IMG/VR virus record: IMGVR_UViG_3300032069_000016
Location: 1-52,440 of that record
Length of the DNA: 52,440 nucleotides
Source of the DNA: a virus
Reading direction: 5' to 3' (one strand)
In this document: positions 1 through 52,440 of the stretch, in pieces
Position numbering within the stretch: the first letter of the stretch is position 1
How the letters are laid out: the number at the start of each line of letters is the position of its first letter
Position numbers and translations under genes: made by a program
Notes under the pieces: model-generated
The model's database searches: none
What the model saw: only the letters and a program-made list of their open reading frames with translations
What the model was told of the DNA's origin: nothing

Positions 1-91
1 GGCGGTGCAGATAGCCCACGGATTATCTTGTTTTTCCACATCAATCATTTTGCAGATTGCTTCCTTTTCCGTCTTGGTTAATTCCGTTGCC
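1..91. repeat. Terminal direct repeat, left copy
   Basis: The 91 bases at the window start are identical to 52350-52440. An exact overlap of this size at the two ends of a contig normally means a circular or circularly permuted molecule, so the unique genome would be 52,349 bp. The reading frame of the gene crossing the join stays open, which supports closure. It could in principle be a short physical terminal repeat. Confidence 0.95.
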
Positions 92-123
92 CGCTCTTTC
101 CAAAAGTTCTTAAAAGTTTTCAT
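1..123 (-). CDS. Multi-module FKxFWK protein, N-terminal part (continues at the window's right end)
   Basis: First 41 codons of a gene that continues, across the circle join, at 52349 and ends at 50973. The ATG is at 123-121. The N-terminus reads MKTFKNFWKERATE, giving the first FKxFWK motif of this protein, and the segment runs without a stop into NPWAICTA, which is encoded in both copies of the terminal overlap. Joining the two parts adds 25 residues upstream of the first ATG visible at the right end, for a total of about 499 residues. The function is described under the right-end entry. Confidence 0.85.
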   Translation of the reverse strand, partial: MKTFKNFWKERATELTKTEKEAICKMIDVEKQDNPWAICTA

Positions 124-252
124 AATTTTTGATATTAAAATTGAGTTATAATCCGACCATCACTCTAATTATACTGATATTTTATTAGTTTTGATGCGGA
201 CTTAATCTTCTCATTCCCCCGCACCGATAAGCGATACGGGGATATGGGAAGA

Positions 253-393
253 CTATGCAACTGGTTCGGCAGAGGATTCGCCTTCTGCTGGTGCAGATTC
301 AGGAGCAACCTCTGCGGGAGCTTCGGCTACTTCTCCTTCTGGCTTAACTTCTTCTGGTTTTGCTTCTTCCTCTTTTTTTACTTCCTCGTCCAT
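253..393 (-). CDS. Small acidic low-complexity protein
   Basis: 46 residues starting MDEEVKKEEE, dominated by Glu, Ala and Pro, with no fold signature. A longer version from a TTG at 462 is open, but the ATG at 393 has a purine-rich AAAGAG stretch upstream and gives the compositionally uniform protein. It lies downstream of the portal and fibre-like genes, just before the FKxFWK protein, so a head-associated or scaffolding helper role is possible. Nothing in the sequence proves that. The 129 bases after it (124-252) hold no gene; the 119 bases before it also show nothing clear. Confidence 0.5.
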   Translation of the reverse strand: MDEEVKKEEEAKPEEVKPEGEVAEAPAEVAPESAPAEGESSAEPVA

Positions 394-512
394 TGTTTTG
401 CTCTTTACTGAATTGCCCGACCTTCGCCGAACAAAACAGAAAAGGATTATTGTTTTCGGCAATTACGACTCCAATTGCCGATTACCTTGTTTTTTTGATT
501 TCTGGGTCATAG

Positions 513-788
513 TTATAACGGATTCTCGCTGGCAAGATATAAAGTATATGAGTTATTATCCTCAATGTATTTTACATCTGCCCAAGTAATCGGCGAAATA
601 ATTTTGGCTTTGAAATCGGCGTAAAGCATATCAATTTCAAAAGATGTTTCAGCAACAATAATTGAATCTATCTTTTGAGCAATAGATTTGTAATTATTCA
701 CAAAATCCGCCTTGTTAGCGTCATTATTCGGGTCTGCTCCAATTACCTTGTTTACATCTTTATAAATTATGGTTTGATATAGATACAT
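513..788 (-). CDS. Hypothetical protein (91 aa) in late operon
   Basis: 91 residues starting MYLYQTIIYKDV. No membrane segment, cysteine cluster or recognised motif. It starts 4 bases after the stop of the large fibre-like protein, so it is co-transcribed with portal-region genes. A virion role is inferred only from position. Confidence 0.6.
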   Translation of the reverse strand: MYLYQTIIYKDVNKVIGADPNNDANKADFVNNYKSIAQKIDSIIVAETSFEIDMLYADFKAKIISPITWADVKYIEDNNSYTLYLASENPL

Positions 789-792
789 ATTT

Positions 793-2106
793 TTATTCTT
801 CTACAAATCTTACTCCATAAGTAACAGTTATCCCGCTATTTTGTGGTTCTATCGTTACCAACATATTCTCGTTGGCCTCCAGATATCTGCCCAGATTATC
901 TATTAGCTCTCCAAAATGGTCGGTAGCAATCACGAATTTATCTATCAATGTTCCTCTTGCTGAAATTGTCGGATTATAATAAGCAGAACAAACAGATGAG
1001 GCAGATTGACTTGACCGAATCTTGTTTATTGTTAGTGCTGTGCCATTAGCAGTAATAGTCGGGTTTTTATAAATACGGAAATTAGAAAATGCAGAACCCG
1101 TTCCTTTAGTCATTGAAATTATTGATTCCCAAATCCTAACAAGTTTGCCTGAAGCGTTTGGATTCTTCAAAAGGAAGAAGTTGTTTTCGTCTGTATTGGC
1201 AATCGTAATGTCGCCAGTAATGACCGAGAATCCTTTGCCGTTATAAGTATCCGCTTGCCACAAATCACCGCCAGCGACAGCAACGGGAATTGCTGACTGG
1301 TCTGAAGCAATAGCAACAGGCGCAGAATCTGCCATTAACTTCTGCCCTAATGTATTCAACCTTGTGGATAAAGCGACATCAAGATTGTCCGTCTTGGCTT
1401 TGATAAGTAACTGGGTTGCCTCGGCATTCCTTGTTGAAAGGGCGACATCAAATTCTGAAAGAATTGAGTTTAATTTATCAAACAAATCTTTTAGTGTCCT
1501 GTTATCCGGTGATACTCCGGTGATTGCGTCCCGTAAAGCGGAAGTCGTTATATCAAGTTTGGCGAGAACTGACGCAAGGTTTCCACCTGATTCTTTGGCG
1601 TAATCAGTTGGCAGATTATTTACCTCAATTTCAGCAGGAAAATTAGAAACCTCTATTTCAGTCGGGAAATTTTCTACTTCGGTTTTTAAGTTATCATTAT
1701 TGAACTTAAATTTATCCAAATCATTCTTAATCCCAGCCAGATTACCGTCCTCTTTCGCTGGGTTTATCCTAACATCAGAACTATCTTTCAAACCGACAAC
1801 ATCCGCAGAACTCCCACCTGTTACTTTTAAGTTATCACCATCAAACTTAAACTTGTCCAAATCATTCTTAACATCTCCGAGAGTTTCTTCGGTTGCTGGG
1901 TCAATACGATTATCTCCTGAATCAAGAACGCCAACATTGCCAATGTCTATATGCTCAACCTCAATGGTGGCATCCACTTTAAGTCGCCCTTCGGGTGTGA
2001 ACTGCGGGTTAATCAAATTGCCTTCGGCATCCAAAATCCCGTTGGCTTCAATCTCCTTTACTACGGGATTGATTTTTTTTGTATCTAAACCGATTAGGTT
2101 TGGCAT
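793..2106 (-). CDS. Fibre- or collar-like virion protein with internal repeats
   Basis: 437 residues. The N-terminal half contains two copies of a segment with the pattern NDLDKFKFxxDNLK, each preceded by a DxRI(D/N)PA(T/K)E phrase. The centre has paired short NFPxEIEV repeats and two DVALSTR phrases, followed by ASDQSAIPV. Repeats of the RINPATEE and ASDQSAIPV kind are familiar to me from phage fibre or decoration proteins (family knowledge, not searched). The C-terminal 150 residues are non-repetitive and beta-rich by composition. The gene follows the portal stop by 2 bases. A head-fibre, collar or tail-associated role is likely; attachment cannot be told from sequence. Confidence 0.65.
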   Translation of the reverse strand: MPNLIGLDTKKINPVVKEIEANGILDAEGNLINPQFTPEGRLKVDATIEVEHIDIGNVGVLDSGDNRIDPATEETLGDVKNDLDKFKFDGDNLKVTGGSSADVVGLKDSSDVRINPAKEDGNLAGIKNDLDKFKFNNDNLKTEVENFPTEIEVSNFPAEIEVNNLPTDYAKESGGNLASVLAKLDITTSALRDAITGVSPDNRTLKDLFDKLNSILSEFDVALSTRNAEATQLLIKAKTDNLDVALSTRLNTLGQKLMADSAPVAIASDQSAIPVAVAGGDLWQADTYNGKGFSVITGDITIANTDENNFFLLKNPNASGKLVRIWESIISMTKGTGSAFSNFRIYKNPTITANGTALTINKIRSSQSASSVCSAYYNPTISARGTLIDKFVIATDHFGELIDNLGRYLEANENMLVTIEPQNSGITVTYGVRFVEE

Positions 2107-2108
2107 TT

Positions 2109-4622
2109 TTAGACGCTATACTCTTTTACATAAACGAAATACTTTTTGCCAGTTATATCTTCCATTGTAACAATTCCGCCGTAGCCCTTCGGGTTCTTTT
2201 GAACGAACTCCACTAAAATCTTCTTGGCTTGCGGGAAGTCGTGGACAAAGGTTTTTTCCGTATATCCGTATTGCAGGAGCATAGCCGATGACTGGGCTTG
2301 AAACAGATTCTTAACGCTTTCCTTCAAATTAACATCCGTAATCAATTCGCCGAACATCACTGGGTTCTGCTCAAAGCTCTGCTCTGGGCTTAAAACTTTT
2401 GAATCCACAAATGAACCCTTGCTAAACGGATTCAATTTCTTGATTACCGATTTGATTCTTTCGGTAGCAGATTGTCCAGTCGTTAATTCCGAAAAGAATT
2501 TCTGCAAAGCTGGTATCGGACTTAATGCGTGGAAGACCGCATTCTTGGTATCGTCCCAACGCTTAAAATCTCCTGCGAACTGATAATCAATCCCATAAGC
2601 TCTTTTGCCCTCGGTAATAATATACTGGTCGGGTCGCCTATCGCCCAAGACCGCTTGCTTTTCCAGCTTCCAAAGTTTAGCCAAATCCTTAATTGCCTTC
2701 TTATAACTATCCGGGTCTCGCTTCATATCCTCAATCAACAGGGCATCTTTCAGGTTCCTGCCGTGAACATATTGGGCAACAAGATAACCAGGATATTTCC
2801 TTGACCCGCCGAACTTTGCCCTCCATCTCTCGGAATCATATTCGGGAGTCATATTTATCCAGTTGATAAACTCCTGCCTGACCCTGTCCGTCGGCAAAAT
2901 GTTTTTGAAAATGTCCACATAGGGCATCCACTTTACGGGTGCAACATTCGCTCCTGCCTTTTTCAAAGCCAAGGTTAATTCCTGTTCCAACGATTGGCTA
3001 TTAACATTAACGGCAACTGGCGGCTTGATGACAAAACCTTCATTCGTCTGGATTTTGTAAAATATGAACGGCTGGCTGTATCCTCTGTCGTCCAAATATG
3101 TCTTATAGCCATCGTCCGTATAGACCGACTTGTGGATTTCCCTCTCGGCTTCCTCGTTATAATTCACTTCCCCGCCGACTACCTTGTGTTCTGGCTCGGC
3201 TTCTTTCTTTGCCGTATCCACCGTTCCCAACGGGGTCTGAACTTTATCTGCCGTTGCGACTGGCGTGGCGATTATCGGAATATAACCGCTTGGGCTGAGA
3301 ACCATCGGCTTGTCAGCCCATTCCTCATACGGAGTTTCGCCCAGCTTATCCCTGACTTCGTTAAGCGTCATCGTGCCATTCTTGAGGGCTTGGTCGTAAA
3401 TGACCATCGCTTCTTTCGGGTCTGTCGTGTCTGGCTGAACCCAAGCAAATTCTATATCGGTATAGCCAAAGTCTTTCCAAATAATCTCTTGATTAAATAC
3501 CTCTTTGAGCAAATGCAGAACTGAACTGTATCCTTTGGCTTCGGATAATTGCTTCTGGGTTTCGGATATTGCCCTATTGAGGTCTTCGGTCAACCCTATA
3601 TCCTGTCCCGCTAATCCGTAAGCCGCCGCCATCAACTTGGCCATAAATGTCATATACTGCATAAACTCCATATCCTTGTTCGTGTTCGGCTTCAGCATTA
3701 TCGGCTTGATTTCTTTCGGGCCAGCCATAATTGCTGGTCTGTGAAAACTTGCCTGCAACTCGGCATACAGATTTTCTTTCAAAGCATTCAAATCCCTTTC
3801 GTTCATATTGCCGATTAACTGCAAAATAACTGGAGGCATAGAACCTTCTTCAAAATACGCTCCGTTATAGTTATCGGCATTAAGCAGATTGGCGACTACT
3901 GAAAGGACTGATTCCAAAGGCGACATCCCGTAACCGAACTTCTCCATCGCCCCCTGCGGGTGCATACAAAAATAGATAAAATCTTTCTTCGGCCAAGCGG
4001 CTATAATATCCCCCGATTCCGGGCCGCCATACTGGCTGTTATTCATTACCTGCAAATATGAAACGGGGAGCGTTCTCTCTCCTTCAATCGTGCCTAACGG
4101 GATTTCCACATCTTGGTTGCCATATTCATCAAAGACAGGTCTTATCGTGGCGGCATCAATATAATGGAGTTCTGCCAGTTTCCCATCTGGGTATCTTGTT
4201 TTCTCCAGCGAAACGGCATCCAAGACAAGCAAATCTTCAAGCATTTTGTCCAGCATTGTCCTGAATGTGTCGTTGCTCTTATTCGGGTGCTTGAAATGCT
4301 CTTTGACTTCTTCTACCTTTGCTTGGTCAACTTTGGCTAACGGGTTAATCGGCTGAATGTTCCATTCGGTCTTGGTAACCTTTTCTTTCAAAACATTGAT
4401 GCAGATTCTGGCAATGTGGACGGAATATGATGCCCTCCGCAGAACATCAAAAGAAATCCGCCCTGGCTTGCGGAGCCCTTTCTGCATCATATAGGCCAGC
4501 GTCTTCTTGTAGTCGTAGGCGAGTGCCCTCGTTGGCGAAGGATTTAACCCTCTTCCTACTTGCTTGCGGATATAGTCTCCGATTATATCCTTTTGAGGTC
4601 TGACAACTTGTTGTTTTGCCAT
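2109..4622 (-). CDS. Portal protein fused to a kinase-like C-terminal domain
   Basis: 837 residues, far longer than usual portals (about 400-550). Roughly residues 1-480 look like an HK97/SPP1-type portal: it follows the terminase in the late operon and has the KNGTMTLNEVRDKLG style ending of portal cores. Residues about 490-760 read like a protein-kinase/APH fold: a helix after a possible beta3 Lys, a hinge-like segment YVHGRNLKD, a catalytic-loop-like LGDRRPDQYII and a metal-site-like GIDYQFAGD. The spacing from the loop Asp to the next key position is the kinase-like +5, but that position is Gln instead of Asn. Portal forms the dodecameric DNA channel at one capsid vertex. The appended domain could be an ejected effector, a capsid-modifying enzyme or a structural relic. 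Confidence 0.85.
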   Translation of the reverse strand: MAKQQVVRPQKDIIGDYIRKQVGRGLNPSPTRALAYDYKKTLAYMMQKGLRKPGRISFDVLRRASYSVHIARICINVLKEKVTKTEWNIQPINPLAKVDQAKVEEVKEHFKHPNKSNDTFRTMLDKMLEDLLVLDAVSLEKTRYPDGKLAELHYIDAATIRPVFDEYGNQDVEIPLGTIEGERTLPVSYLQVMNNSQYGGPESGDIIAAWPKKDFIYFCMHPQGAMEKFGYGMSPLESVLSVVANLLNADNYNGAYFEEGSMPPVILQLIGNMNERDLNALKENLYAELQASFHRPAIMAGPKEIKPIMLKPNTNKDMEFMQYMTFMAKLMAAAYGLAGQDIGLTEDLNRAISETQKQLSEAKGYSSVLHLLKEVFNQEIIWKDFGYTDIEFAWVQPDTTDPKEAMVIYDQALKNGTMTLNEVRDKLGETPYEEWADKPMVLSPSGYIPIIATPVATADKVQTPLGTVDTAKKEAEPEHKVVGGEVNYNEEAEREIHKSVYTDDGYKTYLDDRGYSQPFIFYKIQTNEGFVIKPPVAVNVNSQSLEQELTLALKKAGANVAPVKWMPYVDIFKNILPTDRVRQEFINWINMTPEYDSERWRAKFGGSRKYPGYLVAQYVHGRNLKDALLIEDMKRDPDSYKKAIKDLAKLWKLEKQAVLGDRRPDQYIITEGKRAYGIDYQFAGDFKRWDDTKNAVFHALSPIPALQKFFSELTTGQSATERIKSVIKKLNPFSKGSFVDSKVLSPEQSFEQNPVMFGELITDVNLKESVKNLFQAQSSAMLLQYGYTEKTFVHDFPQAKKILVEFVQKNPKGYGGIVTMEDITGKKYFVYVKEYSV

Positions 4623-4647
4623 ATCACTATAATTATATTGTTTTTCG

Positions 4648-4995
4648 TCAAGAATTGATTAGCTTCAGGGCATTCTTGCGGAGCTTACTGCTCAAACGGT
4701 AATACCAATACCTGTCTTTGAAGTTCATAATCTTCGTAATCTCCTTTGAATTAAAACCTAAATGCCTTAAAACCATCAGTTCAACTTCCAAAGCGCTTAA
4801 CCGCGAAATGATAAATTCAATGTCAGAAAAATCCCCGATGATTTCTGTCGGCTCTTCGGGAGTTTCAACCACATTTTCCAAAGGCACATACTGAACCACT
4901 TTATGGTCATACCAAAGAATCGGGTCGTAAAGATATTTCCCGTTGACTTTTACTAAATACTTTTGAGGTATTGTTCTCATTTTACTTCTTCTCAT
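4648..4995 (-). CDS. HTH protein, sigma70 region 4-like
   Basis: 115 residues. The start chosen is the ATG at 4995, whose first bases overlap the previous stop (ATGA). The C-terminal 55 residues form a compact helix-turn-helix: LSALEVELMVLRHLGF, then NSKEITKIMN as the turn and recognition helix, then a basic tail. The spacing resembles sigma-factor region 4 or small phage DNA-binding adaptors. The N-terminal half is unassigned. It sits between terminase and portal, an unusual place for a transcription factor. It may control late transcription or assist packaging. Confidence 0.65.
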   Translation of the reverse strand: MRRSKMRTIPQKYLVKVNGKYLYDPILWYDHKVVQYVPLENVVETPEEPTEIIGDFSDIEFIISRLSALEVELMVLRHLGFNSKEITKIMNFKDRYWYYRLSSKLRKNALKLINS

Positions 4996-5543
4996 TTTAC
5001 TTCTCGTGTCTGTTTGCCCCATTGTTTCAAGAGGTTCTCCGTCCATTCTTGAAACCATTCCAAGTAGGCGACTACATCTGTATTGCTCTTGGCAATTATG
5101 GACACGGCAAAGCTATCAACTAAAAGTTTCCGAATACCCTTGATTGCGTCTTTCTGGTGCAGAAATCTGAAATCATATTCCTTTGTCTGAACGGTAATGT
5201 GGATTTTTTGATTTATTACGCTTTCTTCTTCCCTTAACGCCTTAACAACAAACTTAAAGAACTCCGTTATATTATTCAGAAGCCCATCGCTCTTATGCTC
5301 GTGTTCCCACTCCCTCGCCAAATCATAAAGTATTCTGCGAGACCCGTTTATCGTCCACGGGTAAGGCAGATAAGCGGGAATGCCGGGCAACATCGGCGCT
5401 CCTTTCGTCTGCATTATCGTGTCAACGGCGCTTTTCTCTTTCGGCAGGATTATCTTCCTTTCCGCTAAAAGCTCGCGGGCAAATTTCCCTGCTTCCAATA
5501 ATTGCTTTCGTGGCGGCCTTCTTTTCTTCATAGAGGTCGTCAT
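4992..5543 (-). CDS. Hypothetical late-operon protein (183 aa)
   Basis: 183 residues with a very basic N-terminus (MTTSMKKRRPPRKQ), a Pro-rich GIPAYLPYPW stretch and a helical C-terminal half rich in aromatic residues. The ATG overlaps the upstream stop (ATGA). No known family recognised. It belongs to the cluster of small genes between the large terminase and the portal. Confidence 0.65.
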   Translation of the reverse strand: MTTSMKKRRPPRKQLLEAGKFARELLAERKIILPKEKSAVDTIMQTKGAPMLPGIPAYLPYPWTINGSRRILYDLAREWEHEHKSDGLLNNITEFFKFVVKALREEESVINQKIHITVQTKEYDFRFLHQKDAIKGIRKLLVDSFAVSIIAKSNTDVVAYLEWFQEWTENLLKQWGKQTREVK

Positions 5544-5857
5544 ACTTGTCTTTTCTCTTTAGCTCCGTGCGACTCAAATAACGGGTCGCCTGGTGGAATC
5601 ATTACTTGTGCCATCCCTGGCGGAATAATAGGTCTCCTTATTGGCGGCGGAGCATCAGGGAGTTTTAGCCCCGCTGGGAATGGCGTGGCGGAAACGACTG
5701 CTGGCCTTGCGAACCTTTCATTGATGTCGCATTTCTTGCCCTTCACAATTCTGATAGTAATAACCTCCGATTCTTCAATCGTATGGAAGCCGTGGCAAAC
5801 TTCGCAGGAAATCATTTCCCTTTTATCAAGTTTGTTTATTAGTCCTTGTGGTTGCAT
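5540..5857 (-). CDS. Small CxxC protein with Pro-rich tail
   Basis: 105 residues from the ATG at 5857. A longer frame from 5935 would overlap the upstream gene more deeply. It contains one CEVCHGFH motif (CxxC plus His) that could bind zinc, then a Pro-rich C-terminal segment (LPDAPPPIRRPIIPPG). It overlaps the preceding gene by about 30 bases. Function unknown. Confidence 0.55.
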   Translation of the reverse strand: MQPQGLINKLDKREMISCEVCHGFHTIEESEVITIRIVKGKKCDINERFARPAVVSATPFPAGLKLPDAPPPIRRPIIPPGMAQVMIPPGDPLFESHGAKEKRQV

Positions 5858-6494
5858 ATTGTTTTTTGTCTCGTGCCATAACTTCATCAAATTCCTTGTC
5901 AAAAATTGAAAAAATCTTTCCATTCTTGTCCACATAAATTCCGTATCCTTTTTCCCTTAATCTATTTTCCGTTGTCTTCTGAACCCCTTTGATGAGCAAA
6001 TCGGCTCCATCTTTGAATCTTTGAGATAGCCGTTCCATTGTGGTTAACAATGAATATGTTTTCATCTCTTTGGCTATCCCGTTCCCAATATCCATAAAAA
6101 GCTGGGCGATAATGTTCACCACTTGCTCAAAATCAAATCTCATCTGCGATTTGAATACTCTCGTTTCTTTCGTGAGTTGCCCTTTGCTCTGGAACAGCTC
6201 GGCCAAGAATGAAGCGGATTCCAAACCTCGCTGAAACAAATACTGGGTAAGGACGGAATCTTTCTGCTCTTGGGAAAACTTGGCATTAGTCAATGCCCGA
6301 ACCAATTTCTTTTCAGTTGTCCCTTCGCGGTCTATAACAACCAATGCTTTCTTACTGGTCAGCGGATTCCTAATCACTGCTTTCTCTCTCTTTGGAGTTT
6401 TAATCTGCTTGGCCTTAACATAGTCCGAATGGTCTTCGGCGAAAACCGCCTCAACTGCTCCTGATAGAATTGATTTTTTAGCTACCTGTTTCAT
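5826..6494 (-). CDS. Hypothetical helical late-operon protein (222 aa)
   Basis: 222 residues, mainly helical by composition, with a basic N-terminal third (KAKQIKTPKREKAV) and no cysteine cluster or membrane segment. The C-terminus has an IYVDKNGKIFSIFDKEF stretch. The start overlaps the upstream gene by 17 bases. No family recognised. Its position between terminase and portal suggests a role in head assembly or packaging, which is inference. Confidence 0.65.
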   Translation of the reverse strand: MKQVAKKSILSGAVEAVFAEDHSDYVKAKQIKTPKREKAVIRNPLTSKKALVVIDREGTTEKKLVRALTNAKFSQEQKDSVLTQYLFQRGLESASFLAELFQSKGQLTKETRVFKSQMRFDFEQVVNIIAQLFMDIGNGIAKEMKTYSLLTTMERLSQRFKDGADLLIKGVQKTTENRLREKGYGIYVDKNGKIFSIFDKEFDEVMARDKKQYATTRTNKQT

Positions 6495-6666
6495 ATGGTT
6501 TTCTGATTAAACCCGCCGAGCTGTCAAACCAAGCGTGATGACGGCCTGCGGTGATTTTTACAAGCCGATAAATCGTAACTCCGCTCCACTTTGGAGTTAA
6601 AACCTTCCTCGTCCTGTGGAATACTCTCTTGAAAAACTCCCAAAGTTTTCTAAAAAGTTCCCTCAT
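6478..6666 (-). CDS. Small basic amphipathic protein
   Basis: 62 residues beginning MRELFRKLWEFFKRVFHR, a strongly amphipathic helix with alternating aromatic and basic residues. This is reminiscent of, but not identical to, the FKxFWK N-termini of head-region proteins elsewhere in this genome. The ATG overlaps the glycosyltransferase stop (ATGA), so it is translationally coupled. Function unknown. Confidence 0.6.
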   Translation of the reverse strand: MRELFRKLWEFFKRVFHRTRKVLTPKWSGVTIYRLVKITAGRHHAWFDSSAGLIRKPYETGS

Positions 6667-7454
6667 TTGAATTCAGCCCCTTCGGGCAAGAATCTCCACT
6701 TGCTAAAAAAGTATTTCTTATCGGCTTCAAAATCATCAATATCTTCCAGAAGCGACCAGTCCAAATCAAACCCATATACGGGAATGAACTGACTGCTGAT
6801 AACTTCAAAACCTTTGGCATACATCTCTTGCCAGAAATCCCTTGCGAGAAAATAATGGGTCTTGTAATTCTTATCCAAGTTGATTATCTCGGCGAGCTGT
6901 CTGGTCAGCCCCATTAAATCTAAATTGAGGTCTCTTTCCTCTTTGGGCAAATCAAACTTATACTTATCAAACTCTGACGCTTCAATCTGCCCTTTGGTCT
7001 CGTAGCCCGAAACGATGCCGACATCTCCTCTATTGACTCTCTCCAGCAACTGGTCAATCGTATCCTCCCTAATGAGTATCCACGGATTATAGAGAATCAA
7101 AAAACGGGCATCCGTCTCTTGCAAAGCGGTTTCAAGGCCCGTCATCACATACTCGGCGTAAGTCGCAAAAGGCGGCGGTTCAACTGGTATTGCGTTCCCG
7201 CCGACAAACCTGCCCATCACTATGTCCCATACCTCTTTGGGCATCCTGTCTGGTTCGCCGACAAAAATGAAATATGCCTTATGCTTCTTTGTCCCCAATC
7301 TTGACAAGGTAACTTGCAGAACCTCTGGGGTCAGCTGTTCGGTCGGCGTATCTTTCCAGTATCCATAAAGCGGAATTATTATCGCCACCTTTGACTGGGA
7401 CTGCAAATACGAATCTACGGTCTGCTCAACTTTTTTTTGTTCTTCTTCTGCCAT
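6663..7454 (-). CDS. GT-A fold glycosyltransferase-like protein
   Basis: 263 residues. After a charged N-terminal stretch the protein reads KVAIIIPLYGYW, the first beta strand and nucleotide-binding loop typical of family 2-like GT-A enzymes. Further on, TDARFLILYNPW ends a strand where a DxD motif would be expected; the metal-binding DxD itself is not obvious. Such enzymes transfer a sugar from a nucleotide-sugar to an acceptor. It lies directly after the large terminase, so it is expressed with structural genes and could modify virion proteins, DNA or the host surface. The missing clear DxD lowers certainty about activity. Confidence 0.65.
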   Translation of the reverse strand: MAEEEQKKVEQTVDSYLQSQSKVAIIIPLYGYWKDTPTEQLTPEVLQVTLSRLGTKKHKAYFIFVGEPDRMPKEVWDIVMGRFVGGNAIPVEPPPFATYAEYVMTGLETALQETDARFLILYNPWILIREDTIDQLLERVNRGDVGIVSGYETKGQIEASEFDKYKFDLPKEERDLNLDLMGLTRQLAEIINLDKNYKTHYFLARDFWQEMYAKGFEVISSQFIPVYGFDLDWSLLEDIDDFEADKKYFFSKWRFLPEGAEFK

Positions 7455-7493
7455 AAATTGAATTATAAAGCAATCTTTATGCTTTTCAAACGA

Positions 7494-9278
7494 TTACCTT
7501 CTCCAAACACGGCTACTGGCGGTGAATAAACTTCTCTCATATTCACTCTCCATCTGTTGGGCTATGTCCGCTTTCTTCTCTTCCACCTTCCTGACATTCG
7601 GGTCGTGAACATTGACTTCCTGCTTCTGAATGCTCAAGACATTGGGAACGCTATACTGGTCATTGGTCAAATCTCTTATCTCGCTGAAAGCGAACCAAAG
7701 AGCCATTAAGCTGTCCCCAGTGTGTCCTTCTGGCCAATTCCTCATCTCATTTACCAACTGGGAACATAACTCTACGGTCTTTGCATCATTCAAATCATAC
7801 GGGATAATCAGTTTCCCCAATTCCAACAGAATAGCCAAACTATTCACGCCTATATCCGGGTCAAACTTTTCTCCTCCCGTGTGGTAGCCTCTGACATTGT
7901 CCAGCCCGCAGATGTCGGCCAAGTCCCTGACCATCGCTTCCTGATAAGCAACTGATTCAACTCTGATGCCCAACGGCCTGACTTTGATGTTATGTTCCTG
8001 AACCATCTTTCTGACATCATTAGGGCTTTTCTTTCCCCTGTTGATGTTTCGGATAATGTAATCGCCCGGCTGAATTACTCCGTTACCGACCTTCACCCTG
8101 TCTAAGGTGAACAAACAGGTATCATCAGCCGTTTCTTTTTCCGATATAGCAAGGTCTAATCCCGAGGCGGTAACCTCCATAATCAATCCCTGCCTCGGTT
8201 CATCTTGTAGGCGCAAATCTCTGCCTCTTACTTTCGCCTTGTCCAGCCATTCCTCTTTGAATTTCTGGTTCGGATTAGCACTCGGGTCGCATTGATACAT
8301 TCTGGCAAAAGCATACGAATTAGCTAACCTCTTTAGATACAGCGAGCCGTAATCGTGCCTCTCTGGCCATAATACTTTTACCCCTTCATCCATCAAAGTT
8401 TTGTTTGCTTCATAGAACTCGCTGGTCAATCTTAATCTTTCCTTCAAATCAACCGACTCATTCAATCTGAAACTTGCCCATTTCTGCCATAACTCTTTGT
8501 TCTTCGGCTCGGATATTATCGCTCCAAGTTTTTTCTTGTAATCAATCTGCGGGTCTTTAAGCAAATGGGAAACCAAATCATCGGCGTGCCAAGTGTTCCC
8601 CAGATAAATGAACCTGCCCTCTGGATTCAAGACGGGCATAACGGTCGTATAAACCCAATCAATGATTTTCTTCCTCTGGTCTTCCGTCTCCGAGTTCTGC
8701 TGATTAACCACATCGTCCATTATGATAATGTCCGCCCTCTTTGACAGAATTGAACCGAACAATCCAACGGCATTTATTGTCGGGTCTTTTATCACAAGAG
8801 CTTCCCTTTCAATCGTGATGGCGCTTCCAGCCCATTTCTCGTCTCTCTTTGTTCTCTTGCCCTGTTTCGGGACTACTCCTCTCGGGTTCATTGCCCTTGC
8901 CCACATCTGGTATCTTGGATTACCTTCTATATGATTCAGAATTTCCCTCAAAAACGAACTGGCTATTGAGGCCGTTGAGGATACGAGCAGGATTCTTAAA
9001 TTATGGTTTTTGGCGATTTCCCAAAGCGGGTAAGCTATTGAAAGGTGCGTTGACTTCCCGTGGTCTCTGGCGACCGCTATGCAGATTCTCTTGTAAAGCG
9101 GGTCTGACAAAATATCGTCAATTTCATTATGGAATGGCGCGTTCTCCAATCCAATAACTTCCTCAATAAAAACACTCAATCTTTTGGCAATGAGTTGAAA
9201 GGTGCGTTTGCAATCGGTATCAGTAAGCGAATTTTCCGTGATATTTTCCAATGTTTTGATAATATGCTTGGATTGCAT
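7494..9278 (-). CDS. terL: Terminase large subunit
   Basis: 594 residues from the ATG at 9278 (a TTG lies one codon upstream). The ATPase part shows ARDHGKST at about residues 71-78, a deviant Walker A with the GKS/T core, and IIIMDDV at about 185-191 as Walker B with the DD pair. Later segments GLDLAISEKE and GDSLMALWFA match the RNase H-like nuclease domain with its metal-binding acids. The protein translocates DNA into the prohead through the portal and cuts it. It follows the small-terminase candidate by about 50 bases. Confidence 0.93.
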   Translation of the reverse strand: MQSKHIIKTLENITENSLTDTDCKRTFQLIAKRLSVFIEEVIGLENAPFHNEIDDILSDPLYKRICIAVARDHGKSTHLSIAYPLWEIAKNHNLRILLVSSTASIASSFLREILNHIEGNPRYQMWARAMNPRGVVPKQGKRTKRDEKWAGSAITIEREALVIKDPTINAVGLFGSILSKRADIIIMDDVVNQQNSETEDQRKKIIDWVYTTVMPVLNPEGRFIYLGNTWHADDLVSHLLKDPQIDYKKKLGAIISEPKNKELWQKWASFRLNESVDLKERLRLTSEFYEANKTLMDEGVKVLWPERHDYGSLYLKRLANSYAFARMYQCDPSANPNQKFKEEWLDKAKVRGRDLRLQDEPRQGLIMEVTASGLDLAISEKETADDTCLFTLDRVKVGNGVIQPGDYIIRNINRGKKSPNDVRKMVQEHNIKVRPLGIRVESVAYQEAMVRDLADICGLDNVRGYHTGGEKFDPDIGVNSLAILLELGKLIIPYDLNDAKTVELCSQLVNEMRNWPEGHTGDSLMALWFAFSEIRDLTNDQYSVPNVLSIQKQEVNVHDPNVRKVEEKKADIAQQMESEYERSLFTASSRVWRR

Positions 9279-9330
9279 CAATCTTTAGTTTAAACCATCC
9301 GATTCGGCATTATCAACTAAAACATACCTA

Positions 9331-9828
9331 TTATGAGGTAGGTTGATTTTCTTCATTTTTCTTTTCTAATTCCAAGAGTTGCTTTGTTCTTGGACGCAAT
9401 TGCCCCCATAATTGAAAATTGATGAAACCTTCTGGCGGGGGCTCTCCTTGATTAAGCAATCCTGCTTCAATCATTTTCTCAATAAAGACGGCACCCGAAC
9501 TTCTTAACTCCCTCAAAGCAATCAGCTTCTCCATCGTGGTCGTCTTCGGGTCTAAAACGATAGCCCATAGCTTTTCTTTAATCGCCGAGGTTTCAGAGCC
9601 GAATTCGCTCAATAGTTTCTTTGCCGTTATCCTGCTTATTTCTTCCGCTACCGAACCTCTGGCCTTTCTAAGCAATCTGCCGATATAGTTCTTGTCCAAA
9701 TGAAGTGGGGCTTCTCTTGATTGCTGTAATACTCTCTGGATTTCCAAAATACTGATTCTGGGCTTAACTACTACCAAACTTCTTATTCTCTCTATGTATT
9801 CTTTTTCTTGTTCTTTTGAATAAGGCAT
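9331..9828 (-). CDS. Terminase small subunit candidate
   Basis: 165 residues from ATG 9828 (a TTG two codons upstream is also open). The N-terminus has an HTH-like arrangement (ISILEIQRVLQ ... DKNYIGRLLRKAR), followed by helices and an acidic-basic tail. Size, HTH and position directly upstream of the large terminase fit a small terminase, which recognises packaging sites on DNA and delivers it to the motor. Sequence similarity to a named family was not tested. Confidence 0.7.
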   Translation of the reverse strand: MPYSKEQEKEYIERIRSLVVVKPRISILEIQRVLQQSREAPLHLDKNYIGRLLRKARGSVAEEISRITAKKLLSEFGSETSAIKEKLWAIVLDPKTTTMEKLIALRELRSSGAVFIEKMIEAGLLNQGEPPPEGFINFQLWGQLRPRTKQLLELEKKNEENQPTS

Positions 9829-9895
9829 ATGCAAAATAGGAGTTCATATCTGCTTTTATCTTTAACTCTTAACGTAACAAAATTCAATAATTCTT

Positions 9896-10000
9896 TTATT
9901 TCCTCGCCTGCCATAATCTTGTTACTCTCTTTCTTAACTTGGGATTTGCCCAAGTTCTTATATTGGATTGGCGTATTTTTTCTCTGGTTTCTTTTGTCAT
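9896..10000 (-). CDS. 34-aa ORF resembling a homing-endonuclease NUMOD3 segment
   Basis: ATG at 10000, TAA at 9896-9898. The peptide opens MTKETREKIRQSNIRTWANP and is basic throughout. The phrase T-K-E-T-R-E-K-I-R is typical of NUMOD3 DNA-binding modules in HNH and GIY-YIG homing endonucleases (family knowledge). No catalytic domain follows, so it is probably a remnant or a freestanding DNA-binding peptide. It is the first ORF after the promoter at 10007-10035. Confidence 0.45.
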   Translation of the reverse strand: MTKETREKIRQSNIRTWANPKLRKRVTRLWQARK

Positions 10001-10006
10001 AATTTT

Positions 10007-10035
10007 AGTATAGACCATTATCCACTCAACGACAA
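10007..10035 (-). promoter_or_regulatory. Sigma70-type promoter, start of late operon
   Basis: On the minus strand TTGTCG (10035-10030), 17 bases, then TATACT (10012-10007). It lies downstream of the strong terminator at 10081-10114 and upstream of the terminase genes, so it is the best candidate for the promoter that opens the packaging and head region. The -10 is identical to those of the early promoters. Confidence 0.65.
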
Positions 10036-10080
10036 GAAAATTATCTTTTGCCACGCTGTTTCCCCATAAACTAATAAACT

Positions 10081-10114
10081 AAAAACCCATTATGCGAGAT
10101 AATAATGGGTTTTT
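10081..10114 (-). terminator. Intrinsic terminator at end of early operon
   Basis: A perfect 13-bp stem (AAAAACCCATTAT with ATAATGGGTTTTT) around an 8-base loop, ending in a T-run on both strands. It is 12 bases past the stop of the 109-aa zinc-ribbon gene and isolates the late promoter. Confidence 0.9.
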
Positions 10115-10126
10115 AGCTTAGGTTAA

Positions 10127-10456
10127 CTACAAATGCATTTTGCCCAATTCGCTTTCATCCATCACCTTCTGCATTTCTTCGGCAACCTCCAGCGGAAAAT
10201 ACCTGTAACTGTATCCTTGCTTTCTGGCGTCAATCCAGCCGAGGGAAACTTGGAACTCTTTTTTGCATCCTTCGCAAATCGTCCTTATGCCGAACACCGA
10301 AGCCGTTCTCTCCTGCAACAGCTTCAAGTTTTCGTCTATCTTGAACACTCTGCCCATTTCGCAATGCGGGCAATAAATCTGAATGCCTATATTCCTGTTC
10401 TCCTCTCTCGGCGGAACGGTGCTCAATGACTGAACGGTTTTCATTTCTTTGCTCAT
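10127..10456 (-). CDS. Zinc-ribbon protein (109 aa)
   Basis: 109 residues. YCPHCEMG near residue 29 and CEGCKKEF near residue 62 provide two CxxC knuckles, the layout of a single zinc ribbon. The rest is a helical C-terminus. ATGA overlap with the upstream gene. Probably a small nucleic-acid or protein-binding adaptor; the target is unknown. Last gene before the operon terminator. Confidence 0.6.
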   Translation of the reverse strand: MSKEMKTVQSLSTVPPREENRNIGIQIYCPHCEMGRVFKIDENLKLLQERTASVFGIRTICEGCKKEFQVSLGWIDARKQGYSYRYFPLEVAEEMQKVMDESELGKMHL

Positions 10457-10635
10457 ATTATTTTTGACAACCTGTCCGCCGTTAATGCCACCTTTGTCAA
10501 TTTCAAATGAGGCAAATCTTTGCGAAGTTTGCGCAAAGCTCGGCTGACTGCTGTCGCCATATTACTTGCCTTTATCCGATACTCAAACTTTTTCGGATAC
10601 GGCATATTGACGCTGATGACGACCAAATAATTCAT
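10453..10635 (-). CDS. Small basic protein (60 aa)
   Basis: 60 residues, beta-alpha-like (MNYLVVISVNMP ... MATAVSRALRKLRKDLP), basic, no motif recognised. It is the first gene after the strong promoter at 10694-10722 and is coupled to the zinc-ribbon gene. Function unknown. Confidence 0.6.
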   Translation of the reverse strand: MNYLVVISVNMPYPKKFEYRIKASNMATAVSRALRKLRKDLPHLKLTKVALTADRLSKII

Positions 10636-10693
10636 TGTAATTTTTAAGGAGCTATCCTTTATTCTCGCTATATCAGATAGTCCTCATACTGTA

Positions 10694-10722
10694 AGTATAG
10701 TCCATTTCGGCTCTCTTGTCAA
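10694..10722 (-). promoter_or_regulatory. Strong sigma70-type promoter
   Basis: Minus strand TTGACA (10722-10717), 17-base spacer, TATACT (10699-10694), preceded by GGTC as at several other promoters of this phage. It drives the last two small early genes. It lies just after a terminator, so they form their own transcription unit. Confidence 0.85.
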
Positions 10723-10772
10723 GACCCGATTTTCAAAAAAACCGCAATTTTGGCTGTTTTTCCCAAATAAAA

Positions 10773-10804
10773 GCTCCCCGTCCTACATCGGCACATCGGG
10801 GAGC
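10773..10804 (-). terminator. Intrinsic terminator
   Basis: Minus strand hairpin GCTCCCCG / CGGGGAGC (8 bp, GC-rich) with a 16-base loop, followed by TTTTATTT. It ends the operon whose last gene is at 10856-11062. Confidence 0.9.
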
Positions 10805-10855
10805 ACAAAAGTTACTTTTAGTTTTTACTACTTGACGAAATCGTCTTAACCTCTC

Positions 10856-11062
10856 CTACCTTATCATATCTCTTGACGACTTGTCAATAAGGTTATCAAC
10901 TTTTGCCTTCTGCGCGTATTTTCTGCCCCTCTCTCTGACTTTCTTCTGCCTGCAATCAAAACAGGTAGCTTTGCTTATTCGTTTATTCCTCGTTACTTCT
11001 GCGCCGCAGAATTGGCAGAGAAGGATTTGCTGGGCGAATTGTCCTTGCCCTTTTTCACTCAT
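10856..11062 (-). CDS. Small zinc-finger protein (68 aa)
   Basis: 68 residues with CQFCGAEV (CxxC) and CFDCRQKK (CxxC) about 16 residues apart, followed by a basic helix (RERGRKYAQKAKV). Consistent with a zinc ribbon with a nucleic-acid-binding tail. It overlaps the end of the resolvase-like gene, and is last before the terminator at 10773-10804. Confidence 0.6.
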   Translation of the reverse strand: MSEKGQGQFAQQILLCQFCGAEVTRNKRISKATCFDCRQKKVRERGRKYAQKAKVDNLIDKSSRDMIR

Positions 11063-11393
11063 TAAAAAATGACTTTAATAATTTTTCAAAAAATTCATAA
11101 GTCATAAAAACCTTTGAATCTTCCATTGGAACTCCACAAGGGTGCCAAATGATAACAAAATCCTGATAGCCCAAGCTTTCTTTCTCAACTTGCCTCATAA
11201 ACTTATTTGCCTTAAAGGTCCTTGTATTCTTACACTCAATGGTTATTGGTAGCTTGGTGGCGATATCGCCCTTCAGCCGACCGCTGCCCGAGCCAATTTC
11301 TGGACGAGCCTGAGGGTCAATCCCGGTATGCCTAAATCTCTCGGCTACCCATTTCTCTAACAACTTGCCTTTTGCCTTTGGACTTTTTAGCAT
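11055..11393 (-). CDS. PD-(D/E)XK nuclease, Holliday-junction-resolvase-like
   Basis: 112 residues. KGKLLEKWVAERF supplies the early Glu helix, GSGSGRLKGDIAT the loop with the first metal Asp, and ITIECKN the ExK strand: the order of archaeal Hjc-like and phage PD-(D/E)XK resolvases. Such enzymes cut branched DNA during recombination or before packaging. Standalone nuclease size fits. The substrate is inferred, and related phage enzymes may have other branched-DNA targets. Confidence 0.7.
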   Translation of the reverse strand: MLKSPKAKGKLLEKWVAERFRHTGIDPQARPEIGSGSGRLKGDIATKLPITIECKNTRTFKANKFMRQVEKESLGYQDFVIIWHPCGVPMEDSKVFMTYEFFEKLLKSFFNE

Positions 11394-11412
11394 ATCAACC
11401 CAATTTTACCAA

Positions 11413-11580
11413 CTACTCTTCATCTCTGTAAAGGACTATGAACATATAAATTGAAATGGCAATGATAATTGCCGACCAGAACAGGAACAACCAATGAAAC
11501 GGCTTGGTAACAAAAGGAAGCCAAACGCTCAGTATCAGCGTGCCAATATAGAACGGCGTAAAAATATGTTTCAGTTTCAT
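11413..11580 (-). CDS. Small two-helix membrane protein
   Basis: 55 residues from the ATG at 11580, which overlaps the previous stop (ATGA). There are two hydrophobic stretches, FYIGTLILSVWLPF and WLFLFWSAIIIAISIYMFIV, separated by a short loop, and an acidic C-terminus. Role unknown; it is placed among early genes, so an early envelope function is more likely than lysis. Confidence 0.6.
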   Translation of the reverse strand: MKLKHIFTPFYIGTLILSVWLPFVTKPFHWLFLFWSAIIIAISIYMFIVLYRDEE

Positions 11581-11783
11581 ATAATCCTGATTTTCTGCCA
11601 ACAAGGGTGTTCGGCATTGCCAAAATACTCGTGGTTCAATGCGAGAAATCTCATCATCGGGCTTTGTTTCTTGAAGCTCCTTCTTTTCCCGCCCTTCTTA
11701 TCTCCTCTCGGGTGCCTGCCGCTATACCTCTGGCGCTTGGCCGAACGCCCAATAATCCGACTTGACTGCGAAAACGAGTCCAT
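11577..11783 (-). CDS. Small basic protein (68 aa)
   Basis: 68 residues, very basic in its first half (RSAKRQRYSGRHPRGDKKGG). Its stop overlaps the start of the membrane-protein gene (ATGA), the main evidence that it is real. A frame in competition (11654-11866) has only a TTG start. No function assigned. Confidence 0.4.
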   Translation of the reverse strand: MDSFSQSSRIIGRSAKRQRYSGRHPRGDKKGGKRRSFKKQSPMMRFLALNHEYFGNAEHPCWQKIRII

Positions 11784-11868
11784 AAATCAAACTCTGAAAA
11801 CTGGCGATGGCGGGACAGATGGTTTAGGTCTTTACCCGCAAGCTTCAGCGATGTGATACTAACCAATT

Positions 11869-12021
11869 TTAATCTTTTGCGATTATTGGTTTGCCTCTAC
11901 TGCCTCCCACTTCCTGCCTCAACCACTTGGTCGTTGGCTTAGACGACAGCGTTTCAACTATCGGCATCAGGGATTCAGCTTCCGCCGTCCCCCACAGGGA
12001 GAGCCCTTTACGCCATATCAC
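11869..12021 (-). CDS. Possible small protein (50 aa, GTG start)
   Basis: An open frame of 50 codons with a GTG start reads IWRKGLSLWGTAEAE and ends SRGKPIIAKD. It fills an otherwise empty 180-base gap in a gene-dense operon and has balanced amino-acid use. There is no good ribosome-binding site, so it is tentative. Confidence 0.3.
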   Translation of the reverse strand: MIWRKGLSLWGTAEAESLMPIVETLSSKPTTKWLRQEVGGSRGKPIIAKD

Positions 12022-12060
12022 AAGCGTTATTCAGGCACACCGCCAGATTTCAAAGTTCAT

Positions 12061-12315
12061 TTACGAATTGATGCGATAATTTTGAGGCAAAGTGCCATTT
12101 CGGTTTCGCCACCATTGACGGTCATATACCCTTATTTCATCACGATGTTCATTAACCCATCTCGTCTGCAATCGCAACTGATTCTTAAAACTACATCCGA
12201 TTCTTCTCCTCGCACTACCACAAAATCTTTGATGTGGCTGGCGATACGATTTCAAAAATGGATGACCACACATTTCGCATTTCCCTTTGTAATTATACCC
12301 TTTTGGCTTACTCAT
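12061..12315 (-). CDS. Cys-rich zinc-finger-like protein (84 aa)
   Basis: 84 residues. KCEMCGHPF (CxxC) is followed by RFCGSARRRIGCSF, giving four cysteines in a small basic domain like those that sit at the front of HNH or homing nucleases, but no nuclease motif follows. The rest is basic and aromatic. It directly follows the 80-aa gene. Probably nucleic-acid binding. Confidence 0.5.
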   Translation of the reverse strand: MSKPKGYNYKGKCEMCGHPFLKSYRQPHQRFCGSARRRIGCSFKNQLRLQTRWVNEHRDEIRVYDRQWWRNRNGTLPQNYRINS

Positions 12316-12558
12316 TTATGGTATTTCAACTCCCAATGCTTTCAGCTTTTCCAGCTTCTCCAATTTTTCATCTTCTCCCATTGTCCTTGATAACGCTTGC
12401 TGGCAAGCCGCCGACAACTCCTGAACCCTGTAATCAAAATGCTTGAGGCCGTTGAGCTTCCCCAGAACATACTGGCAAAAAGTAATTCTGGTCATTTCTC
12501 TGAATGTTATTCCGCCCCAGTTCGTATCAAGCAATTGATTGCGTTCGTCAAAATTCAT
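12316..12558 (-). CDS. Hypothetical protein (80 aa)
   Basis: 80 residues, helical, ending in a short coiled coil (EKLEKLEKLKALG). Starts inside the last bases of the upstream gene. No family recognised. Confidence 0.55.
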   Translation of the reverse strand: MNFDERNQLLDTNWGGITFREMTRITFCQYVLGKLNGLKHFDYRVQELSAACQQALSRTMGEDEKLEKLEKLKALGVEIP

Positions 12559-12769
12559 ATTTTTTCTTTAGCGCTTCCGTCATCTTTATAACTGCTTCTT
12601 TTCGGTGCTGGGAGCAAAGAGTTATATTCGCAAAACCAAACCTTGCCCAGAAATAAGATGCTCCCTCTAAACGAATGTCAACCATTTCTTGGCTAACCCA
12701 GTCTTTCTCGCCTTCTGGATAACCCGCTTCCTTACCGCAATCTTTCACATCACATAAGTATTTAATCAT
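12548..12769 (-). CDS. Small Cys/His protein (73 aa)
   Basis: 73 residues. CDVKDCGKEAG at the N-terminus and LCSQHRKEA near residue 52 provide three Cys and a His in a spacing that could hold zinc. First gene after the promoter at 12779-12808. Function unknown. Confidence 0.55.
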   Translation of the reverse strand: MIKYLCDVKDCGKEAGYPEGEKDWVSQEMVDIRLEGASYFWARFGFANITLCSQHRKEAVIKMTEALKKKYEF

Positions 12770-12778
12770 AAATACCTC

Positions 12779-12808
12779 ATTATTTCAGTTATTTGGCTAT
12801 TCTGTCAA
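12779..12808 (-). promoter_or_regulatory. Sigma70-type promoter
   Basis: Minus strand TTGACA (12808-12803), 18 bases, AATAAT (12784-12779), immediately upstream of the gene starting at 12769. Confidence 0.6.
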
Positions 12809-12880
12809 TTTACCGAAACGATTGCTAAAAACATAATAGATAAGCCATTTTTTGATTTGCTGATAGATACATTCTAACAT

Positions 12881-12959
12881 CTGGCGACAGCAAACGGAAA
12901 TCGCTTCCCACGGGGCTACGCCCCAAGCTTCCGTCTAAGCGTATAAAGCTTGTCGCCAG
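12881..12959 (-). ncRNA. Nested hairpin element, possible structured RNA or origin
   Basis: On the minus strand the ends pair perfectly (CTGGCGACA with TGTCGCCAG, 9 bp). Inside, ACGGAA pairs with TTCCGT, then GCTT with AAGC, then GGGGC with GCCCC around a GTA loop. Four coaxial helices in 79 bases are far more than chance. It could be an RNA (regulatory or small structured RNA), a cruciform used by a replication protein, or a terminator without a T-run. Type not determined. Confidence 0.5.
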
Positions 12960-13129
12960 CTGTCAAAATACAATTCTCCGACCAATATGCCGTAATTACG
13001 ACCAGCCGAGAATTGTTGTGAATAATCCTCATCAGTTAAGTTTGACATCTCAAACAAGAACCAAAGAAACCAGCTACAATTTCGCACATACCAGTCGGTA
13101 TTCTCATTATACCCGTTTCTTCAGCTTTT

Positions 13130-13861
13130 TTAATATAGTCCATAAACTTTCAGCTTATACTTTTTGCACAAATGTGCCCACGCCTCGCTTATCGGCAAAC
13201 TACTAACCAATTTCAGTTCCCTTTCCTTGCACCATTTTATCAACTCCTCAATCGTTTCCGAAGCGTGTCCTTTGCCTTCTTCGTGGCTTGTAATAAACTG
13301 GATATTCAATTCTTTATCAAATATAGCCAAATGAACTACGCAGGATTTATGTCTTGCCACCCAAATCGGGTCTAACCACATTGGCAATCTTTCCTCTTGA
13401 ATAACGGTTAGGGATTTTAGTTTTTCCACAATCAATCTCACAATTAGATTTTGCCACTCTTTTTTTACTTTCTGGCTTTCGGGCATTACTTTAACGCTTT
13501 CTGGAACTTCAAAACTTTGAACGATACTTATTGCTTTTTCTTTTTCCTTCTCTCTGGTCTCGTTGAGGAGGCAAGGGATAAGGTCAAATAATTTATTTAC
13601 TCTTGATTTATGGTCTTTGATTACATTCTCACTTTTTACTGCTCGCAAAACACAAAACATAGAGGTTTTGAAACCTTGCAATGTTTCTTCCCAATCCAGC
13701 TGGGCAGTGTTCTCTACTTTTTGTTTTGGGTTATCTTTCATAGTTTTAATCTTATTTGGATTGTTCGGACAATTCCACTCGTGGTTACCAGCAGTATCTT
13801 GTTGGCAACAAGTACAACTTATCGGCTCATATATTTTATTTCCTGCTGTATCGTAAATCAT
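13130..13861 (-). CDS. GNAT-like acetyltransferase with N-terminal Cys cluster
   Basis: 243 residues. N-terminal CTCCQQDTAGNHEWNC has Cys/His spacing of a small zinc site. The middle is helical. The last 70 residues look like a GNAT core: a strand, then EEGKGHASETIEELIKWCKE matching the acetyl-CoA binding loop and helix (Q/RxxGxG/A), then a strand and a C-terminal helix with the HLCKKYKLKVYG ending. GNAT enzymes acetylate amines on proteins or small molecules. The target is unknown, possibly a host defence or transcription factor. A 24-base leader upstream is duplicated at 14532-14555. Confidence 0.55.
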   Translation of the reverse strand: MIYDTAGNKIYEPISCTCCQQDTAGNHEWNCPNNPNKIKTMKDNPKQKVENTAQLDWEETLQGFKTSMFCVLRAVKSENVIKDHKSRVNKLFDLIPCLLNETREKEKEKAISIVQSFEVPESVKVMPESQKVKKEWQNLIVRLIVEKLKSLTVIQEERLPMWLDPIWVARHKSCVVHLAIFDKELNIQFITSHEEGKGHASETIEELIKWCKERELKLVSSLPISEAWAHLCKKYKLKVYGLY

Positions 13862-13862
13862 C

Positions 13863-13886
13863 TTCTTTATCTTAATTAGGTTCTAA
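13863..13886 (-). repeat. Duplicated 24-base leader, copy 1
   Basis: Minus-strand TTAGAACCTAATTAAGATAA followed by AGAA, directly upstream of the ATG at 13861. It matches 14532-14555 at 23 of 24 positions. Both copies end just before an ATG, so the duplicated unit carries the translation start region. Confidence 0.7.
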
Positions 13887-13932
13887 TGGCCATTTGAGTG
13901 CTCGTAGTTGGGTTTTTAAAGATTTTGGCTTT

Positions 13933-14133
13933 TTATTTTTTAACCACCTCTGCTCCGCCCATTAAAGCAAAAATCCTAATACTTCGGGGGTCAACTTCCT
14001 TTCTTTTAAGAAGTTTCTTTACTTCTTTAATCATTTCTCTACGAGTTCTGCAGAAAATAACAGCCGTAATACCTGTTGACCAAGTATTTATGCTACTTGC
14101 ATCTGTCCAACTTGTTATATAGTTTGTTACCAT
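13933..14133 (-). CDS. Small hypothetical phage protein (66 aa)
   Basis: 66 residues starting MVTNYITSWTDASS, with the phrase FCRTRREMIKEVKKLLKR and ending ALMGGAEVVKK. This looks like a compact alpha-beta protein family I associate with phage early regions, but I cannot name it. Good ATG; leftward, between the 119-aa protein and the GNAT-like gene. Confidence 0.5.
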   Translation of the reverse strand: MVTNYITSWTDASSINTWSTGITAVIFCRTRREMIKEVKKLLKRKEVDPRSIRIFALMGGAEVVKK

Positions 14134-14333
14134 ACATGGTTCTAATTAGGGACTGATAAGCTGGGTGCCGGGGATGGGTTTCCCAATTCCCGTTACTCCT
14201 TGACGAAAGGCGGACTGGCGGACTTACGACCGACGCATCTTAAGGGCTAAAGTTGTCATCTTGGCCCCGCAAGAGCATTTTTTACGCCCTCCTCACCTTC
14301 CCCAGCACTCAACTTGCCAATCCTTTATTTTAA
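14134..14333 (-). other. 200-base gap with an open frame lacking a start
   Basis: No convincing gene. On the minus strand a frame from about 14237 to 14093 is open and looks protein-like (PPVRLSSRSNGNWETHP), but it follows a TAA directly and has no ATG, GTG or TTG. It overlaps the start of the next gene. It may be the remains of a gene or a frameshifted one. No tRNA or clear hairpin seen. Confidence 0.3.
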
Positions 14334-14693
14334 TCAACTGAAGTTAAAGACAATCTCAACAGGAACAACTTTTTCATATCCGCTGCAATCTCCCAACGCC
14401 TGCTTTTTCTTATTAAAAATCGCCAAAATCGCTATATTCAAAACACCGTATTCTCTAATTTTGAGATTCTTAGTAAGATTCTTCTTGCCGATTATTGCCC
14501 ACGCCTTTATTGTTTTTGTTTTCTTTTTCATTTCTTTATCTTGATTAGGTTCTAACGACCTTCCCAAGTTATATGCCACATCGTAAACATTACTAATAAA
14601 TTTGATAAGGTCTTCTTCACAGTCGTCCCAAGAATTAAACAGAGAACTATCCTTATATTTACTTTTGAATTTTTTTATTATTTCTTCTTTCAT
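14334..14693 (-). CDS. Hypothetical protein (119 aa), possibly two genes joined
   Basis: 119 residues. The first 54 are helical and acidic; the remainder begins MKKKTKTIKAWAIIG and ends GYEKVVPVEIVFNFS. The internal ATG at 14531 is preceded by a 24-base leader identical but for one base to the start region of the gene at 13861, so the second half is probably translated on its own as well (65 aa). Families unknown. Confidence 0.55.
   Translation of the reverse strand: MKEEIIKKFKSKYKDSSLFNSWDDCEEDLIKFISNVYDVAYNLGRSLEPNQDKEMKKKTKTIKAWAIIGKKNLTKNLKIREYGVLNIAILAIFNKKKQALGDCSGYEKVVPVEIVFNFS
14532..14555 (-). repeat. Duplicated 24-base leader, copy 2
   Basis: Second copy of the leader at 13863-13886, one mismatch. 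It lies inside the 119-codon frame, immediately upstream of the in-frame ATG at 14531. Confidence 0.7.
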
Positions 14694-14705
14694 TTAGAAT
14701 TACTT

Positions 14706-14918
14706 TTATATTTCTCTAAAAATTAGTTTTGATTTTGGATTATCGCCATCTGTATCAAACCACAAGGACTCTGGAAAACCCTTTTGCATTTCAACCATAA
14801 CCACAATTCGTCCGCTCGGCATAATGGCGAACTCCTCTACTTTTATGTTGGGATATTCCTTTTTTGCCCATTCTTCTTTGAAGACCACTTTTACTGGAAT
14901 CTTCATTTCTTTTTTCAT
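14706..14918 (-). CDS. Hypothetical protein (70 aa)
   Basis: 70 residues, beta-rich (MKIPVKVVFKEEW ... SGRIVVMVEMQKG). Either of two ATGs (14918, 14906) could start it. No family recognised. Confidence 0.5.
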   Translation of the reverse strand: MKKEMKIPVKVVFKEEWAKKEYPNIKVEEFAIMPSGRIVVMVEMQKGFPESLWFDTDGDNPKSKLIFREI

Positions 14919-14946
14919 TAAGAATTGCTTTTATATTTCTCTGGGA

Positions 14947-15045
14947 TTATTTTTGCCAAAACTTCCAGTTATCCAATCTGCCCACAAGATAGCCGATAAC
15001 GAGGCCGAATAGAACGCCCAAAATATAAGCGATTACTTCTTTCAT
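14947..15045 (-). CDS. Single-helix membrane peptide (32 aa)
   Basis: 32 residues: MKEVIAYILGVLFGLVIGYL followed by VGRLDNWKFWQK. One clear membrane helix with Gly-xxx-Gly spacing and a charged C-terminus. Its ATG lies one base after the stop of the 89-aa gene, so translation is coupled. Function unknown; small phage membrane peptides of this sort often target host envelope proteins. Confidence 0.6.
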   Translation of the reverse strand: MKEVIAYILGVLFGLVIGYLVGRLDNWKFWQK

Positions 15046-15046
15046 A

Positions 15047-15316
15047 TTAGAAGCAATAATACTGAATGTAATCCTCTTTGCGCTTCTTCGCCCACTCTAT
15101 ATCCCGCATCAGACGCTCAACAAGATATTCGGTATCCGCTTTTGAACTGACGGCTAAATTGGACAGCTCTTTTCCTTTCAAATCCTTTTTCAATAACTTG
15201 ACCGCTTCTTCCAGTGCTTTCACGGGCAACTCAATAATACCCGTGCCTTCGTTCAGCCCTTCAAAGAAGTTATATTCCTTATCAAAGAATTCTACCAAAC
15301 CTGTATCGTGCCACAA
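15047..15316 (-). CDS. Hypothetical protein (89 aa, or 99 from an ATT)
   Basis: Acidic helical protein. The only conventional start is TTG at 15316, but protein-like sequence continues upstream (IDYEEGETFNLW) to an ATT at 15346 with AGGG about 10 bases before it. An ATT start would make 99 residues. No family recognised. Confidence 0.5.
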   Translation of the reverse strand: MWHDTGLVEFFDKEYNFFEGLNEGTGIIELPVKALEEAVKLLKKDLKGKELSNLAVSSKADTEYLVERLMRDIEWAKKRKEDYIQYYCF

Positions 15317-15365
15317 ATTGAATGTCTCGCCTTCCTCGTAGTCAATTTTGTTTACCCTGTAAGCC

Positions 15366-15956
15366 CTAACGCTCTTCTATATTTGGCAACTCTGAAAAAT
15401 CAAACTCGCCGTTGCGGTCATACCAGACATAATAAACTGGTAATCCATACTTGGCGTTCTTTGATTTGTTCAAGTCGCTTTGCATATTAAACGCTTTGTA
15501 GCTTTCTGGTTTTAACTGAACCCCGAACTCCTCCGGGATAATAATATCCACTGCGTATTTCAAATCCTCATCTGCTCCGCTTAACCTCGCCGTCGGATAA
15601 CTCGGTTTCAATAGCTCAACGCATTTTCTCTCCCTGACAAAGCCGAGCCAGCTATCCGTTACGAATACTTTGTAGATATACTCGTAGCACTCCGTTGCCG
15701 AGGCGATGAACCCTTCAAACTGGCAAAGCATCTGCAAAATATGCGACAAGTCAAATAAGCTCTTAATCTTGACCGAGTAGTCAAATATGATTACCCGACA
15801 GAGCAGATTGTTTTTTATCCTCGCTTCTACTTCTTTCGCCAGCTCTTGCTCGTTGGTAATCTCCCTTGAACGCAGAATCCAACTTATGTTCACGGTGTGG
15901 CGAACCGCATTGAGGCGATATTTGTTAAATACCTTATTAAGCTCGTGTGGGGTCAT
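15366..15956 (-). CDS. Restriction-endonuclease-like PD-(D/E)XK protein
   Basis: 196 residues. A helical N-terminal region is followed by YPTARLSGADEDLKYAVDII, then FGVQLKPESYK. The VD ... VQxKP pattern is a PD-(D/E)XK site with Gln in the (D/E)xK position, as in MjaI-type restriction enzymes (family knowledge). It overlaps the next upstream gene and lies about 3.4 kb from two DNA methyltransferases and an HNH nuclease in the same operon, so it may be the cutting partner of a phage restriction-modification set. Specificity cannot be deduced. Confidence 0.55.
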   Translation of the reverse strand: MTPHELNKVFNKYRLNAVRHTVNISWILRSREITNEQELAKEVEARIKNNLLCRVIIFDYSVKIKSLFDLSHILQMLCQFEGFIASATECYEYIYKVFVTDSWLGFVRERKCVELLKPSYPTARLSGADEDLKYAVDIIIPEEFGVQLKPESYKAFNMQSDLNKSKNAKYGLPVYYVWYDRNGEFDFSELPNIEER

Positions 15957-16360
15957 CTTAATTCTTTTAATTTGAGCAACTTGACCGTCTTGTTGTGTCC
16001 TCTAATGGCCTCTTTCCAAGTGTGGTATCTCTGGGAATAATCGTCAAACGACTTGCAATACGGGAACTTCCTGCCCTTATAAGTGTGGTAACTCATTCGC
16101 CGACTGAACACCATCGTCTCAAATAGAACTGGCCTCTTGCTCCGCAGAGAAAAGTTGGAATCATACCCGAGAAATACGGTGCTGACCCAGAACCTTCTAC
16201 CGACATTCTCCCCTCTGATGATTCTATTCTTTGTATTCTCAATCCACTTCGCCCACTTCATCAAATTGGGTTCTGGGACTGGTCTTTCCCCGACCAGAAT
16301 AAATTTATACTCCGCCCGTTTTACTCTCCTCTTTTTTGATTTTGATTTCTTCTTCTTCAT
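15953..16360 (-). CDS. Basic hypothetical protein (135 aa)
   Basis: 135 residues with a Lys/Arg N-terminus (KKKKSKSKKRRVKRAEYK). The C-terminal half has FETMVFSRRMSYHTYKG and a RYHTWKEAIRGHNKTV ending, which looks like a conserved phage hypothetical family seen in early operons. Function unknown. Confidence 0.55.
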   Translation of the reverse strand: MKKKKSKSKKRRVKRAEYKFILVGERPVPEPNLMKWAKWIENTKNRIIRGENVGRRFWVSTVFLGYDSNFSLRSKRPVLFETMVFSRRMSYHTYKGRKFPYCKSFDDYSQRYHTWKEAIRGHNKTVKLLKLKELR

Positions 16361-16565
16361 TTTTAATTACTCGCATTGCTTGAACTAATTTTGCTCTTTT
16401 TAATTCCTTGCTATCGCCCACTATTAAATACCACAGTGGAGCGAGCCAACCTATCAAAATACCTGCGGCGATGGCATAAGCGACATTCCGTCCTCTCTTG
16501 ATGGCCATCTCCCGAGCAACCAAAATTGCGCTAAGCCAAATTGCTAACCAAAATACTGTTCCCAT
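16305..16565 (-). CDS. Two-helix membrane protein
   Basis: 86 residues. The start is set by a strong ribosome-binding site (AGGAGG) ahead of the ATG at 16565; an ATG at 16583 lies upstream of it. Two hydrophobic segments (VFWLAIWLSAILVA and VAYAIAAGILIGWLAPLWYLIV), then a Glu/Lys-rich tail. Role unknown; a cytoplasmic tail of this kind suggests anchoring. Confidence 0.65.
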   Translation of the reverse strand: MGTVFWLAIWLSAILVAREMAIKRGRNVAYAIAAGILIGWLAPLWYLIVGDSKELKRAKLVQAMRVIKNEEEEIKIKKEESKTGGV

Positions 16566-16608
16566 AATGCACCTCCTTTCCAAACTACTTGAATCTTCTC
16601 CTGCGCCG

Positions 16609-17328
16609 CTAATTTATTACGGGGATTTCAACCTCTTCTATCGGCTTCCCCGTCTTTGGCTCAACGGCAGATTCAATTTCCTCCGCTGAAACCTGCTCAA
16701 CAACTTTGCCTTTCTTGCCCTTGATTGTCCCCATACCGACCAGTTCCAATATCGCTCTGTTCTTTGCTCTCGTTACCGCTTGGGCATAAATGTCGTGGAA
16801 CCAATGGGCGAACTGTCTTTCCGTTGATGAGCAGTGTCCGTCTCCATCCCGATACTGGCCGTTCGGAGCGCTTGCTCTGACAACTATGTGCCATCCGACT
16901 ACCGTGCTGTCCTTCACAGACCCGTCTGGATTGGTAACCCTCTTGGTTACTGCCTCCTTCTCAGCTTTGACAATCTCAACATTCAGACCGAACATCCGAG
17001 CCAGTTTATTGGCGAATTGCTTTGTCGGGTGCCACTTGCCCTTAATGTCCACAATGTCCCCTTCGGTAATAATCGCTTCGCATAACTCCTGATACTGGGT
17101 ATAAATATCTCTGGCTTGCTTTGGGGTCATTATCGGCATTATCGGCTGGGTAACTACAATCTCACCGCTTGGATTCAAGACCAATGCCCTTGACGGCTCT
17201 GGCGTTGAATTGTTCTTTACTTCTGGCGTTGCCGCTTTTTTGAATTGTTTTTTATACATTGTCTTAACATTTTGCTGGTTGCTTTTTCTCCGCGGCGTCC
17301 GACCTTTGGTGTTCATTGAGAACGCCAT
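16609..17328 (-). CDS. Possible ssDNA-annealing or recombination protein
   Basis: 239 residues from ATG 17328; 17259 is an alternative start that would avoid overlap with the 43-aa frame. The N-terminus is basic and disordered. The core contains DGDGHCSSTERQFAHW and AVTRAKNRAILELVGMG. This pairing of a short Ser-rich motif with TRAKNRA is one I link to phage proteins in recombination cassettes, but I cannot assign a family with certainty. Its neighbour is a Cas4/RecB-like nuclease; exonuclease plus annealing protein is the usual pair for phage recombination. Confidence 0.5.
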   Translation of the reverse strand: MAFSMNTKGRTPRRKSNQQNVKTMYKKQFKKAATPEVKNNSTPEPSRALVLNPSGEIVVTQPIMPIMTPKQARDIYTQYQELCEAIITEGDIVDIKGKWHPTKQFANKLARMFGLNVEIVKAEKEAVTKRVTNPDGSVKDSTVVGWHIVVRASAPNGQYRDGDGHCSSTERQFAHWFHDIYAQAVTRAKNRAILELVGMGTIKGKKGKVVEQVSAEEIESAVEPKTGKPIEEVEIPVIN

Positions 17329-17395
17329 CGCCGTGTTCCATTATTTTTTTTATATTGGCTAACATTTTATCTATCAGCTCGTCCTGCTCCTGCAT
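17264..17395 (-). CDS. Possible small coiled-coil protein (43 aa)
   Basis: 43 residues from ATG 17395, whose bases overlap the previous stop (TAATG). Reads MQEQDELIDKMLANIKKIME, heptad-like. The frame is open well upstream of the ATG with similar heptad residues (LSKLLDKTNKL), so a frameshift from the 93-aa gene is an alternative. It overlaps the start of the next gene. Confidence 0.35.
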   Translation of the reverse strand: MQEQDELIDKMLANIKKIMEHGDGVLNEHQRSDAAEKKQPAKC

Positions 17396-17676
17396 TAACT
17401 TGTTGGTCTTATCCAAAAGCTTTGACAGCTTGAATTCAAATAAAGTTCAATATCATCCAACTGGCTATGAGTTAAAGCATCCCTATCGTTCAAAACACAT
17501 CTTATGGCAGGCGAAAAGAATGCGCCACAATCAATACACATATACGGTTTTCTATTCCTATGAGGACAAAACCCCTCTCGTCCGCGCAAGGCATATCTCC
17601 ATAATGTATCCGAATGGACTATGCCTTTCCGACAGAATCTTCTTAACCATCTTATCCGTAAATTGTCTTTTTTCAT
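17395..17676 (-). CDS. Zinc-finger-like protein (93 aa)
   Basis: 93 residues, basic N-terminus (MKKDNLRIRWLRRFCRKG). CPHRNRKPYMCIDCGAFF provides Cys/His residues for a zinc site similar to the N-terminal zinc finger of primases, though no primase catalytic region follows. The C-terminus may be extended by frameshift into an overlapping coiled-coil frame. Confidence 0.5.
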   Translation of the reverse strand: MKKDNLRIRWLRRFCRKGIVHSDTLWRYALRGREGFCPHRNRKPYMCIDCGAFFSPAIRCVLNDRDALTHSQLDDIELYLNSSCQSFWIRPTS

Positions 17677-17691
17677 AATTTGTCTTTCGCC

Positions 17692-18534
17692 TTATTCTAC
17701 TGGAATTATTTCAGTGGCTGTTCCGCCTCGGCCGTATTTTTCTATAAACTTATTTACTCCTAATCTGTATAACTCCTTATGGTATCCGCGGGCTTCATAT
17801 CCGCAGTTATTCGCCCTACAAGTCCAATCGTTGCTGGAGTGGATGCAGTAAAAGTTATTCTCGTCTATTGCTTTCTTGACTAAAGCGACATTTGTCAGAA
17901 AGCGTTTGATGTCCTCCTCGCCTCTCTGGGTCTTCATTACGACTATCTTCGGAATCTTTGTCGTTACCAAATAGTCCAGCTGAAGTCCTTTCTCTTTCTT
18001 CTTGAATGTTTCCCGATAGCCCAAAGCATAGGCGGTTAACTGCTGGTCATTACTTATCTCCACCTGATTGGGGGTTGCGCGGGTCGTTTTATGGTCAATT
18101 ACATTTCCTTTGTCATCAACCAAGTCAATGTAGCCCACAAGCGAATAGTCGGTATTCTTAAAATCCACATCAAAGCGGCTTTCAATTTCAACGGGCATAA
18201 CTTGGGGCATTCTTTCTCGGCGATACTCTCTCAATACCCGCACTCCCGAATCAATCAGGTCTGCTGGTTTCTCGCCTTCTTTGAATTCAACTTCCTCTTC
18301 AAATTCCTTGTTGATGTCCCCCTCGTAAACTTCAAGAAATGTTTTTTCTTCTATGTCTTTTGCGTTTGCCCTTTTGTAAGTGTAAGCGTGAGCCAATGTC
18401 TTATGGATTGAGCGGCCTTGAATCATAGCGGACGGCGGGGGCACGACTATATTACAAATGTAGCGGAAAAGCCAATGAGCAGGGCATTTTACAAAGGTTA
18501 TTATCTGGCTGTAACTAATATGCTTTTTTTCCAT
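17692..18534 (-). CDS. Cas4/RecB-like PD-(D/E)XK exonuclease with Fe-S-type cysteines
   Basis: 280 residues. The start is the ATG at 18534, after a leader hairpin; an upstream TTG extension would translate the hairpin and is unlikely. ISYSQIITFVKCPAHWLFRY is the usual N-terminal helix with one Cys. The nuclease core is YSLVGYIDLVDDKGNVIDHKTT (GxxD ... DxK), followed by NDQQLTAYALGY. Near the end CIHSSNDWTCRANNCGYEA gives three further cysteines. One N-terminal plus three C-terminal Cys is the Cas4/AddB-type 4Fe-4S arrangement. Likely a 5' to 3' exonuclease for recombination or end processing, paired with the adjacent possible annealing protein. Confidence 0.8.
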   Translation of the reverse strand: MEKKHISYSQIITFVKCPAHWLFRYICNIVVPPPSAMIQGRSIHKTLAHAYTYKRANAKDIEEKTFLEVYEGDINKEFEEEVEFKEGEKPADLIDSGVRVLREYRRERMPQVMPVEIESRFDVDFKNTDYSLVGYIDLVDDKGNVIDHKTTRATPNQVEISNDQQLTAYALGYRETFKKKEKGLQLDYLVTTKIPKIVVMKTQRGEEDIKRFLTNVALVKKAIDENNFYCIHSSNDWTCRANNCGYEARGYHKELYRLGVNKFIEKYGRGGTATEIIPVE

Positions 18535-18600
18535 AAAACTAAAACCCCACCGAGATAAGCGGCGGGGTTGTTTACAAGTATATGCCTGACCGCTTATCTC
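18535..18600 (-). promoter_or_regulatory. Leader with competing terminator and antiterminator hairpins
   Basis: Terminator form: AACCCCGCCG pairs with CGGTGGGGTT (10 bp, one G-T) around a 7-base loop, followed by TTAGTTTT. Alternative form: GAGATAAGCGG (18600-18590) pairs perfectly with CCGCTTATCTC (18562-18552), which would consume the terminator's 5' arm. The GGTGGGG that could serve as the ribosome-binding site of the ATG at 18534 is also in the terminator stem. This is a classic mutually exclusive layout controlling the nuclease gene by termination, translation or both. Confidence 0.75.
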
Positions 18601-18621
18601 AATCAAGTGTCTTATTATTTA

Positions 18622-18650
18622 ATTGTATATGATTTTTCAATCGGGGTCAA
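18622..18650 (-). promoter_or_regulatory. Promoter, proximal
   Basis: Minus strand TTGACC (18650-18645), 17 bases, TACAAT (18627-18622). A transcript from here would begin near 18615 and run through the leader hairpins. Confidence 0.55.
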
Positions 18651-18680
18651 ACCCCCAAAGTGGACAACCTGTTGCTAATT

Positions 18681-18710
18681 ACTATATGGATTTTGGGTTA
18701 ATGTTGTCAA
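18681..18710 (-). promoter_or_regulatory. Promoter, distal
   Basis: Minus strand TTGACA (18710-18705), 18 bases, TATAGT (18686-18681). Second promoter ahead of the Cas4/RecB-like gene. Confidence 0.65.
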
Positions 18711-18784
18711 TCACCCCGATAAACCCATATTGAAAGGATAAGTCATAAATTAGTTAAATAGTTCCATAAATTATAATCTACCCC

Positions 18785-19294
18785 TTAAATAGGAAAATTC
18801 AGTTTTTCTCTTAAATGGTTTTTTAATTTTAATAATTCTTTCTTATTATTAGTATTCTTCTTATTAGTATTCTTAGTAGGAAATGGTTTCCTCTGGTTGG
18901 TGTCGTTATTTTCCTCTGGTGATGTCGTTATTTTCCTCTGGTGAGCACCACAGGAAACTATTTCCTCTGGTTTAACCCACTCATTTTTATCGGCCAATGT
19001 ATAAACATTATTTTTCCATTTCCCGCCCATTCTTTCTCTTTCAATTACTATCATTTTACAGTCAGAAAAAATCTTTATGTATTTCCTAACGGTTCTTCCG
19101 GTAATACCATTTTCTTTAGCTATCAATTCTTGAGCAGGGAAACATTCTTGATTGGCATTTGCGTGTCTGCATAAGGATAAATAAATGGCAGTTCCTGATG
19201 GCCCAAAATATCTTGCATAGCCATTTAAGTATTCATTATCAAGCCAAAACCATCCCCTGTTTCGCTTATCTCTTATTTTTATATTCATATCCAT
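18785..19294 (-). CDS. Winged-helix replication initiator-like protein
   Basis: 169 residues (167 if it starts at ATG 19288). Residues about 15-100 are an HTH_36/replication-initiator winged helix: GPSGTAIYLSLCRHANANQE, then QELIAKENGITGRTVRKYIK as helix-turn-helix, then a wing with MGGKWKNNVYTL. A low-complexity Asn/Lys linker (NTNKKNTNNKK) follows, as in DnaD/RepA-like phage proteins. Probably recognises the phage origin or loads helicase. A promoter's -10 abuts the first ATG, so the transcript may be leaderless. Confidence 0.7.
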   Translation of the reverse strand: MDMNIKIRDKRNRGWFWLDNEYLNGYARYFGPSGTAIYLSLCRHANANQECFPAQELIAKENGITGRTVRKYIKIFSDCKMIVIERERMGGKWKNNVYTLADKNEWVKPEEIVSCGAHQRKITTSPEENNDTNQRKPFPTKNTNKKNTNNKKELLKLKNHLREKLNFPI

Positions 19295-19322
19295 ATTATA
19301 TCATAATGGCATAAGTATGCAA
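19295..19322 (-). promoter_or_regulatory. Promoter of the winged-helix gene
   Basis: Minus strand TTGCAT (19322-19317), 16 bases, consensus TATAAT (19300-19295). Transcription would begin near 19288, the second ATG of the gene, implying a leaderless message that starts with that codon. Confidence 0.6.
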
Positions 19323-19400
19323 AAGTGGATAACTATTATAGCAATAGTTGCGTTGGCCGACTTTCTTGCGAGGGGTGAATTTAGAGGTTAGTTTTTCCAT
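19296..19400 (-). CDS. Possible 34-aa peptide after the methyltransferase
   Basis: Reads MEKLTSKFTPRKKVGQRNYC and ends HTYAIMI. Its ATG overlaps the methyltransferase stop (TGATG), supporting coupled translation, but it occupies the promoter of the next gene. Tentative. Confidence 0.3.
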   Translation of the reverse strand: MEKLTSKFTPRKKVGQRNYCYNSYPLLHTYAIMI

Positions 19401-20143
19401 CAGAGTAGGATTTCCTGCCTTAATCTGGCTTCGGCGATTTTGCAATACTTCTCGCTTATTTCTATGCCGACATACTTTCTGCCTAATTGTTTGGCGGCGA
19501 CACAAGTAGTCCCGGTCCCATTAAAAGGGTCTAAAATAATATCATCCCGAAAGGAAAAATGTTGTATAAAATACTCCGGTAATTCTAATGGGAAAGTAGC
19601 GTGATGTTCTGCAAAATTTTCTTTATGGTGAAACTTTTTGATATTTGGGACATAATTATTCGCCGGAAAATTAACATCTGTAAAATTCCGAGTATTATCT
19701 TTCCCAAAAATAAACACAAACTCAAACCCCGTTGCCATTCTAACTGGTTGGTTGGTCTGTTTATTTATAATCTGGGACACTGCAATTTTATGCCAAACAA
19801 AAATGTCCTTAAAATTACTTCTAAAATTAGAGAGCATATCAACAATAAAATCTTTTGTAGAAACCAACATCTGCATATTCCAGAAAGTATATTTAGATTT
19901 TTTAATACACAAGTTTATTATTTCAAACATCTTCTCTTTATATTCCTCTGGCGGTAAATCATCACAATAAACATCGTAATGTTTGTCTGATATTTTACTC
20001 CTCGGCTGATACCCCAAACTTTTACCACCCATATTATAGGGAGGTGAGGTAATTATTAGTTTAGCAAAATTATTCGGTAGTTTTTTTAATTCCGTTAATG
20101 CGTCTCCGCATATCACCTTGTTTATAATATCTTCAGGAGTCAT
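19400..20143 (-). CDS. DNA methyltransferase 2 (beta-class, N4-cytosine or N6-adenine)
   Basis: 247 residues. Motif IV IITSPPYNMGG near residue 32 precedes motif I-like DPFNGTGTTCVAAKQLGRKY near residue 205; catalytic motif first and SAM motif last is the beta-class order. SPPY allows N4-cytosine or N6-adenine. The C-terminal 30 residues (GRKYVGIEISEKYCKIAEAR) are nearly the same as in the preceding methyltransferase, so the pair probably arose by duplication or exchange. It would protect phage DNA from restriction. It begins 3 bases after the first enzyme. Confidence 0.9.
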   Translation of the reverse strand: MTPEDIINKVICGDALTELKKLPNNFAKLIITSPPYNMGGKSLGYQPRSKISDKHYDVYCDDLPPEEYKEKMFEIINLCIKKSKYTFWNMQMLVSTKDFIVDMLSNFRSNFKDIFVWHKIAVSQIINKQTNQPVRMATGFEFVFIFGKDNTRNFTDVNFPANNYVPNIKKFHHKENFAEHHATFPLELPEYFIQHFSFRDDIILDPFNGTGTTCVAAKQLGRKYVGIEISEKYCKIAEARLRQEILL

Positions 20144-20146
20144 AAA

Positions 20147-21388
20147 TTAGAGTAAGAGTTCCTGCCTTAATCTGGCTTCAGCGATTTTAATATAATCACT
20201 TGAAAGTTCAATTCCAAGATATTTTCTTCCTAATTTTCTGGCTACCACCGCCGTCGTTCCGCTTCCCATAAAGGGATCAAATACCAATCCGCCGGGGGGA
20301 CATCCAAACTTAATCGGTATTTCCACTAATGCTTGTGGGAAAATTGCGAAATGGTCAATATCCACGTCATACTCTTTTTGAAAATTATGCGGTTCGCTCT
20401 GGATGAGCCAAATGGTGGGAAGATTTTTGCCAAGTGGATTGGGAAATAGTGCCGAGTATTCAAAAGAACTTAATCCTATTTCATTAGCAATTTTACTTTT
20501 TCCGTGAGTTATATTTTCTCCCTTTTTATCGTTATATTTATATTGTGGATTATATTGGCATTGCTGATATTTGCTGTCGGGATAATCCCCCGTTCCTCGT
20601 CTTGCTCCTTTATCATCATCAATATAATTTTCTTTATATCTTTTTATTTCTTCGTCGCTTGCCTTAATATGTGTTGAAACTCTACCATCAATTTTTCCCT
20701 GATTTTTTGCTTTGGCATATTTTGAATTTGGATATAATTCAGCCGACCTAACTAAACCACTGGCTCTAAAATCCGTTACTCCTAAAACTTGATTTGGCAA
20801 CCTCACCGCATCTAAGTCGCTATAATACTTTTTATTTTTAACAAAAAAATACAATTCTTCCCCGCTTTCATTAAATCTGTCTTCTACCGAACTTGGCATA
20901 ACGCTTCCCTTGGTTTTCTTTTCCTTGAAATCTAATACTTGCTTCGCCCACTTTATTTTATTGCGCAAAATCCAGCCTTGTTCATCAATCATCTTTAGGG
21001 CGATGCGTTCAGGCATCATCATTAGGCATTTAGAACCGCCAAAGTCTTCTTTTGGATGAACTATACTTGCCTCGTTAAAATGTCTATTGTTCCACGCTCC
21101 GGTTCCCGGTGAATTTCCCCACCTTGTCCCCCCATAACAATCTCCCATATTAAGCCAAAATTGTCCTGATTTTTTAAGAACCCGTTTTAATTCTACTGTA
21201 ATCTCTAAAATCTTTTTAAGATATTCATCAAAAGTTTTCTCTAACCCTATCTGTTCTTTATAATCGCCATACTTACGGAGGCCGTAATAGGGCGGGGAAG
21301 TAATGATCAAATCTGCGAATCCGTCCGGCCATTGTTTAAGAACTTTTAGCGCTTCGCCGCAATAAATCTTATTTAGTTCAGGAGTCAT
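20147..21388 (-). CDS. DNA methyltransferase 1 (beta-class)
   Basis: 413 residues. DLIITSPPYYGLRKYGD at about 28-44 is motif IV; a long specificity region follows with lysine- and tyrosine-rich stretches; VFDPFMGSGTTAVVARKLG near residue 370 is the SAM-binding motif. Same beta order and same C-terminal ending as the neighbour, but 165 residues longer in the target-recognition part, so a different sequence is likely methylated. It lies between an HNH nuclease gene and the second methyltransferase. Confidence 0.9.
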   Translation of the reverse strand: MTPELNKIYCGEALKVLKQWPDGFADLIITSPPYYGLRKYGDYKEQIGLEKTFDEYLKKILEITVELKRVLKKSGQFWLNMGDCYGGTRWGNSPGTGAWNNRHFNEASIVHPKEDFGGSKCLMMMPERIALKMIDEQGWILRNKIKWAKQVLDFKEKKTKGSVMPSSVEDRFNESGEELYFFVKNKKYYSDLDAVRLPNQVLGVTDFRASGLVRSAELYPNSKYAKAKNQGKIDGRVSTHIKASDEEIKRYKENYIDDDKGARRGTGDYPDSKYQQCQYNPQYKYNDKKGENITHGKSKIANEIGLSSFEYSALFPNPLGKNLPTIWLIQSEPHNFQKEYDVDIDHFAIFPQALVEIPIKFGCPPGGLVFDPFMGSGTTAVVARKLGRKYLGIELSSDYIKIAEARLRQELLL

Positions 21389-21391
21389 AAA

Positions 21392-21685
21392 TTAGTTAGG
21401 TAGTTCCTTTAGTTCTTGATTGTATCGGACGATATTTTTTCCCTTAAATTCTTTCCAATAAGTTTTATGGCCTCTTTCTACATTGCACTCGCCGCAGGCA
21501 AGAACTATACCTGAACCATCTAATGCCTTATATCGTCTGTTGTCTTTTCTGTGATATAAGTGGTCTCTTGTCGCCCACAATCTTGAATCAGTCCCGTCTT
21601 TAGGAAGTATCGTTTCTCTTCCACACCATTTGCACCTTTTATTAAATCTTAGCCAAAGGTTAAATAATCTTTTAGTGGCCTTCAT
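21392..21685 (-). CDS. HNH endonuclease
   Basis: 97 residues. CKWCGRET (CxxC), then TRDHLYHRKDNRR (the DH of the HNH site), then LACGECNVERGH (CxxC plus Asn). A compact zinc-stabilised HNH fold without extra domains. It could be a freestanding homing or restriction nuclease, or help packaging. Placement right before two methyltransferases suggests it may be part of a restriction-modification unit. Its start overlaps the 47-aa frame. Confidence 0.8.
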   Translation of the reverse strand: MKATKRLFNLWLRFNKRCKWCGRETILPKDGTDSRLWATRDHLYHRKDNRRYKALDGSGIVLACGECNVERGHKTYWKEFKGKNIVRYNQELKELPN

Positions 21686-21815
21686 TACATTGACAAATTT
21701 CTTTTACCGATGAATACGGTTTGAAATTGTCAACTAAAAATGAAACTTCGCACCCGATTAAATCTTCAAAAATCGTGCCTTCCAAATTATTGATTTTTTT
21801 GCGTTTCGCCGCCAT
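21672..21815 (-). CDS. Small protein (47 aa)
   Basis: ATG at 21815, TAA at 21672-21674, overlapping the HNH start. Reads MAAKRKKINNLEGTIFEDLI and ends EICQCNEGH. Balanced composition and coupling to the next gene argue that it is real. Function unknown. Confidence 0.5.
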   Translation of the reverse strand: MAAKRKKINNLEGTIFEDLIGCEVSFLVDNFKPYSSVKEICQCNEGH

Positions 21816-22130
21816 TATTGAAATAAAATCAGTTGAGTTTTAATTTAGTTTTTTTTGAGGTCTCTTAGAAGCAAAGAGGATAGGGGTTTGGGGGAAGGGG
21901 ATTTTTGGCCTTGCTTTATTTTCAGGATTTTGCTAATCTAAATTGCGTTGGGGTCTAAACCAACTCTTAAAAAACCTATTTGGTTTTTCAGTCGCCCGTA
22001 ACGCGTTCACGGTCGGCTGTTTTTTTTTGAGGTCTCTTGCCATAAATTATAGACGCTCATTTTAGGCAGACAATACCCAAACCTTGATAACGAGTGGACA
22101 ACTTGTGGGGATATTGATTTCGCTTTGATT
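21816..22130 (-). other. 315-base gap with terminator-like hairpins and a direct repeat
   Basis: No supported gene. It contains two hairpins near 21966-22030, a pair of direct repeats (GAGGTCTCTT preceded by a run of eight or more Ts, at 21848-21866 and 22019-22038, plus strand), and only mini-frames, for example MSVYNLWQETSKKNSRP at about 22062-22009. It separates the small-gene cluster from the nuclease-methyltransferase cluster. Confidence 0.5.
21966..22028. terminator. Terminator-like hairpin pair
   Basis: Minus strand: AAAAACC AAATA GGTTTTTT, a short stem ending in a T-run (21968-21988). Just upstream, an imperfect palindrome centred on AACGCGTT with arms CAGtCGcCCGT / ACGGtCGgCTG is followed on the plus strand by nine Ts. 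The first would stop leftward transcription; the second has its T-run on the opposite strand. Confidence 0.5.
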
Positions 22131-22409
22131 TCATTGGTCTTTTGGGGGTTCAAGGAACTTCTTATAAACGGCTGTGAATAACTTCCCTCTGTTTTTATCA
22201 GGTTTCTTGGCATTTTTCAGCACCCAGTCCCGACATCTCAACAGCTTATCCACACCATACTTTTTGAATAACCGCAAGTATACTCCGTAATTCTTGTCGC
22301 CCAAGCTATCAGCGCAGTCAACCGCCTGCTGTTGCCAGTAATGGGCTTGCCATTTCCTCTCTTTCTTTCGGGCTTTGATTCGCTCAATATAATCCTTGTT
22401 TATTTCCAT
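22131..22409 (-). CDS. Hypothetical protein (92 aa)
   Basis: 92 residues, helical and basic (MEINKDYIERIKARKKERKW, QQQAVDCADSLG, LRLFKKYG). No catalytic motif. This size and helix pattern occur in phage replication accessory proteins, but I cannot assign it. Last gene before the gap. Confidence 0.55.
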   Translation of the reverse strand: MEINKDYIERIKARKKERKWQAHYWQQQAVDCADSLGDKNYGVYLRLFKKYGVDKLLRCRDWVLKNAKKPDKNRGKLFTAVYKKFLEPPKDQ

Positions 22410-22442
22410 TTCGGTAATACAAGTGGATTACGCTCGTATAGT

Positions 22443-22877
22443 TCATACTTTAATAAGCCGATGTTTAGTATACAAATGCGCCGCAACATCATTGAACTTT
22501 ATTCTGCAAACGGGACAGGGATTCAGCTTTTCTTTCCGTCTATTCACTCTCTTAATCCGCTCTATAAACCTTTTCCGTTCGCTTTGGCTTATCCTTCGTT
22601 GTCCAGTATGCCCTTTTTTGAACTGATATTTCCTGCCGGCTTTTTTAAGATTGCCCATATACTTTTTTCTATGTTCTTCAAAATGTGTTTTCTTTTTTTC
22701 ATAAACGCTGATGTCAATTAAAGCTTCTCTGAATGGCAGTTCAAACTGCTCCTTGTATTCATAGGCAAGGATTTTATGCTTATGCCAAATATGCGAACCG
22801 AGGTGATGAAAGGTCTTACCGCAAAGCTTGCAGGTTAGCTTGCCGAGATAAAACAGGTTTTTGGTTTTGAGTTTCAT
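22443..22877 (-). CDS. MucR/Ros-like zinc-finger regulator
   Basis: 144 residues. The ATG at 22877 has AGGA about 8 bases upstream. LTCKLCGKTFHHLGSHIWHKH is a C2H2 finger with the GSHxWxKH phrase of Ros/MucR regulators and phage relatives, followed by AYEYKEQFELPF. A second finger, CPVCRIKFNDVAAHLYTKHR, closes the protein. The linker is very basic. Most likely a DNA-binding regulator of early transcription. Confidence 0.7.
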   Translation of the reverse strand: MKLKTKNLFYLGKLTCKLCGKTFHHLGSHIWHKHKILAYEYKEQFELPFREALIDISVYEKKKTHFEEHRKKYMGNLKKAGRKYQFKKGHTGQRRISQSERKRFIERIKRVNRRKEKLNPCPVCRIKFNDVAAHLYTKHRLIKV

Positions 22878-22878
22878 A

Positions 22879-23139
22879 CTAATTTCCTTCCGCTTTAATT
22901 TCAAAACTCTTGCCGTAATCTTTGGCGACCTTGTCTATGTAGCTTTTGACATAAACAACCAGTTCTTCTTTCGTCTTAATGCCTTTCGGGTTCTGCCAAT
23001 CATTGGCTTCAATTCCCATCATTGTCCCAACCGCCTCAATCAAGATGCCCAAATCAAGCCACCTGTTGTGCGAATCCCCGTTGACCAAAATCCGATTCGG
23101 ATTTTCGTCATCATAAATTATTTGTATGTGATATTTCAT
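22879..23139 (-). CDS. Hypothetical protein (86 aa)
   Basis: 86 residues, alpha-beta, no cysteines, acidic. Phrases DSHNRWLDLGILIEAVG and KGIKTKEELVVYVKSYID. Its stop overlaps the region of the next start. Family unknown. Confidence 0.55.
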   Translation of the reverse strand: MKYHIQIIYDDENPNRILVNGDSHNRWLDLGILIEAVGTMMGIEANDWQNPKGIKTKEELVVYVKSYIDKVAKDYGKSFEIKAEGN

Positions 23140-23144
23140 ATCTA

Positions 23145-23687
23145 TTATGCTTTTTTAACTATTGAAAAATAACCTTTCCAAAATTCATCCAGCAGATTGT
23201 TCTCGGTTTCGCCTTCATTCAAATTGATTTCACCGACTAATTCAATCTTGTCGCCCCGTTTTATTTCAAAACTTTGAAAGTATGTTTTGCCGTCGCTCGT
23301 GCTTGCCGCAACGCTAAACCCTTCAACTCTTTTCGGGTCTTGGCTCGGCATCGGGATATTCTTGATATCCACCTCTTTGTCGTATTTGGACATCCAAACT
23401 TCCGATGACATAAATATCACCATCGGAGTAACTTTTATTTCCTTGCCCGTTTTGTCTCTGCCTGGAAAAACGCCCAGCGCCATCTCCTTGCCCAGTTTAT
23501 TCAGAATCTCAAATCTTTTCTCCTGCGCTTTTTCATCGCCCAGAACCACAACGAGGTTAGCCACCTTATTGTCATTATCAATCCCGATAATCTCAATCAT
23601 AAGCAGAAACTCTTTGCCATCGGCAAATTGCTTTTTGGCGAATCCGACTATCTTTTCTATTTTTTCCTTAATCTCTTGTTTTGTCAT
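23145..23687 (-). CDS. Hypothetical protein (180 aa)
   Basis: 180 residues, alpha-beta. Conserved-looking phrase SSEVWMSKYDKEV ... PSQDPKRVEGFSVAA and a beta-rich C-terminus (SFEIKRGDKIELVGEINL). I have the impression of a conserved phage early protein, but no name or function can be supported. Confidence 0.55.
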   Translation of the reverse strand: MTKQEIKEKIEKIVGFAKKQFADGKEFLLMIEIIGIDNDNKVANLVVVLGDEKAQEKRFEILNKLGKEMALGVFPGRDKTGKEIKVTPMVIFMSSEVWMSKYDKEVDIKNIPMPSQDPKRVEGFSVAASTSDGKTYFQSFEIKRGDKIELVGEINLNEGETENNLLDEFWKGYFSIVKKA

Positions 23688-23691
23688 ATTA

Positions 23692-24111
23692 TTAGCATTT
23701 GGACGGCTCCTTATCCGTCCCAGTTTTAATCTCTACCTCCATCATATCCATAGCATTGGTTATCTCCTTTGCCGCTTGGATTCTGTCTGGCGCCTGCGAG
23801 AGGTGAGTAAGAATGACCGCTCTCAAAATGCGTCCGAGTAACTTAATGACCATCAGTGAATCTTCGCAAATGAGATTCTCCAGACGCTTCCCCGTCCCGA
23901 GCGACTTCCACAGCAAAACGCCGAACCCCGCCTCCTTTTGAACTCCAAACCTGATAAGCGGATTAAGCATTCCTTTTTCCATATCTTCGGGTGTGGCTTT
24001 TACTTCCTTTCTGATGGCTTCTCTGTGTTTATCCAATATCTTCAGAACCTCATCAAATAATTTCTCGCCCAACTTCTTCAATTTTTCGCTGTTGATTTTT
24101 TTGTCGTCCAT
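23692..24111 (-). CDS. Hypothetical protein (139 aa)
   Basis: 139 residues, helical, with two leucine-rich segments (EKLKKLGEKLFDEVLKIL and LLGRILRAVILTHL). Ends 4 bases before the next gene. No motif. Confidence 0.55.
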   Translation of the reverse strand: MDDKKINSEKLKKLGEKLFDEVLKILDKHREAIRKEVKATPEDMEKGMLNPLIRFGVQKEAGFGVLLWKSLGTGKRLENLICEDSLMVIKLLGRILRAVILTHLSQAPDRIQAAKEITNAMDMMEVEIKTGTDKEPSKC

Positions 24112-24113
24112 AG

Positions 24114-24374
24114 TTATTCCAACTCGCTGTAAATGCGGTTCTTTATCATTTTCGTATTGTCAAAAAATGCTCTCGCTTTAACCTCCAAGCGGTCAGCCCA
24201 GTAGTCGCCGACAACCTTTTCAATATCGGCATCTCGGCGAAAAACGAACTGGACTTTCCGTGGTATGGTCTTGTCCAGTGAAACAAGTTCAAAGCCCGCC
24301 GTTATCAAAGCGGCGGCAAGCCCTAAATCGTAAGTGCTCATATGCTCCCCTTCAATTTTGAATTCTTGTCTCAT
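24114..24374 (-). CDS. DUF5659-like protein
   Basis: 86 residues. The pattern YDLGLAAALITAGFELVSLD, then PRKVQFVFRRDADIE, then KARAFFDNTKMIKNRIYSE matches the family DUF5659 as I know it from phage and prophage genomes. The function of the family is unknown. Two ATGs are possible; the inner one gives MSTYDLG. Confidence 0.65.
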   Translation of the reverse strand: MRQEFKIEGEHMSTYDLGLAAALITAGFELVSLDKTIPRKVQFVFRRDADIEKVVGDYWADRLEVKARAFFDNTKMIKNRIYSELE

Positions 24375-24419
24375 TTTAATTTCCCTTCCCCTTTAAGTTT
24401 GAGTTTCCTTTCAATGTAT

Positions 24420-24665
24420 TTAGTTTCCATTGTGCGTTGGTTTTGCCCAACGTTCAATCCATTGCCGAACCTTGGACTGGTTATTATTATCCAAACCCCA
24501 CTTCCAACTATCATCGCTTTTGCCGACATAGCGCTGGAACTTTTCCATCACATAATCGGGCGACTTGCCTAAAATACCATTACCGTTTTCCATCAATGTG
24601 CAAAAGGCGACTAAGTTAATCAGCATCGCTCTTGCTTTTTCTCTTTGTTCATTTGTCAGTTCCAT
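24420..24665 (-). CDS. Hypothetical protein (81 aa)
   Basis: 81 residues, helical (MELTNEQREKARAMLINLVA, PDYVMEKFQRYVG). Overlaps the end of its upstream neighbour by 17 bases. Family unknown. Confidence 0.55.
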   Translation of the reverse strand: MELTNEQREKARAMLINLVAFCTLMENGNGILGKSPDYVMEKFQRYVGKSDDSWKWGLDNNNQSKVRQWIERWAKPTHNGN

Positions 24666-24858
24666 TTGTTTTTGGTTTTTTCTTACCCAGAATAATCCCG
24701 AAATTCAAACTGTTATCATATTCAAATCCCACGACATCATATTTCTTTCTGCATATCTCAATGAAGTTTCTAAGTTCGGGGTGTATCCTGTAATAAGCTG
24801 TTCCTCTTGATTCTACTCTATTCAAGTTAATATCAATCGCTACTATTTTTTTAGTCAT
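24649..24858 (-). CDS. Hypothetical protein (69 aa)
   Basis: 69 residues, MTKKIVAIDINLNRVESRGT, alpha-beta, basic tail. Start overlaps the zinc-binding gene's end. Family unknown. Confidence 0.5.
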   Translation of the reverse strand: MTKKIVAIDINLNRVESRGTAYYRIHPELRNFIEICRKKYDVVGFEYDNSLNFGIILGKKKPKTNGTDK

Positions 24859-25210
24859 TTACATTTTGAGGACAATTTGGGTCGTGTCCTTTTTCAACTT
24901 CGCTATCGTTCCCGTCTTGACCAATTACGGGAATGGTCTTAATCCAATTGCCGCAATCTGGGCATCGCTTCTCCGTTTTCTTTCTTGCACCATATCTTCG
25001 GGCGTGCCACGCATTGCGGGCTCTTGTGCACTCTGGGTCGCCGCAAAGCAAATATCTGCCCGAAGCCGTAATCGGCTTGTGGCAAATAACACATCTGCCC
25101 TTGCCGTTTGAAACTTCGTTCACTTCCGCCGAAGCAAGCGCCTTAACCAACGGCAATGTTTCCTCTGCGCTTCTTTCAATCAACGTTCCGTCTTTTAATG
25201 TAATTTTCAT
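24851..25210 (-). CDS. Multi-cysteine zinc-binding protein (119 aa)
   Basis: 119 residues. Three Cys pairs: CVICHKPI, CGDPECTRARN and CPDCGNW, then a final DPNCPQ. The middle part (SGRYLLCGDPECTRARNAWH) resembles the zinc modules placed next to HNH sites, but no nuclease residues follow. Good ribosome-binding site (GAGGAGGCG) upstream. Probably nucleic-acid binding. Confidence 0.6.
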   Translation of the reverse strand: MKITLKDGTLIERSAEETLPLVKALASAEVNEVSNGKGRCVICHKPITASGRYLLCGDPECTRARNAWHARRYGARKKTEKRCPDCGNWIKTIPVIGQDGNDSEVEKGHDPNCPQNVND

Positions 25211-25228
25211 ATTTCGCCTCCTCTCTAA

Positions 25229-25453
25229 TTATTTGAACTTATCCTTATTTCTCTCTATTATTTTCTGCCAATCTATTGTCGGACATCTTTTCAGCGGGAC
25301 AGGCAATCCGAACTTTCTTAACTTAGCAACTATTTGATAGATTCTTTGCTTTTTTACGCCTATTCTTTCTCCGATTTCTTTAAGAGTATGCTCATCCCAC
25401 ATATCAATAATTATCTGAACTCTATTTTCGTAATCTTTCATTTTTGTTCTCAT
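25229..25453 (-). CDS. Small HTH DNA-binding protein
   Basis: 74 residues. ENRVQIIIDMWDEHTLKEIG, then ERIGVKKQRIYQIVAKLR, is a textbook helix-turn-helix with the IGxxxGVxxxxIYQ pattern. Probably a regulator of early promoters. Starts at 25453 or 25441 are both possible. Confidence 0.65.
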   Translation of the reverse strand: MRTKMKDYENRVQIIIDMWDEHTLKEIGERIGVKKQRIYQIVAKLRKFGLPVPLKRCPTIDWQKIIERNKDKFK

Positions 25454-25477
25454 TTCTAAAAAACAAACAAACCGATT

Positions 25478-25768
25478 TTACTCGGCTTGCTTGTCAATCA
25501 ATTCTCCTTTGAAATACTGCGGCTCTTTTTCATCATAGCCATTGACCTTTTTCCAAGCGACAAAATCTTCTTTGGTTAATCGGGCGATAACCTCATTCGT
25601 ATAAATTGAACCGCATTCGTGGGCGAATCCATAGACCTCAACCATATTGATTATCTCTGGGTCATTGCCTCTGGTTCCTTCCATTACGATTGCGGGCCAA
25701 TGGGCTACATTCAATATCATTTCGCCCTTCTTGTATATGTTTTTGGGATTCTTTAATTTTGTGGTCAT
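25478..25768 (-). CDS. Hypothetical protein (96 aa)
   Basis: 96 residues starting MTTKLKNPKNIYKKG, beta-alpha, ending FKGELIDKQAE. First gene downstream of its own promoter (25786-25814). Family unknown. Confidence 0.55.
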   Translation of the reverse strand: MTTKLKNPKNIYKKGEMILNVAHWPAIVMEGTRGNDPEIINMVEVYGFAHECGSIYTNEVIARLTKEDFVAWKKVNGYDEKEPQYFKGELIDKQAE

Positions 25769-25785
25769 AGTAATATGTTATTATT

Positions 25786-25814
25786 AGTATAAACCTTTTC
25801 TAATTCTTTGTCAA
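25786..25814 (-). promoter_or_regulatory. Strong sigma70-type promoter
   Basis: Minus strand TTGACA (25814-25809), 17 bases, TATACT (25791-25786), preceded by TGTC as at other phage promoters. It overlaps the end of the zinc-ribbon gene and serves the gene at 25768. Confidence 0.85.
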
Positions 25815-25999
25815 GACATCCGTTTTTTTGGGTATAATATCAAATTCAATCTGGCAGGGAGAACAACGATGCTATTACAGACATCACAGCATCGCCCGCG
25901 AGTCTTAACCGGGTCGGGATTATTCCCGAACCCAGAAAATTCGCCTTTGCAAATAACGCATTTGTATTTCTTATTTTGTTTTGTTTTTTTCACTTCCAT
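25811..25999 (-). CDS. Small zinc-ribbon protein (62 aa)
   Basis: 62 residues. CVICKGEF ... CCDVCNSIVVLPARL: two CxxC pairs around a Gly/Asn/Pro loop, the shape of a common phage rubredoxin-like zinc ribbon. Overlaps the SWIM-like gene by about 10 bases. Function unknown. Confidence 0.6.
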   Translation of the reverse strand: MEVKKTKQNKKYKCVICKGEFSGFGNNPDPVKTRGRCCDVCNSIVVLPARLNLILYPKKRMS

Positions 26000-26157
26000 A
26001 GCTGAGCTTGTTTACTGTGCCAACATTTTCGGTTAATTACGAATCCGGGGCAAAAGCAAACAATTTTTTTATCGCGAAACCGAATTGTCTTATGCCATTT
26101 CCGACCATCGCTTTTGCTTTTGAACCAATAGGTTCTCTTTGTAATTTTTTTCTTCAT
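25990..26157 (-). CDS. SWIM-type zinc-finger peptide (55 aa)
   Basis: 55 residues from ATG 26157. CFCPGFVINRKCWH fits the SWIM pattern CxCx(n)CxH with n = 8. N-terminus strongly basic. SWIM motifs bind DNA or protein, often in recombination (Sws1-Shu and phage relatives). First gene of the early operon, behind a leader terminator. Confidence 0.6.
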   Translation of the reverse strand: MKKKITKRTYWFKSKSDGRKWHKTIRFRDKKIVCFCPGFVINRKCWHSKQAQLWK

Positions 26158-26170
26158 TGTAATTGTAATA

Positions 26171-26193
26171 AACAAAAACCGCTTTCGGCGGTT
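26171..26193 (-). terminator. Leader terminator ahead of first early gene
   Basis: AACCGC CGAAA GCGGTT followed by TTTGTTTATT on the minus strand. It sits between the tandem early promoters (start near 26237) and the first ATG at 26157, so it can only attenuate the operon it precedes. Read-through or antitermination must occur for the downstream genes. Confidence 0.75.
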
Positions 26194-26242
26194 AAGAATA
26201 GATTGCGACTACTTATCTTAATCGCCTAATGGTATTGTTTAT

Positions 26243-26351
26243 AGTATAAACGACCTCTTTTCGGTGTCAAGCTTATATTATAAGTATAAACGACCTCTTT
26301 TCGGTGTCAAGCTTATATTATAAGTTTAGTATATTTCTATGGGTTTGTCAA
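26243..26351 (-). promoter_or_regulatory. Three tandem early promoters
   Basis: Minus strand, three -35/-10 pairs: TTGACA (26351-26346), 17 bases, TAAACT (26328-26323); TTGACA (26310-26305), 16 bases, TATACT (26288-26283); TTGACA (26270-26265), 16 bases, TATACT (26248-26243). The last two are exact copies in a 40-bp tandem repeat. The main entry point for early transcription. Confidence 0.85.
26244..26323. repeat. 40-bp perfect tandem repeat carrying promoters
   Basis: Two head-to-tail identical copies, 26244-26283 and 26284-26323, each with a full promoter. Length variation by slippage or recombination would change promoter number. Confidence 0.9.
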
Positions 26352-26495
26352 GACCTCTTTTCGTGGGTCTTTTTGATGTTCTTGGGACGCTCTAAAACGC
26401 TCTAAAACGAGCTGTGCCGAAAGGAGTTGCTCAAATGATTCAGGTATTAGGTTAGTCCCTTAAAACGGCGTAGCAACGATTCTGGCTGTCTTGGG

Positions 26496-26774
26496 TTACT
26501 TTAACTCCCCTGGCTGTGCCGTTATCCTATGGCAGAGAACTTTCAGCTTCATTCCAGCGACAGGTTCAAACCTGCAAATAGTGTAAAGCTTCTCCCCTGG
26601 TTCGGCTCGGTCTTTAAGCTCTTTCGGGACTTCCCTGACATCCTCAACTTGAAACTCCTCATTGTCCCAGCGGACAACATCGCCCTTGTCCTGCTTGGTA
26701 ACCCGACGCCAAACTTTCTTGAAGGATTCAAGGTCGTTTTTTACTTCTTGCTCAAACGATTCAATCAGGTTCAT
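26496..26774 (-). CDS. Hypothetical protein (92 aa), end of late operon
   Basis: 92 residues: MNLIESFEQEVKNDLESFKK, then VWRRVTKQDKGDVVRWDNEE and a beta-rich C-terminus. Overlaps the CHAP endolysin stop. The N-terminal SFKKVWRR is loosely like the FKxFWK motif. Function unknown. Confidence 0.5.
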   Translation of the reverse strand: MNLIESFEQEVKNDLESFKKVWRRVTKQDKGDVVRWDNEEFQVEDVREVPKELKDRAEPGEKLYTICRFEPVAGMKLKVLCHRITAQPGELK

Positions 26775-27193
26775 CTTAGAATATAACCGATTATTTTCTC
26801 GTAACTGAACGGAATAATCCGTTCAGTTACTTTATACAAACCTTCGTAATTTTGTTCCACGACTTCTACGCCCTCTTTGGTTACCCCCTTTATCAAAGCC
26901 AAATGGCCGAGCCGACTTTCACTCAAAACTACAACGCCTCCGACTTCTGGTTTGTCGGCATTGATGTAATCAATCCATTGCTTTGCGTTCCCGTTATACT
27001 TTTCATACCCGTGTGCCTTTATGAAATCCACGCATTGCCCGTTTCCTACTGGTTTATAGAAATCGGTAATCGTATTAACCGCATATACATATGCTTCTGT
27101 AATATACGGATAACTAACTTGGGGTTTGGGCGGCTCGTTTACGGTATCAGCCCTCGCAAAGAAGGCATACATCGCTACTGAAGTCGCAATCAA
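26771..27193 (-). CDS. CHAP-domain endolysin candidate with N-terminal signal
   Basis: 140 residues from TTG 27193. The CHAP core has GQCVDFIKAHGY (catalytic Cys) and RLGHLALIKGV (catalytic His), followed by VVEQNYEG (third polar residue). CHAP enzymes cut peptidoglycan as amidase or endopeptidase. The N-terminus is a hydrophobic signal (ATSVAMYAFFARADT). The frame is open to an ATT at 27214 that would add KKFVTGL and make a perfect signal peptide, so an ATT start is plausible. It is next to a holin candidate. Confidence 0.8.
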   Translation of the reverse strand: MIATSVAMYAFFARADTVNEPPKPQVSYPYITEAYVYAVNTITDFYKPVGNGQCVDFIKAHGYEKYNGNAKQWIDYINADKPEVGGVVVLSESRLGHLALIKGVTKEGVEVVEQNYEGLYKVTERIIPFSYEKIIGYILR

Positions 27194-27217
27194 CCCCGTA
27201 ACGAATTTCTTAATATG

Positions 27218-27403
27218 CTATTTTGGAATGGCCTTCTCAACAATCGGCAGGTCAGTAACGACTCTTAATATCACATCCAGAACCGACTTTATCGTCAGGA
27301 TAACGCCGATTCCTGGATACTGCTGACTGACAACCATTGTCAGACCTATAACCGCTTGGAGAACGGCCAGCCAGATTACTTTTGATTTATACCAAACTTT
27401 CAT
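27218..27403 (-). CDS. Holin-like two-helix membrane protein
   Basis: 61 residues. A short basic N-terminus (MKVWYKSK) is followed by VIWLAVLQAVIGLTMVV and GVILTIKSVLDVILRVV. Size, helices and position between the papain-like protease and the CHAP endolysin fit a holin, which permeabilises the membrane at lysis. SD-like GAGGTGAAAT upstream. Confidence 0.65.
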   Translation of the reverse strand: MKVWYKSKVIWLAVLQAVIGLTMVVSQQYPGIGVILTIKSVLDVILRVVTDLPIVEKAIPK

Positions 27404-27423
27404 ATTTCACCTCGCTTTCTTTT

Positions 27424-28428
27424 TTAGAATTGACCATTTCTAATATCGGTTTCCATTTGCTTTACCGCTTGAAATATCCTGCCGTATTCCAGATTCTCTT
27501 TTGAAACCAGAACATCGGCTATCACGACATCAAAAGATTTGCCCCTATAAAAACTCAAACCATTCGGGTCAATTGACCTCTTGAAGACCGCTTGCCATAA
27601 CTTTTCCAGTTGGTCGTCTGTCATTGGAATTGACAGCGGGTCAAGGTCAATCAGGTCGGCATAGACATAGGCGTCAAACAAACCCTTCGCCTTAATAAAA
27701 CATTCGGGGAAGTAGCCGTAGCCATTGTCGCCCCACTGACCCGTCCAGCTATTTTTAGATTTTATTGTTTTTTCTTTCGGGTGAACTAAATTGCCCTGCT
27801 TGTCCTTATGGTCTCTCAACAGATAACCGCCAAACCATTCGGCGTGTCCCCAATCGGAATGGTCAATTATATTAGCCGTTCCGTCTGGCGAAAACATATC
27901 GTTCTTTCCGTTGAACCCAGAAACAAAGCCGTGATAATCCTCAATGATATTCGCCAGAAAATCTGGGTCATCATTAAAATCTATCTGGGCGTATTTCTCG
28001 GCTCTTGCTTCTATTGCCGCTTTATCATTCAGAGATTTATCCCTCATCGCGATTTCGGAACTATCCCCGTCAGGAACAGAACCTTCGCTTGCCAATCCTT
28101 TTGACAGCGGGATTGCCATTGCTTTCCAGATATACGTTCCGCCTTCGGGCATAAAACTCTGGGAGTAATTGAATCTGGCGCTGTAAAGCTCAATCTTATT
28201 CTTTTCAACCCTTTCCTGCGCTTCGCAATAATAGCAAGTCGCCTGCGCCGTGCAGGACATTGAGCCGTCCTGATTTCTCTGTGGCAGAACAAACCCGTTT
28301 TCAACATTAAACCCTTTCTCCCAATCAACGGGTCTGACAGGAACTGCGGCAAGGCGATAATGTTTCGCCTTGACCTGCGGCGGTGTCGGAATGCACCCTT
28401 TGCCGAATTGTCTGGCGTGGACAATCAT
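27424..28428 (-). CDS. Papain-like (C1) cysteine protease
   Basis: 334 residues. All papain active-site elements are readable: oxyanion Gln53 and catalytic Cys59 in QDGSMSCTAQ (Q-x5-C as in papain), His195 in GHAEWFGGY, and Asn226 in SKNSWTGQWGDNGYGYF. The C-terminal 70 residues (DQLEKLWQAVFKRSIDPNG) look like a small DUF4214-type module. Papain proteases are uncommon in phage lysis cassettes, where CHAP or NlpC/P60 enzymes are usual. It may cleave a proteinaceous surface layer, a host defence protein or a virion protein. No signal peptide is seen, so release may depend on the neighbouring holins. Confidence 0.85.
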   Translation of the reverse strand: MIVHARQFGKGCIPTPPQVKAKHYRLAAVPVRPVDWEKGFNVENGFVLPQRNQDGSMSCTAQATCYYCEAQERVEKNKIELYSARFNYSQSFMPEGGTYIWKAMAIPLSKGLASEGSVPDGDSSEIAMRDKSLNDKAAIEARAEKYAQIDFNDDPDFLANIIEDYHGFVSGFNGKNDMFSPDGTANIIDHSDWGHAEWFGGYLLRDHKDKQGNLVHPKEKTIKSKNSWTGQWGDNGYGYFPECFIKAKGLFDAYVYADLIDLDPLSIPMTDDQLEKLWQAVFKRSIDPNGLSFYRGKSFDVVIADVLVSKENLEYGRIFQAVKQMETDIRNGQF

Positions 28429-28451
28429 TTGCTAAATGTTTTGGTAAATCG

Positions 28452-28676
28452 TCATCTAATCCAAGCTTTAGTTAATAGAAAAACCACCAGACTTATCAGC
28501 GTGGTGATGAGCACCCCGATAGCCCAATACAAAGCTCTCTTGATTCCGTTCACCTCGTCTTTCAAGCTCTGGAAATGATTAACAACAAAATCATCAAATG
28601 TTTTGCTGAAAGATACGATTTTATCATCAAGCTGGGTCAACCTTTTTTCAACGCTAATCCTAAAATTATCTGCCAT
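28452..28676 (-). CDS. XhlA-like membrane protein
   Basis: 74 residues. An amphipathic coiled coil (SVEKRLTQLDDKIVSFSKTF, HFQSLKDEVNGIKRAL) is followed by one membrane helix (YWAIGVLITTLISLVVFLLT) and a short basic end. This is the layout of XhlA/holin-associated proteins. It lies between the tail CHAP protein and the papain-like protease. Could be a holin partner or a pinholin. Confidence 0.7.
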   Translation of the reverse strand: MADNFRISVEKRLTQLDDKIVSFSKTFDDFVVNHFQSLKDEVNGIKRALYWAIGVLITTLISLVVFLLTKAWIR

Positions 28677-28698
28677 ATTATTATCTTAATTATACCAA

Positions 28699-29406
28699 TT
28701 AAATCCCGTCTTTCTTCCGAAGCCAACCCAACACATATTTATAGGTATGCCTCATAAAATGACAAGGACTTCCTTTAGGCCAGTTTTGTTCAAAAGAAGT
28801 GAAACTATTCAAATCGGCTTGCGAACAGATTGAAATGTGGCCATATTGCCCCAAAGTCTTACTCCAAATGATAATATCGCCCTGTTGAGGAAAGTTGGTC
28901 GGGGTCTTTACAATCTTGGTAAATCCTTGTGGTAAATTAGTCCAATAATCAATTGCATTTCCAATGAATATCGGAAGCCCCAAAATATCTTGGAAGTATT
29001 GTTTCGCAATATCCACGCACTGCCCTGCGATACGACCAAGATTGCAGAATTCATTATTCCAAGCACTGAAAAAACTTAGGACACTGCCTATTCCCTCACT
29101 TGGGCCACTGCCACTTCCGCCATACGCAGCTGATTTCTTCCGCCCATAAATATACGCAATAACGCTGTCCGAAGGATTGGATTCATCAAACATATCTATC
29201 CTGCATCTATCCCCTATTTTGGCATCGCTTGGGTCAACCGCCGAACTCATCGGAATGTTCTTTAAAATAGATTGGGTGCTTCCGACAATGGTTACATCGG
29301 CGGTTGCGGTGTCAGGATAAACCTTCGCCAAAATGCCCTTCTTAAATGTCGCGCGGGCAGTGATGTACTGGGTTTGCTTAAAAACTGTGCGAAATGGGAT
29401 TTGCAT
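28699..29406 (-). CDS. Tail-associated CHAP lysin
   Basis: 235 residues. The N-terminal 90 residues are beta-rich (tail-hub-like) and end in a Gly/Ser linker (GGSGSGPSEG). The C-terminal part is CHAP: AGQCVDIAKQYF (Cys), FPQQGDIIIWSK, QYGHISICSQ (His) and SFEQNWPKG. The fusion and its position after the largest tail protein point to a virion enzyme that opens peptidoglycan locally during entry. Confidence 0.8.
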   Translation of the reverse strand: MQIPFRTVFKQTQYITARATFKKGILAKVYPDTATADVTIVGSTQSILKNIPMSSAVDPSDAKIGDRCRIDMFDESNPSDSVIAYIYGRKKSAAYGGSGSGPSEGIGSVLSFFSAWNNEFCNLGRIAGQCVDIAKQYFQDILGLPIFIGNAIDYWTNLPQGFTKIVKTPTNFPQQGDIIIWSKTLGQYGHISICSQADLNSFTSFEQNWPKGSPCHFMRHTYKYVLGWLRKKDGI

Positions 29407-32400
29407 CAGATAATTGTTCCAGTGCCAAGCTGGATACTATAATCGTTTGAATGTCCGTCAACATTTATTGTCTGATTGTAAACTCTCATATCCTTGTCTA
29501 TGCCCGATGAATTGAGGCCAACATCCTTTATGTGGACGACATCAAAAACTTCCGCCCCAAGATTTATTATCTGCTTTGGGTCAATCTGGGAATTAAACTT
29601 GTTAAAATCGTTAAGTTCGTTCTGGGCTCTGGTCTGGGCATCTTTCAAGGTCGTAATTTTGTAATCCACAATGATTGCCTCCCTTGTGAAAACATTCAAG
29701 CCGATAGATGGATTGTCTCTGGCTACCGCAGACACGCCATCGCCGACAACAGTTACTTGGTTAGCATACTCTTTGTCCGACTGGTCAGCGCTGTGCATCC
29801 AAAGCTGGTCTTGATATGAATAACTTGACGGGTCTGTTGATTTCAAAACCACCGCTTTGAATCTGCCGAACAAATCCGAGAAATGCCACGACCTCAAAAT
29901 CTCAATCAGATGTCCAATGGAGCTGTCAATATCGTCTCCTGGGCTCAAACCGAAAGCGGCAACTTGCGGAAAGAACATCGTGCTCTTAATTGATTTAACA
30001 ACAAGAGTTGTATTAGCAAGGGTTTTGAATCCTATCTTGCCGTTAGCAAACGCTTCGGGCAATCCGCCAAGTGTTTGGAGCAATATCTTCATCTGTTCGT
30101 CATCATACCACGCCAAGACGAGTTGATTGTCTATAAACAAGGATACCCAATTCTTGACATACAGAACCTTATACTTATGATACTGCGTCAAATCAATGTT
30201 CAAATTGCTGTAAATCGGAGCTGTCGGCGCCCCCGAATCAACTTCGTGAGCAGTGCTTATCAACATCGTATCGGGAGTGGAAATAACTTCCCCGTTCCTC
30301 CAGAACTGTGCGGAAATTACATCGGTGCCTTGCTTCTGAATCCTCGCAAGATACCTATGGTCATAATTCTGGTAAGCTGAAAAATTTTTGCTTCGGAAAA
30401 TGAAATCAAACCCATAATCCGAACTGGGGTCAGTCGGGACTAATTTTGCTTCAAACTCAACTTCGCCATCCGCTATTTCTGGCGTTGTTCTCCTGACCTC
30501 GTTATTGGCGGTCATTGTCAGTTTCCTCTTATCAAGCGTAAATGTCCCCGACCAAAGCGATGCATCAAAAAACCTGTCTTCAAAAAGATTCTCAAACTGA
30601 TACTTGAAAGTTCCTGCCTTAGTAGCAAGATTGGTCATCAACTCTTTGATATTAAGCGATTCGTCATAATTGCAAAACTTGAAATGCCTGAACTCTGGCC
30701 TCCACGCCGCCGCACCGAGGGCAAGTGTCTTTGGAGTCGGGCTTATTCCATTGGTAACGAAATCAAGGTCAACATCAAAGACCTTTTGATTCGCATAGGG
30801 TTCAAACATATCAAGATTATTCGCCGAATCTGGCGGAGAACCTACAGTTGCTTGGGGACGACCGAAAGTAAACCGATATTTGGTAAAAGCAAATTGCTGA
30901 ATCAGAAGCGGAAAAATGTATCCTTGAATGTTGCTCACTCCGCCTGGAAACGAAGTCGAGAAAGTCCACTCTGGAACTGGTGTTGTAATTACCCCAGCCA
31001 CGGATAACTCAATGATGCCAAACACATCAGTCGGATTGTCGTTTTCAACAAAGATTCTGGTTCTCAACCAGTTGTCCTCATCCTGCCAATAAGCATAAAC
31101 TATGGAATGCCTGTATTCTCCAGCTATACCGCCAAAAGGCACAGCGGGGACTTTGAAAAGCACGCAGTTCATCATTTCCGACCTCTTTATAGAAAAACCA
31201 GATAGGGTGATTAACGCCACATCGTTGCCTGGATTGCGGGCATTACTCCCAATCAACTCTGTTGTTTCTATCCAATGAAATGGCGGATAAGCTCCTGTAA
31301 CTTCTGATTCCTCCTCCCAGGTGCCGTTCATCTGATTCCAGTTGCTAAGCGTTGAACCATCAAAACTATCAGCATAATAATCAACTCCTTCAAAAGAATA
31401 CGGAAATCTCGTAACCGTTACTCTGGCTCTTTTACTGCAGTCATCTCTGGCCGTGATTATCAAATCATTCCTGTTAGACGAAACATTCTGCTGAATATCA
31501 TCTATCAAAAAAGTGCTTCTGGGCGCAACTTCGGGAATGCCATCGGCATTGTAATACCCCAGATAAATCATTACCTTCTTATTCTTGGCGATTGCCTGAT
31601 ACCCCGTTTCTGTCGGGCTTGGGCCGACCCATTTGCTATTCTGGTTTCCGATTTCCAAAGTCAATGCCGAGGGTGCGCCTGCGGATTCTTGGATATTCAG
31701 TTTAACAACATCCAAGCTGACATCGGCGACGATGTTCTTCTGGGGAAATCGCCATAAGGCCGCATTGCCCGAAAGGAAATAGTAATTGCCTTGCTTAACG
31801 AAACTACACGCTGTTCTAATGATTCCAGCAGATATGTTTATATTCAAAACATCAACAAATTCAAGCCCATAAGCATTATCAGCGGCTGGCTTTGCGATGG
31901 CGGTCGGGTAGCTGAAGTTCACGAAGTCAACGGACTTCATAAGAAAGTAATTGGTTTTCTGAGCTACGGCTTTGCTTTCGGACATTGTATCCACCGTTAG
32001 CCCCTGAAAGACCAGCCATAGGTTTTCTCCGTCAAAATTGAAAGTCGGGTAAATATAACTATTCCGATTCGTCGTTGAGGGCGATAATGAAGCCAAAACT
32101 TCTCTGGCTGGTTGCCAAATATCTTTCGCTATATCCCCATTTAATTTTGTCAGCTGGGTCTGATAAAGAGAGAAGTTATAATTCGTTGATTCAAGAAGCT
32201 TATGGTAGCCAGAAAAGATAATATCGTAAGCTCCGTCGTGAGTGAAAACATCTAAGCTGTGGAGCAACCACTCCGAAGTATCAACAAATTTCGGCGACCA
32301 CAAGGTTTCTCCGCTATCCCAGCTTGTTCCGTTGAAATACTTGTAAGCAATAGATTCAATCTGGTCGCTACTGCCTCCGACTTTTGTCCAAAAGACCGCT

Positions 32401-33023
32401 CCGTTTACCGTCCCATCGGCTTGAAGCTGAGGCTTGCCTGCGGCAACCGATATGTTGCCATCGGCACTCCCCGAAGTAACCCCCGTATCCCAAAGGAGCG
32501 TTCCCGAACTGAATGTTGCCCCGCTGTCGGTAGAACGGCTGTACCATATTTCAAAGTGGGAAGTTCCGCCGTTTATCTTGAGCCAGTAAATATCTATGAC
32601 ATACTGCCCGTTAATCCAATCGGAGACTTCTATCGTTGCCTGACCTTTGAAAATGGTATCAAGCGTAACGGCTGGCGGATTCTCCCATTGAGCCGGGATA
32701 CTTCCATCCGTTATCTTCCAGAAACCCAATGCTGTGGCGACGTGCATCGGAGCCAACCGACCAGCTGCCAGAATCTTGCCATCCGGGGCAATAACTGCCT
32801 TACCATACGACTCTTTTGAGTAATCATTTTGTAAAATAAGTTCTCGGTCATAAATTATTGAATCGTCAATAATCTTGACCTTCATATACGGCCTGACGGC
32901 ATATTGTTGCTGGGCGGCCAAAAGCGGCTGGGTTAGCCACTTGTAACTTGAAACATCAAGCGTAATCCCAAGACCACCTTCAATTTTTATTTCCGCATCC
33001 GTTGTGAATGTTAAATCGGTCAT
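29406..33023 (-). CDS. Large tail protein (tip/baseplate) with BNR-like repeats
   Basis: 1205 residues, the largest gene. Residues about 130-330 contain beta-propeller-like phrases (YSRSTDSGATFSSGT, GTSWDSGETLW). The centre has LTLEIGNQNSKW and DDIQQNVSSNRNDLIITARD, like tail-tip proteins that meet the receptor. Two segments (DSFDGSTLSNWNQMNG and FEDRFFDASLWSGTFTL) look like LamG-type jelly-roll starts. Likely the tip or baseplate protein that carries receptor binding. Overlaps its neighbours at both ends. Confidence 0.75.
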   Translation of the reverse strand: MTDLTFTTDAEIKIEGGLGITLDVSSYKWLTQPLLAAQQQYAVRPYMKVKIIDDSIIYDRELILQNDYSKESYGKAVIAPDGKILAAGRLAPMHVATALGFWKITDGSIPAQWENPPAVTLDTIFKGQATIEVSDWINGQYVIDIYWLKINGGTSHFEIWYSRSTDSGATFSSGTLLWDTGVTSGSADGNISVAAGKPQLQADGTVNGAVFWTKVGGSSDQIESIAYKYFNGTSWDSGETLWSPKFVDTSEWLLHSLDVFTHDGAYDIIFSGYHKLLESTNYNFSLYQTQLTKLNGDIAKDIWQPAREVLASLSPSTTNRNSYIYPTFNFDGENLWLVFQGLTVDTMSESKAVAQKTNYFLMKSVDFVNFSYPTAIAKPAADNAYGLEFVDVLNINISAGIIRTACSFVKQGNYYFLSGNAALWRFPQKNIVADVSLDVVKLNIQESAGAPSALTLEIGNQNSKWVGPSPTETGYQAIAKNKKVMIYLGYYNADGIPEVAPRSTFLIDDIQQNVSSNRNDLIITARDDCSKRARVTVTRFPYSFEGVDYYADSFDGSTLSNWNQMNGTWEEESEVTGAYPPFHWIETTELIGSNARNPGNDVALITLSGFSIKRSEMMNCVLFKVPAVPFGGIAGEYRHSIVYAYWQDEDNWLRTRIFVENDNPTDVFGIIELSVAGVITTPVPEWTFSTSFPGGVSNIQGYIFPLLIQQFAFTKYRFTFGRPQATVGSPPDSANNLDMFEPYANQKVFDVDLDFVTNGISPTPKTLALGAAAWRPEFRHFKFCNYDESLNIKELMTNLATKAGTFKYQFENLFEDRFFDASLWSGTFTLDKRKLTMTANNEVRRTTPEIADGEVEFEAKLVPTDPSSDYGFDFIFRSKNFSAYQNYDHRYLARIQKQGTDVISAQFWRNGEVISTPDTMLISTAHEVDSGAPTAPIYSNLNIDLTQYHKYKVLYVKNWVSLFIDNQLVLAWYDDEQMKILLQTLGGLPEAFANGKIGFKTLANTTLVVKSIKSTMFFPQVAAFGLSPGDDIDSSIGHLIEILRSWHFSDLFGRFKAVVLKSTDPSSYSYQDQLWMHSADQSDKEYANQVTVVGDGVSAVARDNPSIGLNVFTREAIIVDYKITTLKDAQTRAQNELNDFNKFNSQIDPKQIINLGAEVFDVVHIKDVGLNSSGIDKDMRVYNQTINVDGHSNDYSIQLGTGTII

Positions 33024-35092
33024 ATTACAAATTCATATTCAAATACTAAAGCTACTGCGTAATTTGCGGCCGCTACCGCAGGCGGAAGCTCGGCATAGGT
33101 CTGGAATCTCAAAAACCCTAACAGCGAACTGCTTGCTCTGATAATCGGACTACCGCTTCCGTTGCTTCCTCTTTCTGGAATCAAGACCTGTGAACCCCCT
33201 CCGACTGGTATATCCGTTCCAGCGTAATTGGTCAGATTGCCTGGCTGGGCAGTTCCCTCTCCATAACCAAGCTCCTGAACCCGTATCCACTTTCCACTTA
33301 CAGGCGGGGTATTCTCCGTCAAATGAATTTCATCATCATAAGTCGTCAACTTGCAGTTGAATACCGCAACCGCCCCAACAACCAAGCTCCAATTATTGTA
33401 TATCCTGAATCTAATTATATCAGAGAGTTCCCCTTGCAGAACAGGCAGGACAACGCCATCTTTGGTCTGGGGATAGGTAATTGAAGTCAATTCAACGGAC
33501 GGATTGCTGTCGTCTCTAAAAGTAATATACGGGCCTACTGGCTGAACAATTATTCCGTCAGTTGTGAAGTTTTTATCTGTCAGAACGGCTACAATCCCGT
33601 CTGTGGTAAAAGTTTTTCCACCTACAACGAAAATAATTCCATCAGTTGTAAATGAAAAATCTACGAAAGGCACAACTATGATACCATCAGAACTGAATAA
33701 TTTGTCGCCAATTTGTAATACTCTTCCGTCAGTTGTGAACTCTTTATCGGTTGCTACCAGTATTAAACCATCACTCGTAAATGACTTTTCATTTATGGTA
33801 AGGATTATGCCATCATTCGTAAATTGTTTATCAAAGACCATTACAACTATTCCATCCGTGGTGAATTGCTTGTCATTGTCAAGGACTTTTATTATTCCGT
33901 CAGTATCAAAAGTTTTCTCCACGACTATCAAGACAATTCCATCTGTCGTAAACTCCTTATCGGAAATTACTAAAATTATCCCATCAGAAGTAAATCCTTT
34001 GTCAACCACAACAAGAATTATTCCGTCAGTTCCAAACCCCTTATCACTGAAAGCTTTGACTATCCCGTCATTAGTAAATCCTTTATCAATAACGATTTTA
34101 ACAATGCCATCGGTTGCAAATCCTTTGTCTGCGGTTGCCTTAACTATCCCGTCAGAGGTAAATGCTTTGTTCGTTGAAAGCAGAATATCAGAGGTAATCG
34201 TTTTAACTTGAACCTCTTTAACTATTCCATCGGTAGTAAATCCTTTATCATTCGTGCCGAATATGATTCCATCGTTATCCCACAACTCGCTGGGAACAAT
34301 CTTAACCCTACCATCCGAAGTTAAGGTCTTATCGGAGGACGCTTTCATCTTCCCGTCGGTAGTGAAGGTCTTATCTATGTTCTTTGTCTTTACGATTCCA
34401 TCAGAAGTAAATGTTTTATTCGTTGCCGCCGCCACACTATCATCAATAAATGTCGTTGAACCATTTGTCCCATCGCAGTGCATCAAAAGTTTCGTATACG
34501 AATCGGTGGTATATGCGGAAGTCGGCGGAGTAAAACCAGAAGTCCAGCGAACAATTCCTTTTGATACTCTTATTTCATCAATGTAACCAATATAAGAATT
34601 ATCAGTACTATCGGGTTCGCCACCGATATTTAAAACTCCAGTTGCATTATTCCAATAACTTCCTGTTCCCGATGCCTTTTCCACACCACCTACATAGATT
34701 TTGGTCGTGCCAGTAGATTGAGTTCTGGTAACTGCAACGTGTTGCCAAACATCCGCAGTTAATTTGAAAGTACCAGTTTGAAGTTCCGATACACCAGTCT
34801 TACCGACAGCTAAGGTTCTGTCTGAATAAAGATAGATAAACCAGTTTCCATCCGCATCAACCTGAATCTGACCTATTAGTTGCGCAGGATGAGTACCTCC
34901 AGTTGGGTTCGTCGCTGGCATGACCCAAAAGTCAACCGTATAATCATCAGCTGTGGCATCCCAGTCAGTATCATCGGGAGTACTTACTCGTGTATTATTT
35001 GTACCGTTAAAAATACCAGAAGCAGTCCCAAATTCTTTTTGGGCTGTGCTTAGTTGAGCATTGCCGTGGGCGGTTAAGATTTTCTGTGCCAT
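33020..35092 (-). CDS. Tail fibre protein: LamG domain plus 14-residue repeats
   Basis: 690 residues. Residues about 20-205 are a LamG/concanavalin-like jelly roll (TVDFWVMPATNPTGG, WQHVAVTRTQSTGTTKIYVG, GYIDEIRVSKGIVRW). Residues about 225-520 hold roughly 21 copies of a 14-residue unit with consensus DKxFTTDGIIxVxx (42 bp), the last ones very regular. The C-terminal 165 residues are a separate beta-rich domain. LamG domains bind sugars; the repeats probably form a beta-rich fibre shaft. The neighbouring gene shares the repeats. Confidence 0.8.
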   Translation of the reverse strand: MAQKILTAHGNAQLSTAQKEFGTASGIFNGTNNTRVSTPDDTDWDATADDYTVDFWVMPATNPTGGTHPAQLIGQIQVDADGNWFIYLYSDRTLAVGKTGVSELQTGTFKLTADVWQHVAVTRTQSTGTTKIYVGGVEKASGTGSYWNNATGVLNIGGEPDSTDNSYIGYIDEIRVSKGIVRWTSGFTPPTSAYTTDSYTKLLMHCDGTNGSTTFIDDSVAAATNKTFTSDGIVKTKNIDKTFTTDGKMKASSDKTLTSDGRVKIVPSELWDNDGIIFGTNDKGFTTDGIVKEVQVKTITSDILLSTNKAFTSDGIVKATADKGFATDGIVKIVIDKGFTNDGIVKAFSDKGFGTDGIILVVVDKGFTSDGIILVISDKEFTTDGIVLIVVEKTFDTDGIIKVLDNDKQFTTDGIVVMVFDKQFTNDGIILTINEKSFTSDGLILVATDKEFTTDGRVLQIGDKLFSSDGIIVVPFVDFSFTTDGIIFVVGGKTFTTDGIVAVLTDKNFTTDGIIVQPVGPYITFRDDSNPSVELTSITYPQTKDGVVLPVLQGELSDIIRFRIYNNWSLVVGAVAVFNCKLTTYDDEIHLTENTPPVSGKWIRVQELGYGEGTAQPGNLTNYAGTDIPVGGGSQVLIPERGSNGSGSPIIRASSSLLGFLRFQTYAELPPAVAAANYAVALVFEYEFVI
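33530..34420 (-). repeat. Tandem 42-bp coding repeats (about 21 copies)
   Basis: DNA of the DKxFTTDGIIxVxx repeats in the fibre gene. Copies have drifted in third positions but keep the reading frame and period. They create long shadow frames on the plus strand. Copy number could vary by recombination. Confidence 0.8.
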
Positions 35093-35103
35093 ATTATCTA
35101 AAC

Positions 35104-36897
35104 TTAAGTTTCGTCAAACTGAAAATAAAATACTTCTGCCGACTGGGCATTTGGTATTGCGTTAAAAGAAACATTCGCCTGTAAAACAACCCAGTCGGAT
35201 ATTTTGCCAGTTGACGGATTGCTTATTGAACCCGGGACAACAAGGGGCGACCCTATTACAAAGTCATCAATATCAACTGGAGCACCAGCAAGAGCAGGAT
35301 AGGAGCTTGTCGTGAGTTCTCTGTTGTCAGTCGCCTGCGTATAGGCACTGGCGGTATTTCCTTTTACCGAAACTCCATTGCCGAAAACACCGCCATCGGT
35401 ATAAAACTTGATATTGTTTATTGTCCCTATCGGACTTGTTAGAGCATCCAAATAAAATGATTTCCAATAGCTAAAATCCGTTCCCGATGTCGGGATACCA
35501 ACCCTATTCGTTCCGTTCACAACATCATCAGAACTGAATCTTAAATTAGAAATTATCGTATTGTCAGGAATTGCTCCCGTTGATTGCCTAACCCTTATGA
35601 CCGCATTGGTAGTAACGATTCCGTCCGAAGCAAAGTTTTTATCTTGAATAATCTTAACTATGCCATCGGTATCAAATAGTTCGCTGGGGACTATTTTTAC
35701 TCGGCCATCGGAAGTAATCGTTTTGTCAGTAATTACTTTGACAATTCCATTGGAAGTAAAGGTTTTATCTACAACTATTTTGACGATTCCATCAGAAGTG
35801 AAGGTTTTGTCAACGGCAACGGGTGGAGCACTATGCACCACTACTAATTTAGGGTCGGAAGATGTCCCATCAGTTTCAGAAGCCAATACGACAAGACCAA
35901 TTACTTGTCTGTCTGAACCGGTTATACCCGTTGAAGGAACAGGACTATCAGCCAAGTCAAATTCAGATTTAGTGCCAAAACGTGTCATTCCTGTTTTGGA
36001 GATATTGCCCAATCCAGTTGGATTAAGTGTAAAATCTGTATATGTTGAACCACCCACATCTATTCCTGATATTGGGATAGAAGTTGCTTGCTTTGTAACT
36101 AAACTCCTTGTTCTGTAATAATCACCATTTACGATTTCAGTATCACTGGCAGGGTCTGACATAGTCAGGGCAACACTATCGGCAATTTCTGTAATTTTAG
36201 ACGTTCCAATAAATGAAAAGGTAGCAGAAATAATATCGTTTGCGTCTGGGATGGGTGAAGTATCAAACAAGAAAAAAGTTCTGTAATTATCTCCAAATCT
36301 TTCTCCTTGGTTGGCACCCATAAAGATATCAACAGCTTGTATAGATGACGTAGAGCTTGAAGCACCAGCACCAGTCGTCTGTGCTCTTGCATTAGCCCAA
36401 CCAGTCGTCCAAAGCCACATTGTTACTTGACCATCCATTGATGGAAAAAAAGTATCAGTCGTATTACCAATTCTATCCTTAATGATTTGGCTATTTTCTT
36501 TTCCAACACATCCGATAGTATGGGCTAACGTTTGCCAAATTGCCTTAATAGGATTTTCAATAAAATTCGGAACTCTATTTTCATTTCCTCTTTTATCTAA
36601 CTCAATTCTAAAAGTGCCATCTTGAATGAGTATGGGTGGATTAAATATCCTAAATCTTTCTATCTCAACTGTGCCATCTCCAAATCCTAATTGTTTACCA
36701 GCTTTCCAAGCACGAGCCATTATCTCTACACCGTGTTGTCCGTTTATCTCTATCTTGTTAAGGGACTGAATTTCTACTTTTACACCATAAGTCGGGTCGG
36801 TATATTCTCCGACAAAATTAAGTTTGGCGATTTCCTCGCTTTTTATTCGGGATTGCTCTTGAGATGTTTTATTTCCCAGAAGGTCTTTAATCTTCAT
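35104..36897 (-). CDS. Tail protein with fibre repeats and C-terminal paralogous domain
   Basis: 597 residues. The N-terminal 330 residues are unique: an early segment (VEIERFRIFNPPILIQDG) then a beta-rich domain with FFLFDTSPIPDANDIISATF, which resembles DNRLRE-type domains. Residues about 375-440 carry five copies of the DKTFTSDGIVKxxx repeat. The last 160 residues (GTINNIKFYTDGG, GSISNPSTGKISDW, FYFQFDET) are a paralogue of the split gene at 37377-38060. Probably another tail-tip or fibre subunit. Confidence 0.7.
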   Translation of the reverse strand: MKIKDLLGNKTSQEQSRIKSEEIAKLNFVGEYTDPTYGVKVEIQSLNKIEINGQHGVEIMARAWKAGKQLGFGDGTVEIERFRIFNPPILIQDGTFRIELDKRGNENRVPNFIENPIKAIWQTLAHTIGCVGKENSQIIKDRIGNTTDTFFPSMDGQVTMWLWTTGWANARAQTTGAGASSSTSSIQAVDIFMGANQGERFGDNYRTFFLFDTSPIPDANDIISATFSFIGTSKITEIADSVALTMSDPASDTEIVNGDYYRTRSLVTKQATSIPISGIDVGGSTYTDFTLNPTGLGNISKTGMTRFGTKSEFDLADSPVPSTGITGSDRQVIGLVVLASETDGTSSDPKLVVVHSAPPVAVDKTFTSDGIVKIVVDKTFTSNGIVKVITDKTITSDGRVKIVPSELFDTDGIVKIIQDKNFASDGIVTTNAVIRVRQSTGAIPDNTIISNLRFSSDDVVNGTNRVGIPTSGTDFSYWKSFYLDALTSPIGTINNIKFYTDGGVFGNGVSVKGNTASAYTQATDNRELTTSSYPALAGAPVDIDDFVIGSPLVVPGSISNPSTGKISDWVVLQANVSFNAIPNAQSAEVFYFQFDET

Positions 36898-37316
36898 AAG
36901 GACTCCTGTGGCAAAATGACTATATCTTTTCTCTCGTCATCCAACTCTACGAATCCATCTTCGTGGACATAATTTACCACTGACTTATTACTTCCATCAC
37001 CATCGGTATATTGGTAGCCAACAAGATAATGGATATCTCTGGGCTGACCGAATAAATCAATGGTAACTCTCCTGCGGAATATAAGTCGTTGTCCTTTGTG
37101 CAAAAACAAAACATAGACCCTCCTTTCGCCGTCAAATAATTCAAAACTGGACAGCTTGGAGCGGTCTATGTCTTGATAATGATTCTCCGTTCCGTCCTCG
37201 TTGACCTGTTTGAGAAAAGTTCCGTCTGAATAATTTGCTTTCCATACAAACATATAAGTGTAGCAAGCAGAGGGTATTGGATTACTATTCTGCTCGCTGA
37301 TAGTCGGAGGGCTCAT
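36894..37316 (-). CDS. Hypothetical tail-region protein (140 aa)
   Basis: 140 residues, beta-rich, starting MSPPTISEQNSNP with a strong ribosome-binding site (GGAGG). Phrases LFDGERRVYVLFLHKGQRL and FVELDDERKDIVIL. No named family. It lies between two paralogous tail genes and just after the third group I intron. Confidence 0.6.
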   Translation of the reverse strand: MSPPTISEQNSNPIPSACYTYMFVWKANYSDGTFLKQVNEDGTENHYQDIDRSKLSSFELFDGERRVYVLFLHKGQRLIFRRRVTIDLFGQPRDIHYLVGYQYTDGDGSNKSVVNYVHEDGFVELDDERKDIVILPQESL

Positions 37317-37376
37317 AACCTCCTGACATCTTACTTATACTGCATACTTATTGCCGAGCACTCGTCTCGTCAAATC

Positions 37377-38060
37377 CTATGTTTCATCGTCAATGTGTTG
37401 CCTCTCGTTGCCGAGAGTATCGGACTTTACCTTTATCCACTTGGGATACTCCGTGTCAAGTCTCTACGCCTTCTCCTTTCGGAGCTTGGTTCGGTATTGC
37501 CCCAGAGGGGTTTCACCGAGTTTACGGAGTTACACAACGGGGATTGCTCCCCAAAGGGGCTGATAAAACAACCTGAAAGTCAGAGTTTCCGCACCTAATG
37601 CTCCTGCGACTGCCGCATCACTGACTACCGCCTGAAGTTCCACATAGTCCGAAATCTTACCCGTGCTTGGATTCGTAATTGAACCCGGAACGCTTAATGG
37701 ACTGGCCGATGTATAACTTTCCACATTCGTTGCACCCGTCAGTTCGTCTCCAGTTACTCCTTCTGTTCCCGTTGCCTGGACATAAGTAGCAACCGTTTTG
37801 CCTTTCAGAATTACCCCCGTCCAACCAATCGTCCCATCAGAAAAGAATCTGATGTTATTGATTGTTCCCGACGGACTTGTATCGGCATTCAGATATACGG
37901 TTTTCCAAAAGCCGTAGTTCGTCCCTGCTGGCGCTGGCTTGACTAACGGATTCGTAGTTCCTGGATTTGCCGTATCATCAGTATTGTGCCTCAAATTAGT
38001 AATCGTAGTTACATCTGGGGTTGTGCCTGTGCACTGCTTAATTGACACCGTTGCTGGCAT
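37377..38060 (-). CDS. Tail protein gene split by a group I intron
   Basis: Join of exon 1 (38060-37563) and exon 2 (37400-37377): 166 + 7 residues. Unspliced, the frame runs on into the intron and stops at 37530 with nine foreign residues. Spliced, it ends FRLFY-QHIDDET, matching the ending FYFQFDET of its paralogue at 35104. The body is beta-rich (GTINNIRFFSDG, GSITNPSTGKISDYV) and equals the C-terminal domain of that paralogue. Probably a tail or fibre subunit. Splicing is inferred from structure and protein fit. Confidence 0.75.
37401..37562 (-). ncRNA. Minimal ORF-less group I intron (162 nt)
   Basis: Read on the minus strand: P3 CTCCGT/ACGGAG, P4 TCGGT/ACCGA, P5 CCCC-TCT-GGGG, P6 CTCC-GAAA-GGAG, P7 GACTT/AAGTC, P8 TATCC/GGATA and P9 CTCTCG-GCAA-CGAGAG with a GNRA loop. 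P1 is weak: exon TTAT pairs with GTAA (T-G at the splice site); GTTG next to it pairs with the exon 2 start CAAC (P10). The intron ends in G. It is much shorter than most group I introns, yet the whole core is present. Boundaries are good to a few bases. Confidence 0.8.
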
Positions 38061-38105
38061 TTTGATTGTCCTTTCTAATTAAATTATTTTTGGTGAAATC
38101 CGACC

Positions 38106-38462
38106 TCATTTCACCTTCTCAATTTCCTGTGTAATTCCATTAAGATAAAACTCCTCAACCACATTATTATCCGAATCCACTTTGCCGATTGTTCTGCCGA
38201 CTACCGCATAAGACGAACCCTTGCCGTCCATCATCAATCTGCTCCTGATTGCCTGATATACTTTCTCGTTGCTCCCTATATTCATTTTATACGATAATTG
38301 GCCGAGATTCACCGTAAGGGATTTTAACTCGCCTTTGAAAATCATCGCTTGTCTCAAAACGCCGTCTAAATTGATAGTTTCCAAATCGGCCAAGTCATTC
38401 CAACTGGTATCTTCTTCGGTAATAATTTTCCCATCGGGATATTCGGCAATGTAATTGCTCAT
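38106..38462 (-). CDS. Hypothetical tail-region protein (118 aa)
   Basis: 118 residues, beta-rich (MSNYIAEYPDGKIITEED, AVVGRTIGKVDSDNNVVEEF). ATGA overlap with the 66-aa gene. A short inverted repeat (GGTGAAA/TTTCACC) overlaps its stop. Possibly tail-associated; family unknown. Confidence 0.6.
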   Translation of the reverse strand: MSNYIAEYPDGKIITEEDTSWNDLADLETINLDGVLRQAMIFKGELKSLTVNLGQLSYKMNIGSNEKVYQAIRSRLMMDGKGSSYAVVGRTIGKVDSDNNVVEEFYLNGITQEIEKVK

Positions 38463-38659
38463 ATTCCAAAAATCTCCTGCGGCTCGCCTAACGGGTGAGG
38501 TTTGTCAAAATCCATAGAAATCATAATGCCATCGCTGACTCTTTGAACATTAACTATCTTATATGGCAGATTATAGATTATCAACCTTTCCCCTGGCTCC
38601 AAGAATTTCTCCACCTTGTTCTCTTTTTTTGCCCAGAACTTTTTGAAAGGATTTTTCAT
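38459..38659 (-). CDS. Small protein with FKKFWAKK N-terminus
   Basis: 66 residues beginning MKNPFKKFWAKKENK, related to the FKxFWK motif of other head-region proteins, then a beta-rich body (GERLIIYNLPYKIVNVQRVS). Coupled to the next gene by ATGA. Function unknown. Confidence 0.6.
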   Translation of the reverse strand: MKNPFKKFWAKKENKVEKFLEPGERLIIYNLPYKIVNVQRVSDGIMISMDFDKPHPLGEPQEIFGI

Positions 38660-38664
38660 ATTGG

Positions 38665-39096
38665 TTAACCAATGACTTGCGTTGATTCGGTTAATTCTAC
38701 TTCCATTAAAACATAGGGGTCTTCCACCGTAGAATAATTTGGAATTATCTCATTTAGGTTTGTGAAAAATACCCCTTTGCTTGCGCTTGGCGGCTCGCCA
38801 AATGGGTCTAAGAATTGCAACGACTTGGCAATCTTGGCGTAGCTTGCTTCAAGGTTCTGTCTTTGCTGGTCTAATGTTTGAGTTATTCCATCCTTATACG
38901 GCAACGAATCTGGTTTCCAATTCGTAAGGATAAGTGTGAAAGAATAAACTCGGATACCGGGGCCTCTATCAATGAAGTTCAAATGAATGCCGACCGTATT
39001 TATCAAAGCGGAAAACAATCTTGCCCAACGCCTAACATAGGTTGCTGAAGCAACCGCATATTTATGGCCATCAATTACAACATAGCGATACATCAT
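38665..39096 (-). CDS. Distal tail-like protein (143 aa)
   Basis: 143 residues directly after the tape measure, the usual place of a distal tail or tail-tip initiator protein. Beta-rich (YVVIDGHKYAVASATYVRRW, IRVYSFTLILTNWKP). No specific family claimed; the name rests on order. Confidence 0.5.
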   Translation of the reverse strand: MMYRYVVIDGHKYAVASATYVRRWARLFSALINTVGIHLNFIDRGPGIRVYSFTLILTNWKPDSLPYKDGITQTLDQQRQNLEASYAKIAKSLQFLDPFGEPPSASKGVFFTNLNEIIPNYSTVEDPYVLMEVELTESTQVIG

Positions 39097-39102
39097 AATA
39101 GA

Positions 39103-40656
39103 TTATCCTGCGTGATACTGCTGTTGCAGTATTCTTAGTATTTGCCGTGCGCTTTCTTCTCCCCCGCCCATTATATTGAAATAATTAGTGAAAACCACTC
39201 CTTGTCCTGGTGCTCCCATCACGCTTGGCGGAGTTACTGTTGGCGTTGGAACTGGCTTACCTGCTTTCGTCGGCTGGGTAGTAAATTGAGTTCCAGGAAT
39301 TTCAAGTTCAACTTCGGCTCTTCTGGCTGCCGTTTCCTTCGCCAATAATCTCCTTTGGGCCTCTGGTGTTAAAAGCGTCTCCTCGGCGGGTTTTATTCCT
39401 GCCCACGAAGCGGCAACATCTTCTACGCTTGACTTCAAGCCCTCCCAAAGCCCTTTTGCCGAGATAGATTTTACAAGTTCATTTATACCAGTAAAGAGAC
39501 CTTGGAGTGTTTTAATAGGGTGAACAACCCCTGCGATTGTTGTCCCCATCCCCAAAAGCAGATTTATAAATTCTTTGACAAAATCAACAATTCTGGGGTC
39601 GGTAAAAGCGGTTTTGAACTCATTCCACGCTCTCTTTATTTGGTCGGTTTCTGATACCCCTTTTTCAAACTCCTCATTCAAACTTTTCATATACATTATA
39701 TTGTCAATCTGTCTCTGTTTAATTTCATCAAAAGCGGTTACGGACGCACTCCTCAATTCCATAACTGCTTCTTTGTTCAGACCCCACATTTCACCCAAAG
39801 CGATTGCGGCCACAAGAGACCTGTTTCTGATTGCATCGGCGACTGCTTCAAAGGCGGCAACGATTCCTCTTTCTTCTATAAGCGTGCTAATCTGTTTTCC
39901 TGTTGCATTCAGATAATTGAGGGCTTCGCGAGGGTCATTTATTGCCTTTGTAATTGCCGCCATAACACTCACAACCGTTCCTCTCGTGAAACCTGCCTGC
40001 ATTGAAAAAGCGGCTAAACCCTCAACGGCATCTGTAAAAGTTGTAGCTTTTCTTAACAAGGGGCCAGCATCAACAACCATCTTAACAAATTCGTCCCAAG
40101 TGAAAGCGCTATTCTTCTGAGCGCTATTCAGATAATCAAACGCTTTTACCGCCGCGGGAACCGTATTGATGTTCCAAGCTTTCAAAACATCAATCATATT
40201 CATAATAGTGGTAACATAATCCAGTCCTCTTAACTCGGCTAACTTGGTGGACTGGGACGCAATTATCATCTGGACTGCACTATCAAAAGAGGTCTTGGAT
40301 AATAGAGCTAACCCCTTTGCGGTATCTTCAGTGCTGATAGTTGTCCCTATTGCAAGACTGCGAGCCGATTCGCTCATTTCTCCGATGTTCTCTGAGAACA
40401 CATCGGTTGCGCCAGCGGCGCTTTTCATCAATGCATCGTTAAAACTGAGCACCCGAGTAATCGCCAATGCAAACATAGCGGCAATACCGCTAATAACAGC
40501 GGGTGATATAGTGCGAGCCATTATCATTTGCCAGTTCACTTCCTGCTTATTCATTGAACTGACAAAACTTGTAACTGCAGTTATCGCCCTCTTTAATTGA
40601 GATTCAAGCCCGCTTCTGTCCGCCTCTATAAGGATTTCTAAGGTATCAATTACCAT
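39103..40656 (-). CDS. Tape measure protein
   Basis: 517 residues. Strongly helical with hydrophobic stretches (AVISGIAAMFALAITRVLSF, INLLLGMGTTIAGVV), a pattern of small residues, and a TPTVTPP Pro-rich segment near the C-terminus. Position right after the chaperone frameshift genes and before distal tail genes is diagnostic. It sets tail length; 517 residues implies a rather short tail. Residues about 60-330 look like a TMP core of the kind with SFNDALMKSAAGATDV. Confidence 0.9.
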   Translation of the reverse strand: MVIDTLEILIEADRSGLESQLKRAITAVTSFVSSMNKQEVNWQMIMARTISPAVISGIAAMFALAITRVLSFNDALMKSAAGATDVFSENIGEMSESARSLAIGTTISTEDTAKGLALLSKTSFDSAVQMIIASQSTKLAELRGLDYVTTIMNMIDVLKAWNINTVPAAVKAFDYLNSAQKNSAFTWDEFVKMVVDAGPLLRKATTFTDAVEGLAAFSMQAGFTRGTVVSVMAAITKAINDPREALNYLNATGKQISTLIEERGIVAAFEAVADAIRNRSLVAAIALGEMWGLNKEAVMELRSASVTAFDEIKQRQIDNIMYMKSLNEEFEKGVSETDQIKRAWNEFKTAFTDPRIVDFVKEFINLLLGMGTTIAGVVHPIKTLQGLFTGINELVKSISAKGLWEGLKSSVEDVAASWAGIKPAEETLLTPEAQRRLLAKETAARRAEVELEIPGTQFTTQPTKAGKPVPTPTVTPPSVMGAPGQGVVFTNYFNIMGGGEESARQILRILQQQYHAG

Positions 40657-41211
40657 CGGATTTGCTGGGCTTGCGGATTACTTTTTGAGGTATGCCCGCA
40701 AACAGATTAAACCGCCGAATACCCTCGGGGGTAAGGTCGCTGGCCTCATCTTCCGGCTTTCCAGTCCAAGCGTTCAGATAAATCTTGAGCTGTTCCAAAG
40801 TAAGCTCCCCTATTTGCTTTGGAGTCCATCCTGTCCTGTCTGTGATGAGGGCAAAGAGTTGTCCGAAGTCAAGCGGCTTTCCAGTGCTTTCCCCAGCTTC
40901 TGGGCCAGTTCCTTCCGTTGCGGGCTCATAAAACCCAGCATAGTTAAACATTCCAAGACATCAATGTCGGCAGGAGTGTTCTGCAAAACAAAATCCTCGG
41001 TCAAAGTCGGGTCAACATCTTTCAGGACGATGCAGATAGCATAAGCGACTAATCTTAAATCGGGCGAGGGGTCTTTTGCATCCTGCAATTCTTTTACTCT
41101 TTTCTGATAAAGTATCGCTTTCTCCAGATTGGCTTTCTTCACCTGATATTCTTTGCCCGCAAACTTGAAAGTGAAAGGCGGATTTACCAACTGATAAAGT
41201 GTATCGCTCAT
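40646..41211 (-). CDS. Tail assembly chaperone G-T fusion (-1 frameshift product)
   Basis: 188 residues made by slipping back one base at GGGTTTT: 94 residues of G ending MLGF, then YEPATEGTGPEAG from the overlapping frame that ends at 40646. The second frame has no start of its own near the right place but is open from just upstream of the slip site and reads acidic then helical, as T domains do. The fusion and the shorter G protein together coat and shape the tape measure during tail assembly. Confidence 0.75.
40810..41211 (-). CDS. Tail assembly chaperone G (short form)
   Basis: 133 residues made without frameshifting. Starts MSDTLYQLVNPPFTFKFAGK, a beta-hairpin domain typical of tail chaperones, then a helical domain. 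It lies between major tail protein and tape measure. The last 39 residues are replaced in the fusion form. Confidence 0.8.
   Translation of the reverse strand: MSDTLYQLVNPPFTFKFAGKEYQVKKANLEKAILYQKRVKELQDAKDPSPDLRLVAYAICIVLKDVDPTLTEDFVLQNTPADIDVLECLTMLGFMSPQRKELAQKLGKALESRLTSDNSLPSSQTGQDGLQSK
40930..40936 (-). promoter_or_regulatory. -1 frameshift site GGGTTTT
   Basis: The codons CTG GGT TTT ATG contain G-GGT-TTT, a canonical X-XXY-YYZ heptamer, in the frame of G. Slipping one base back gives GGG TTT TAT, the T frame. It is the only proper heptamer in the overlap of the two frames. Confidence 0.75.
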
Positions 41212-41231
41212 AGATTTTCAACTTAACTTAA

Positions 41232-41699
41232 TCAGACCGAATACAAGGCGACTATATCTTGGGCTTCCAGCTCAAAGTCCCACTCGGCGAATTCGCCCAT
41301 CGTGGCGGTTGCCTTTGAACTCTTGAATACTGCTCCGCTCAACTGATACTGGATTTCTTTTCCGTTCCTGTCATAAAAAGTCAGAACGGGAGCGGCGAGA
41401 GTTGGCTGTCCGTCCAAAGTATCAATCTCGTTCGGCGTGCCTGCGGCTGACGACCCCCAAGCCAGATTTTCCATCTCGGGAGCGAATGCCTTTATCTTCC
41501 CCGTGAGATTTACTCTCTGTGAATGTCTCGCAATATCGGCTGGCTTAATCGTATTGATTACATACAAAGTATTCAGCGTCCACTCTATAGTCAAAGCGAT
41601 GTTATTCAAATCCACGAGGCGATTGCTTCCGAAATCCAATGTCCCAGAATTAAAAACTATTCTCTGGATTATGTTACTTCCTGGTGTTTGAAAACTCAT
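41232..41699 (-). CDS. Major tail protein
   Basis: 155 residues, beta-rich with many short strands (MSFQTPGSNIIQRIVFNSGT, VNLTGKIKAFAPEM, LSGAVFKSSKATATMGEF). Size, composition and position just before the tail chaperones identify the tail-tube subunit. 20 bases separate it from the chaperone gene. Confidence 0.8.
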   Translation of the reverse strand: MSFQTPGSNIIQRIVFNSGTLDFGSNRLVDLNNIALTIEWTLNTLYVINTIKPADIARHSQRVNLTGKIKAFAPEMENLAWGSSAAGTPNEIDTLDGQPTLAAPVLTFYDRNGKEIQYQLSGAVFKSSKATATMGEFAEWDFELEAQDIVALYSV

Positions 41700-41785
41700 A
41701 TTCTTTTTGCTTTTGTTAATTACTTTTTTACGACCAAGACATATGAAATGTCTCCACTTCTATTATACTCCAAAAATAATGATTT

Positions 41786-42190
41786 TCATTGAACCCATAC
41801 CTCAAAAGTCGTTGCTCTGTGCCAGATTCTTCGGTCTGTTTCATACATATCAACCGAACCCGATGACCTTTCGTAAAAGATATGGTTCCCGCCTTGGTCA
41901 GTGGTCAAATAATTCAACAAAGTTAAAATTCTTTCGTAAATGTTCTCAACTTCCAGCTGGCTATCACGCGACCAAATATCCAACTGGAAGCTTGTTTCTC
42001 TCGTATTCTTCGGAACTAAATTGGTCAGCTCCGTAATCTGATGCAGATTTATCTGGGGCAAAGTCAGCGAAGCGACCTGCTCTTGAGCAATATCAACAGG
42101 GCCGACTAAAATGTTCGTCGCTGGAACTATGACCGTCAGCGTCGGGTCGGTAGTCAGGATATTTACAATTTTTACGAATAGATTTGTCAT
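41786..42190 (-). CDS. Tail terminator-like protein
   Basis: 134 residues. MTNLFVKIVNILTTDPTLTV, then a beta-rich body ending RRIWHRATTFEVWVQ, resembles tail-terminator/DUF3168-like proteins that cap the tail tube. It follows the neck gene with an ATGA overlap and precedes the major tail protein, which fits. Confidence 0.7.
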   Translation of the reverse strand: MTNLFVKIVNILTTDPTLTVIVPATNILVGPVDIAQEQVASLTLPQINLHQITELTNLVPKNTRETSFQLDIWSRDSQLEVENIYERILTLLNYLTTDQGGNHIFYERSSGSVDMYETDRRIWHRATTFEVWVQ

Positions 42191-42669
42191 TCTCTATTTA
42201 TGGTAACACCGATGCTTACTTTCCTGAAAATTCTTTTTATTAAATCTTTACCCATCTGGGCGGCTGGCCTGATGAATGGTCTGGGCAACATCCTGCTTGT
42301 GCCGAACTCAACCCACTTCGCATAGGGAGCGGTCGGGCCTCCCGCAGTTATCTCACCGACGACTTTTTTCTTCTCCATACGGACATCCTTCTCAATGCTC
42401 GCCCTCAACAACCCCGTCTGAACTGGAACGCCGAAAGCGGCATTCGGGTCTGATACCCTGTATGCCTTGCTCCAACGATGCCTGACTGGGGTCTTGCGTC
42501 TTTCAACCTTTGGTCTTATGGTTCTTGCCAGATTGTAAACTATATTGACGGCGGCCTTCATCTTCGTCATCAAATCAGCATCCATTTTTTTTGCTTCTTT
42601 TTGCCAACTTGCCCCTATCTTATCAGCGGCACTTGTTGAAATGAAAAATGATTTCCCTTTTAACAGCAT
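42187..42669 (-). CDS. Neck protein, HK97 gp10-like
   Basis: 160 residues. The phrase PYAKWVEFGTSRMLPRPFIRPA near the C-terminus is the signature of the HK97 gp10 family, which completes the head-tail joint. The N-terminal half is basic and helical. Confidence 0.8.
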   Translation of the reverse strand: MLLKGKSFFISTSAADKIGASWQKEAKKMDADLMTKMKAAVNIVYNLARTIRPKVERRKTPVRHRWSKAYRVSDPNAAFGVPVQTGLLRASIEKDVRMEKKKVVGEITAGGPTAPYAKWVEFGTSRMLPRPFIRPAAQMGKDLIKRIFRKVSIGVTINRE

Positions 42670-42670
42670 A

Positions 42671-43099
42671 TCAAATCAACGGAATCAAGACACACCTGCA
42701 ATTCGGGTGAACTGGAGGCGCGGCTCGTCCTTCGTGAATTAACTCTCCCTTGCTGAACACTCTCCTCCCGCCTCCCGCAAATATCCTGCAAGCCAGACAG
42801 GGATTCGGACTTAATTCTATTCTGAACTTCTCTATGCCTAATACCTCGGCATCTTCCTTAATTTCTTCGGATTCAACCTTTTTGGCTTCGGTTCTGAAAA
42901 CCCTTTCAGCGTGCCATTTCTTGGGTAACTGGGCTGGAAAATCGCTCTGTAAACGCTCTATAATCTCTCTGGCGGGGGTTTTTTGGGCTTCAAGGTGTCC
43001 CATAGTGTCTTGGGCCTCTTGGAGCTGTCCTGGGGTCATTTTTTTATTTATCCACCAAGACCGAAAACTCTGATTTTTGTCAAGACGATACCCGTTCAT
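42671..43099 (-). CDS. Head morphogenesis protein, Mu gpF/SPP1 gp7-like C-terminus
   Basis: 142 residues. The C-terminal 45 residues (CLACRIFAGG, GELIHEGRAAPPVHPNCRCV) match the end of the phage Mu F/SPP1 gp7 family. The usual long N-terminus is missing: most family members exceed 250 residues, so this is a short or split version. N-terminal SFRSWWINKK is weakly motif-like. Overlaps the connector by ATGA. Confidence 0.65.
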   Translation of the reverse strand: MNGYRLDKNQSFRSWWINKKMTPGQLQEAQDTMGHLEAQKTPAREIIERLQSDFPAQLPKKWHAERVFRTEAKKVESEEIKEDAEVLGIEKFRIELSPNPCLACRIFAGGGRRVFSKGELIHEGRAAPPVHPNCRCVLIPLI

Positions 43100-43455
43100 T
43101 ATGGCAATGCTACTTGGGCTTCGTAATGGTCAACTATCCCTCCCAAAAGGAAAGCTGGCACTACGCCCAGAATAACATATTCAATTCCATCATCAGTTAC
43201 TATTCTGTCTTCCGCTTTGATATGGTAATCTCTCCCGTAATACATTACTCCTGTCGGCAGAACCCTTTCCCCCATCGGGCTGAACTGGATTTCTTTCTGC
43301 GTGAAAGCAAGACGAGCTGGCATACTCGCATAAACAATCGTCCACGAGTCAGTGGGCGAGCCGTAAACTGGATTATTCAAAGCATCGCGGGGAGCAGTGC
43401 TGGAATCAGCCCTCCGCTTTACAGATACGAGTGTATTGAGTAATGCAGGAATCAT
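43099..43455 (-). CDS. Head-tail joining protein
   Basis: 118 residues, beta-rich: MIPALLNTLVSVKRR, then MPARLAFTQKEIQ and the typical YYGRDYHIKAEDRIV. Fits the head-closure (Phage_H_T_join) family. Lies between the connector and neck genes. Confidence 0.75.
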   Translation of the reverse strand: MIPALLNTLVSVKRRADSSTAPRDALNNPVYGSPTDSWTIVYASMPARLAFTQKEIQFSPMGERVLPTGVMYYGRDYHIKAEDRIVTDDGIEYVILGVVPAFLLGGIVDHYEAQVALP

Positions 43456-43471
43456 AAAATAAAATCATAGC

Positions 43472-44449
43472 TTAAAAGAAATAGGGCATATTCCTGACAT
43501 AAGGTTCAAGCAACTGCTCTACTCTCTCATAAACCTTGCTCTTATCTCCGAACGATATGTTGTATGTCTGAATATCAAAGCTTGCGGCTCCCAGCGGATT
43601 CTGTTGCGCTTGCCCAATCATATGGGTTGCCAAAAGAAGGCACGCCTCTTTGATGTCAAACGGGACTGATTCATTGGTCGTGAAATCCGCTGTAACTGTA
43701 TGGCTTGCTCCGATAGTCGCTTTGAAAGTTACAATCCCATTTGGGTAATCAACCGTGTAATCCGCTGGAGCTTTCAAAACCGTATCTACATAAACATTCA
43801 AAGTCATATCCTTTGACCATAACCTATTGCCCAAATCCACCTGAAAGGTCGTGTGAACTGTGGCTGGGGGAACTTCCGTCAATACTTGGCCTGTCAGCAG
43901 TGTCCCGTAACCAAAAGTATAATTCGTCCAAAGAACGCCTAACGGAACTCGGTCTAAAATTGCAGCTGGTATTGGCGTGCCGACTCCCGTTCCTGCAGAA
44001 CTCAATAGCGGGACTATCTTGTAATATCCGTAATCTGGGAAGTCCTGCAAATAGGCGGCGGGCGAACTTGTGTCCACCTGAATAAACCATTTGAGAACCT
44101 GAATATAGACGGAATTGATTTTCTGATAAGGCAAATTGGCCAGCACTACCGTAACCAGTTGAGGATTATACGGCCTGACCCAGAAATTAGTTTTGGTTTC
44201 GTCTATTATTTGCGTATCAAAATACCTTCGGCAAAACCTGTTTATCCAAGCCGAAGCCCGTAAAATAATCTTGTCCAGCTCGCCCGATGTATAAAGCTGA
44301 TGGCTGTTCGTTATCTGCAAACCTGATGCCTCCACCGAATTAACATAGTCATCTTTCGTGATATACGGATTGTCAACGGCTATCTTTTTCCGCTGTCCCG
44401 TAGGCGTGCTGGTCGGGGTCGCAAAATATCCGCTTTGTATCGTTTCCAT
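43472..44449 (-). CDS. Head-tail adaptor-like protein (long)
   Basis: 325 residues. The helical phrase LDKIILRASAWINRFCRRYF near residue 60 and KEACLLLATHMIG near residue 265 are those of gp6-like DNA-packaging adaptors. A beta-rich insert of about 170 residues between them (residues 95-260) is unusual. Coats the portal exit. Confidence 0.7.
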   Translation of the reverse strand: METIQSGYFATPTSTPTGQRKKIAVDNPYITKDDYVNSVEASGLQITNSHQLYTSGELDKIILRASAWINRFCRRYFDTQIIDETKTNFWVRPYNPQLVTVVLANLPYQKINSVYIQVLKWFIQVDTSSPAAYLQDFPDYGYYKIVPLLSSAGTGVGTPIPAAILDRVPLGVLWTNYTFGYGTLLTGQVLTEVPPATVHTTFQVDLGNRLWSKDMTLNVYVDTVLKAPADYTVDYPNGIVTFKATIGASHTVTADFTTNESVPFDIKEACLLLATHMIGQAQQNPLGAASFDIQTYNISFGDKSKVYERVEQLLEPYVRNMPYFF

Positions 44450-44450
44450 A

Positions 44451-45065
44451 TTATCTAAAAATGCTATCTGCTATACTTTGGGCTTCGCTTTTATCTATCC
44501 CTCTTACGAAAACTTGGTATGCGGTAGAAAATACATTGGAAGTCCGCCCAGTCATAATCTTGACTTCTCCGCCCTTGCTTTTAATTTGGCTTTTGAATTG
44601 GTCAATCTTTGATTTGACTTCGCTTCCCTTGTGTTCACCCGCATCTTCCCATTCGCCAGTAACCCAATTGGAATGGACTTCAAACCATTCTGTTCCTTTC
44701 TTGGGGGTAACTTCTTCGTAGCCACGCCACGCATCGGTAGAAACCCACTTCCTTTGGAAATCCGACTTTTCTATTCGGGACTTCTTCTTCCATCCGTGAG
44801 CCGCACCTTTCGTGCCTTCCTGAACTTCGTATTTGCTTGGAACATAATTCCCATAAGCATCCTGGAATCCCTTTGGCCCAAGCGTGCATCGCCCAGACTC
44901 TATACATTCCATAGCTGCACGCCCAACAGAACCTTCAAGATGCCAAGCCATACCATTATCAATCAAACGCTGAAGTTGTTTGACATCACCTTCTTTGGCT
45001 TCATCAATGTCTTGATAGCCAACTTTCGCTTTATTAAATTGTTTCCAATATGTTTTGAATTTCAT
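44451..45065 (-). CDS. FKxYWK-motif protein (204 aa)
   Basis: 204 residues beginning MKFKTYWKQFNKAKVGYQDI, so the motif is at residues 3-8. Then a helical part (QRLIDNGMAWHLEGSVGRAA), a beta part with PSKYEVQEGTKG, and a C-terminal basic-aromatic domain (SVFSTAYQVFVRGI). Not recognised as a family. Coupled with connector genes, so expressed with head assembly. May be packaged or peripheral. Confidence 0.65.
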   Translation of the reverse strand: MKFKTYWKQFNKAKVGYQDIDEAKEGDVKQLQRLIDNGMAWHLEGSVGRAAMECIESGRCTLGPKGFQDAYGNYVPSKYEVQEGTKGAAHGWKKKSRIEKSDFQRKWVSTDAWRGYEEVTPKKGTEWFEVHSNWVTGEWEDAGEHKGSEVKSKIDQFKSQIKSKGGEVKIMTGRTSNVFSTAYQVFVRGIDKSEAQSIADSIFR

Positions 45066-45067
45066 AG

Positions 45068-45175
45068 TTAGTTATGGTTGAACCTTCTTTTTTGAAGTTC
45101 CAGATACCATTGCTTAACTTTAATCAGCCATAGAAAGAATCTCTGCCAACCCAATTTTATTTTTTCTTTGAACAT
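45068..45175 (-). CDS. Small amphipathic peptide (35 aa)
   Basis: Reads MFKEKIKLGWQRFFLWLIKV then KQWYLELQKRRFNHN. Aromatic and basic, one amphipathic helix; TAATG overlap with the upstream stop. Related in spirit to the FKxFWK N-termini. Function unknown. Confidence 0.55.
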   Translation of the reverse strand: MFKEKIKLGWQRFFLWLIKVKQWYLELQKRRFNHN

Positions 45176-45606
45176 TATACTGATTGAGCCGCCCATCTTA
45201 CCCACCCGTCTTTTGTTCTGGGCGAATTATTCCTGTTAATCATATCATCAACTTTCTCGCGTATGATGTCCTCGTCTTCATCGGGATTCTCTCTTTCAAA
45301 CCCGAGAGATAATTTTTCCCAAACTTCTGCTTGCGTATCAGCATCTAATTCCCCATAGTAAAACCTCTTGGGGACATACTCGCCCGCTTTTTTAACTTCC
45401 TCCTTCACAATCGTAAGTCCGAGTTGCTGAGCAATATAATTTATGTGTTTACTTGTGGTTGGGCTCCACCAGCCGTGAACAATTAACTTGTCTCCCTTAA
45501 TCGTAGCGACGTGGGTTCCATAACTATAAACCTTATCGCCTATGACTTGGAGATTTTGTTTATATCTTTCCATTTGTTGCTTCCAAAATTCTTTGAACTT
45601 ATTCAT
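45175..45606 (-). CDS. FKxFWK-motif protein, DUF8033-like
   Basis: 143 residues from ATG 45606, which overlaps the glycosyltransferase stop (ATGA). N-terminus MNKFKEFWKQQMERYKQN carries the motif. Next, SYGTHVATIKGDKLIVHGWW, then SPTTSKHINYIAQQLG matches the conserved part of DUF8033 proteins of phage as I know them. C-terminus acidic (ENPDEDEDIIREKVDD). Family function unknown. Confidence 0.65.
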   Translation of the reverse strand: MNKFKEFWKQQMERYKQNLQVIGDKVYSYGTHVATIKGDKLIVHGWWSPTTSKHINYIAQQLGLTIVKEEVKKAGEYVPKRFYYGELDADTQAEVWEKLSLGFERENPDEDEDIIREKVDDMINRNNSPRTKDGWVRWAAQSV

Positions 45607-46799
45607 AGATGTTTTGCCAATGCTTCGTGGAACATTTTTATCTTGTCCCGCCAAAGCCAATTAGCTTTTACATACTCGGCAGCTTTTCTGCCCTTCTCCT
45701 TAACCTCGTCCTGATGCTCATAAGCATATCTTAATCTGAAAATCAATTCATCAAGATTCGGCTCTGCCCATTCGCCGCAGTCCTCTTTATAAACCTTCTT
45801 TGTAAAATTGTCCGCTGGAACCATTTTGAAATCGTTTAACATCCAGCCGACTTCTTCGTTATTATACTCCGCCATTCCACTCCAATTTGTCGTAATCGCT
45901 GGCACTCCCGTAGCCATCGCCTCTAATGGCGGAAGGCCGAATCCTTCGCCTCTTGACGGATAAACGAAGCAATTAATTTTCTTAAAAAATGTTTCAATCA
46001 ATTCGCTATGCGGAATTCCGTTGAACGCTTGCTGAACTTCCACTCTCTTATCTTTGACCATAAACGGATAATACGGCAACGATGTCTTATTTATCAGCTT
46101 TACCTTCTGCTTTGATGAAAACGCCCTTCTAAATGCTTCCACCAACAAATCCGTTCCTTTCCTTACGGTCAATGCCCCCAAATGGCCGAAAGTAAATACT
46201 TCGTTATTTCTTTCAAGCGGATAAAACTTTGTCTCGTCAATCCCCAGCTGGGTCAGCTCAACGGGGATTTTTACTCCGCTATTCGCCATCATTCCGATAT
46301 TCTGCTTGCAAGGAACGCAGACCGCATCAAGCGAATTCAACCTCGGAACCCAGCTCTCTGGTACCCGCGTCGTCTCAAACATAGTGAGGGCGATATTCTT
46401 GGCGAATGGACTGCTACGCCAATGCTCCTTCGGCTGTTCGTGCCAGACCATCGCCATATCGGGCGGGATTTCTCTCTTGGCATTCCTGATAACCTTGTCT
46501 GGTTCACCAATCAGCTTTCCAGTCCAGCGAATATCATATCCTGCCTGCTGACTATATTTGAGCAGGTTATACATAGTATTCCCGTAACCGCTTGTGAAAT
46601 CCGCTTGCCCGACAATACCGAAACGCTTTTCCTGCCAATGCTGCGGGTTATATGTTTTTTGTAAATCCGCCTTAACGGAATACTTCTGGCATAGTTCAAG
46701 CAAATCGGGAAAGGGCATTTCAATAACTACTCCCGTGTCATACATTTTCCCACCGCAATTCACTACACATACTTTTGTATTATCTATAATTGCTTTCAT
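45603..46799 (-). CDS. GT-B fold glycosyltransferase
   Basis: 398 residues. The C-terminal half has the GT4-type nucleotide-sugar site: FGHLGALTVRKGTDLLVEA, then FVYPSRGEGFGLPPLEAMAT (the E-x7-E motif) and GVPAITTNWSG. About 50 extra N-terminal residues precede the first Rossmann half (FGIVGQADFTSGYGNTMYN). Such enzymes transfer a sugar to an acceptor. Position right after the major capsid gene suggests capsid glycosylation or a surface modification. A strong hairpin separates it from the capsid gene. Confidence 0.8.
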   Translation of the reverse strand: MKAIIDNTKVCVVNCGGKMYDTGVVIEMPFPDLLELCQKYSVKADLQKTYNPQHWQEKRFGIVGQADFTSGYGNTMYNLLKYSQQAGYDIRWTGKLIGEPDKVIRNAKREIPPDMAMVWHEQPKEHWRSSPFAKNIALTMFETTRVPESWVPRLNSLDAVCVPCKQNIGMMANSGVKIPVELTQLGIDETKFYPLERNNEVFTFGHLGALTVRKGTDLLVEAFRRAFSSKQKVKLINKTSLPYYPFMVKDKRVEVQQAFNGIPHSELIETFFKKINCFVYPSRGEGFGLPPLEAMATGVPAITTNWSGMAEYNNEEVGWMLNDFKMVPADNFTKKVYKEDCGEWAEPNLDELIFRLRYAYEHQDEVKEKGRKAAEYVKANWLWRDKIKMFHEALAKHL

Positions 46800-46808
46800 T
46801 TTTTGGAA

Positions 46809-46875
46809 AGAGCCAGTTCTCTCCAGCAGGGGTTATGTCGGCTCGGAGAAGCGACACAACACCCCAACTGGCTCT
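46809..46875 (-). terminator. Long hairpin after the capsid gene
   Basis: Minus strand outer stem AGAGCCAGTT/AACTGGCTCT (10 bp), inner pairing GGGGTGTTGTGTCG with CGACATAACCCC. It begins 3 bases after the capsid stop. The T-run after it is short (CTCTTTCC), so partial termination or mRNA 3'-end protection is likely, lowering expression of the glycosyltransferase relative to capsid. Confidence 0.65.
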
Positions 46876-46877
46876 CG

Positions 46878-49119
46878 TTAGGCGGGGTCTGCTACATTCT
46901 TTAGGACTCCTACCCACGGCTCTGCTTTCAACGCTAATACCAAGTATTCGTTGATATAGAACCGCACGGTATCCGCTAACTTGGCGAGTTCGGTTCGGCC
47001 AAGTGGAACGAGGTCAACCATCTGAACTCCTTGCTCATCGTGCCGCAAGAAGTAAACATTGGAGACCAACGAACCAGTTGCACCTGACGACCCGTCAGCT
47101 TGGGCGGGATACGGAAGAGCAGGATTGGCAAAGAAATCACCGATTACGGGAACAGGGCCAAGGGGCGACTGATACTGAACGATATGCTCACCAGCAAAGA
47201 ATGTTCCTGCCTGTTCAACATTGATAAAGTAGCGGGCGGCAGTGGCAACAATTTGGTTCACAACTGCTTGTAAGCCAAAGGACAGATAAATTCCGTCCAA
47301 CTTGTTTCCACCCTGCAACCTGACTTTCTTTATGATTGCATCAAAGGCGGGAATTACCACGCCGACAGCCGTCAAAGCCGCACCTGAATTGTCCCCGACA
47401 TTGGTAACGATTTGCTTGTCAAATCCGTCAAACGCCAACGGGGTAACTGCGGAATCGGCTTTGAAATCAGCCCACTCTTCGGCTTGGATTATTCTTCGCA
47501 GGGACGCTTCGGCTATCTCGGCCTCAATGTCAATGTAACTCCTGCCTGATGCAATCATCGGGCCAGTAATTACAGCGGTCGTGCCAAGATACTTATATGC
47601 CAACTGTTATACTCTTTTTAGAGCAGATAGGACATTTCTGCCTATCTCTTATAGTTTCCTATAAGTTCGGACTATATCTTCGCCTTAATTTTTTTGACAC
47701 AGTTAAGAAGATTCTTTTTGAGTTCTCTGCTCCAGAAGCGGAGAACCGAGTATCCATTTTGTTGTAGTATCTTATTGGTTTCTTTATCTCTTGAATTATA
47801 TCTTGGATAATTATGCCAATACTCGCCATCGGCATAGATACATACACGCTTGTTCGGGATAAAGGCATCTGGAAATGTCGTGAACCGATTAAGATTTATT
47901 GGATAATTCTTATGGTATTTTATTTTCAACTCATCAAGTATATTCCACAGGATTATCTCAATGTCGGTCTGCTTCCAGTGGCGGAAACCGTTAACTTTTC
48001 GTTCACCATTGCGAAACTGACTTCTGACCTTTTTTGTCATAGTTCGCGTATATTTTGCGACCCTTTTGTCGGTTTCTTTGGTAAGTCCTTTATTCCAAGG
48101 AGTTTGGCCAGTTAATCCTTTATTCCACCCCGCTATTCTTTTTATCCAATCTTTTCGGTAGCAAGCGCGGGAACAGAACTTTCGTTTAATCCGATTCCCT
48201 CGCTTTGTGAATGATTTATGACACTCCTTACATTTGAACATCCTCCTTTTTCCTCTTATCGTTGCCTTGACAATATGCCTTTTGCCATTACGAATGCGTG
48301 TATATCTTCTAACTTGTGTTAAGGTGCTTTGCGTATAGTCTCTACGGACTCTCTGTTTTGTATTCATACCTATATTATAAGATATTTATAGGCAGAAGTC
48401 AAACAGGTTGCCTCGGTATTGTCATACCCAAACTGGGTTTAGATTCCACCGATACAGCAAAGTTTTTATAGACGACCACATATTTTTAGCCGTCTTCTGA
48501 ACATACGCCGGGTCTGTTGAACTCGGTAACTGCCCATCTGCATAGAACAAGTTCACCAACCCTAACGGGCCATCTGCGACCGTATCCAACCTTGTTCTCT
48601 GGTTCCACAAGTGGGCGAGACCTTCTCCCTTGATTCTTGATACTCTGTCTCTAAACGGCGTGAGACGGTCTGAAAGAACGACTATTGCCGCTTCCAAATC
48701 CTGCGATTTCTGTAATCTCCAATTACTTGGAGTGTCGGACTATATCATCACCCAAGATTTTTTTAACAAAGGGACTCTCCCTTACATTGCCTCACTTAAT
48801 CGTTTCCTATGTTCTAATGAACGCCTTGGGGTCTCGCGTGTAGTCTCTACGGACTTTCTATTTTTGGGTCTCATAATCATACCTCTATAGTATGCTGTTT
48901 CTGCTTGCTTGTCAAGACCTTGAAATAGGTTGCCTCGGTATTGTCCCAATGGGAGTTCACCGATACAGCGAGATTTTCTTATACTGCATTACTGCGGTAT
49001 GCGCGCCAAGATATTTAACGCGCCAACAAGGAACTGGGAATTGGCCCCGCGAACGATGTGTCCACGGATTTTGCAAATCTATCCAGCGCTTTCTCTAACC
49101 TGCTTAATGATTCGGTCAT
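46878..49119 (-). CDS. Major capsid protein gene, interrupted by two group I introns
   Basis: Join of exon 1 49119-49018 (34 codons), exon 2 48703-48488 (72 codons) and exon 3 47600-46878 (240 codons plus stop), 346 residues in all, a normal size for an HK97-fold capsid protein. The junctions read SLLAR-QDLEAA and QKTA-AYKYLG, both in frame with no missing base. Exon 3 alone looks like the E-loop to A-domain part; exon 2 carries N-arm helices (VVLSDRLTPFRDRVSRIKG). It follows the prohead protease. The unspliced frames stop in the introns, so capsid synthesis depends on splicing. Confidence 0.85.
47672..48367 (-). CDS. Intron-encoded homing endonuclease (Vsr/EDxHD-like)
   Basis: 231 residues. 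CKECHKSFTKR ... FCSRACYRK is an N-terminal zinc finger. Two GWNKGLTGQTPWNKGLT phrases resemble NUMOD DNA-binding modules. The C-terminal part (FTTFPDAFIPNKRVCIYADG then EYWH ... GYSVLRFWS) has the DxF ... YxDGxYWH layout of Vsr/EDxHD endonucleases. It would cut an intronless capsid gene and spread the intron. Start (48367) and stop overlap the conserved P7 strands. Own promoter at 48374-48402. Confidence 0.82.
   Translation of the reverse strand: MNTKQRVRRDYTQSTLTQVRRYTRIRNGKRHIVKATIRGKRRMFKCKECHKSFTKRGNRIKRKFCSRACYRKDWIKRIAGWNKGLTGQTPWNKGLTKETDKRVAKYTRTMTKKVRSQFRNGERKVNGFRHWKQTDIEIILWNILDELKIKYHKNYPINLNRFTTFPDAFIPNKRVCIYADGEYWHNYPRYNSRDKETNKILQQNGYSVLRFWSRELKKNLLNCVKKIKAKI
48374..48402 (-). 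promoter_or_regulatory. Promoter of the intron endonuclease
   Basis: Minus strand TTGACT (48402-48397), 17 bases, consensus TATAAT (48379-48374). The predicted start point, 7 bases after the -10, is the A of the ATG at 48367, so the message would be leaderless. It lies within the intron P5-P7 region. Confidence 0.75.
48782..48880 (-). pseudogene. Homing-endonuclease remnant (NUMOD3 fragment) in intron 1
   Basis: Frame of 32 codons from ATG 48880 (or 48874, which has GAGG 7 bases upstream). The end reads RRSLEHRKRLSEAM, the NUMOD3 pattern EHRKxLSEA, and then TAA. No catalytic domain. It begins at the same place, over the P7 strand, as the intact endonuclease of intron 2, so this is the leftover of a former intron ORF. 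The stop arrives 28-32 codons after the start. Confidence 0.65.
48887..48915 (-). promoter_or_regulatory. Promoter inside intron 1
   Basis: Minus strand TTGACA (48915-48910), 17 bases, TACTAT (48892-48887), preceded by GGTC. Directly ahead of the endonuclease remnant. It occupies the same position relative to the intron core as the promoter in intron 2. Confidence 0.55.
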
Positions 49120-49162
49120 ATTATTATTTCGCTTTTTTATTTACCCTTTCATCTTATCTTCT

Positions 49163-49206
49163 GCTCGCCAGCACTTTTTCCCAAAGAAAAAGTTTATCTG
49201 GCAAGC
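49163..49206 (-). promoter_or_regulatory. Hairpin in the capsid 5' leader
   Basis: Minus strand GCTTGCCAG ... CTGGCGAGC (9 bp, one T-G) enclosing ACTTTTTC/GAAAAAGT (8 bp). It lies between the protease stop and the capsid start (49119). No T-run follows, so an mRNA-processing or stability element is more likely than a terminator. Confidence 0.6.
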
Positions 49207-49245
49207 AAAGCGACGGGGCTGTCCGACCTCCAACCCGTAGGGTTT

Positions 49246-50970
49246 CTACATTCCGAGTTTCTCTGACGAGAATTCGGATTTATAGACTTCTTTGAATGGT
49301 CTCTTTTCATCAGAGACCGATTTCTGAACTCCAACTTCATTGGCTGTCAAAGCATACTTTCTTCCTTCTTTGGTTATCATATACGGGATACCCAGCGATA
49401 CCGACCTCTTTTGGCCAGGTTCGCTAAGCATCGTCCTTATGCTCTTCTGAATCACAGAATCATTCCTGATAGCATCAGTAACCGCTTGCTCCAAACCGAG
49501 GATTCTCTTGCCGTCATTTTCCATCTTCCTGACGATGCCATTAACCGCTTCAGTTACGGCATACACGAATTCATCAATAGAAGGCATTACTGACTTCCTG
49601 ACAACTCGCGCTGGATACGCCTTTGCCAAAATGTTAATCCTCTTAACCGCACTCTTTAACTGCGGCATCGCATACTCGGCGCCGTATGGAGTTTCACCCG
49701 TTTGTTTTGTTGCCGTAGCCGTTGTCTCCGTGGTAGTTGTTCCCGTGGGCGTTGTCTCCTCCTTCGCAGTTATCTCTGGATTCGTGGTTTCAGTTTTCGG
49801 CTGGGTTTGGTCTAATGCCTCTAACTGCTTCAAAGCTTCCGCTGGCGTTATCGGAGTGGTTTCTTCTGCTGGGACGACTTCGTCCTTTGTGGTCTCTACT
49901 TCCGTTGGAACTTCATCTTCCTTCGCAAGCTCCTCTGGGGTTTCCGTTCCAGTCAAAGGCGAAACCTGACCTCCAGTGGCTTCGGTCTGTTTACGAACAA
50001 CGCCTTTAATAATCGCAAACATTTTCTCAAAGCCATCAGCAACCATCTTCTCCAATGCCCTTATCGCTTTTGTAGTGGTAGCGGGAGTTTCCTCCGTTGG
50101 CTTGGTCTCCTGCTTGGTCGCAGTCGGCGTTTCAGTAGGAGTTACTTCCTGCTGCTTTGTTGCGACGGGAGTCGGCGACTCTGTTGGAGTCGTTACTTGC
50201 TTTGCTGTAACCATTGCTTCCGATGCATCTGGGGTATCGGTAACTTTGGTTACATCCGTCGTGGTCTCTATCGGAACTGTCTGCTTTCTAAAATTCATAT
50301 TTGTTTCTTCTTTTGCGACCACCCGCCAAGCTTGATTGGGGATTGATTTTTCAAACACTCCCAAGTAATCCAGCTGGGGGTTTTCAAAAAGAAATTGGTT
50401 AAATAATTTACTTCTTAATTGTCCTATTAAATGAACTCCACCGTAATTTTGGCTTTTGGCGAACAACCAAGCATCGTAATTCGCTGGGCGGCTTGTTACG
50501 GATACTTCGTCAATTACAATATCATAAAAAGTGTTGATTGCTTTGCCTGCGGATTCCACCAGTTCTCTGGCGGCTCTTTTGACTCTGCCTCCTACCGACA
50601 GCCCGAGTTTTGCCCCTTCTTTCAATGCCTTGTGGAGTAGATTGGCAAACGGGCTTGCTTTGTCCAATACCGCTTTAATCCACAACTGGTTTCTTTCATC
50701 AACCTTCGCCTCATAAACTTTGCCAACTATTGCTTCATCGTCCTTCTGGTGTTCTAATCTCAACGGGACTGACTTCTCATTTATGATGGTGGCCATCTGA
50801 CCCAGTGCCTTCTCCGACATCCTTTCCGCATCGTGGTCAACATTGGTCGTGGAAGCAATCCCTTCAACGATAAGTTCTCCCTGCTCCTCGCTTGGCAGGG
50901 CTTTTTCTATCAAAAATGTGAAAGGAAAATCCCCTTCCGCTCTGGCTATAATTTTTGGTTGGTCAATCAT
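49246..50970 (-). CDS. Prohead protease fused to a scaffold-like extension
   Basis: 574 residues. Residues about 1-170 are a U35/HK97-type protease: LRLEH with His74, KLGLSVGG with Ser125, and VIDEVSVTSRP with Glu155 make the His-Ser-Glu set. Residues about 245-430 are a Thr/Pro/Glu-rich linker. The last 140 residues are helical (LGLEQAVTDAIRNDSVIQKS), like a scaffolding domain. Protease plus scaffold in one protein explains why no separate scaffold gene is seen. It cleaves capsid and scaffold during maturation. The usual family length is about 200. Confidence 0.85.
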   Translation of the reverse strand: MIDQPKIIARAEGDFPFTFLIEKALPSEEQGELIVEGIASTTNVDHDAERMSEKALGQMATIINEKSVPLRLEHQKDDEAIVGKVYEAKVDERNQLWIKAVLDKASPFANLLHKALKEGAKLGLSVGGRVKRAARELVESAGKAINTFYDIVIDEVSVTSRPANYDAWLFAKSQNYGGVHLIGQLRSKLFNQFLFENPQLDYLGVFEKSIPNQAWRVVAKEETNMNFRKQTVPIETTTDVTKVTDTPDASEAMVTAKQVTTPTESPTPVATKQQEVTPTETPTATKQETKPTEETPATTTKAIRALEKMVADGFEKMFAIIKGVVRKQTEATGGQVSPLTGTETPEELAKEDEVPTEVETTKDEVVPAEETTPITPAEALKQLEALDQTQPKTETTNPEITAKEETTPTGTTTTETTATATKQTGETPYGAEYAMPQLKSAVKRINILAKAYPARVVRKSVMPSIDEFVYAVTEAVNGIVRKMENDGKRILGLEQAVTDAIRNDSVIQKSIRTMLSEPGQKRSVSLGIPYMITKEGRKYALTANEVGVQKSVSDEKRPFKEVYKSEFSSEKLGM

Positions 50971-50972
50971 AG

Positions 50973-52440
50973 TTATTTTAATCTTCGTCTTATCGCTTCT
51001 TTTACATCGGATGGAAGCGAATCTGGATTTACTTTCCTGCCCAAGTGAGAACCTTCGGTTACATCGCCCACATACTGATTAAAACCTGCTGGCGATTGGG
51101 CATCGCTACTCATACCGAAATTCCCTTGAGGCGTGATTATTGTATAGCGGTCTTCGGTCTTGCCACCATTATCATATACGGTTACGCCTTCAAATTCTTC
51201 CGACTTCATCATTTCCAGTTTATCTTTATGTCCCGCTTCATCTTGTGCCATAGCATTGAATTCCGAAGCGTGTTCGGGATTCTTTTCCGCTAAATCCTGA
51301 TAGTGTTCTGTGCCTTCTTCTTCGTCTTTAATTTCATCTTCAAAATCTTTAAGCAATCCCCCAACTCGTTCAGCGTGGTCTTTCCTGATTTTGCCGATTA
51401 CCTTCTTCCAATACTCCTTGAAAAGTTTGGTCTGGGAAATTGATTTTTTAATTTCGTTTTCTTCGCATATCTCATCAACGATTTTATTTTGGTTTACCGC
51501 TTTAAGTCCCGCTCTATCATCCGCATCCTTAACCCAATCAAGAGTGTCATCTATCGCTTGCCGAACATTTCTTTCCACTTCTGCTCTTGTCCTAAAATCC
51601 CCGTAATTGTTTTCAGCAACAAGTTTTACTTCGCCTTCCACCCCATATGCAAGTTGCCCTTTGGTTTTGGTTTGTTTCCAGAAATCTTTGAAGGATTTAG
51701 TCTTTTTTGTCTCTCCTTCCAAATCCTGTTCTGCAAGCAATGACTTGGGAACTGGGCCAGCTCCTTCAATGCCCATATCTTTTTCCATATTGAAATCGTG
51801 AGATAATCTTTCTATTTCAGAATACGCTGCCTCCCAAGTTTCAAATGCCTCAACGGGGAGCTTTTCTTTGACATACTCAAATACTTCATCATTATTATAA
51901 ATGCCTTGTTTATTCGCTTCTTTCACCAATCTTCTAACTTCGGCTTTCCACTTGGCACCAATAGTCCTCTGCTTCTCTATTCGGGTTTTCTGCATAACCC
52001 TATCCAGCATCCTGAATGCCTCTTGGCAATCATCATAGATTGCCTTGACTTGTCTCCAATCCCCTTGAATCTCTCCATAGGTAGCCATACCGCTTCCCCA
52101 ACTGCCGCTATATGTTTCTTCTCTCCTTACCACAACGGGGCCTTGGTCTGTCCTGACTCGCAAACTATCTCTGTCAATAACTTTAATGAACGGGAAGCTT
52201 TGTTCAACTTCTTTTCTGGCTTCGGTTAAATTAACCGCCTTCTGCATCTTCTCTCCCGTTAACGGAAACGGGCCGAGGGCATCTTTCCCGAAGCCCCTCT
52301 TAACCTGTAAAACGCAGGATTCGTATTTAGGCGAATCCCGCCCGACCGCGGCGGTGCAGATAGCCCACGGATTATCTTGTTTTTCCACATCAATCATTTT
52401 GCAGATTGCTTCCTTTTCCGTCTTGGTTAATTCCGTTGCC
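50973..52440 (-). CDS. Multi-module FKxFWK protein with ferritin-like segment (5' end at window start)
   Basis: About 499 residues when joined to bases 1-123. Three modules each begin with the motif: FKNFWK at residues 4-9, FKDFWK at about 261-266, FKEYWK at about 351-356. The first module has NPWAICTAAVG and a Cys-containing phrase found in other phage proteins. The third has a helical segment with DEEEGTEHYQDLAEKNPEH then MAQDEAGHKDKLEMM, a DExxH/ExxH spacing like ferritin-like or rubrerythrin metal sites. A separate motif-bearing gene pair lies about 5 kb away. Functions unknown; each may be a cargo with a capsid-targeting tag. Confidence 0.75.
   Translation of the reverse strand, partial: ATELTKTEKEAICKMIDVEKQDNPWAICTAAVGRDSPKYESCVLQVKRGFGKDALGPFPLTGEKMQKAVNLTEARKEVEQSFPFIKVIDRDSLRVRTDQGPVVVRREETYSGSWGSGMATYGEIQGDWRQVKAIYDDCQEAFRMLDRVMQKTRIEKQRTIGAKWKAEVRRLVKEANKQGIYNNDEVFEYVKEKLPVEAFETWEAAYSEIERLSHDFNMEKDMGIEGAGPVPKSLLAEQDLEGETKKTKSFKDFWKQTKTKGQLAYGVEGEVKLVAENNYGDFRTRAEVERNVRQAIDDTLDWVKDADDRAGLKAVNQNKIVDEICEENEIKKSISQTKLFKEYWKKVIGKIRKDHAERVGGLLKDFEDEIKDEEEGTEHYQDLAEKNPEHASEFNAMAQDEAGHKDKLEMMKSEEFEGVTVYDNGGKTEDRYTIITPQGNFGMSSDAQSPAGFNQYVGDVTEGSHLGRKVNPDSLPSDVKEAIRRRLK
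52350..52440. repeat. Terminal direct repeat, right copy
   Basis: Second copy of the 91-base end overlap, identical to bases 1-91. It lies inside the coding sequence of the multi-module head-region protein. Confidence 0.95.

Follow-up and report, generated by a model that had tools for sequence, protein, structure and literature searches.

A compact group I intron of 180 nt very probably lies at positions 37570-37391 on the minus strand of a virus sequence, where it interrupts the tyrosine codon of a C-terminal FRYDET sequence in a tail-module gene and is predicted to splice. The sequence is IMG/VR virus record IMGVR_UViG_3300032069_000016, the whole of which (52,440 bases) forms the window analyzed here. 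RF00028, the Rfam model of group I introns, matched 37401-37579 on this strand over its full length (1-253 of 253), with a score of 47.0 bits and an E-value of 6.6e-9 in a search of the whole window, or 6.9e-11 when only 551 bases were searched, and the core helices P3, P4, P5, P6, P7, P8 and P9 are complete. The initial annotation of this DNA had already placed an ORF-less group I core near the 3' end of the gene, and this part of it holds. The score falls slightly below the RF00028 gathering score of 50 bits, which is a cut-off and not a biological feature, and for that reason a default Rfam scan of the window lists only the intron at 48716-49027. No homing endonuclease gene of its own was found in the intron, there being no ORF inside the 180 nt. 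The intron is genuine but ordinary; it is a further member of a well-known family and leaves what is known of group I introns unchanged.

The ends of the intron were located by enumerating 404 candidate splices near both boundaries in which U precedes the intron and G ends it, and scoring each translated product against a profile built from 49 distinct relatives. The best of the 404 was 37571|37570 ... 37391|37390, at 158.4 bits, followed by a runner-up at 154.0 bits, and it was the only one that restored the relatives' C-terminus gap-free; its product is the same as that of L005, an intronless relative, in the last six residues. On both strands of the whole window, a G followed by a completion of the form [Y/F/W]DE[T/S/I/V/A]-stop occurs once, at 37391. 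Because the profile score is the best and this completion is unique, the intron is assigned to 37570-37391, boundaries on which homologues, P1, P9.0 with its omega-G, and P10 agree and which have the U before the intron and the G at its end. Exon 1 (37571-38060, minus strand) begins with the ATG at 38060 and ends in ...CUUUCAGGU, its last base being U; the intron itself reads 5'-UGUUUUAUCAGCC...CAACACAUUG-3', and exon 2 (37377-37390, minus strand), ACGAUGAAACAUAG, completes ...FR-Y-D-E-T-stop. The predicted junction, CAGGT^ACGATGAAACATAG, would thus take the intron out from between the first and second bases of the tyrosine codon and yield a 167-aa product ending ...LTFRYDET*. Ribosomes reading into the unspliced intron would stop at an in-frame UAA (37532-37530, minus strand) that lies at the 5' edge of P3 and ends the ORF 37530-38060.

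The relatives of the interrupted gene provide the reference for this reconstruction. L005, which is 69-71% identical, ends in ...TTFRYDET, and the exon 1 product aligns with it at 71% identity with a gapless C-terminal alignment. A profile-guided scan of IMG/VR recovered 55 relatives, 52 of them with a complete C-terminus; none of the 52 has an intron at this place, and their C-termini nearly always read ...[FW][RQK]YDET or something close to it. Relatives with YDET or a similar ending are encoded at 55 or more IMG/VR loci. Within the window, the C-terminal domain of a 597-aa protein (35104-36897, minus strand), whose gene lies two genes downstream of the small one (37391-38060, minus strand), is a diverged copy of the small protein, about 46% identical. 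This paralogous domain ends in ...YFQFDET, with which the ...LTFRYDET of the 180-nt splice aligns gap-free; the initial annotation had equated the paralogue's C-terminus with that of its own spliced product, ...LFYQHIDDET, which shares only DET with it.

Searches for the same intron elsewhere, and for the gene in two other collections, were negative. RF00028 matched in 0 of 49 records bearing relatives of the gene, giving no intron-bearing homologue at the same site; an exact core-pattern search of IMG/VR found no second copy of the intron; and the interrupted gene had no match in the phage collection or in GTDB species genomes. PHROGs and Pfam assigned no family to the protein, to five of its relatives or to the 597-aa protein. 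Since no family matches the protein, its assignment to the tail module follows gene order, with a tape-measure-like gene nearby (39103-40656), and is to be read as putative. Also in this region, a gene at 33020-35092 (minus strand) encodes a 690-aa protein with an N-terminal Laminin_G_3 (concanavalin-like) domain, which by its position is probably a tail fibre or adhesin.

The RNA of the 180-nt intron can be followed helix by helix along the minus strand. P1 (37558-37573) pairs exon GGU and intron UG with CAGCC in 5 bp closed by a 6-nt loop, with a U.G pair at the splice site, and it appears in the unconstrained minimum free energy (MFE) fold as well; the exon contributes only 3 of these base pairs. 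P1 had earlier been described as a weak helix of 4 bp that might call for host or phage factors, a suggestion that rested on the wrong P1 and is unsupported here. P10 is common, although not universal, in group I introns. Its 5' strand, UGUUUUAUC (37562-37570), pairs with GAUGAAACA of exon 2 (37380-37388) in 9 bp including one G.U, in a register about one nucleotide off the ideal; when placements in the window are drawn at random, 0.14% of them give a run of 9 or more. The MFE fold contains a small P2 hairpin, GGGGA-GCAA-UCCCC (37539-37552), so that the earlier view of an intron free of peripheral domains was nearly right, but overlooked this hairpin, whose GCAA loop recurs in P9.

In the core, the 5' strand of P3, ACUCCGU (37524-37530), located from the RF00028 match and the pairing table, pairs with ACGGAGU (37448-37454). 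The stretch 37469-37519 contains P4 (UCGGU/ACCGA), P5 (CCCC-UCU-GGGG), P6 (CC/GG) and P6a (CUCC-GAAA-GGAG), and here, as for P8 (AUCC-CAAGU-GGAU, 37435-37447) and P9 (CUCUCG-GCAA-CGAGAG, 37402-37417), the RF00028 match, the pairing table and the MFE fold all contribute. The pairing table also gives P7, the guanosine-binding helix, in which GACUU (37458-37462) pairs with AAGUC (37423-37427), and P9.0, in which AUU pairs with GAU (37419-37421) and is followed by the omega-G at 37391, the 3' strand and this G together spanning 37391-37394. P6 and P8 are short. Unconstrained folding of 37580-37391 recovers P1, P2, P3, P4, P5, P6a, P8 and P9, with a z-score of only -2.4.

The major capsid gene of this phage (49119-46878, minus strand) is interrupted by two further group I introns. 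Their borders were fixed by comparison with an intronless gene that is 85% identical (L118). The first (mcp1; 49017-48704, 314 nt) has no endonuclease that was found, and the second (mcp2; 48487-47601, 887 nt) carries an endonuclease ORF (47672-48367) with DUF559/Vsr-like and HNH-like features; the RF00028 matches at 48253-48497 and 47648-47754 are the two ends of this 887-nt intron. Each follows a U and ends in G, and each has a P1 with U.G and a 6-bp P10. A glycosyltransferase gene (45603-46799, minus strand; phrog_2170, 9.5e-35) sits directly downstream of the capsid gene, within the structural module. The core helices pair in all three introns of the phage, and the three cores can be aligned: every one of the 96 cells counted is paired, and both partners have changed in 16 of the 32 core pairs, in an alignment from whose counts P6, which MAFFT did not align, was omitted and in which the loops of P5, P6a and P8 were shortened by hand and P3, P7 and P9 left uncut. 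In P3, five of the six counted pairs covary with the mcp introns, and the outer pair of P7 is U-A in the tail-module intron versus A-U in the mcp introns, both sides having changed.

A covariance model of the three introns was run on the window and on 60 viral loci, which had mostly been picked by the P4-P5 pattern of the 180-nt intron, and gave 63 matches. The 57 distinct matches found on viral contigs have 93.7% of their cells paired, compared with 62.2% in shuffles and 38-47% when the alignment is slid, although the alignment was fitted to the structure and the counts therefore lean towards it. Cores of this sort are common: P3-P9 spans of about 120-135 nt are also present in L095, L146, L081, L115 and L116, there with more surrounding sequence or in an intron that could not be bounded. 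Related capsid genes are likewise split by group I introns in L146 (1970-5036), L141 (847-1101) and L124. L146 has three interruptions in one capsid gene; the introns of L146 and L141 occupy sites other than those in the window, and the capsid gene of L124 is split where the first capsid intron of the window sits (after LLAR). In an intron in the capsid region of L095 (4028-4457, minus strand), an ORF for an HNH endonuclease precedes P3. With 96.9 bits against model R1, the core of this intron closely resembles that of the 180-nt intron, and it is possible that the L095 intron offers a picture of what an endonuclease-bearing form of the 180-nt intron may look like.

Three other readings of the element were weighed. 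The initial annotation proposed an intron of 162 nt (37562-37401) and a protein ending ...LFYQHIDDET. These ends also have a U before and a G at the end and leave the frame open, and the Rfam match stops at 37401. The match end, however, is not the intron end: the true 3' ends of mcp1 and mcp2 lie 13 and 47 nt past P9, in ...UCG and ...UUG, and that of the 180-nt intron lies 11 nt beyond it. Moreover, the shorter version leaves no P9.0, adds six residues present in none of the 52 relatives, and scores 148.2 bits, down with the unspliced protein (148.3 bits) and well short of the 158.4 bits for the 180-nt product, whose predicted ending, YDET, replaces the HIDDET expected earlier. The 162-nt boundaries were rejected on the relatives' endings and the profile scores, and are now highly improbable.

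That the intron has decayed, splices poorly or not at all, and leaves a protein ending ...LFYQPLWGAIPVV is very unlikely, if a little less so than the 162-nt version. The frame does stay open for 10 codons past 37563 before a UAA, and a 176-aa tail product could be tolerated, but every core helix is intact, the restored exon match is exact and the two-sided change in P7 keeps the pair. Least credible of all, with hardly any probability left to it, is a chance resemblance or a non-intron RNA, for instance a terminator or an array of regulatory hairpins, which several stable hairpins at a gene-end position might suggest; against it stand the RF00028 E-value, the covariation among introns and the conserved C-terminus restored by the sole gap-free U|G pair. 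The 180-nt group I intron thus remains the preferred reading.

Minimal group I introns are known, among them that of the Azoarcus tRNA-Ile gene, which is about 200 nt long. In the Azoarcus intron the loops of P2 and P9 dock on P5 and P8 (PMC2813881). The 180-nt intron resembles it in being compact and in having small P2 and P9 hairpins with GNRA loops, and its L2 and L9 GCAA loops may, by analogy, stabilize it through similar tetraloop docking. The host gene is a different one, however, and the likeness is one of architecture. Phage introns and their relatives in a Bastillevirinae study of 2025 range from 173 to 3279 bases, with a mean of 802 (PMC11878797). These, too, are group I introns that interrupt protein genes of phages, and their range includes 180 nt, but they mostly carry endonuclease genes and reside in polymerase and terminase genes. 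The earlier emphasis on very small size was therefore justified, whereas the claim that the intron is near the smallest functional size was not: 180 nt is close to the bottom of the range but no record, 173 nt having been reported.

The closest counterparts by description are found in Cluster J mycobacteriophages, whose capsid and tail gene introns splice by RT-PCR; BAKA and Optimus have a tail gene intron of 265 bp without an endonuclease, and LittleE a capsid gene intron of 819 bp with one (PMC3706429). Shared features are capsid and tail gene introns in one phage group, a tail intron without an endonuclease, and the U that precedes and the G that ends the intron. The Cluster J tail intron is longer (265 bp versus 180 nt), and the likeness is drawn from descriptions; the phage of the window, unlike those of Cluster J, has two capsid introns and a tail one together in a single phage, and is known here from its sequence. 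At the sequence level, P3-P6 matches Escherichia phage 13a with 92.9% identity across 42 nt and Aeromonas phage PT2 with 91.8% across 49 nt. In these T7-like phages the matching stretches are at interrupted DNA polymerase genes (gene 5), loci that differ from the present one in having an endonuclease ORF and in the gene that is interrupted.

Group I introns are removed by two transesterifications started by guanosine. The tail-module intron, which is expected from its sequence to splice, would follow this pathway: an exogenous G bound in P7 would attack just 3' of the U with which CAGGU ends, the base that forms a pair with G in P1; once released, the intron's 5' end would pair with exon 2 (P10); the omega-G at 37391 would enter the G site; and the exons would be joined as CAGGU^ACGAUG, encoding the 167-aa protein. 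Because it has no endonuclease, the intron is probably unable to move, or else a similar intron moved it or left it behind. A more ambitious combined claim is unlikely to hold as a whole: that few complete natural group I introns of protein genes are smaller, that this one splices efficiently with L2/L9 GCAA contacts and no protein help, and that the endonuclease of the related capsid intron moves it in trans.

For annotation, the correct ends set right a gene terminus which automatic annotation would miscall, in an intron that the Rfam gathering cut-off misses, and the tail-module intron illustrates that the end of a covariance-model match must not serve as the splice site. As a phage whose three introns share one core type, one of them stripped to 180 nt, this virus is a handy case for the question of minimal intron size, and it also suits the question of how group I introns spread among structural genes.
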